Both the position numbers and the translations under genes were made by a program. A stretch of 33,270 nt of DNA, taken from NCBI GenBank assembly GCA_013314855.1, contig JABUEW010000038.1:1-33270 (forward strand), in the 5' to 3' direction. Of this stretch, positions 1 through 33,270 are shown piece by piece. Positions within the stretch are counted from its first letter, which is position 1; the number at the start of each line of letters is the position of its first letter. The notes under the pieces were generated by a model, which saw nothing but the letters and a program-made list of their open reading frames with translations, was not told where the DNA came from and made no database searches. This stretch comes from Bacillota bacterium (GTDB lineage Bacteria > Bacillota > Clostridia > Acetivibrionales > DUMC01).

Positions 1-104
1 CCACTTTTACTTTATATTTTAACACCTGGCCCTTACCAAATGCTAGTATTATTTTGCATATGTTCAGGAGCATATTTTATTTTTGTGAAGAAAATGTATT
101 TATG

Positions 105-132
105 TTGACATCTTCCAAAAATATTATATAAT
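105..132 (+). promoter_or_regulatory. strong sigma-A-type promoter for the 64-residue gene
   Basis: A perfect TTGACA (105-110) is followed after 16 bases by a perfect TATAAT (127-132). Transcription would begin near 139, leaving a leader of about 180 bases before the gene at 321. No riboswitch fold was recognised in that leader. Bases 1-104 show nothing that could be assigned. Confidence 0.7.
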
Positions 133-175
133 TAAAAATAGTGGTATGTCCAATAGATTATTTGGCTAAAATATA

Positions 176-187
176 GTGTACGTACAC
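176..187. promoter_or_regulatory. 12-base perfect palindrome, possible operator
   Basis: GTGTACGTACAC is fully self-complementary. It lies about 37 bases downstream of the expected transcription start of the promoter at 105-132, where a bound repressor could block elongation. The rest of the leader (188-320) is AT-rich, with no other symmetry of note. The operator role is inferred from position only. Confidence 0.3.
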
Positions 188-320
188 GCACAAAAGCTAT
201 TATATATGTAATATTATAAAAGAGGAATATAAATGTTGTAATATTTGCAATTTATTTTGAATATATTAAATATATGCAGCTTTTTTACCGAAATAATATA
301 TGAAGGTGTGAGGAGGAGTT

Positions 321-515
321 ATGAAAATATTTCAGAAAAGTGGTGTTATCCGGAATTCATTCTATCTTCCCGAGAATGAAATTCCCCGGGAAAAAATGAG
401 AATTATAGAGAAAGACTCAAAAATGATGCCTGACCTTTCTGCTAAATATGAGAAGAAATTTAAGGAAGCCGCAGAGTTTTTTTATAAGACCAGGTTAGAC
501 AGAGTGAATAAATAA
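321..515 (+). CDS. small basic hypothetical protein (64 aa)
   Basis: I do not recognise this protein. The ATG is preceded by a very good ribosome binding site (GAGGAGG, about 5 bases away) and the gene has its own near-consensus promoter at 105-132, so it is likely expressed. The product is hydrophilic and rich in Lys, Glu and Arg. It has no signal peptide, membrane segment or Cys cluster, and its second half (residues 40-64) could form a charged helix. A probable terminator (577-634) separates it from the metallopeptidase-like gene, but both are on the same strand and read-through is possible. It could be a small regulator or partner of the downstream pair, or unrelated. Confidence 0.6.
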   Translation: MKIFQKSGVIRNSFYLPENEIPREKMRIIEKDSKMMPDLSAKYEKKFKEAAEFFYKTRLDRVNK

Positions 516-576
516 AGCAGTATCTACTTTGAAAGAGCAAAATAACGGACATACAGTCAGTTAACCCGGATAGTAT

Positions 577-634
577 ATGCACAGTGTGGATTATATATTA
601 TATATAATATTAATTTGTACAGTGCATTTTTTTT
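577..634 (+). terminator. probable rho-independent terminator
   Basis: ATGCACAGT (577-585) pairs with ACAGTGCAT (619-627) with one mismatch, and the right arm runs directly into eight T residues (627-634). The loop is long but contains a second AT-only inverted repeat. It lies between the 64-residue gene and the gene at 708. The stem is weak, so termination may be partial. Confidence 0.5.
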
Positions 635-707
635 ATACATGCTTATGTTATTTATTTCAATTTATTCTGTTTTTTTACATGATGATATATAAAAAGGGGT
701 TCAAAAG

Positions 708-3296
708 ATGATAAATATTGAAAGTTCTGATAAAGGAATTGAAAACGCAAAAGTTGAGGGTTTGCTGGTACACCTTTTCAAGAAGCTGATGCCAGGTGAT
801 GATGACGGTAATGACAGCCTATTCCAGTACAAAATGTGGTCAGCCTTTGACGGAATGATAATAAGTACAGTAACGGATTTGGAAAATGTGTACATGGGAA
901 ATGATTTGGTAATAGAAGGAGTAAAAGGCAATAAAGTAAATATTCACCAGGTTTACGAAGAGCAGCATTTATGCCTGTACGGTCAATATGTAGAAAATAA
1001 CGAAATAATACAACAGGGATACAGCATAAAGAATGGATCTTCAGACATTATAATGCCTTATATAGCATTGACTGAGGTAAAGCTTAATGATACATATATA
1101 GGACTCAAAGGGTTGGATTACTGCCAGAAAAAAATTGAAGAAATTCTTGAAAAGGGGTGCCTGAACCAAATCCCTGAACATAAAACTTTTTACTGCTTCA
1201 GGATATACCGCTCACTTGGATACGGCGACTTTATAATTATTTTTCGTTCACATTCGTATGACGGTATTTTTCAAGGAATTGAAAGGTTTCACAGGGAAGT
1301 AAGTAAACTCCATGAAAATTTTATTAATAGCACATCATCCATTGCCGGTATATCCCAAAAACACATGCTGTACATAAATAATACACAATGGGTTAAAGAC
1401 ATTCAGTCAAAAATGTCATGGACATATAATTTTCAAATCGGGGACACTTTTCAGCATAATAGGGATACATCAGTGCTTTTTAATAATCTGAACGCAATAC
1501 TCCTTGCAATAAAATCCAGGTTGCCGGGAACTCTTTATTTGCCTTTACAGAACCTTCTGTATAAATGCGAGCAACTATCACAGTCAGCTTTTGGAATTAC
1601 CCTTTTTCATGAGTTGCCCAACATCATTGCCACACTGTTTTTGACTCTCATGGAGTCAATGGGATGCAAGATTGATGTAAATTCTCTTATGAATGAACAT
1701 ATCCCCGAAAATATACTGGCAAACCTCAGAAATGATACAGGCACACAAACAAATATAGATTCGCTCATGCTCGCAATTCAACTGCTGTCAGAGTTTATAA
1801 CCGATCGCATACAGGCCGGCAGATTCCTCTCCGAAGTTCCTTTAACTAATTTAAAATTTAAAGAATCAATATCAAAGGTTATAATAGCCTATTCATCCCT
1901 CATAACCACAGTTATGAAAGAAATTCAACAGTGTTTGAGGAAACTTAATGGAACTTTAACAAAAACATCACAGGCCGAATCAGAACTCGTTGTTTTTCTT
2001 ACTCTGGGTATTTCAAACCAAATCAACTCCTTCCTCTTCTTCCCGGATTCATCACTCAATCCTCCACGCCGTCTTATATCAGTAAACTGTGATAACATGT
2101 CCCTCTTTCATATAAACTATGCAGTTTGCTTGATCCTTCACGAAATTGCACACTACATCCGCCCCCTGGACCGTAAAAAGCGCAATGAATATTTTCTTAA
2201 AATGGTATGCGGCCAGGTGACACAAAAAGTTATAAGTTTTATGTTCGGAAATACAAATGCAGTATCTGATGAATGTATGCAGTTGTTCAGCATAATAGTT
2301 GAACATATAGAAAATACCCTGTACGAAATTATATGGGTATCTCTTACTGAAGATGAAAAAAACTTAATTTTTATGGAATTCAAGGACAGACTGTACACAT
2401 TTATTACCAATTCACTTATCAGCATTGATTATGTGGGCTACATTAGTAAAAATAACGGTTTTCAGCCTGTTTTTTCGGAAAATAAACAATTGTGTATATG
2501 GAAATCAATGATGGATAATCTTTTTGAGAATATAGCAAATAAATTAAAACAACAGCTGACTTCAGAGCAGAATGGCGAATGTGAAGAAGCAGCCAGATAT
2601 CTTGCATCTTGTTGGCTTCATGAGGATACCGTTGAAAATCGCAACTGCTTCACTAAAGAATTTATACGCATTTTAGATTCGGGTGAAATGAAAGAAATTA
2701 TAACTGAAATTGCTGATCGAACAAAGGATTTTTTCTCAGAGGTAATAGCTGATGCATATATGTGCAGTCTTCTTGGACTGAGCAGGGACGAATATCTAAA
2801 TCTTGTATTTGATTTTTTCAGGTTCTCATATGGCATCCAGTTGAAAGATTTCTTTAAAAACAGCGATAGTTTCAATATTCATGATGCTATTACAATCCAG
2901 GCACGTGTATGGATGATTTTAACCGGATTTAACTGCCGACTGGACACAGACATAACCTGTAGTTCATGGCAAATGGTACAAAAACAAAATATAAAAGAAA
3001 AGGAAATTGCAGAATCTACATACAAGAAAGTTAAATGCTTCATTAAAGAAATCAGGGGAGAATATTTATTTAAGTACATGGATGAAGTGTTTGATTTCTG
3101 TAACAATGAATTATTGAGTGGAAAGTGTTATGAAATATGGAAATTGCGAGAAAATTACCGCAATTTCTGCTCGTCAGACAGTAATGATAAAATCAGCCGA
3201 CAAGTTCAATTTATTCAATATTACTGGTTAAAAGGACTTAACCAAATGATTAATGACCAAAATAAACAAAAGGGTGTTATATATGAGTACTGCTAA
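708..3296 (+). CDS. large protein with zinc-metallopeptidase signature (HEIAH + ExxxD), family unknown
   Basis: An 862-residue soluble protein whose family I do not recognise. Two features suggest a gluzincin-type zinc peptidase. A hydrophobic helix carries HEIAH at residues 478-482 (two His zinc ligands and the catalytic Glu). SEVIADAY at 677-684 supplies E678 with D682, the ExxxD arrangement of a third ligand. The 195-residue gap between them is unusually long. No signal peptide or transmembrane helix is evident, so a cytosolic site is likely. The N-terminal third has no motif I can name. Residues 165-190 look like an alternating beta-strand pattern. The start is supported by AAGGGG seven to eight bases upstream. 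The stop overlaps the FRG gene by 14 bases, so the two are very probably co-translated partners. Substrate and activity are unknown; the peptidase assignment is inference from motifs. Confidence 0.75.
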   Translation: MINIESSDKGIENAKVEGLLVHLFKKLMPGDDDGNDSLFQYKMWSAFDGMIISTVTDLENVYMGNDLVIEGVKGNKVNIHQVYEEQHLCLYGQYVENNEIIQQGYSIKNGSSDIIMPYIALTEVKLNDTYIGLKGLDYCQKKIEEILEKGCLNQIPEHKTFYCFRIYRSLGYGDFIIIFRSHSYDGIFQGIERFHREVSKLHENFINSTSSIAGISQKHMLYINNTQWVKDIQSKMSWTYNFQIGDTFQHNRDTSVLFNNLNAILLAIKSRLPGTLYLPLQNLLYKCEQLSQSAFGITLFHELPNIIATLFLTLMESMGCKIDVNSLMNEHIPENILANLRNDTGTQTNIDSLMLAIQLLSEFITDRIQAGRFLSEVPLTNLKFKESISKVIIAYSSLITTVMKEIQQCLRKLNGTLTKTSQAESELVVFLTLGISNQINSFLFFPDSSLNPPRRLISVNCDNMSLFHINYAVCLILHEIAHYIRPLDRKKRNEYFLKMVCGQVTQKVISFMFGNTNAVSDECMQLFSIIVEHIENTLYEIIWVSLTEDEKNLIFMEFKDRLYTFITNSLISIDYVGYISKNNGFQPVFSENKQLCIWKSMMDNLFENIANKLKQQLTSEQNGECEEAARYLASCWLHEDTVENRNCFTKEFIRILDSGEMKEIITEIADRTKDFFSEVIADAYMCSLLGLSRDEYLNLVFDFFRFSYGIQLKDFFKNSDSFNIHDAITIQARVWMILTGFNCRLDTDITCSSWQMVQKQNIKEKEIAESTYKKVKCFIKEIRGEYLFKYMDEVFDFCNNELLSGKCYEIWKLRENYRNFCSSDSNDKISRQVQFIQYYWLKGLNQMINDQNKQKGVIYEYC

Positions 3297-4182
3297 AAAT
3301 TATGTAACTAAATTCATTAGGAAACTAAGTGATTTTATTGAAGATATATCTACAGATATCGGAGATAACAAAGTCCTCTGGTTCAGAGGCCATACAAATA
3401 CCAGCTATAAGCTGTTACCAGGCATATACAGGAAATACTTAGAAACACTGGAAGTCAAGTCTGTCGAAAGTGAACTGCTTAGCCATTTTCAAGCACGTAA
3501 TTATCATCTGATTCCCGGAAGGCTGCCCCAAAATAAAATGGAATGGCTTTGCATGATGCAACATTATAACACTGCAACGCGTCTTCTTGACTGGACCGAG
3601 AATGCTTTCACGGCTTTCCTGTTTGCACTTGAGCCTTATTTTACAAAAAAACAGCTTGATCAAAGGATACTCCCGTGTGTATGGGTACTGAATCCTCTAA
3701 AATTAAACAAGATAAACGGTATAGATCATATACCAAATATGGCACTGCTGTCCCAGCTTATGCCGGCACAAGCTTCCGACCGATCAAACTTGCAGAAAAT
3801 AAAAGAAATATTCGTAGAAGGTATTGTTGAGTATAACACCGTACATACTCCTCTGGCCGTATTTTCCCCTTATAACAATGAAAGAATCAGAGCCCAATCA
3901 GGTGTATTTACACTATTTCCCTTTTTTAAGTGCAGCGAGATAAAAGAATTTAAGAATAACCATAATGCCAAAAATCGTACAAAATCCTACATAACAAATT
4001 ATTTTGAAAAGTTTGCCATGGAAGAACACCCGGAATGCGGTAAATTTCTTACAAAGTATGTCCTCCTGCATCCCTTTAAAATTTATACCGAACTAAAAAG
4101 GAACGGTTTCAAACAAAGTTCAATCTATCCTGAAATGCAAGTGTTGTCTGAAGAGATTGAAGAATATCTATTAAGAGTTTGA
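3283..4182 (+). CDS. FRG domain-containing protein
   Basis: A 299-residue FRG-domain protein. Numbered from the ATG at 3283, the diagnostic blocks occur in order: WFRGH at 33-37 with the following LLPGIYR, QHYNTATRLLDWT at 93-105, VWVLNP at 133-138, RIRAQSGVFT at 201-210, and a C-terminal IYPEM block near 281. This is essentially a complete single-domain protein with no membrane segment. An upstream in-frame ATG at 3253 lies deep inside the previous gene. The ATG at 3283 has AGGGTG just upstream and gives a 14-base overlap with the metallopeptidase-like gene, typical of translational coupling. FRG proteins are frequent in mobile and defence-rich regions, but their biochemical role is not settled to my knowledge. 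I infer a role shared with the peptidase-like partner. Confidence 0.85.
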   Translation: MSTAKNYVTKFIRKLSDFIEDISTDIGDNKVLWFRGHTNTSYKLLPGIYRKYLETLEVKSVESELLSHFQARNYHLIPGRLPQNKMEWLCMMQHYNTATRLLDWTENAFTAFLFALEPYFTKKQLDQRILPCVWVLNPLKLNKINGIDHIPNMALLSQLMPAQASDRSNLQKIKEIFVEGIVEYNTVHTPLAVFSPYNNERIRAQSGVFTLFPFFKCSEIKEFKNNHNAKNRTKSYITNYFEKFAMEEHPECGKFLTKYVLLHPFKIYTELKRNGFKQSSIYPEMQVLSEEIEEYLLRV

Positions 4183-4223
4183 GTCAATTACTGTTGAATA
4201 CATATACACATATTCCTCTTTTC

Positions 4224-4232
4224 TGGTATAAT
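4224..4232 (+). promoter_or_regulatory. extended -10 promoter for the first MATE gene
   Basis: TGG directly followed by TATAAT (4227-4232) forms an extended -10 element 38 bases before the MATE start. No convincing -35 hexamer is at the normal distance. It suggests that the exporter is transcribed independently of the FRG gene. Confidence 0.45.
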
Positions 4233-4269
4233 CTATTTAAAACAGTTTTACCGGAGGCTTATATTTTAC

Positions 4270-5817
4270 ATGAAATTTAAAATTAACTATAATAATGACT
4301 GTAAAACCAATTGCAATAATGATTATTACAAACCCAATTATAACAACGAATGCAAATTTAATTTTGATCATAAATATAAACATAGTTTTAATGAATTTAC
4401 TTTTTTTAAGTCAAGTGTTAAGTTAAATATTAAGTCAAAACTTAACACTTCCAAACTTATACGGAAAGATGTTTTGGAATTTACTTTCCCGATTATTACA
4501 GAACAAGTACTTATTATACTGATGGGTGTCGTAAATGCCATTATGGCGAGCCGTATAGGTAATGAAGCTGTTTCCGGGATCGGAATGGTGGACTCTATCA
4601 ACAATATTTTTATTGCCTTTATTTCAGCTCTGGCTGTTGGAAGCACTGTAGTTGTTGCCCATTATATAGGGCAGGATAATGTAGGGAATGCTAATGAAAC
4701 AGTAAAACAGGGCTTATTTTCAGGGTTTCTGCTTACACTTACCATTACTTTATTAATATTTATATTCCGCTATAATATTATCAACATACTATATGGTTCG
4801 GCAGAACCTTTGGTCAAGGAAAATGCATATGCCTATCTGGATATAACTCTTTTTTCCTACCCTCTTATTGCAATAACCTCAATAACCTGTGGTGTATTAA
4901 GAGGGGCCGGTGATACAAAAACACCAATGAAGATTACAATACTGATGAACTTTATCAATATTGTTTTAAGCTACATACTTATATACGGAATTGATATTGG
5001 TATATTAGGTATACATATATATTTTCCCGGTTTTAAAGTGAAGGGTGCAGCCCTAGGTATATCCACTGCAAGACTAATCGGTGCCATTTTGTCAATATCT
5101 GTTTTGGTGAGAGGTTCCAGGATTATAAAGCTTAAAAAATTACCCCTGCTAAAAATAGATATAAATATCCAAAAATCCATATTTGGGGTTGGTATTCCTG
5201 CCAGTGTTGAATCTCTTCTATTCCAAGGTGGAAAACTTATTACCCAAATATTTATTGTAACCATGGGCACATCCTCAATTGCGGCAAACTATGTTGCAGG
5301 CTCCATTTTTACTCTTATTAACATTCCGGGAAGTGCCCTTAGCATTGCTGCAACAGCCATGGTAGGACAAAGCATGGGTAGAGGTGAGAAAGAGGAAGCC
5401 GGAAATCTTCTTATATACCTTACAAAACTTACAGCTGTTTGCCTTTTTGTTCCATGTGCCCTGTCTTTCCTGCTGGCTCCAGCACTTTCTTCATTGTATA
5501 GCCAGGTAGATGAAGTAATAAGCATATCTTCTGACCTTTTGAGGTTAAATGCCGTATTTATGCCTTTAATATGGGGTATTGCCTTCATCATCCCCGCTGG
5601 CCTAAAGGGTGCAGGAGACGCAAGGTTTACCATGGTAGTATCCATTATAAGTATGTGGGTTTTCAGGATTACCCTTGGATACCTGCTGGGTATTCCTTTA
5701 AAGCTTGGAGTGCGGGGAGTATGGTTAGGCATGTTCGCCGATTGGCTAGTACGATCAATCTTATTTTATTGCCGCCTTAAAAGCGGAAAGTGGAAGGAAC
5801 ATTCTGTTATAAGTTAA
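4270..5817 (+). CDS. MATE family efflux transporter with Asn-rich N-terminal extension
   Basis: A multi-pass membrane exporter of the MATE (MOP superfamily) type, which usually uses Na+ or H+ gradients to expel cationic drugs or metabolites. The MATE domain begins near residue 64 (RKDVLEFTFPIITEQ) and contains about twelve hydrophobic helices. GAGDTKTPMKI, the conserved loop after helix 6, and a similar GAGDARFTMVV in the second half reflect the two-fold repeat. At 515 residues it is longer than usual because of residues 1-63, a hydrophilic stretch rich in Asn, Lys, Tyr, Phe and Cys with repeated YNN units. The only ribosome binding site (GGAGG, 12 bases upstream) serves this first ATG, so the extension appears to be translated. 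Specificity cannot be told from sequence. Confidence 0.9.
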   Translation: MKFKINYNNDCKTNCNNDYYKPNYNNECKFNFDHKYKHSFNEFTFFKSSVKLNIKSKLNTSKLIRKDVLEFTFPIITEQVLIILMGVVNAIMASRIGNEAVSGIGMVDSINNIFIAFISALAVGSTVVVAHYIGQDNVGNANETVKQGLFSGFLLTLTITLLIFIFRYNIINILYGSAEPLVKENAYAYLDITLFSYPLIAITSITCGVLRGAGDTKTPMKITILMNFINIVLSYILIYGIDIGILGIHIYFPGFKVKGAALGISTARLIGAILSISVLVRGSRIIKLKKLPLLKIDINIQKSIFGVGIPASVESLLFQGGKLITQIFIVTMGTSSIAANYVAGSIFTLINIPGSALSIAATAMVGQSMGRGEKEEAGNLLIYLTKLTAVCLFVPCALSFLLAPALSSLYSQVDEVISISSDLLRLNAVFMPLIWGIAFIIPAGLKGAGDARFTMVVSIISMWVFRITLGYLLGIPLKLGVRGVWLGMFADWLVRSILFYCRLKSGKWKEHSVIS

Positions 5818-5928
5818 TTTAATGTAAGTATTTTCAAAGCGGTCTGCATAAATATTAGGGTCAGGCACTTGGTAATTCTCAAAATCTTTCCAATTTGAAA
5901 GTGGGACATTTTTTACAACTCCCTCCAA

Positions 5929-6009
5929 CTAATATAATTCTCCCGGACTGACAGCACAATAACCTACCTCCAATCTACCTCCAATATATGATTGTTGAAT
6001 AACATTCAT
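5929..6009 (-). CDS. possible 26-codon peptide gene with a strong ribosome binding site
   Basis: On the minus strand GGGAGG stands six bases before an ATG that opens a 26-codon frame ending in TAG. The peptide has a single Cys near its C-terminus (GYCAVSPGELY). It lies about 100 bases downstream of the AraC gene stop on the same strand and could be read from that transcript. The family is not recognised, and the frame is short enough to be chance. The rest of this 288-base gap holds three copies of TTCAAGT (around 6028-6052) and a GGGTCAGGCACTTGG stretch (5858-5872) resembling dispersed clostridial repeats. No clear terminator separates the converging genes. Confidence 0.25.
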   Translation of the reverse strand: MNVIQQSYIGGRLEVGYCAVSPGELY

Positions 6010-6105
6010 TTTATACCTCCCGCTATTCAAGTTCAAGTAAAATTCAAGTAAACTTCAAAGAAAGCAGAAGTTAAAGGAAGCAACAGGTAACTCCAATTGA
6101 CATCT

Positions 6106-7020
6106 CTACAAATTCCCTCTTCTAAATTCAAAAGGAGTTTTACCAGTATTCCTTTTAAAAACTTTATTAAAAAATTTTATATCCTTATATCCAACCTCTC
6201 CTGCAATTTCAATAACTTTTTTATCTGTTTGCGTTAAAAGCCTGCAGGCTTCTTCAACTCTGATTCTTTGGGTATATTCGGATACAGTAAGCCCCGTGTG
6301 TTCCTTAAACAGCCTCGAAAAATATGTAGGGCTTAAAAATGCCATCATGGATAGTTCTTCGAGCCTGATATCGTGCATATAATTATCTTTGATGTACTCC
6401 ATAACTTTTCCAATAATATTTCTTCGTCCCGTTTCTAGATTCTCATTCGGCATTTTCTTTTTTTCAAAAAATCTAAAAATAGTTACCAGAAGTTCAATTA
6501 CATAAGCCCTTATAATTTCAATATAACCCTTTTCCTGTTTTTCGTATTCATCATGCATTTTTTCAAACAGTTCACTTATTTTTACATCAAAATAATCTAT
6601 TAGCTTAATATCTTCATAATCCGTATCCATGCACTCATCAGGAAAAAATGAACGGAAGAGAAAACTCCCGGCTACATCAGAAAAGTCGTTACAGTTAACC
6701 ATGGAATAATCAAGGAATTCAGGCTTGAATATGCAGTTGTATATCAGCATATCTCCAGCAAGATTCCCCAGCGGAATAAATTCATGGGGGGTATTGTAGT
6801 TAATTATAAACAGGTTGCCTTTTGAAACCGAGTATTCCTGGTTTCCGACCACATGCTTCCCATATCCGGAGGCTACATAAGCAATTTCAATAAAATCATG
6901 GGCATGCCATAAAGTTTTCTCCTTCAGGACAACTCTATTTATAAATACCGTTTCACCATCTCTGAAATACTTTTCTCCCAAAAAACGCGCATATTCCCTT
7001 TCTATACTTTCTATATTCAA
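6106..7020 (-). CDS. AraC family transcriptional regulator (cupin sensor + HTH)
   Basis: A one-component regulator of about 305 residues. The N-terminal half is a cupin-type sensor (WHAHDFIEIAYV, then GNLFIINYNTPHEF), usually binding a sugar or small metabolite. The last 100 residues form the double helix-turn-helix DNA-binding domain (LEELSMMAFLSPTYFSRLFKEHTG, then VIEIAGEVGYKDIKFFNKVFKRNTGKTP). The frame is open to a GTG at 7029, but that codon overlaps the only Shine-Dalgarno-like run (GGGGTGA). A TTG at 7020 sits six bases downstream of the run and is the more likely start. The gene is divergent from the URO-D gene at 7120, with a 99-base shared control region, so that gene is its probable target. 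Confidence 0.88.
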   Translation of the reverse strand: MNIESIEREYARFLGEKYFRDGETVFINRVVLKEKTLWHAHDFIEIAYVASGYGKHVVGNQEYSVSKGNLFIINYNTPHEFIPLGNLAGDMLIYNCIFKPEFLDYSMVNCNDFSDVAGSFLFRSFFPDECMDTDYEDIKLIDYFDVKISELFEKMHDEYEKQEKGYIEIIRAYVIELLVTIFRFFEKKKMPNENLETGRRNIIGKVMEYIKDNYMHDIRLEELSMMAFLSPTYFSRLFKEHTGLTVSEYTQRIRVEEACRLLTQTDKKVIEIAGEVGYKDIKFFNKVFKRNTGKTPFEFRRGNL

Positions 7021-7119
7021 TAAAATCACCCCATATTAATTATAATATAGGCCCAAGAAAATGAGAATGTTTTGATATAACATAATTATTAAAGAATATT
7101 CAATATTGGGGGAAATTTA

Positions 7120-8304
7120 ATGAACAACAGGGAAAGAGAAAATGCAACACTATCATTCATTAAGCCGGATGACAGGGGGTCTGTTGAAGAAACCTTTTAC
7201 CCATGGCCCCTTACCTTGGACAGGTGGAGAAAAGAAGGCTATTTAAACGGTTTGCCAACGAACATATTCAATGAATCCGGCCGCCAACCGCAAAATGCGG
7301 ACAAATATTTTGGTTGCATGATGACCGAAGGAGTTTATAAATACGAGCAATTCCTTGGATTTGACGGTATTAAAAGGGTTAGCTTTGGCTTGCCTTTTAG
7401 AAATTTCGGCACAACAATTATTGAGGAAACTGACGAGTATATAATAAGAAAAGATGATGACGGTTGGGAAAGGAAGTACTTCAAAAACAGCAAGCTTGTA
7501 GAAATTGTAAGGCCTGTAGTAACTTGTCCTGAGGACTGGTACAGGCTTAAAGAGCGCGCATTTGGTGAACTGGAAAAGTATTATACCGATGAAAACATAC
7601 AAAGCAAATACTCCCCTTTCCGGGAAGGGCACCAGAGGGGAGACTACTCAATAAGGATGAATATTACGGGGTTTTTTTGGATGCCGAGGACTCTCCTTGG
7701 AATTGAAGAGCACCTTTTTGCTTTCTACGATTACCCGGACATGATAAAAGATATGAATGAATTCTGCCTCGGTGTTTTTCTGGATAAGCTTGGTAAAATC
7801 TTGGATATCCTGCCTGCAGATGTCCTATATATAATGGAAGATTTAAGCGGCAGTAACGGTCCAATGCTGTCCCCGGAATTGTTTGATGAATTTATCGGTG
7901 CATATTATAAAAGGCTGGTGCCGTTTCTTAAAAGCAAAGGTGTGAGACATGTATTCGTAGATACTGACGGAAATTTTAACAAGCTGATACCTAATTTTAT
8001 TGAATCGGGAATTGAAGGTTTTTTGCCCATGGATGTGAATGCAGGCATGGACATAGTTGAGGTGAGAAAATACTTCCCAAAATTAAAGTTCATAGGAGCA
8101 TTCAACAAGCTGTCAATAGCATCCGGAAAAGAGGCAATCGACAGAGAGTTTGAAAGGCTTATGCCTGTTATAAGGCAGGGAGGATACATCCCGGGATGCG
8201 ACCACCAGGTGGCACCTTCTACCGCTTTTGAGGACTACAAGTATTTTATTATGCGTCTTAAGGAGGTTATGAAGGAGGCATGCAGTGATGTATCTATTAC
8301 ATAA
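7120..8304 (+). CDS. uroporphyrinogen decarboxylase (URO-D) superfamily protein
   Basis: A 394-residue TIM-barrel protein of the URO-D superfamily, which includes HemE and corrinoid methyltransferases such as MtaA and CmuA. C-terminal blocks are recognisable: HVFVDTDGN at 277-285, KFIGAFNKLSIASG at 323-336 and GYIPGCDHQVAPST at 355-368. The MtaA-type HxC...C zinc site is only partly present: H277 and C360 remain, but the residue two after H277 is Phe. It is therefore neither a clear HemE nor a clear methyltransferase. A GGGGG ribosome binding site precedes the ATG. It is alone on its strand, divergent from an AraC regulator with a sugar-sensor-like cupin. A role in sugar or aromatic metabolism is possible; the reaction is unknown. 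Confidence 0.85.
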   Translation: MNNRERENATLSFIKPDDRGSVEETFYPWPLTLDRWRKEGYLNGLPTNIFNESGRQPQNADKYFGCMMTEGVYKYEQFLGFDGIKRVSFGLPFRNFGTTIIEETDEYIIRKDDDGWERKYFKNSKLVEIVRPVVTCPEDWYRLKERAFGELEKYYTDENIQSKYSPFREGHQRGDYSIRMNITGFFWMPRTLLGIEEHLFAFYDYPDMIKDMNEFCLGVFLDKLGKILDILPADVLYIMEDLSGSNGPMLSPELFDEFIGAYYKRLVPFLKSKGVRHVFVDTDGNFNKLIPNFIESGIEGFLPMDVNAGMDIVEVRKYFPKLKFIGAFNKLSIASGKEAIDREFERLMPVIRQGGYIPGCDHQVAPSTAFEDYKYFIMRLKEVMKEACSDVSIT

Positions 8305-8320
8305 ACACATTAACCAACAG

Positions 8321-8437
8321 TTATGTGAAATATTCTATTACTGCATTTGGGAATCTCTCGGTAATAAGCATTGATACAAAGTGTTTAATTTCATTTGCTA
8401 ATTCTTTCGAGTACACATCAACCAATAACACCGGTTT
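8321..8437 (-). pseudogene. possible C-terminal remnant of a degraded gene
   Basis: A 38-codon minus-strand frame ending in TAA has a protein-like composition (KPVLLVDVYSKELANEIKHF, followed by a similar amphipathic stretch). It has no start codon with a ribosome binding site. Three bases further upstream the same frame hits stop codons in AT-rich DNA. I cannot name the parent family. It may be the tail of a deleted gene, or chance. Confidence 0.25.
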
Positions 8438-8571
8438 ATTTTATTATATCCGGACGGTTTATACATATACACCTCTGTCAATTTACAATGCTATATTCTA
8501 ATAAACTCATAGTGATAAATGTAATTGCATATAATTGATAAAATTATATCTATAATAATTTACTAAAGTAA

Positions 8572-8601
8572 TTGTCTTGTTATATTAATAACTGTTAAAA
8601 T
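8572..8601 (+). promoter_or_regulatory. probable promoter for the second MATE gene
   Basis: TTGTCT (8572-8577) is followed after 18 bases by TAAAAT (8596-8601) with a TG one base before it (extended -10). The start codon is about 50 bases downstream. Confidence 0.45.
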
Positions 8602-8650
8602 ATAAGTTAATGCTTTTATTTTTTATTAATTTGAGGAGTGAAACCATAAA

Positions 8651-10015
8651 ATGTTGAAAGATATGACAAAAGGTTCAGAAACAAAACATATACTTGTGTT
8701 TGCCATACCGATGTTTATAGGAAACATATTTCAGCAGCTTTACAATATGGTTGATGCAGTTGTTGTAGGAAGATTTATTGGAAAGGATGCACTTGCAGCA
8801 GTAGGAACCAGCTCCCCTGTTATATTTCTACTGGTTGCCCTGGTAATGGGATTATCCATAGGGGCATCTGTTATCATTTCACAACTTTATGGTGCAGGAG
8901 ATTTAAAAAAATTAAAGCGTGCAGTATCAACGGCATACATATTTCTTTTAATAAGCGGAGCAATAATTACTTTAATGGGGTTATTATCTTCACGAGGCCT
9001 CCTGATACTCTTACAAACGCCTAAAGAGATTTTTAACGATGCAGCGGCATACTTAAATATTTTTTTTAGCGGATTAATATTCACATTTGTTTATAATGCT
9101 ATATCGGCAATATTGCGAGGGCTTGGCGACTCCAAAACACCGCTATACTTTCTCATTACTTCTTCATTATTAAATGTTGGTCTTGATGTTTTGTTTGTTG
9201 CGGTATTCGGAATGGGTGTTGCGGGTGCTGCATGGGCAACTGTTATATCCCAGGGCGTATCTGCCATACTATGTTTAATATATGTATATGCAAGGGTAGA
9301 ATTACTGAGAATACTTCCTAAAGATATGGTGTTTGATAAGGATTTGTTTATCAAATCCGTAAAGCTCGGTATTCCCGGATCAATTCAACAAACGGTAGTT
9401 TCTGTCAGCATGATGGCTCTTCAGGGGCTTGTAAATTCCTATGGAAGTGTAACTATGGCTGCATATACGGCTGCGTCAAGAATTGACTCAATTGCTATGA
9501 TGCCAATTATGAACCTGGGACTTGCCTCAACAACTTTTACCGCTCAGAATATCGGAGCCGGAGAGTTGAAACGTGTAAGGCGCGGTTACAGGCGCTCACT
9601 AGCTATGGTAACTATTTGCTGCATAATAACATCGGCAATTATTTTATCATTTGGTCCAAACCTTATGTCTATTTTTATCGATTCCAAAGAGGTTGAAGTT
9701 ATTACCCAGGGAAACGATTACATTACAGTCGTATCTTTCTTTTATATACTAATGGGCGTAATGTTCGTCACAAACGGTGTTCTTCGTGGTAGCGGTGATA
9801 TGATCGTATCAATGGCAAGTACCCTTACCAGCCTTGGAATAAGAATAATAGCTGCCTATATCCTATCATCCGTAGAGACCATAGGGTATAAAGGTATATG
9901 GTGGTCAATACCTATAGGTTGGCTTGTAGGAGCAACTATAGCAATTATACGTTATAAAAGCGGAAAATGGGTGGAGAAAAGGGTGGTGAAAAGGCCGACG
10001 TTTGAAGCCTCATAA
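8651..10015 (+). CDS. MATE family efflux transporter
   Basis: A 454-residue, twelve-helix MATE exporter of standard length. Family blocks include FAIPMFIGNIFQQLYNMVDA near residues 22-41, GRFIGKDALAAVGTSSP near 47-63, ILRGLGDSKTPLYF near 156-169 and a matching VLRGSGDMIVSMAS in the second half. GAGGAG lies 12 bases upstream of the ATG. It differs clearly from the MATE protein at 4270 (no N-terminal extension, different helix sequences), so the two are distinct paralogues and not a recent duplication. It ends 34 bases from the converging ABC permease gene. The substrate is unknown, commonly cationic drugs or metabolites. Confidence 0.93.
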   Translation: MLKDMTKGSETKHILVFAIPMFIGNIFQQLYNMVDAVVVGRFIGKDALAAVGTSSPVIFLLVALVMGLSIGASVIISQLYGAGDLKKLKRAVSTAYIFLLISGAIITLMGLLSSRGLLILLQTPKEIFNDAAAYLNIFFSGLIFTFVYNAISAILRGLGDSKTPLYFLITSSLLNVGLDVLFVAVFGMGVAGAAWATVISQGVSAILCLIYVYARVELLRILPKDMVFDKDLFIKSVKLGIPGSIQQTVVSVSMMALQGLVNSYGSVTMAAYTAASRIDSIAMMPIMNLGLASTTFTAQNIGAGELKRVRRGYRRSLAMVTICCIITSAIILSFGPNLMSIFIDSKEVEVITQGNDYITVVSFFYILMGVMFVTNGVLRGSGDMIVSMASTLTSLGIRIIAAYILSSVETIGYKGIWWSIPIGWLVGATIAIIRYKSGKWVEKRVVKRPTFEAS

Positions 10016-10049
10016 CTCTTATTGTGAAGCACATTCTCACCCTTAAAAT

Positions 10050-10874
10050 CTATAGCTCCTGTTTTGAGAAAATTATAACAGATGATACTATACAAATAAC
10101 TGTCAGCAGTACTGTAATGGTAAGAGATATAGTAATATCCGATATGCCCTTTGTTCCCAAAATCATGTCCACATTCCATGATGAAAGGGCAATTGGAGAA
10201 TATTTTACAGTTTTAGGTACGGCACCGATTGCAAACATTAATGCCAAAACTCCGAAAGTCAGTACAGCAGGTATATAGAAAGAATTGCCAATTAAACCTG
10301 TTAAAGTGGATACAGACAATAAGAATACGACAAACAGCCAGAAGCTGAACATTGAAATCATAAAGTTTTGGGGGTTTTGTCCGGGGAACAGGTATTCAGT
10401 ATACCCATAGAAAACTATAACAGATACAGCAAAAGCTATTGTCCATAATAATACCGATGCAATAAACTTTGATACTACAAATGTCTTGCGGGATAATCCC
10501 TTTGATAATATCAATATTGCAGTCCCCTTTATTTTTTCTTGAGTAATGCTGCCTGAAAACACGAGAATTATAACAATAAGGCTTACCTGCGACATGTTTT
10601 TGAAGAATTGAGCATAAGCATCTGCAAATGTAGGTTCAGGCATTTTAATCTCAAATCCTACATCTATGGATTTGAATATTTCCGGCATTAATTTTGCAAG
10701 CAGCGGGCTGCTCATCCCAAATAGCAATAGCACAGAAAAAAGTACAATAATCCTATAATTACGCCATTGCTCCATAAGCTCTTTTTTTATAAAAACAATA
10801 AAAGTATTTATTTCATTCATCTTATTTATCGCACTCCTCACTATGCTTGCTGTTAATACACTATTATTATTCAT
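10050..10874 (-). CDS. ABC-2 type transporter permease (YxlG-like)
   Basis: An ABC-2 permease of up to 274 residues with about six hydrophobic helices, after a cytosolic N-terminus (FIVFIKKELMEQWRNYR), as is typical of the NosY/YxlG group. VFSGSITQEKIKGTAILILSKGLSRKTFVVSKF is the characteristic cytosolic loop after helix 2. The ATG at 10874 overlaps the ATPase stop as ATGA, favouring coupling. An internal ATG at 10820 has GAGGAG 13 bases upstream and gives a start at the family's usual position. Either may be used. It should pair with the ATPase encoded by 10871-11792, but that gene is frameshifted, so the exporter may not work here. Confidence 0.88.
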   Translation of the reverse strand: MNNNSVLTASIVRSAINKMNEINTFIVFIKKELMEQWRNYRIIVLFSVLLLFGMSSPLLAKLMPEIFKSIDVGFEIKMPEPTFADAYAQFFKNMSQVSLIVIILVFSGSITQEKIKGTAILILSKGLSRKTFVVSKFIASVLLWTIAFAVSVIVFYGYTEYLFPGQNPQNFMISMFSFWLFVVFLLSVSTLTGLIGNSFYIPAVLTFGVLALMFAIGAVPKTVKYSPIALSSWNVDMILGTKGISDITISLTITVLLTVICIVSSVIIFSKQEL

Positions 10875-11792
10875 TGTCTTATTACTCTCAGAAATATTTG
10901 CTCCAAATCAGGTTCAAGAACCTCGAATTTTATTAAAGAAAGATTGTTTTCAGCAAGGATTTTACAAATTTTATTTCCGGTTTTGACTGCATCATGCGTT
11001 ACAATTCTTATCATGTTATCTTTTATAACAGCACTTGCTACTTCTCCGGTTTTTAGAAGCTCATCTGTAACAATATTGTTTTTATCCGATTCATAAATTT
11101 GCACGGCAATAGATTCGCTGGCATAGGTTTCTTTTAAATGAGACAATTTCCCTTCAACAATCAAATTGCCGTTATGCAAAATACCTATACTGTCACAGAC
11201 TCGTTCCACATCAGCCAGAATATGGGTTGAAAAAACTATGGTGGTTTTATTGCGCAATGTCTTTAAGATGTCCAGGATTTCTTTCCTGCCCGCAAGGGTC
11301 CAGGGCAGAGGTCGGCTCATCACATAAAAGCAATTTTGGATCGTTTATAAGTGCCTGTGCAATTCCAAGTCTTTGCTTCATTCCCCTGGAAAACCCTTTT
11401 ATCCTGCGATTTACACCTTCTAATCCCACAACATGCAAAAGATCATTTATCTTCCTAGCTGTATCAGCCGGTTTCATTCCGCATATCCTTCCACATAGCA
11501 TTAAATATTCTTTAGGCGTCATAAAGCCGTAGAATTCAGGTACATCGGGCAAAAAACCGATATCTTTGTTAACCGAAGTGTTACCGAAGCGGACCTCCTT
11601 ACCGCATACCCTGATGTTACCGCTGTCGGGTTTAATCATACCGATGATCATTTTAATTGTTGTTGTTTTACCTGCACCGTTTTGGCCTAAAAACCCAAAT
11701 ACCGTGTTTTGAGCAACTTTCATATTGAGGTTCTTGATAACTTCAAGCTTCCCGAAGCTCTTGTTGAGGTTGTTTATTTCAAGTACATTCAT
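10871..11792 (-). pseudogene. ABC transporter ATP-binding protein, split by a one-base frameshift (YxlF-like)
   Basis: Together two frames encode one ATPase of about 307 residues. The first (11247-11792) has Walker A GQNGAGKTT, the signature GFSRGMKQRLGIAQAL and Walker B LLLCDEPTSALDP. It then runs out of frame for 15 residues. Homology resumes at once in another frame as AGRKEILDILKTLRNK, then the switch histidine in FSTHILADVERVCD and a normal C-terminal domain. One extra base in the AA pair at 11294-11295 (plus-strand letters) accounts for the break. The truncated product would lack the H-loop. The order small membrane protein, ATPase, permease matches Bacillus yxlE-yxlF-yxlG. Either a recent mutation or a sequencing error is possible. 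Confidence 0.88.
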
Positions 11793-11992
11793 TATTCGTC
11801 AGCCTTTCCTATTGTAAAATATAAAATAGGACCAATAATGTTTATAAGTACAACTATTAATACCCACATAACAGTATTTCCAAATCTGAATTTTTTGTTT
11901 TTCAGGATGTGGATAAGCGATGCAATTAGTAACGCTAATTGTAAAAATAATATGGGAATAAAAAAAGGCAAATATTCTTTAATTATATTCAC
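11792..11992 (-). CDS. small PLDc_N-type membrane protein (YxlE-like)
   Basis: A 66-residue protein with two hydrophobic helices (about residues 9-29 and 40-61) joined by a short basic loop (KNKKFRFGN). The second helix contains VLINIIGPILYFTIGK, the hallmark of the phospholipase D/cardiolipin synthase N-terminal domain (PLDc_N). Such small proteins often stand before an ABC-2 exporter; Bacillus YxlE is the model. The start is GTG with AGGGGG eight bases upstream. The stop overlaps the ATPase start by one base, so the three genes are an operon. It probably modulates the exporter or an associated regulator; the mechanism is unknown. Confidence 0.8.
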   Translation of the reverse strand: MNIIKEYLPFFIPILFLQLALLIASLIHILKNKKFRFGNTVMWVLIVVLINIIGPILYFTIGKADE

Positions 11993-12025
11993 AATATATA
12001 CCCCCTCTGTCTCTTTGCAGTTTTC

Positions 12026-12066
12026 ATACTACTATTATCTCCCTTGATACTACTATTATCTCCCTT
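12026..12066. repeat. two-copy 21-base tandem duplication
   Basis: The 20-base string at 12026-12045 recurs exactly at 12047-12066, a tandem repeat of period 21. The upstream copy on the minus strand contains the GH2 stop codon (12056-12058). Each copy carries AAGGGAG on the minus strand, resembling a ribosome binding site. It lies in the 63-base gap before the small membrane protein gene and looks like a slippage duplication. Confidence 0.85.
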
Positions 12067-13807
12067 TATTTATAGCCTTTATCTTATCCGGATTAAACTT
12101 GGGCTTTCTGTCATAAGTCATAAGACCATTTACCTCTTGCTGCACGTCAGTAAGCTGCGTATAGCAAAAGCCACATATATAATCTATCGACATAATGGCA
12201 TGGGTTATCTTGGCAAAACGTTCTAAAAACTCCTCTTCATCTTTCACCTTTTTGCCGTAACCCCAGCCCTCATCTGATGCAAAGGCTATACCACCATACT
12301 CAGTAATGAGTACAGGCTGTCCTTGATAACTATAGCCTTGGGCAAATATGAACCTGCCTGATGGGGTCGCTTTTATCGCCTTGTCTTTATCGGTATAGGC
12401 TTTTATGAAATCATCACCATCTGCGCGATAATCATGTATAGTACACAAATCGGTATCGGTATGTTCCCAACCGTCATTAGATATTACCAATCTCGTTGCA
12501 TCCAAGGAGCGTATCATGTTAACTACAGCTACTGTATGGCACTGTTGCTGCTTATTTACAAATACATTAGGTACACCCCAGGACTCATTAAACGGTGTCC
12601 AGGCTATAATGCAAGGATGATTGTAATCCCTGTTTATAATTTCCTGCCATTCCTTCATGTATATATTGGCCGCTCCAGGACTATATTCATAGTAAGAAGC
12701 CATCTCTCCCCATATCAGAAGACCCAGCTTATCGCACCAGTATAGGTATATGGGGTCCTCCACTTTCTGGTGCTTACGTACACCGTTGTAGCCAAAGGCT
12801 TTGGTCATCTTTATATCATTTATCAAAGCCTCTTCATCCGGAGCTGTAAGGTTTGACTTGGGAAAATAACCCTGGTCCAATATGAGTTTTTGATAGTAAG
12901 GGTGATTATTCAGTAGTACTTTACCATCCTTGACCGATACCTTACGCATACCAAAATAACTTGATACATGATCAACTTCATTACCATTCACATCAAATAA
13001 TGTAAATTCTATGTCATATAGATTAGGATTTTCTGGGCTCCACAGTTTTAGTTCTCTTTCAAAAGCATAGCTTACTGCACTTGTTTCAAACCTGACACAG
13101 GGCTGAAAACAACGCGTTGAAATTGAGGAAATAGGTATACCTGCAAAGGATATATCGGTTTTTAAGGTATAACCCGTAGCCTGACAACTAAGCTGCGCTT
13201 CAATATGTACCATACCTTTATCTATATCAGGAGTTAAGCGAATGCCCGTTATATTAACTTCGTTTACAGGTTCCAGCCATACCGTTTGCCATATACCTGA
13301 GGTGCGGTTATACCAACATCCAAAAGGTTCATTCATCCATGTCTGTTTGCCACGGGCTTGCTGACGATCTGTAGCTATATCATCGGCTTTCACTACTATT
13401 TCATCACTGCCATCCCATTTAAGTGCGTAGGTTATATCAAAGCTAAATGGCGTGTGCCCACCTATATGACTACCCATATAAACATCATTGATCCATACTT
13501 TGGCATGGTAATCTACAGCACCAAACCGCAGCATTATCCTCCGACCATTCCAACTCTTCGGTACTTGCATTTTGCGCCTATACCATATGTGGTCATGGCG
13601 GGATGTATCACCTATGCCACTCATCTCGCTTTCAAAGCAGAAAGGTACTTTAATAACACGGGAGAAGCTATGCTCCTTCTCATACCACCTATTTTTTTCA
13701 CCTATATCATCGTCATCAAATTCGAACTCCCATAAGCCGTTTAGATTAAGCCAATCCTTCCTGACAAAGTCCGGACGTGGATATTCCGGTCTGGGTACAT
13801 TTGACAT
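12056..13807 (-). CDS. glycoside hydrolase family 2 protein (beta-glucuronidase/beta-galactosidase type)
   Basis: A 583-residue retaining GH2 glycosidase. Domain order: jelly-roll sugar-binding domain (about 1-180, WLNLNGLWEFEF and IWYRRKMQVP), immunoglobulin-like domain (about 181-290) and a TIM barrel. The acid/base is E408 in AWTPFNESWG and the nucleophile is E503 in VLITEYGG. The protein ends soon after the barrel, so it lacks the extra C-terminal domains of large beta-galactosidases. There is no signal peptide, hence a cytoplasmic enzyme acting on imported oligosaccharides. AAGGAGG stands at the ideal distance before the ATG. It is the last gene of the kinase-regulator-URO-D-GH2 set, 70 bases after the URO-D gene. 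Linked lyase-family genes make a glucuronidase-like activity plausible; exact specificity cannot be read. Confidence 0.93.
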   Translation of the reverse strand: MSNVPRPEYPRPDFVRKDWLNLNGLWEFEFDDDDIGEKNRWYEKEHSFSRVIKVPFCFESEMSGIGDTSRHDHIWYRRKMQVPKSWNGRRIMLRFGAVDYHAKVWINDVYMGSHIGGHTPFSFDITYALKWDGSDEIVVKADDIATDRQQARGKQTWMNEPFGCWYNRTSGIWQTVWLEPVNEVNITGIRLTPDIDKGMVHIEAQLSCQATGYTLKTDISFAGIPISSISTRCFQPCVRFETSAVSYAFERELKLWSPENPNLYDIEFTLFDVNGNEVDHVSSYFGMRKVSVKDGKVLLNNHPYYQKLILDQGYFPKSNLTAPDEEALINDIKMTKAFGYNGVRKHQKVEDPIYLYWCDKLGLLIWGEMASYYEYSPGAANIYMKEWQEIINRDYNHPCIIAWTPFNESWGVPNVFVNKQQQCHTVAVVNMIRSLDATRLVISNDGWEHTDTDLCTIHDYRADGDDFIKAYTDKDKAIKATPSGRFIFAQGYSYQGQPVLITEYGGIAFASDEGWGYGKKVKDEEEFLERFAKITHAIMSIDYICGFCYTQLTDVQQEVNGLMTYDRKPKFNPDKIKAINKGR

Positions 13808-13877
13808 AATAAATTCCTCCTTTTGTAGATTTTTATTTTATCTCGAATAAAACTATATTAATTCTTTTTATTGAAAC

Positions 13878-14855
13878 TTAAGACTTAGCATTAAGATACT
13901 CTCTTATAGCAATAACATTTTCAGGAGGAGTATTATAGGGAAGCACGCCGGTACCAACAACAAACTTATCATACCCGTTAATTTTTTGAAGCATGATTTC
14001 AAGCTGCCTTATTATCTCCTCCTTAGGTCCCCTTTCCACGAGTTTAGGGTCTATGTTTCCCCTTATGGTCATATTCCTTTCCTTTGCTTTTTCAACAAAA
14101 TATTTTATGTCTGCTTTGTAATCCGATATTAGCAATGTTGTGCCGGTTTCCAGCATATCGTCCAGAATTGTCAATGTATCTCCGCCGATGACAAGGGGGA
14201 CATACAATACTCCAAGATTCTTTATATGGGTTATAAGCTCCTTTTCATAAGGCGCTACAAAATTCCTATAAATTCCGGGAGATACCAAGGGAGGCGCAGC
14301 CCATGATTCAAATAAAGTTACTCCGAGCCCCCTTTTAATTATCTCTTTGCAATATTCTTTTTGGAAGGCCAAGATTTTTTCAAGTAAAAGATGCACTGTT
14401 TCTTCATTATCAATACAATCCGTTATAAGCTTTTCAAAACCCGTAAGTTCGGCACAAATAGAAAATGGTCCCGATATACCTATACTTACATTCACATAAC
14501 TCCCTATCCTCTTCTTTACTCTTTCAGCAGCATTAAGAACCATTCCAATACGGCCTTTTTCAGTAGAAAAGGTTATTGCTTCCATATGGTATTCTTCCGA
14601 AAATGGGTGAAATATTACTCCAGGTATGGAATTATCCTCATGAAACTTTACCTCGCATCCCAAAGCCTCAGCTTCTATGTTATATACATCAATTCCCACA
14701 GTAACAGCATCATGTTTATATAATAAATAAGACTGGACCTGGGCTTCTTCCAATAACTCTTCACTTAGCGCTGTTTCACTGGGCGTCCTGTTTATTATTC
14801 TAGCACTGTGTTCGAATATTGTCGGAATAAAAGGTATCTTTCTACTTGTATGCAC
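13878..14855 (-). CDS. URO-D superfamily protein, zinc site degenerate
   Basis: A 325-residue TIM-barrel protein of the URO-D superfamily, nearest in layout to MtaA/CmuA-type methyltransferases. Recognisable blocks are ISGPFSICAELTGFE (127-141), YVPLVIGGDT (218-227), RGNIDP (265-270) and VGTGVLPYNTPPEN (300-313). In MtaA the zinc is held by His-x-Cys and a distant Cys. Here the first site reads LVIGG and the second has Thr302 in place of Cys, so the known metal site is lost. The start is GTG with GGAGG seven bases upstream. It sits 24 bases after the response regulator gene and before GH2, within one operon, so it probably serves the glycan pathway. The reaction is unknown. Confidence 0.85.
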   Translation of the reverse strand: MHTSRKIPFIPTIFEHSARIINRTPSETALSEELLEEAQVQSYLLYKHDAVTVGIDVYNIEAEALGCEVKFHEDNSIPGVIFHPFSEEYHMEAITFSTEKGRIGMVLNAAERVKKRIGSYVNVSIGISGPFSICAELTGFEKLITDCIDNEETVHLLLEKILAFQKEYCKEIIKRGLGVTLFESWAAPPLVSPGIYRNFVAPYEKELITHIKNLGVLYVPLVIGGDTLTILDDMLETGTTLLISDYKADIKYFVEKAKERNMTIRGNIDPKLVERGPKEEIIRQLEIMLQKINGYDKFVVGTGVLPYNTPPENVIAIREYLNAKS

Positions 14856-14879
14856 AAAACTGCCTCCTTCACTTCAATC

Positions 14880-16499
14880 TCACAACAACTGCCTATATTC
14901 TGTCGGCGATACGCCGAAGAATTTTTTGAAGGTCCTTGCAAAATGACCTACATCCTTATAGCTGAGCATATTCGCTATTTCATAAACTTTATTATTGCTG
15001 TTTCTTAAAAGAAGTTTTGCTTCGCTCATTTTTACCTTTATCACATATTCAACAAACGGCTCTCCCGTTTCCTGTTTGAAAATTTTACTCAAATAATTGG
15101 GATGTATCATTAAGTAATCAGCAACTTTCATTAAAGTAATATCGTTATATATATTCTTACTAATATATTCAATTGCCAGTTTGACTAAAAACCCGTTATG
15201 GCTCTTATTTTTTTCTCTTAATTCTTCAGCTGCCTCATCAAAACATTTAATAATATAATCTTCTAATTCATTGATGGTCTGTAAATTTTGAAGTGTGTTT
15301 ATTAGACCTCCTTCATTGTCAAATAGCATGTTAATATTTATATCCAATACAAACATAATTTTCATAATGAAAAAGGATACAAGAAATATAAGATGGTCCT
15401 TCTCCTGTATATTGCTTTTAATTGATTCATGTAATGCTTCAGTAATTTCCTTTAAAATTATTACCATACTTTCCCTGTTATCTGACTTTATGGCCAATAT
15501 CAAATCATCTTCACAGTTTTTAAGAGTATCAAGAAATTTATTTTTTGCAGCTTTTTCTTTTAGGTTTGCATATACAGATTCTACAGGAATAACCAAATTT
15601 TTGCCAAGGATCATTTTATATTCAATAGCATCTAATGCTTCTTTATATGATACAGAAATTTTATCTTTGTTTTTATAAATGTTTCCAATCCCTATAGTCA
15701 CTGATATTCCAATAGTGCTATTTACCCGTCCAATAATAGTTTCACACTTCTTTTTTAAAATATTTCGAGAGATATTTTCCCCACAAATAAGAAGTCCAAT
15801 CCTATCATCAAGGTTAAATGTATAAGACTTACAGCCATTTCCCATAACAGCTTCGGAAATGCTCATAACCGCAGCTTTATACAAGCTCTCATCATAAACA
15901 TCCAATTCACTTGCATAGTCCGGACGCACTTCAGGTTCTAATACACAAATAACATATTGGGGGCCACTTAAGTTTATATTTAGAAATTTAGACTTTTTCT
16001 CAATTTCAGCAGGATTTATTTTTTTCCCACTAACCAGCTGAGTAAAAAAGTTGTCCCTCAATATGGAAATATTTTCTTCTAACCTTTTTTGTATGTCCTC
16101 ATCCCGCTTAACTTTTTCCAGTTGCTCTTCAATTAGTCTTTTTGCTTCTAACACTTTTGTCAAAAGTTCATTATGGTCAATAGGTTTTAATATATAGCAA
16201 AAAGCATTAAGACTTACTGCGGTCTGAGCATAGTGGAAATCTTTATAACCACTTATTAGTATGACTTTGATATTAGAATATTTTTTATTAATAACATCAA
16301 GAAGTTCCAACCCATCCATATCAGACATTCGAATATCGGTAATTACAATATTTGGAGTATATTTCTCTATCATATCCAAAGCTTCATATCCACTCCCTGC
16401 AATACCGCAAATATTCACACCTACTTCTTCCCAATTAATTCCGTTTTTTATACCTTCTCTAATATGATACTCATCGTCAACAACCAGCATGTTGATCAT
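14880..16499 (-). CDS. AraC-type response regulator (YesN-like)
   Basis: A 539-residue two-component regulator. The receiver domain (about 1-120) has the acidic pair D8-D9, phosphoacceptor D55 in VITDIRMSDMDG, S83 in LISGYKDF and K105 in LKPID. A long central region (about 130-400) is typical of YesN proteins from sugar loci. The final 100 residues are an AraC DNA-binding domain (VADYLMIHPNYLSKIFKQETGEPF, then YEIANMLSYKDVGHFARTFKKFFGVSPTEYR). The start overlaps the stop of the kinase gene as ATGA, marking them as a cognate pair. The expected target is the promoter of the adjacent sugar-transport and lyase genes. Confidence 0.94.
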   Translation of the reverse strand: MINMLVVDDEYHIREGIKNGINWEEVGVNICGIAGSGYEALDMIEKYTPNIVITDIRMSDMDGLELLDVINKKYSNIKVILISGYKDFHYAQTAVSLNAFCYILKPIDHNELLTKVLEAKRLIEEQLEKVKRDEDIQKRLEENISILRDNFFTQLVSGKKINPAEIEKKSKFLNINLSGPQYVICVLEPEVRPDYASELDVYDESLYKAAVMSISEAVMGNGCKSYTFNLDDRIGLLICGENISRNILKKKCETIIGRVNSTIGISVTIGIGNIYKNKDKISVSYKEALDAIEYKMILGKNLVIPVESVYANLKEKAAKNKFLDTLKNCEDDLILAIKSDNRESMVIILKEITEALHESIKSNIQEKDHLIFLVSFFIMKIMFVLDININMLFDNEGGLINTLQNLQTINELEDYIIKCFDEAAEELREKNKSHNGFLVKLAIEYISKNIYNDITLMKVADYLMIHPNYLSKIFKQETGEPFVEYVIKVKMSEAKLLLRNSNNKVYEIANMLSYKDVGHFARTFKKFFGVSPTEYRQLL

Positions 16500-18331
16500 T
16501 CCAAATTCCCTCCCTCTGATATTTCTTCAAGAACCGGTTCTTTTATTACAGGCACTCTCAATAAAACCCTTGTACCTTTATTTAAACTGCTTTCTATGCT
16601 AATTCCATAATTGTCCCCATATAAAAGTTTTATACGCTTTTGAACATTTCTCAACCCTGAATCACTTACAACATTCTGTGAATTTATATTGGCAAGAATT
16701 AACTGCAATTTTTCCTCGTTCATTCCCCTTCCGTTATCTTCAATGATAAAACAAACGTCATCCTTTTCACTATAACCTGTAATCTTTATTAAACCACCCG
16801 GGCTTCCCTCATCGATTCCATGTATTACAGCATTTTCAACAATTGTCTGTACTATTAAGTTTAATATAAAGTAATCTTCTATTTCCGGTCTAAGATTAAT
16901 TTCATAGGAAAAGCTTTCACCGAAACGTATCTTTTGTATATCCAAATAACAGCGGACGCCATAAATCATATCCCTGATTTTTATTAAATCTTTCCCCTCG
17001 TTAAATGTAATTCTATACATATTCGAAAGAGAAATAACTATTTTGGATATGCTGTCAATATTATTTACCTTCGCAATCCAGTTAACAATTTCTAACGTGT
17101 TATATAAAAAATGGGGGTTTATTTGTTTTTGTAATGCCTTGACTTCCATTTCCGTACGTATGAGTTTTTGTTCATACAGCTCCTCTATTAATTTCTTAAT
17201 TCTATCTACCATTTGGTTATAGCTTTTATATAAGTACCCGAATTCATCTTTTCTTTTTTCATTGATTTTGCTGTCAAAATCGCCCCTTTCCGCCATTTGC
17301 ATATATTTAGTTAACTTTGTGACAGGCTTGTCTACATATTCTATAACTAGCTTCAAAACAAAGTAAATGAAAAAAAACGCAATTAAACTTACCAAAAAAA
17401 ACACAAAAATCCTAAGCCTTTTTTGTTCCTCCAATAGTTCCTTTTCTGGTATTAGTACAAGAAGCCCACCGTTTATAACTTCATTTTTCTCGAATACAAC
17501 CTGGTATGTGTTTTTATTGTCAAGCTTTAACTTCAAAAACCGCTGATTTTCTATGTTCTCAGCATTTATACCGATTATTTCGTCAAAAGTTTTATCGAGC
17601 ATATTCCTGTCCTCTGCTACAAGTATTTTATTGTTGCTTACTATATATGCGGTTGTGCCAGGCGTAACTTTTATACTGCTCATTATTTTAAGTATATCAC
17701 TCTCTCTAAAATGGATACTTACATATGCCGGTGTTTCAATATTTTTGTTGATCTTATCAGCTCTTATAATGAAAGTTAATAAACTGTTTCTGGGGGTATT
17801 CGATATGTTATTAAACTCCTCATCGCTATACTTGTTGATCCACCCGTATTTTCCCTCCATATTAAATACAATTTTTGCCCATAATGTGTTTTTCATGTTT
17901 TGATAAGTATACATACCATATTTTGAAGTTATCAGGTATTGTATACAATCAATATAAACAAATATTGTATCAATTTCGCTGTTTATTTCTGCTTGGTACA
18001 TAATATTTTTATATAAATTATCGATAGTAGTATAAAAGCTGTAACTGTCTTTAGAATATACTGCTCTAGAAAGATCTACTAGACTTTGATTTACAGATAT
18101 TGAAAATCCTATATCTTTTGCCTTTTTAAACAAAAAATTTAAATAACGGTTAGTCTGCTCAACAGTCCGTAATAGCGAAGTGTTTGTTTTATTTTTAATT
18201 ATCCTTGCTGCCATAACGCTATTAAATAAAGAAAAAGTAATAATAAATAGAAAACATAAAAATATGGTAATTATCATTTTTACCTTTAAGCTATGAATAT
18301 TTATATTCTTAGGAATCTTATCACTCCACAT
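16496..18331 (-). CDS. sensor histidine kinase (YesM-like)
   Basis: A 611-residue membrane kinase. A first transmembrane helix (about 18-40), an extracellular sensor domain of about 260 residues and a second helix (about 306-330) precede a HAMP linker (about 331-385). The His_kinase domain has H407 in QINPHFLYNTLE, the YesM/LytS-type phosphoacceptor. The ATPase part has the N-box VQTIVENAVIHG (494-505), EDNGRGM (531-537) and GLRNV (559-563). GAGAGG precedes the ATG. It has its own promoter (18401-18429) just after the transport-operon terminator. It probably senses an extracellular saccharide or the loaded solute-binding protein and phosphorylates the regulator encoded next. Confidence 0.94.
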   Translation of the reverse strand: MWSDKIPKNINIHSLKVKMIITIFLCFLFIITFSLFNSVMAARIIKNKTNTSLLRTVEQTNRYLNFLFKKAKDIGFSISVNQSLVDLSRAVYSKDSYSFYTTIDNLYKNIMYQAEINSEIDTIFVYIDCIQYLITSKYGMYTYQNMKNTLWAKIVFNMEGKYGWINKYSDEEFNNISNTPRNSLLTFIIRADKINKNIETPAYVSIHFRESDILKIMSSIKVTPGTTAYIVSNNKILVAEDRNMLDKTFDEIIGINAENIENQRFLKLKLDNKNTYQVVFEKNEVINGGLLVLIPEKELLEEQKRLRIFVFFLVSLIAFFFIYFVLKLVIEYVDKPVTKLTKYMQMAERGDFDSKINEKRKDEFGYLYKSYNQMVDRIKKLIEELYEQKLIRTEMEVKALQKQINPHFLYNTLEIVNWIAKVNNIDSISKIVISLSNMYRITFNEGKDLIKIRDMIYGVRCYLDIQKIRFGESFSYEINLRPEIEDYFILNLIVQTIVENAVIHGIDEGSPGGLIKITGYSEKDDVCFIIEDNGRGMNEEKLQLILANINSQNVVSDSGLRNVQKRIKLLYGDNYGISIESSLNKGTRVLLRVPVIKEPVLEEISEGGNLE

Positions 18332-18400
18332 TTCGTGCCTCTCTTCAAGATAATCTTAAATTTAAAATTAACTTAGTATTTTATATATTTCATTAATTTT

Positions 18401-18429
18401 ATTATATATTATTGAATATAATATGTAAA
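18401..18429 (-). promoter_or_regulatory. promoter for the kinase-regulator operon
   Basis: On the minus strand TTTACA (18424-18429) and TATAAT (18401-18406) are 17 bases apart, close to a sigma-A consensus. It lies between the transport-operon terminator and the kinase start at 18331, implying independent transcription of the two-component system. Confidence 0.65.
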
Positions 18430-18439
18430 TAATATTAAA

Positions 18440-18494
18440 AAACATATATGACTTGCAGCAATTTTTTATACTTGACTGCAAGCCATATATGTTT
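18440..18494 (-). terminator. rho-independent terminator of the sugar-transport operon
   Basis: A long hairpin: arm 18440-18457 pairs with 18476-18494, 18 base pairs with one A/C mismatch and a loop of about 18 bases. Read on the minus strand the stem runs into a T-run (TTTTTT). It stands about 90 bases past the solute-binding protein stop codon. Confidence 0.8.
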
Positions 18495-18583
18495 AATTAC
18501 AATAGTTTATAATTTGCAATTTTTATTTATTTGTTAGTTTTTTCTATTTACTGGGCTTTATAGTTTTTATGATGCACACAATT

Positions 18584-20200
18584 TTAATATTGCTGGTCAG
18601 GTTTTTGACCAATTGCTGCATTAGCTTCTTCTAGTACCTTATCAGCACCTAAAGCTTTCATCTGTGATACATAATTCTTTACCGCGTCTTCAGGTTTTAC
18701 TTCACCTATAATTGCTTTTGTTATTGCTTCGTTAAATAATTTATTAATATCACCGGACAATTCAGTATATTTTTTAGAAATTAGTGCATCGTTTGGGCAA
18801 TCAAATATTAACTTCTTTTCATACCCAATTTTGTCAAGTTCAAGTCTTTTAGCTATGTTTTGTTCTGCACGAGCTTTTTCCTCAGGTGTACCGTCAGGTA
18901 TAATTTTATATTTACTGGAATCGTATTTTGGAATTTCGCTAACTATCCCCGGCTGTGCATAAAATTGGCCTGTCTTGGGATCTTTTAAAGTATAGACGGT
19001 GTTTCCTTCTATCCTGAAGGTCTTGTCAGGTATACCGAGCCTTCCCATAAAGTGGTATTCGGGGTTATTGCCAAAGAAAAGATTTACAAAAGCATTTACT
19101 ACTTCTTTTGGTTGTTTGGTACCTTTAACTAATACATAAGGAGCCCCTCCAACAACCCTTTGATTCAGATTCTCTGTGACTCTGCCTTTAAGCCCCGGTA
19201 TTTCTACTACCTTAGCATCTGGATAATTCTTTTGGATTGTCGGCTCTGAACCAATACCAAACATTACCCAGTAAAATGTACTTCCATATTTACCTGACCA
19301 GAATTTTTCTCTCATGTTGCTTCCCTTGTTGGTAAATAATTCTTTGTCCAAATAACCATTTTTATACATATTATTTAAATAAGTCAATGCTGCAACCATG
19401 TTGTCAGTGCTGAGCATACTGTCACGCCACCTGTTATAATTTGGATCCCAAGCAATACTATTTCCTCCGACATTATTTAACCTTGCTCCGAATGCCTGGA
19501 AAATATCCTGTAAATTCCATGTGCCTGAAGAAACAAGTCCTACTGTATCATTTTGTCCGTTTCCATCAGGATCTTTTTCTGTAAATGCCTTTGCTGCTTC
19601 ATACAAATCATCTACTGTTTCGGGAACTTTAAGGCCGAGTTTGTCTAACCAGTCTTTTCGAATGGCCCTGGTAAAATAGCTTCCGGAGTAACCCATTGGA
19701 ACTGCCCAAATTTTCCCGTCAAATTTAAAAAGATTCCTGAAACCTTCAGGCATAGAGTTCCATGTCGGGTTATCTTTGAGATACTCATCAAGAGGTTCAA
19801 TTGTTTCATCCTCTATCATTTTTAGAACGTCAGCCGGTGTAAATACATTAACCATTCCTTTTAATTCGCCTGCCGCAAGTGATAGATATACCTTTTCCAT
19901 GAATTCATTCCTCGGGGGTGAATTTACTTTTGTATTTACACCTGTTTTTTCGGTAAATACTTTTGGCCATTCTTCTTTCAGGTCAGGGTTGTCAGATGCA
20001 TCACCAAAATATAGACATCTTGTGATTTCCAGAAGATCAGGCTTACCTACTCCTTCTTCCTTGATAGTGCCAGTTTCTTTGGTTTGATCAGTTTTTTTAG
20101 TGTCAGTGCTTTTTTCTGCTGTTTTGCACCCTGCAAATACTGTCACTAACATAAATAAGCATATTGCAAGTGCAAAAAATTTTTTTACTGTTTTTGACAT
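18584..20200 (-). CDS. extracellular sugar-binding lipoprotein of an ABC transporter (CUT1)
   Basis: The substrate-binding subunit of a carbohydrate importer, about 538 residues, of the long LplA/YtcQ-like group. A basic, hydrophobic signal peptide ends in the lipobox VFAGC (Cys25 when counted from the ATG at 20200). A Lys/Thr-rich linker then leads to the bilobal binding domain. The in-frame GTG at 20209 overlaps the ribosome binding site AAGGAG, whereas the ATG at 20200 is eight bases from it and is the likely start. It follows the two permease genes on the same strand, with a hairpin in between, and is last before a strong terminator. The ligand is unknown; neighbouring lyase-type and GH2 genes suggest uronic-acid-containing oligosaccharides. 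Confidence 0.93.
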   Translation of the reverse strand: MSKTVKKFFALAICLFMLVTVFAGCKTAEKSTDTKKTDQTKETGTIKEEGVGKPDLLEITRCLYFGDASDNPDLKEEWPKVFTEKTGVNTKVNSPPRNEFMEKVYLSLAAGELKGMVNVFTPADVLKMIEDETIEPLDEYLKDNPTWNSMPEGFRNLFKFDGKIWAVPMGYSGSYFTRAIRKDWLDKLGLKVPETVDDLYEAAKAFTEKDPDGNGQNDTVGLVSSGTWNLQDIFQAFGARLNNVGGNSIAWDPNYNRWRDSMLSTDNMVAALTYLNNMYKNGYLDKELFTNKGSNMREKFWSGKYGSTFYWVMFGIGSEPTIQKNYPDAKVVEIPGLKGRVTENLNQRVVGGAPYVLVKGTKQPKEVVNAFVNLFFGNNPEYHFMGRLGIPDKTFRIEGNTVYTLKDPKTGQFYAQPGIVSEIPKYDSSKYKIIPDGTPEEKARAEQNIAKRLELDKIGYEKKLIFDCPNDALISKKYTELSGDINKLFNEAITKAIIGEVKPEDAVKNYVSQMKALGADKVLEEANAAIGQKPDQQY

Positions 20201-20226
20201 ATCATTCACTCCTTTTTTTTTATTTT

Positions 20227-20246
20227 TTTAGTGTTTTAACACTAAA
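20227..20246 (-). promoter_or_regulatory. short hairpin between permease and binding-protein genes
   Basis: TTTAGTGTT and AACACTAAA form a 9-base-pair perfect inverted repeat with a two-base centre. On the minus strand it is followed by an A-rich stretch and then the ribosome binding site of the binding-protein gene. Without a T-run on that strand it is not a terminator. It may be an RNA processing or stabilising element that raises binding-protein output, or an operator. Confidence 0.35.
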
Positions 20247-20277
20247 TATTTAATTTTATAATCCTTGAATTTTGGTA

Positions 20278-21168
20278 TTACCCTTTAATCGAACCAATCA
20301 TTATACCTTTAGCAAAGTGTTTTTGCAAATAAGGATATATTAAAATAATAGGCAACATTGATATTATTATCATTGCGGATGATATTCCCTCTGTATTTAA
20401 ACTCTTCCTGATTGTATCCTCACCCGTTTGAATTAGCATGCTTTCAATTTGCCTCTGCATCTCCTGCTGGACTATTATCATCTCTCTTAATTTTACCGGG
20501 AAAGTATACTTTTTAGGATCATTTATAAACAATATTGCACTGAAAAAAGTATTCCAGTAACCAACAGCAGTAAATAAAGATATTGCAGCTAATACGGGAG
20601 TAGAAAGTGGAAGAATAATTTTCCAAAATATTGTAAATTCTTGTGCTCCGTCTATCATCGCCGATTCGCTTAAACTAGGATGTATGCTGAAATAATAATT
20701 ACGTATAAGAAGCATATTCCAGCCACTAATACATGCAGGTATAATTAATACAGCTATTTTATTCATTAAACCTAAATATTTAATTAATAAATAATACGGT
20801 ATTAGACCTCCACCAAACATCATTGGTATTATTATCATATATATAAAAATTTTGTTACCAGGAAGATCTCTTTTTGACAATGTATAGGCACCCATCGATT
20901 CTAAAAATATTGACAGGGCAGTACCTACAACAGTAATAAAAGCAGAATTTAAAAATGGCCGGTATATTCCTCTATCGTTCAGAATAATTCTGTAATAAAA
21001 CAACGAAAACTGTTTTGGTATTAAACTCAATGACAACTCTCCCGAACTACCTACATCAAATGATTTTTTCAGAACATACAAAACAGGAACAAGCATTAAT
21101 ATACAAAATGCCACAAAAAATATATAAATCGCTATATTGAATATCCTTTCACTTACAGTTGGTTTCAT
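20278..21168 (-). CDS. carbohydrate ABC transporter permease (YtcP/LplC-like)
   Basis: One of two membrane subunits of the sugar importer, about 296 residues with six helices. The cytosolic EAA loop for ATPase contact is SAMIDGAQEFTIFWKIILP. The C-terminus KGIMIGSIKG is typical of the YtcP/LplC family. The frame reaches an ATG at 21189 without a ribosome binding site. The ATG at 21168 (MKPTVSERIF) has GAGGAGAGGA at good distance and matches the family start. It lies just downstream of the other permease. No ATPase gene is nearby, so a shared MsmX/MsmK-type ATPase encoded elsewhere probably powers it. Confidence 0.93.
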   Translation of the reverse strand: MKPTVSERIFNIAIYIFFVAFCILMLVPVLYVLKKSFDVGSSGELSLSLIPKQFSLFYYRIILNDRGIYRPFLNSAFITVVGTALSIFLESMGAYTLSKRDLPGNKIFIYMIIIPMMFGGGLIPYYLLIKYLGLMNKIAVLIIPACISGWNMLLIRNYYFSIHPSLSESAMIDGAQEFTIFWKIILPLSTPVLAAISLFTAVGYWNTFFSAILFINDPKKYTFPVKLREMIIVQQEMQRQIESMLIQTGEDTIRKSLNTEGISSAMIIISMLPIILIYPYLQKHFAKGIMIGSIKG

Positions 21169-21194
21169 AATAAATTGTCCTCTCCTCATTTTTA

Positions 21195-22130
21195 TTAAAG
21201 TATACTCCTGTTATCTTCTGTTAGCTTTTTACTTAAAAAATTTGAAAGAAGTACCAAAGCTAACGATATGGTTGCTTTAAATAGTCCCATCGCTGTTGCC
21301 AGGGGATACCTTGCTTGAACAACACCCATACTGTAAATATAAGTATCTAAAACTTCCGCTGTAGATTCAATCATAGGATTTTTAAGTACATATATTGGTT
21401 CAAACAAGTTCAATACTCCTGTAAAAGAAAGAACAAATATAACTAATACCGTGTATTTAATACCGGGTAATGTAATATGCCACGACTGTTGAAGTCTTGT
21501 CGCACCATCAATAGAAGCCGATTCATATAATTCGGGATCTATACCTGCTATAGCGGCCAAATATATGATGGAACTATATCCAATACCTTTCCATATCCTA
21601 ATAAACGTAAACAGCGCCGGAAACATTGAAGCTTTTGATAAGAAGTATACAGGCTCGCCCCCAAGTGCTTTAATAATATAATTCACATACCCCGTACTTG
21701 GAGAAAGTAACGTTATCCACATTCCTGATACTACAACCCAGGATATAAAGTTTGGAAGTGTGCTTATTGTCTGTATAAATTTTTTAAAATATTTGTGTCT
21801 TAATTCATTTAACAGTAAAGCAAGTATTATCGGAGCTGGAAAACCAAATATATAATTATAAATTACAAAAACCCAAGTGTTAAAAAATGATTGCCAAAAA
21901 AACTTTAAGTTAAATATAAACTTAAAGTTGTCAAAACCTACCCAACCCTTAAAACCTGAAACTTTAAAATCAGCAAATGCAATTGCGATTCCAGGCATAG
22001 GTACATATGCAAATATTATATACCATACTACAACAGGAAGTATCATAAGGTATAATGTTATATTTCTTTTTGAAAATATTCTTTTCTTTTTTTGTATTCC
22101 TGCGGTTTTGAGATTGTCAACTGCTTCCAT
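21195..22130 (-). CDS. carbohydrate ABC transporter permease (YteP/LplB-like)
   Basis: The partner permease, about 311 residues. A basic N-terminus (GIQKKKRIFSKRN) precedes six helices; PMPGIAIAFADFK is the family-typical loop after helix 1 and ESASIDGATRLQQSWHITLPGI the EAA motif. The open frame begins at a GTG (22145) that abuts AAAGG. The ATG at 22130 has AAAGGTG about 11 bases upstream and is preferred. It is the first gene of the transport unit (permease, permease, binding protein), preceded by a 215-base gap that holds a candidate promoter and a tandem repeat. Confidence 0.93.
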   Translation of the reverse strand: MEAVDNLKTAGIQKKKRIFSKRNITLYLMILPVVVWYIIFAYVPMPGIAIAFADFKVSGFKGWVGFDNFKFIFNLKFFWQSFFNTWVFVIYNYIFGFPAPIILALLLNELRHKYFKKFIQTISTLPNFISWVVVSGMWITLLSPSTGYVNYIIKALGGEPVYFLSKASMFPALFTFIRIWKGIGYSSIIYLAAIAGIDPELYESASIDGATRLQQSWHITLPGIKYTVLVIFVLSFTGVLNLFEPIYVLKNPMIESTAEVLDTYIYSMGVVQARYPLATAMGLFKATISLALVLLSNFLSKKLTEDNRSIL

Positions 22131-22242
22131 TAACCTTACCCACACCTTTCATAGTTCATAGGTAGTAAAAAACAAGAATCTAACCACTATTTTATTTGAA
22201 TTATGAAGAATCATAAACGGTTATAATAGTTAAAATCGCAAA

Positions 22243-22270
22243 TTTATAAAATGCATTATTATAATATCAA
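22243..22270 (-). promoter_or_regulatory. candidate promoter of the sugar-transport genes
   Basis: On the minus strand TTGATA (22265-22270) is followed after 16 bases by TATAAA (22243-22248), about 110 bases before the permease start. The region is extremely AT-rich, so chance matches are likely. Confidence 0.35.
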
Positions 22271-22290
22271 ATTAACAAGATAATTCAATA

Positions 22291-22332
22291 TGAATAATTT
22301 AATATATTATATGAATAATTTAATATATTATA
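22291..22332. repeat. two-copy 21-base tandem repeat
   Basis: The 21 bases at 22291-22311 are repeated exactly at 22312-22332. The unit is AT-only apart from one G and includes a TAATATATTA palindrome. It lies upstream of the permease promoter candidate and just after the 547-residue gene, where it could be a regulator-binding tandem or slippage debris. Confidence 0.85.
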
Positions 22333-22360
22333 GTTTTTTTAATACAATGATGTGAATTAA

Positions 22361-24004
22361 TTACTTGATACAAATTCTGCGGTCAAAATTTGTATAATCC
22401 GTAAAATAGATTGTATAATCACTCTTGCTTTGCGGTTCACTTCCTCGCATATCCGTAGTATACGTGTGCTTTCCGAAGCCAGGTCCTACCGTTATTATAT
22501 CTGCACCTTTTCTTACCTGCACATATCCCGATTTTACCACAATACTCTGTCCTGGCTCTCCCATTACGGCAAAACTTTCTCCTTGAACCATAGAATAGGA
22601 TGAAAAGCATAATTCCAGTTTTACAGGAACGCGGTCACACCCATCAGTAACAACATGTATATTAAGGCCATTTTCATCCTCTGCTATGTAAACATTAAAA
22701 ACCAAATCTAATATATTAACCAGCTGCCTTTTGTTATGGTCCATTTTACGCCAATCAGAAGTAGGCGGGGCTTCTTCAAAAGGCATTCTGTAATAACCCT
22801 GTGTTTTAAAACTCAACTTGTAACCATCCGATGTTTTCAATATCTCCTGTGCCTTGAATTGGGCTTTCGCAAAAAACGAGGCACACATTTTCATATAGCA
22901 TTTGAGGCTGCCCTTTTGAAAAAACAGAAAATTACTACTGTCTTTTAAAATAGTGTAGCTTGTACTTCCTTTTCTTACCCGTACAATTCCTGATTTTTCG
23001 TAATACTTGTGATAATTCTCCGGAATTGGGAGCTTTTCAATCTCAAATTCCTTCAGTTCTTCTTTAAGCATATACAAATATAATACGTTGGGAACACCCT
23101 TTGACCATTTGATACTGTTCTTAAAAATGTAATCTGCCATAGCAGCATATTTCCCGTCTTTAAATTTATATGCCATATAAAGGTAAAGATGGTAGTAAGG
23201 TGTAGGATAAAATACCTGGGCAGTACTTCCTTCACCCTTGTCCTGACGTGTAGAATTTTGAGTAAATATTGACCCGTCAGGTTCTATATAAGTAAACATC
23301 ATATCAAGATTACGCTTTACATGCTCCAGTAAATCCTCACGTTTCATCTCTTCAGAAAGGATAATCAGAGCGTTGTCATTTATAGCATTATAAATACCTG
23401 TGGACCTTTCTGTATACTCGCCATATTCATCACAGTCAATACCCTCATTCAAATATCTCTTTGCCATTTCCTCAAAAGGCTTCTCTCCCGTAATGTTATA
23501 AGCCATCATTAATGCAGCAGCTATAACCCATCTGTGGTTTGGGGTATGAAATCCTCCTCCAACCATTCCATAACCGCATTTTTTGATTATACCATAAAGT
23601 TCAGACCTTATTCTCTCACTTCTTTCATTAAAGTTGTATTTTTCTGCAAGCTTGTATGCATTAGCCAGGCTCTGTGTAATAAACCCCGCATCCGGTGAAG
23701 AATAAAAGTTCGTCGTAAGAAGGTCAAAAGTCCCGTCGGGCCTTTGTACCCTTTTAATGTAATCCAAAACTGTTATAATAGTATTGTATAATCTCTCCTC
23801 CCGGTAGAACCTTGAATCCTTGTTTAAGTAAAGGGGTATAAGGGTTAGCAAGGACCCTGTTGCGCTTCCAGGATGTACCATATTATCGATGTAGTTAATA
23901 AACCCTCCATAATCAAAAGAATTCTTATCGCTTACAAGGTTTGCAAGCAATGGTTCCAAATTTGCTTCAACCTCGTTTAGTATAACTTCGTAATGCCCTT
24001 TCAT
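22361..24004 (-). CDS. unassigned 547-residue protein of the polysaccharide locus, probable alpha/alpha-toroid fold
   Basis: I do not recognise the family with certainty. The first ~330 residues show repeating amphipathic helix pairs with Gly/Pro/Trp-containing loops (MVHPGSATGSLLTLIPLY, RRVQ-like DYIKRVQRPDGTFDLLTT, GGGFHTPNHRWVIAAALMMAY, TERSTGIYNAINDNALIIL), as in (alpha/alpha)6-toroid carbohydrate enzymes. The remainder appears beta-rich, so the layout resembles toroid plus beta-sandwich lyases such as the heparinase II/III group. No signal peptide is present. AAGGAG stands eight bases before the ATG, and the gene follows the heparinase-family gene by 65 bases on the same strand. A role as lyase, hydrolase or epimerase on uronic-acid glycans is plausible. 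Candidate active-site residues are in NHRW and in RQDKGEGSTAQ. Confidence 0.65.
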   Translation of the reverse strand: MKGHYEVILNEVEANLEPLLANLVSDKNSFDYGGFINYIDNMVHPGSATGSLLTLIPLYLNKDSRFYREERLYNTIITVLDYIKRVQRPDGTFDLLTTNFYSSPDAGFITQSLANAYKLAEKYNFNERSERIRSELYGIIKKCGYGMVGGGFHTPNHRWVIAAALMMAYNITGEKPFEEMAKRYLNEGIDCDEYGEYTERSTGIYNAINDNALIILSEEMKREDLLEHVKRNLDMMFTYIEPDGSIFTQNSTRQDKGEGSTAQVFYPTPYYHLYLYMAYKFKDGKYAAMADYIFKNSIKWSKGVPNVLYLYMLKEELKEFEIEKLPIPENYHKYYEKSGIVRVRKGSTSYTILKDSSNFLFFQKGSLKCYMKMCASFFAKAQFKAQEILKTSDGYKLSFKTQGYYRMPFEEAPPTSDWRKMDHNKRQLVNILDLVFNVYIAEDENGLNIHVVTDGCDRVPVKLELCFSSYSMVQGESFAVMGEPGQSIVVKSGYVQVRKGADIITVGPGFGKHTYTTDMRGSEPQSKSDYTIYFTDYTNFDRRICIK

Positions 24005-24069
24005 CTAAACATCTCCTTTTTATTGAATTTATCCATTTATATTTTTTATATGTGCAGATCAATTTAGGT

Positions 24070-26280
24070 CTATTTTTTAGGTCTATTTTCTTCTCCTGTC
24101 CATACCCTCCATTTATGGTTGGTTGCATTGGCAACATCCGTGCCGAACTTATATGTTGTGAAATCCGGAGTACGATATAACCCTTTACCGGCAAATTCAA
24201 TACCGGAGCCATTAATAAAACCGTATTTCACTTTATTGTCCAACTCATCTATGTATGAAAAGTCTGCATCTGTAACAACCTTTTCATAGTTAATCTTTCC
24301 ACTTTCCCAAGTATACCTGGGATACTCATTTTCATCAGCCATAATCCCCTTTTCCAAATCGAGCTTGTAAGTAAGGTAAACTGTGCTTTTCCCTCTGTAA
24401 GTTAAGAGGATGGCATCTTTATTTTCTGAAATCCATTCTACTACTGCTTTCCCGGTTATTTTACCCATATCCGCAGAGGTTTCATGTGGTGTCAGTACTG
24501 TTACAAAGCAATCTGTTTCTCTTTCTTTATATTCTCTCGAATTATACTGCGAAATCATAACACCATTGCCGTAATGCCTTTTTATAGTATTAAATTCTAC
24601 TTTTTTATCTCTGCCGTTATCAAGGAACTCAATACAAAGTGAAAAATTATCTTTATTTCTAATTGGATTTATATCACCCGGATACCTATAGATGTACGGA
24701 ATACACGTATCAAAAGCGTTCTCTCTTTGCTCCAGAATTTTTCCGGTGTGCCACAAATTAGCAACTGTCATATCACCTTTAAATTTTGAATATATCCAAT
24801 CTATCACAATAAACACATCTTCATTTTCCAAGTATGTAATTATTCTATCCCAAATTAAATGGGGCAAGGTGTTATACAATCTTGTCCTGCTTATGCAAAG
24901 CCTTCCAAAGTCCTGGAAGTGCAGTTTTTCCGTAACCACCTTCTTGTAATAACCTTCATCATGTACGAAATCATACAGGCTTGTACTCTCATTTTTCAGT
25001 CCCTCTCTGAAAACCAGCCGGTTATGATAAATATCTGCCCTATATTTGCCGTTTGGCAGGTTTTCACGGTATCCACCGTCATTTAATAGTATATTCTTAT
25101 CTTTTACTAAAAACACTATAGAGTTTTCATCACTATGACCATGATGCATTTTTTCAGCACGAACTGAAAGGGTAGTCCTGAGATATTTCCTAGGTATATA
25201 CCCATAGTATCCTTCATCACGATAATTTAGTAAAAGGTAAGTTGACGAGTCGTCCCAGCCATTTCTAAACGCAATCTTCTTCCCTACTAATTCTTCCAAT
25301 ACTTCCCCGCTTTTCCAATCAGGTTTTGCCGGTTTAACCGTATCATCAGCCCATTGGTAAGCATAAGCAAGGTAATTTGCAATACCAGATGAATATTCAT
25401 TACTATTATTTTGTGATAATCCAAACTCCCATATTTTTTGAGCCGCGTATTTCATGTAACCGCAGTTATATACACTGGCACCTTTTTCAAGACAAGCTAA
25501 CCATATGTACCAATTAGAATTGAAATGAGAATCTCCAAAATCCGGAATCTGTCCGTAAGAAGTTAACAAGCGGGTAATATAATCAAAATAGTACCTGGTC
25601 TGGGGCATACTGAAATATTCATGTTCTTTATTAATCAGTTCTGCATAATGTATCGAAGCAATAAACCATAAAGCAATGTATAATTCGGCATCTTCTATAG
25701 ACCACTTTCCCCAGGTTTCTTCTGCAAGATAATCCGCCAGTTTCTGCCATTCTTCAGTGTCCTGATTTTTGCCTAACGCTTTCACTGCTAAAGCCAAAGA
25801 CCATACCCTCAACATTGAACGGTTATGGGCACCCCATTCAGGAAAATGAAATATGGGATTTATAGAACTTTTAATGGAGTTTTCTATCTGAAGTTTTTCA
25901 TAGTTGTTTAAAATTCCGCTTTTTCTGATATATAAATATCCATAAATATATGGTTGAAGAGAAAATGCAGGTTCAACTGACGGAAGGCCTTTTTGGTATT
26001 CGGGGTGCTGTTTTATTTTTTCTTCAGGGTATATCTTTTTTAATCCTTCCACCTCAAGAAGGCATTTCTTTGCCCAGATGGCGTGTTCTTCCTTACCATT
26101 TAGAGAATACATAAATCCTTCAATGTGGGCCTGTATGGGAATATGAGCCGGAGAACAGTATCCAAAAACATAATTTGGGTCAAAGTTATTTTTCCATTTT
26201 TCAAGATCCTCATTATATCTTGTTCTACCTTGCTCAACAGCTTTTTCAATATAATTAAGGTACTGTTTCTTTGTTGCCAT
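24070..26280 (-). CDS. heparinase II/III family protein (polysaccharide lyase)
   Basis: A 736-residue cytoplasmic protein of the heparinase II/III-like superfamily, whose members cleave uronic-acid polysaccharides by beta-elimination. The N-terminal ~350 residues form the helical toroid (FPEWGAHNRSMLRVWSLALAVKAL near 150-175). The hallmark of the C-terminal beta-domain is MHHGHSDENS at 378-387, followed by ILLNDGGYRE. The open frame continues to 26316, but the ATG at 26280 (MATKKQYL) has AGGAG about eight bases upstream, whereas the upstream residues look like a spurious hydrophobic extension. It leads the minus-strand catabolic genes from its own promoter, divergent from a URO-D gene. Heparin, alginate and related glycans are all possible substrates. 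Confidence 0.88.
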   Translation of the reverse strand: MATKKQYLNYIEKAVEQGRTRYNEDLEKWKNNFDPNYVFGYCSPAHIPIQAHIEGFMYSLNGKEEHAIWAKKCLLEVEGLKKIYPEEKIKQHPEYQKGLPSVEPAFSLQPYIYGYLYIRKSGILNNYEKLQIENSIKSSINPIFHFPEWGAHNRSMLRVWSLALAVKALGKNQDTEEWQKLADYLAEETWGKWSIEDAELYIALWFIASIHYAELINKEHEYFSMPQTRYYFDYITRLLTSYGQIPDFGDSHFNSNWYIWLACLEKGASVYNCGYMKYAAQKIWEFGLSQNNSNEYSSGIANYLAYAYQWADDTVKPAKPDWKSGEVLEELVGKKIAFRNGWDDSSTYLLLNYRDEGYYGYIPRKYLRTTLSVRAEKMHHGHSDENSIVFLVKDKNILLNDGGYRENLPNGKYRADIYHNRLVFREGLKNESTSLYDFVHDEGYYKKVVTEKLHFQDFGRLCISRTRLYNTLPHLIWDRIITYLENEDVFIVIDWIYSKFKGDMTVANLWHTGKILEQRENAFDTCIPYIYRYPGDINPIRNKDNFSLCIEFLDNGRDKKVEFNTIKRHYGNGVMISQYNSREYKERETDCFVTVLTPHETSADMGKITGKAVVEWISENKDAILLTYRGKSTVYLTYKLDLEKGIMADENEYPRYTWESGKINYEKVVTDADFSYIDELDNKVKYGFINGSGIEFAGKGLYRTPDFTTYKFGTDVANATNHKWRVWTGEENRPKK

Positions 26281-26321
26281 ACCCAACACTCCTATAATAA
26301 AAATAATTATGTCCATTGATA

Positions 26322-26351
26322 ATTATAATTGATTTTATATCTAAACTACAA
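26322..26351 (-). promoter_or_regulatory. promoter of the lyase gene
   Basis: On the minus strand TTGTAG (26346-26351) and TATAAT (26322-26327) are 18 bases apart, about 40 bases before the start codon at 26280. It faces away from the promoter at 26420-26448. Confidence 0.55.
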
Positions 26352-26391
26352 TATGAGTATCTTAACTTTTTCTGTGTTTTTTTAATTTGTT

Positions 26392-26408
26392 GTTTGAACG
26401 AAGCAAAC
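26392..26408. promoter_or_regulatory. inverted repeat GTTTG-N7-CAAAC, candidate operator
   Basis: GTTTG (26392-26396) and CAAAC (26404-26408) are separated by AACGAAG. The site lies midway between two divergent promoters, the usual place for an operator controlling both. It partly resembles a catabolite-responsive element, with a central CG, but does not fit that consensus well. A LacI-type or AraC-type site is possible. Confidence 0.4.
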
Positions 26409-26419
26409 GCAAAAAGGTA

Positions 26420-26448
26420 TGTAAAAGTTATATAAAAAGTGTTATACT
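26420..26448 (+). promoter_or_regulatory. extended -10 promoter for the third URO-D gene
   Basis: TG one base before TATACT (26443-26448) forms an extended -10, with a weak -35 (TGTAAA, 26420-26425) 17 bases upstream. The start codon at 26479 is 30 bases downstream. Confidence 0.5.
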
Positions 26449-26478
26449 GTTTTTGTAATAGTGAAAGGAGGGGCGAAT

Positions 26479-27408
26479 ATGACGCCAAAAGAAAGGGCAG
26501 TGGCAGCTCTAACACTAAATGTTCCGGATATGGTACCTACATTTGAATTAGAGTTTCAGCTTGAAGAAGAAATGTTCGGCAGACGGTTTTTGAGGCAGGA
26601 TGACCTTAAAGATACATCTCCAAAAGAGAGGGAAAAACTATTAAAAGAAAATGCCGAATATATGGTTGAAGTATATGAGAATCTTGAATATTCTATAATA
26701 CCTGTACACTATTTTGATTTTGAAGGTATAAAAGATACTGCCCGGTATATACGTAAATTAGTTGGTGACAAATTTATGCTTACAACCCATGGTGACGGCA
26801 CTTTTGCCCTACCCGACGGCAACGAAATGTATGATTTCGCCTATGCTATTGCAGATGACCCTGAAGGATTGAAAGCCAGGGCAGAAAAGATGGCAAGAGA
26901 TGCAATTGCACGGAATAAACAACTTGCAGAAGCAGGGTTCGACTGTCTCATTCTGTGTGCCGATTATTGCTACAATTCGGGTCCTTTTCTCTCGCCTGAA
27001 ATGTTCGGCGAATATATACAGCCTTACCTTTATAAAATAATTGATGAGGCAAGGAAAGATGGGCTTTACACAATTAAACATACTGACGGAAATATTATGC
27101 CAATCTTGGACCAATTAGTAGAATGCAGGCCTCACGCCATACATTCCCTTGATCCAATGGCGAAGGTAGATATAAAAGAGGTAAAGAGGCTGGTTGGAGG
27201 TAAAGTCTGTCTCTGTGGCAATGTTAACTGCGCCCTTATGCAGACAGGGACAGATGAAGAGGTTATCAAAAGTGCTGAATACTGCCTTACTTATGGTAAG
27301 CCCGGAGGAGGTTATATTTTTTCTACCAGTAATGTACCTTTCAAAGGATTGCCTCCCGAGAGGTATAAACTGATACTTGACGTTTGGAGAAGAATGCGCA
27401 AATATTAG
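26479..27408 (+). CDS. URO-D superfamily protein
   Basis: A 309-residue URO-D superfamily protein beginning with the typical MTPKERAVAAL. Other blocks: LILCADYCYNSGPFLSPEMF (158-177), YTIKHTDGNIMPIL (197-210), LCGNVNC (245-251) and GGGYIFSTSNVPFKGLPPERY (276-296). H201-x-D203 replaces the HxC of MtaA and the later Cys is absent, so a methylcobalamin-type zinc site is not conserved. The open frame extends to a GTG at 26461, but that codon is part of the sequence leading into the strong ribosome binding site AAAGGAGGGG. The ATG at 26479 is the clear start. It is divergent from the lyase gene and may share its operator. It converges on proA with only eight bases between stop codons. The reaction is unknown. 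Confidence 0.88.
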   Translation: MTPKERAVAALTLNVPDMVPTFELEFQLEEEMFGRRFLRQDDLKDTSPKEREKLLKENAEYMVEVYENLEYSIIPVHYFDFEGIKDTARYIRKLVGDKFMLTTHGDGTFALPDGNEMYDFAYAIADDPEGLKARAEKMARDAIARNKQLAEAGFDCLILCADYCYNSGPFLSPEMFGEYIQPYLYKIIDEARKDGLYTIKHTDGNIMPILDQLVECRPHAIHSLDPMAKVDIKEVKRLVGGKVCLCGNVNCALMQTGTDEEVIKSAEYCLTYGKPGGGYIFSTSNVPFKGLPPERYKLILDVWRRMRKY

Positions 27409-27416
27409 TTATACAG

Positions 27417-28712
27417 TTATACCGGCGATTCTTTATCCAGCTTGTTATGTTTGAACGTCCTCTTCTTACTTGCATAATCTTCAACGATATGTCCATTACC
27501 TATTAGCTTATATTTATATATTACCATGCCTTCAAGACCTACAGGTCCTCTAGCATGGATTTTGTTTGTACTTATTCCCACTTCTGCACCAAAGCCATAG
27601 CGGAACCCGTCACTAAAACGAGTTGAGCAGTTCCAGAATACGTTACCGGAATCAACCAATCCCATAAACAGGGAAGCAGCTTCTTTGCTCCTTGTAATGA
27701 TTGAATCGGTATGTCCCGAACCATAAGTGTTAATGTGAGTAATTGCTTCGTGAATATCTTTGACAACCCTAATAGATAATTTATAGTCTAAATACTCTGT
27801 TTTCCAGTCATCTTCGCTTGCTTCGCCCACAGGTATTACAGCCCTGGTTTTATCACACCCTACCAGTGTTACTCCCTTTTTATCCAACTCATATTTTAAT
27901 GCAGGTAAAAACTTAGCTGCTATTTTTTCATGTACCAAAAGGGTTTCTGTAGCATTGCATACAGCTACATATTGCGTTTTGGAATCAACAACTATTTTAA
28001 TAGCCATATTCAAATCTGCATCTTCATGTACGTAGCAGTGGCAAATGCCGTCAGCATGTCCTAATACCGGGATCCTGGAATTATCCATTATATAGCGGAC
28101 AAATTCGTTGGAACCCCGGGGTATAATTAAATCTATATATTCGTCCAATTTTAACATTTCGCTTACATCAGCCCTGGTCTCCAACAGTTGAATCCAACCT
28201 TCGGCTACACCTGCCTCTTTTGTTGCCCTGGAAATAATTTCTGTGAGTATGCGGTTAGTTTCTTTTGCTTCTGATCCGCCCTTTAACAAAACGCTGTTGC
28301 CGCTTTTTAGGCATAAAGTTGATATTTGTACTAATGCGTCCGGCCTGGACTCAAAAATAACCCCTATAACACCTATAGGGCAGCTCACTTTATATAATTC
28401 AAGCCCTTCATCCAATTGGTTAGCCATAAGAGTCTTACCAACAGGATCTTCCAACTTTATCAAACTGTAAATCCCGTCAATTACATCATCTATTTTTTTT
28501 TCATCAAAATTCAGCCGTTTCAATAACGGTGCAGAAATGTTCTCTTTGCTGCTTCTTTCCAAATCCAATTTGTTTATCCTGATTATATCCTCTTTTCTGT
28601 CCAGTAATGCTTCAGCTATTGCTTTTAAAGCCTTATTCTTCAATCCTGTATCACAAGCTGCCAGCTTAATTGACGCTTCCCTCGCCCTATAAGCCATTTC
28701 AGCTATTTTCAT
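27417..28712 (-). CDS. proA: glutamate-5-semialdehyde dehydrogenase (gamma-glutamyl phosphate reductase)
   Basis: The second enzyme of proline synthesis: it reduces gamma-glutamyl phosphate to glutamate-5-semialdehyde with NADPH. The 431-residue protein spans the whole family. Landmarks are PIGVIGVIFESRPDALVQI (112-130), LKGGSEA (143-149), DLIIPRGSNEFVRYI (194-208), the catalytic Cys252 in YVAVCNATETLLVH, and a C-terminal GPVGLEGMVIYKY. It has a short charged C-terminal tail beyond the usual ~415 residues. AAGGGGAG lies just upstream of the ATG. The usual partner proB (glutamate 5-kinase) is not adjacent, so the gene must work with a kinase encoded elsewhere. Confidence 0.97.
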   Translation of the reverse strand: MKIAEMAYRAREASIKLAACDTGLKNKALKAIAEALLDRKEDIIRINKLDLERSSKENISAPLLKRLNFDEKKIDDVIDGIYSLIKLEDPVGKTLMANQLDEGLELYKVSCPIGVIGVIFESRPDALVQISTLCLKSGNSVLLKGGSEAKETNRILTEIISRATKEAGVAEGWIQLLETRADVSEMLKLDEYIDLIIPRGSNEFVRYIMDNSRIPVLGHADGICHCYVHEDADLNMAIKIVVDSKTQYVAVCNATETLLVHEKIAAKFLPALKYELDKKGVTLVGCDKTRAVIPVGEASEDDWKTEYLDYKLSIRVVKDIHEAITHINTYGSGHTDSIITRSKEAASLFMGLVDSGNVFWNCSTRFSDGFRYGFGAEVGISTNKIHARGPVGLEGMVIYKYKLIGNGHIVEDYASKKRTFKHNKLDKESPV

Positions 28713-28753
28713 AGCATTCTCCCCTTTATTTTCATCACTTATTTGACGCTGTC

Positions 28754-28782
28754 ATTATATCTTTTGTTAAATACTATTCTAA
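28754..28782 (-). promoter_or_regulatory. candidate promoter of proA
   Basis: A perfect TATAAT (28754-28759, minus strand) stands 17 bases from a poor -35 (TTAGAA, 28777-28782), about 42 bases before the proA start. A TGTTTC/GAAACA inverted repeat with a two-base centre lies upstream at 28807-28820 and may be an activator or repressor site. Confidence 0.4.
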
Positions 28783-28854
28783 TATTTTTTTTGAACATAA
28801 TCAATTTGTTTCTCGAAACAGGGCGCATTTAATAAACGATTTTATTCTGTAAAC

Positions 28855-29340
28855 TTACCTGTTTGACTTTTCATGCTCAAGCAGCCACTTTTTTCTCCAC
28901 AATCCTCCTCCATAACCTGTAAGATTTCCATCACTGCCTATAACACGGTGGCAAGGAACTATAATACTTATAGGGTTCCTATTATTTGCATTACCTACGG
29001 CCCTGGCTGCCTTTTTGTTTCCTATCTTTTCAGCTATTTTGCCATAACTGACAGTCTCTCCATAGGGAATTTCTGTCAAGGCAGACCATACTTTTTTTTG
29101 AAAGTCAGTCCCGTTAAGTTTAATATCTAACGTAAAGTTCTTGCGTTTTCCTGCAAAATACTCATGGAGCTGTTTTATACATTCTTCTGCATATGCTATA
29201 CATGAATTTTCATATGTGTTTATATATGAGTTAATGTCATCAATAAAATTTACCGATAAAATGTTTTTATCAGTACATACTATCTCAATTATTCCTATTG
29301 GAGATTGGTAATAGGTTTTATATACTGGTTCCAAGTACAT
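28855..29340 (-). CDS. ogt: methylated-DNA-[protein]-cysteine S-methyltransferase
   Basis: A 161-residue suicide repair protein that takes the methyl group from O6-methylguanine (or O4-methylthymine) onto its own cysteine. The acceptor is Cys130 in IIVPCHRVIG; the DNA-binding helix-turn-helix part is YGETVSYGKIAEKIGNKKAARAVGNANNRNP (93-123), with its arginine finger, and GYGGGLWRKKWLLEHE closes the domain. An N-terminal Ogt-type domain (1-75) precedes it. The ATG at 29340 is adjacent to a GTG at 29343; AAGGGTG lies immediately upstream. It is divergent from the aldo/keto reductase and probably monocistronic. Confidence 0.96.
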   Translation of the reverse strand: MYLEPVYKTYYQSPIGIIEIVCTDKNILSVNFIDDINSYINTYENSCIAYAEECIKQLHEYFAGKRKNFTLDIKLNGTDFQKKVWSALTEIPYGETVSYGKIAEKIGNKKAARAVGNANNRNPISIIVPCHRVIGSDGNLTGYGGGLWRKKWLLEHEKSNR

Positions 29341-29403
29341 CACACCCTTTTAAATTAGAATTTTGAAAATCGCAAAATTATTCTAGTAATACAGTGCTTA
29401 TTG

Positions 29404-29444
29404 TGGTATAAATATATAGTACAGGCAATTAGATTTGAAATCAA
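29404..29444. promoter_or_regulatory. overlapping divergent promoters (ogt and aldo/keto reductase)
   Basis: On the plus strand TG plus TATAAA (29407-29412) is an extended -10 about 50 bases before the reductase gene. On the minus strand TTGATT (29439-29444) and TACTAT (29416-29421) are 17 bases apart and point to the methyltransferase gene. The two overlap, so use may be mutually exclusive. Confidence 0.35.
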
Positions 29445-29462
29445 GTCAGAAAGAGGGTAATT

Positions 29463-30305
29463 ATGAAATACAGGTCCTATGGTAAAACAGGTGAAAAGCT
29501 ATCTATAATTGGTTTTGGCGGAATTATAGTAATGAATGAGTCACAGCAGGATGCAAACAATTTTGTTGCTGAGGCAATTGAAAAAGGAGTAAATTATTTT
29601 GATGTTGCTCCAAGCTATGGCAATGCAGAAGAGCGTTTGGGACCAGCGCTTGTTGGGAAAAGAAACAGTATTTTTCTAGCCTGCAAAACCGAAAAACGCA
29701 GTAAACAAGAAGCTGAAGAAGCACTATATGGGTCACTAAAGAGACTTAAAACAGACTATTTTGATCTATACCAGTTGCATAGTGTATCAACAATGGAAGA
29801 TGCTAAAAAAGTATTGGAGCCAGATGGAGCGCTTGAGACTTTAGTAAAAGCAAGGGATAAGGGATTAATAAGGCATATAGGTTTTTCCACACATTCAGAG
29901 GAAACAGCAATAGAATTAATGGACCAATTTGATTTTGAATCTGTACTTTTCCCCCTTAACTGGGTAAATATGTTTCACAGTGGTTTCGGCGAAAAAATAA
30001 TAGAAAAGGCCCTTAAGAAAGAGATTACCATGCTGGCTTTGAAAGGAATGGCTAAAACCTTGTGGAAAGAACGTAATGAGCGGAAATATGAAAAGTGTTG
30101 GTACGAACCCATTGACGATGAAGAATTAGCAAAACTTGCCATAAGGTATACACTTTCAAAGCCAATAACATCTGCAATTACTCCCGGATATATGAAGTTT
30201 TTAAGGTGGGCCATAGATGCGGCACAAGATTTCAAACCTTTATCAAAAGAAGAAGAAAAAGAATTATCTATTATGAGTAAAAATATAACACCTGTTTTTT
30301 CATAA
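29463..30305 (+). CDS. aldo/keto reductase
   Basis: A 280-residue cytosolic NAD(P)H-dependent oxidoreductase of the AKR fold (TIM barrel). The catalytic tetrad is visible: D47 in NYFDVAPSYG, Y52, K75 in FLACKTEKR and H106 in YQLHSV. It reduces aldehydes or ketones; the physiological substrate is unknown. The C-terminal half (LALKGMAKTLW, then ELAKLAIRYTLSKPITSAITPG) fits the short bacterial AKRs of YqkF/YhdN type without an iron-sulphur tail. An AGAGGG-type ribosome binding site stands before the ATG. It is divergent from ogt. A link to sugar catabolism is possible but not shown. Confidence 0.95.
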   Translation: MKYRSYGKTGEKLSIIGFGGIIVMNESQQDANNFVAEAIEKGVNYFDVAPSYGNAEERLGPALVGKRNSIFLACKTEKRSKQEAEEALYGSLKRLKTDYFDLYQLHSVSTMEDAKKVLEPDGALETLVKARDKGLIRHIGFSTHSEETAIELMDQFDFESVLFPLNWVNMFHSGFGEKIIEKALKKEITMLALKGMAKTLWKERNERKYEKCWYEPIDDEELAKLAIRYTLSKPITSAITPGYMKFLRWAIDAAQDFKPLSKEEEKELSIMSKNITPVFS

Positions 30306-30359
30306 TTATTCATAATTATTCGGAATTATTTGTAATTTATTGGTATATTTAGTTTGTTA

Positions 30360-30387
30360 TTGACATTTTTGTATTTTATGTTATACT
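30360..30387 (+). promoter_or_regulatory. strong promoter of the coiled-coil protein gene
   Basis: Perfect TTGACA (30360-30365), a 16-base spacer and TATACT (30382-30387) with an extended TG. The leader is about 90 bases. Just upstream, AATTATTC is repeated three times (about 30303-30328), with no known role. Confidence 0.7.
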
Positions 30388-30482
30388 TAAAGAGCAGCTT
30401 GTTATTATATGACCTTGTATGTGGATGAAGCTGAATTAAATTTGTTTTCAATATTGAATAAAGTAGCGAGAGGTGCGCAATT

Positions 30483-30857
30483 ATGAGTAATGAAGAGAAA
30501 ATGTTAAATATTCTATTAACAATGCAGGCTGATATGGATAGTATAAAGTCTGATGTGTCTTCCTTGAAGGATGGTCAAATCCGCCTTGAAGAAAAGCTTG
30601 TTTCTGTTGAAGAAAGACTTGGTTCTGTAGAGGGAAGACTTGAGTCCGTGGAGGGAAGACTTGAGTCTGTTGAAAAAAGACTTGACTCCGTTGAAGAAAA
30701 GCTCAATTCTATTTATGAGCAAACAGCTATACTTACCGAGTTCCGAACCGAAGTACTGCAAAAATTTGAAGAGATTGATAATACCCTGAGATCAGTTGCA
30801 GAAATAACCGGTTCCCACGAAATTCAGCTTCGTAATATTCGGAGAATGGTAATTTGA
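30483..30857 (+). CDS. small heptad-repeat coiled-coil protein (124 aa)
   Basis: A 124-residue soluble protein of unknown function that is almost wholly helical. Residues 41-75 are five consecutive seven-residue repeats of the pattern S-V-E-x-R/K-L-x, flanked by looser heptads (from about residue 10 to 105), so it should form a coiled-coil dimer or bundle. There are no Cys, membrane or catalytic motifs. GAGAGGTG precedes the ATG, and it has its own strong promoter and a terminator-like hairpin, so it is a well-defined single-gene unit. Similar short repeat coiled-coil proteins are common in Clostridia, usually as hypotheticals. Confidence 0.8.
   Translation: MSNEEKMLNILLTMQADMDSIKSDVSSLKDGQIRLEEKLVSVEERLGSVEGRLESVEGRLESVEKRLDSVEEKLNSIYEQTAILTEFRTEVLQKFEEIDNTLRSVAEITGSHEIQLRNIRRMVI
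30603..30707 (+). repeat. five in-frame 21-base repeats
   Basis: Five tandem 21-base units encode the heptads SVEERLG, SVEGRLE (twice), SVEKRLD and SVEEKLN. Units two and three are nearly identical at the DNA level, which points to expansion by slippage or unequal exchange. Confidence 0.85.
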
Positions 30858-30866
30858 CAAATAATA

Positions 30867-30905
30867 AAGCCTTTTATTCCGAGTAATGTACGGGACAAAA
30901 GGCTT
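30867..30905. terminator. hairpin, probable bidirectional terminator
   Basis: AAGCCTTTT (30867-30875) pairs with AAAAGGCTT (30897-30905). The stem extends a few pairs further with a mismatch and a wobble, around a nine-base loop. The sequence after it on the plus strand is T-rich (CTCTTCATCTTTTTT). It lies between the converging coiled-coil and potD genes. Confidence 0.65.
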
Positions 30906-30957
30906 CTCTTCATCTTTTTTGGTTTTATTGAAGTTTTTCTTACCTTATATTTAATAT

Positions 30958-32007
30958 TTATCTTGCTGCTTTACTCTCCGTCCATATTCTGTCATATTCC
31001 TTTACGACATCTGAAAGTGCTTCAAATACTTCACAGTTCCTTAAATCTTCATCTGTAGGGTAAGCCGTCCTGTCATTGAGCACTTCGGGGTCAAGCATTT
31101 TCTTTGCTTCTGTATGAGGGGTAGAATATCCTATATAATCAGTATTTCTAAAAGCAATATCCGGTTCACACATGAAATTAATGAACTGCTCCGCTTCCTT
31201 TTTATTTTTGCTTCCTTTAAGGATTACCATAGCATCAAACCATAAATTGCTCCCCTCTTTTGGAATTACATACTCTAAATCCGGATTTTCTCTCTTCATA
31301 AAAACGGCGTCTCCTGACCAAACTACTGCTAATGCAGCCTGGCCTGCTATCATGCTGTCTTTAATGTCATCGCCCATGTAAGACAACACCAGAGGTTTTT
31401 GCCTTATTAATGCATCCTTCGCTTCTTCCAATTCATTAATATTTCTGGTGTTGAGTGAATACCCCAGCATTTTGAGGGTTATTCCTATGGAATCCCTGCT
31501 GCTGTCCAGCATAAATATCTGCTTTTCATACTTTTCATCCCATAAAATTTTCCAGCTGTCAACGGGCTCATTTACCATTGTTTTATTGTATATGATTCCG
31601 ACAGTACCCCACATATAAGGCACTGAATACTCATTATCAGGGTCATATGCAAGATTTTTAAAGCGCTCATCTATATATTTGTAGTTGGGTATATTGTTGA
31701 AATCTATCTTTTCCAGCATATCCTCCTTTATCATTCTTTCAATCATATAATCCGAAGGAAATGCCACATCATAATCACTTCCTCCGCCTTTTAATTTTAC
31801 ATACATTTCTTCATTGGTGGCAAAAGTATCGTAAATTACATCAATATTATACCTTTTTTCAAATTCTTCAATAACACTCTCATCAATATAATCTCCCCAG
31901 TTATACACTTTAAGTTTTGCCTTCCCCGTACCGCCACACCCTGCGAAAAGCCCAATAACCACCGTTATAATTAGAACTACTCCCAAGATTTTAATGCTAT
32001 TTTTCAT
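30958..32007 (-). CDS. potD: spermidine/putrescine ABC transporter substrate-binding lipoprotein
   Basis: The 349-residue polyamine-binding subunit. A signal peptide ends in the lipobox LFAGC (Cys24). The mature part starts with LKVYNWGDYIDESVIEEFEK, the classic PotD/PotF opening, followed by YDVAFPSDYMIERM, NKTMVNEPVDSWKILWDEKY and EPDIAFRNTDYIGYSTP. It captures putrescine or spermidine outside the membrane and delivers it to PotBC. The start lies one base after the potC stop, with AAGGAGAG in the end of potC, so translation is coupled. A hairpin at 30867-30905 probably ends the transcript. Confidence 0.96.
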   Translation of the reverse strand: MKNSIKILGVVLIITVVIGLFAGCGGTGKAKLKVYNWGDYIDESVIEEFEKRYNIDVIYDTFATNEEMYVKLKGGGSDYDVAFPSDYMIERMIKEDMLEKIDFNNIPNYKYIDERFKNLAYDPDNEYSVPYMWGTVGIIYNKTMVNEPVDSWKILWDEKYEKQIFMLDSSRDSIGITLKMLGYSLNTRNINELEEAKDALIRQKPLVLSYMGDDIKDSMIAGQAALAVVWSGDAVFMKRENPDLEYVIPKEGSNLWFDAMVILKGSKNKKEAEQFINFMCEPDIAFRNTDYIGYSTPHTEAKKMLDPEVLNDRTAYPTDEDLRNCEVFEALSDVVKEYDRIWTESKAAR

Positions 32008-32008
32008 C

Positions 32009-32815
32009 TTATCTTACACTCTCCTTTACATTAGAATTATCCTTTGACATTCTTCTGTTTATTATTAATAACAGGATAAGCACTGTCAAGAACATTATTG
32101 TTGACAGTGCATTTATTTTAGGGTTTATACCCCTTCTTGCCATTGAATAAACATATATTGAAAGGTTTGATACCCCTGAACCGGTAGTGAAAAAGCTTAT
32201 TACAAAATCGTCAATGGACAGAGTAAAAGCAAGTAAAAATCCTGTAATAATGCCCGGTATTATTTCAGGTATAACAACCTTTTTTAAAGCATAAAAAGGA
32301 GTTGCTCCAAGGTCCAATGCAGCCTCATATATATGCTTGTTAAGCTGCTTTAGTTTTGGCAGGACTGAAAGTATTACATAAGGTATATTAAATGTAATGT
32401 GGGCAAGGAGCATGGTGAAAAACCCCAATCCAATTTGTGTGAACGCTTTCATAAAAACAAATAACAACATAAGGGATACACCTGTCACTATATCCGGATT
32501 CAAGACAGGCAGATATGTAAGGTTCATTATAATTGCTTTCTTGATTTTTTTCATATTGTATATACCCAGAGCAGCTGCCGTGCCGATAACTGTAGCAATA
32601 ATTGATGATAAAATGGCTATTGCCAGAGTGTTATACAGTGCTGATGCTATTTCTCTGTCCTTTAAAAGCTGACCATACCACTTTAACGTAAATCCCCCCC
32701 AGTTCCCCCTTGATTTTGACTCGTTAAAAGAATATATCACCAACACTGCTATAGGGGCGTACAAAAACAAAAATATCAAATATAGGTATATTTTTTTAGC
32801 TATACGTCCTACCAT
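32009..32815 (-). CDS. potC: spermidine/putrescine ABC transporter permease
   Basis: The 268-residue PotC-type permease with six helices. The N-terminal helix ends in LVIYSFNESKSRGNWGGFTLKWY, typical of PotC. The EAA loop is YEAALDLGATPFYALKKVVIPEIIPGI, and LSIDDFVISFFTTGSGVSNLSIYVYSMARRGINPKINALST is the conserved C-terminal block. GAGGGGGG precedes the ATG at 32815. The gene overlaps the potB end by seven bases and is followed one base later by potD. It forms the membrane channel with PotB, which is incomplete in this window. Confidence 0.95.
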   Translation of the reverse strand: MVGRIAKKIYLYLIFLFLYAPIAVLVIYSFNESKSRGNWGGFTLKWYGQLLKDREIASALYNTLAIAILSSIIATVIGTAAALGIYNMKKIKKAIIMNLTYLPVLNPDIVTGVSLMLLFVFMKAFTQIGLGFFTMLLAHITFNIPYVILSVLPKLKQLNKHIYEAALDLGATPFYALKKVVIPEIIPGIITGFLLAFTLSIDDFVISFFTTGSGVSNLSIYVYSMARRGINPKINALSTIMFLTVLILLLIINRRMSKDNSNVKESVR

Positions 32816-33138
32816 ATTGCACCCCCCTCATACTCTTTGTCATATTTATGCATAATACTCATGCTTATTAGTATTATGATCATTAATACAAAAGAAATAG
32901 CCGAACCAAAATTCCAATCTCCTGCAAATATAAACTGCTGCTCTATAAGATTACCTATAAGTATATAATGTCCTCCACCTAAAAGCCTGGATATTACGAA
33001 AGTTGTCACAGCAGGCATAAACACCATTGTAACCCCGGATATTACACCCGGAAGGCTTAAAGGGATGATAATTTTTATTAATACTATAAAGTAGTTTCCT
33101 CCCAAATCTTCGGCAGCTTCAATAATGCTTTTATCCAT
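32809..33138 (-). pseudogene. potB: PotB-type permease, N-terminal part missing
   Basis: Only the last ~109 residues of a PotB-like permease remain, against about 270 in the intact family. The retained part starts inside the EAA loop (DKSIIEAAEDLGGNYFIVLIKIIIPLSLPG) and continues through FMPAVTTFVISRLLGGGHYILIGNLIEQQF to the normal C-terminus. The ATG at 33138 corresponds to a mid-protein position. Upstream in the same frame there is no PotB-like sequence and a TAA stop occurs nine codons away (33163-33165). The first four helices are therefore lost. The break coincides with repeat-bearing DNA (33139-33270). Without PotB the remaining PotCD would probably not transport. Confidence 0.85.
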
Positions 33139-33270
33139 TTTAGTACTACAGCGAAATAAAATTTAGTACTGGACATTGACAATTTCATAGTGTATAATTG
33201 TACTGGGGGTTGGTGAAAACATTTTAATACATTAATAGCCCTTAGTACAATAATGAAAGTGGCATTATAA
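33139..33270. mobile_element. possible end of an insertion element in potB
   Basis: This 132-base edge sequence replaces the expected potB coding region. It carries TTTAGTACT at 33139-33147 and again at 33162-33170, GTACTGG at 33166-33172 and 33200-33206, and a related TTAGTAC at 33242-33248. Multiple short repeats near a terminus are seen in some insertion sequence families, but no transposase lies in the window, so family and even identity remain unproven. Confidence 0.4.

Follow-up and report, generated by a model that had tools for sequence, protein, structure and literature searches.

Do the two overlapping genes at one end of a clostridial contig form a functional unit, and if so, of what kind? 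The window analysed here is the complete contig (G000:C38; 33,270 bp) from a genome assembly of 4.4 Mb. The gene pair lies at the end of the contig, and its left flank is missing from the assembly. The features of the pair and of its counterpart in a second genome (G073) are as follows; coordinates are those of the window unless a locus is named.

105..132, + strand: consensus sigma-70-type promoter TTGACA-16-TATAAT (consensus match only)
321..515, + strand: ORF of 64 aa, nature unassigned, behind the consensus promoter
708..3296, + strand: large gene (P0001), 862-aa zincin-like protein of no known family; homologue at L186:2469-5894
1197..1253, + strand: N-terminal conserved segment FRIYRSLGYGDFIIIFRS (approximately residues 164-182); counterpart YRVYRSLSVGDFIIAIRS in the G073 homologue
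2139..2186, + strand: HExxH motif HEIAHYIRPLDRKKRN with H478, E479, H482 and the basic stretch RKKRN, putatively metal-binding/catalytic; HETAHQFRYETRKKRN in the homologue
2736..2765, + strand: SEVIADAYMC (residues 677-686) with E678 in ExxAD; REITADMFMC in the homologue
3268..3274, + strand: RBS-like AAAAGGG ahead of the FRG start, within the P0001 gene
3283..4182, + strand: FRG-domain gene (P0002), 299 aa, overlapping the upstream P0001 gene by 14 bases
3376..3639, + strand: FRG core according to Pfam (residues 32-119), including R35 G36, R50, H94, R100 and D103 W104
L186:2469-5894 and L186:5891-7003: G073 pair (1141-aa homologue and FRG gene), 4-bp overlap

The overlap of 14 bases, which an earlier note on this DNA had described, holds with ATG 3283 as the FRG start, the one preceded by AAAAGGG; an alternative in-frame ATG at 3253 would extend the overlap to 44 bases. 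In codon usage and G+C content, both genes stay within the limits set by the remaining genes of the window. The consensus promoter, upstream of both the 64-aa ORF and the pair, is a possible operon promoter. Relatives of the 64-aa ORF were sought in 58 genomes of the order and none was found. We rejected it as a part of the system; it probably lies outside the core module because it has no counterpart beside the G073 pair.

The downstream gene encodes a complete FRG-domain protein, as the earlier note had proposed. P0002 matches Pfam PF08867 with an E-value of 1.7e-19 (70.9 bits; cut-off 25) and carries all ten columns that are invariant in an alignment of 41 FRG members (R35, G36, P46, R50, H94, R100, D103, W104, F114 and Q205). 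Among the PADLOC models, 14 that belong to the phage-defence candidate PDC-S15 match it too (E 8e-39), and PF08867 and PDC-S15 are likewise matched by the FRG protein of G073. In the FRG tree, P0002 forms a long branch whose exact placement is unsure. An AlphaFold model computed from 41 sequences reached a pLDDT of 83 and a pTM of 0.84. Compared with the PDB by Foldseek, this model yielded no significant match (best E 0.37), the weak first matches being mainly toxins of the ART fold. A structural aligner returned a modest best match (Z 5.9, RMSD 3.1 Å over 115 residues); the top rows were nearly all ARTs, the structures of RES-Xre, ParT-ParS and NatRT among them, and we take the first 36 rows to be ART-fold proteins. 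An ART-like fold of P0002 is thus moderately supported by the predicted model. These matches lend independent, moderate support to the published placement of Frg in the ART superfamily; the same paper describes it as potentially an anti-viral effector, possibly with NADase activity (PMC9503650).

The large protein belongs to no recognised family, in agreement with the earlier description: nothing above noise was found for P0001 in Pfam, NCBIfam, PADLOC, PHROGs or the sequences of the PDB, where P0002 also has no relative, and no M78 or CapP profile of Pfam or PADLOC matched it. The predicted zinc-peptidase signature is present as HEIAH at H478/E479/H482. In 20,000 shuffles of P0001, a bare HExxH arose in 2.3% of cases, the extended zincin signature in 0.17%, and the signature together with a downstream ExxAD in 0.03%. 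A search of genome contigs with the pattern HE[hydrophobic][A/G]HY[hydrophobic][R/S]P gave 30 matches, none related to P0001 and many of them fumarase-like proteins from Acetobacter; those with HE[VI]AHY[LI]RP we take to be class I fumarases. No Pfam fumarase model matches P0001, and what the two have in common is a local motif only. Since HE[VI]AHY[LI]RP occurs in fumarase-like proteins as well, the motif alone proves nothing. As a separate observation, HE[VI]AHYLRP in fumarase-like proteins of Acetobacter and others (L077, L079 and L081 among them) is picked up falsely by scans for zinc-peptidase motifs. The earlier note had called for structure prediction of both proteins; this succeeded for P0002 as described, whereas the AlphaFold model of P0001, made from the single sequence without homologues, was unusable (pLDDT 34.6). 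Going by the secondary structure of that single-sequence model (pLDDT ∼35), the protein may be mostly helical, its N-terminus being of the alpha/beta type.

Evidence that the two genes belong together comes from a second genome. Of 391 genomes of the class, 36 proved to carry FRG genes, and we read ∼6 kb on each side of these genes where the contigs allowed. In G073, a member of a different family of the same class, an ORF of 1141 aa with an HExxH motif lies immediately upstream of an FRG gene and overlaps it by 4 bases. The similarity of its product to P0001 amounts to 30.9 bits in phmmer (best of 2000 target shuffles, 8.0 bits), and the alignment consists of three collinear segments covering P0001 residues 130-189, 375-501 and 596-704, which hold, respectively, the N-terminal conserved segment, the HExxH region and the ExxAD segment of each protein. 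Gene order and overlap (14 bp and 4 bp) are therefore kept in two genomes of different families, which bears out the earlier view that the genes had been kept together. Each of the two FRG proteins has the other as its best match, at 122 bits, the next match scoring 105 bits for P0002 and 67 bits for the G073 protein; because they are mutually best matches, both genes of the pair seem to have travelled together.

The catalytic-type motifs are more conserved than the rest of the large protein. Overall identity between P0001 and the homologue is ∼27%, compared with 10 of 16 identical positions in the HExxH region (HEIAHYIRPLDRKKRN versus HETAHQFRYETRKKRN) and 5 of 10 in SEVIADAYMC versus REITADMFMC. 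The zinc helix reads HEIAH in one protein and HETAH in the other, and HExAH...RKKRN together with ExxAD..MC is kept in both. Thus, between these two sequences, H478, E479, H482 and E678xxAD of P0001 correspond to H609, E610, H613 and E894xxAD in L186, the distance from the first histidine to the glutamate of ExxAD being 200 residues in P0001 and 285 in the homologue. E678 (E678-x-x-A681-D682) is a candidate third metal ligand. This conservation does more for the putative zinc signature than the bare motif.

The pair was found in two genomes among several hundred. Searches with the single P0001 sequence through samples of relatives, the order, the class and the phylum, and through viral contigs, plasmids, phages and genome contigs, revealed no homologue; weak matches at class level (E 0.004-0.7) were chance-like. 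The best-looking of these, an ORF of the same size in G035, was rejected as a homologue, as it showed 26% identity over 125 residues only and no HExxH. The G073 homologue was itself missed by the single-sequence search although G073 was among the relatives searched, and absence in such searches is therefore weak evidence. When 144 genomes of the class were searched with a profile built from the two large proteins, no third member emerged; nor did the 1141-aa protein have further relatives among 51 genomes of its own order. In viral contigs, neither profile and paired-FRG scans for the large protein nor a scan with a synthetic degenerate alignment found any. No homologue without an FRG neighbour was encountered: the sole homologue found (1/1) is FRG-coupled. 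As it was reached through FRG neighbourhoods, the constant company of an FRG gene is a two-for-two result with ascertainment bias, and the profile search of the 144 genomes is its sole, small, unbiased test. The rare and sporadic occurrence fits an accessory system.

The surroundings of the G073 pair resemble those that the earlier note had associated with FRG genes. Directly upstream of this pair, we recognised by eye its own promoter-like sequence (TTGACA-17-TATAAT) and an RBS-like GGGGAGGA. The contig carries mobility genes (tyrosine integrases, a MobA/MobL relaxase and a transposase-like gene), restriction genes (an AlwI-type REase and an HNH nuclease matching type II restriction enzymes), MazF/PemK, a DUF4411/PIN gene adjoining an HTH-M78 gene, and two PADLOC candidates, PDC-S18 and PDC-S01. 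The expected company of known defence genes on the same contig is thus seen for the G073 pair and not for the 33-kb window, in which, with the left flank of the pair missing, no known defence gene is present among the genes; the remaining ones are ordinary (sugar uptake, MATE transporters, URO-D-like genes). In another genome (G002), the orthologue of the MATE gene has neighbours different from those in the window, and the flank in the window therefore tells little. More generally, FRG genes do adjoin defence genes, in this class and elsewhere, and lie near AbiH and site-specific recombinases; several FRG genes of the class adjoin ordinary genes.

A coupled partner is not peculiar to this pair. 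In 9 of 36 FRG loci on viral contigs, some of them near-copies, a coupled gene of ∼350-365 aa follows downstream, usually with a 4-bp overlap, and all seven partners examined are GmrSD_N/DUF262 proteins. These loci are:

L036:1154-2958, L038, L039, L040, L041, L042, L044, L047 and L050: viral FRG gene with GmrSD_N/DUF262 gene

Judging by gene arrangement, FRG with GmrSD_N/DUF262 is a second recurrent FRG two-gene module, and the partners to which FRG genes can couple are therefore of two or more unrelated kinds. The viral pairs share with ours the translational coupling of FRG to a partner; they differ in that the partner is downstream, ∼355 aa long and of the GmrSD_N type, whereas here it is upstream and zincin-like. 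On a Hymenobacter plasmid (L119), an FRG gene is followed by a GmrSD_N/DUF262 gene that is adjacent but uncoupled.

What would such a pair do? Because it recurs in a distant relative within a mobile region rich in restriction enzymes, it resembles a small anti-phage or conflict system that has not been catalogued. The reading that we favour, with a probability of about 0.42, is a translationally coupled two-gene conflict module, probably anti-phage, in which a large zincin-containing sensor/regulator controls an FRG effector. The FRG protein would be an ART-fold enzyme that either uses up NAD+ or modifies some target. In the large protein, a gluzincin-type site (HExxH...ExxAD) would be combined with an alpha/beta segment at the N-terminus and a long helical body. 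Upon sensing of infection or damage the peptidase would act, in the simplest case by attacking the FRG protein or its restrainer, and the effector thus released would stop cell growth. The sequences show the coupling of the two genes, their recurrence as a pair, the homology of the large proteins, the conserved motifs and the neighbourhood; the enzyme activities and substrate, the control of the FRG protein by the peptidase, the trigger and an outcome in phage defence are what we infer. Against this reading stand the small number of instances (two), the lack of any known defence gene in the window and the modest ART match of the FRG model, and the sequence favours neither protein as the one that acts on the other. 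A more specific proposal, that very large zincins of a new family detect infection and use proteolysis to turn an ART-fold FRG effector on or off, the whole being an uncatalogued defence system with a protease-gated NAD+/ADP-ribose effector, is tentative.

Gating of a defence or mobile-element response by a metallopeptidase is known from CapP-CapH and ImmA/IrrE, and it is the mechanism proposed here for P0001. In contrast to those regulators, P0001 matches no M78 or CapP model and is far larger, and its partner is enzyme-like rather than a repressor.

A reversal of these roles is unlikely. The FRG protein would then make an ADP-ribose-derived signal, and the large protein, as the receptor of that signal, would double as the effector by cleaving host or phage proteins, in the manner of signalling defence systems whose effectors are proteases. 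RES and Frg have been listed among NAD+-processing signal-generating enzymes (PMC9503650), the separate conserved N-terminal segment of P0001 could bind a ligand, and the coupling to DUF262/GmrSD_N in viral loci indicates that FRG can serve different partners. However, no ligand-binding domain was recognised in the large protein, and other FRG genes apparently stand alone, which suits an effector better.

We consider it rather unlikely that the pair is a toxin and its antidote, with the large protein checking an FRG toxin by binding or degradation, so that a cell deprived of the pair comes to harm (addiction or abortive infection). Toxin-antitoxin pairs commonly place the restraining gene ahead of an overlapping toxin gene. 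Genes of the MazF, PIN and M78 types lie near the G073 pair, and the ART-fold toxins of RES-Xre, ParT-ParS and NatRT, to which the predicted fold of P0002 bears a modest resemblance, likewise have a dedicated partner gene. Yet no sequence similarity of these toxins to the FRG protein was found. At 862-1141 aa, the partner here is no small antitoxin and far exceeds the size expected of an antidote, and simple binding needs no conserved metallopeptidase-type site. FRG genes without such a partner also exist.

We regard it as quite improbable that the two genes form an accessory cassette whose function lies elsewhere, for instance in cell-envelope or mobile-element biology. HExxH and FRG parts would in that case act outside defence, in line with the ordinary character of the other genes of the window and of the genes beside several FRG genes of the class; the location of the G073 pair within a region of integrase, relaxase and restriction genes and the cataloguing of the FRG family as a phage-defence candidate argue against it. 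An incidental HExxH in a large protein that is a helical scaffold and no metallopeptidase, an idea to which the fumarase-like Acetobacter matches and the failed structure prediction of P0001 lend something, is very improbable given that HExAH...RKKRN and the downstream ExxAD are kept at 27% identity and that the full signature arises so rarely in shuffles.

With respect to the favoured sensor-effector module, FRG itself is already catalogued as the PADLOC candidate PDC-S15, a single-gene candidate, we presume from its code. The new part is the coupling of FRG to a large zincin-like protein that matches no PADLOC model. In the open-access literature, which leaves subscription journals mostly outside, we found no paper that treats FRG with a metallopeptidase, or FRG with DUF262, as a system. 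FRG proteins are widespread and are defence candidates, and no account of their control was found in the same literature; a partner that is dedicated and conserved and carries a metallopeptidase-type site offers a concrete handle on that control. The large proteins also add a protein family for which no database model exists.

Several further arrangements were observed in passing. At L175:2073-6343, an FRG gene lies 98 bp downstream of a gene for a 1215-aa SIR2 protein with an HsdS gene nearby; the SIR2 protein can be aligned from end to end with the Dsr2 model, at 529 bits, which is under the model cut-off of 1400. At L177:2011-6380, 2 bp separate a 433-aa FRG gene from the gene that follows it, which encodes HsdR, a type I restriction subunit. 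The FRG gene at L188:3614-8895 has a cytosine methylase region on one side and, on the other, an AIPR-family protein that weakly resembles MzaE. On the conjugative Klebsiella plasmid p535-1 (L120), an FRG gene is near AbiH and CBASS genes, and FRG genes similar to it are present on many enterobacterial plasmids. Finally, the 33-kb contig contains three genes of the URO-D family (window positions 7120-8304, 13878-14855 and 26461-27408), accompanied by sugar-uptake and aldehyde dehydrogenase genes; these are perhaps methyltransferase-type paralogues.
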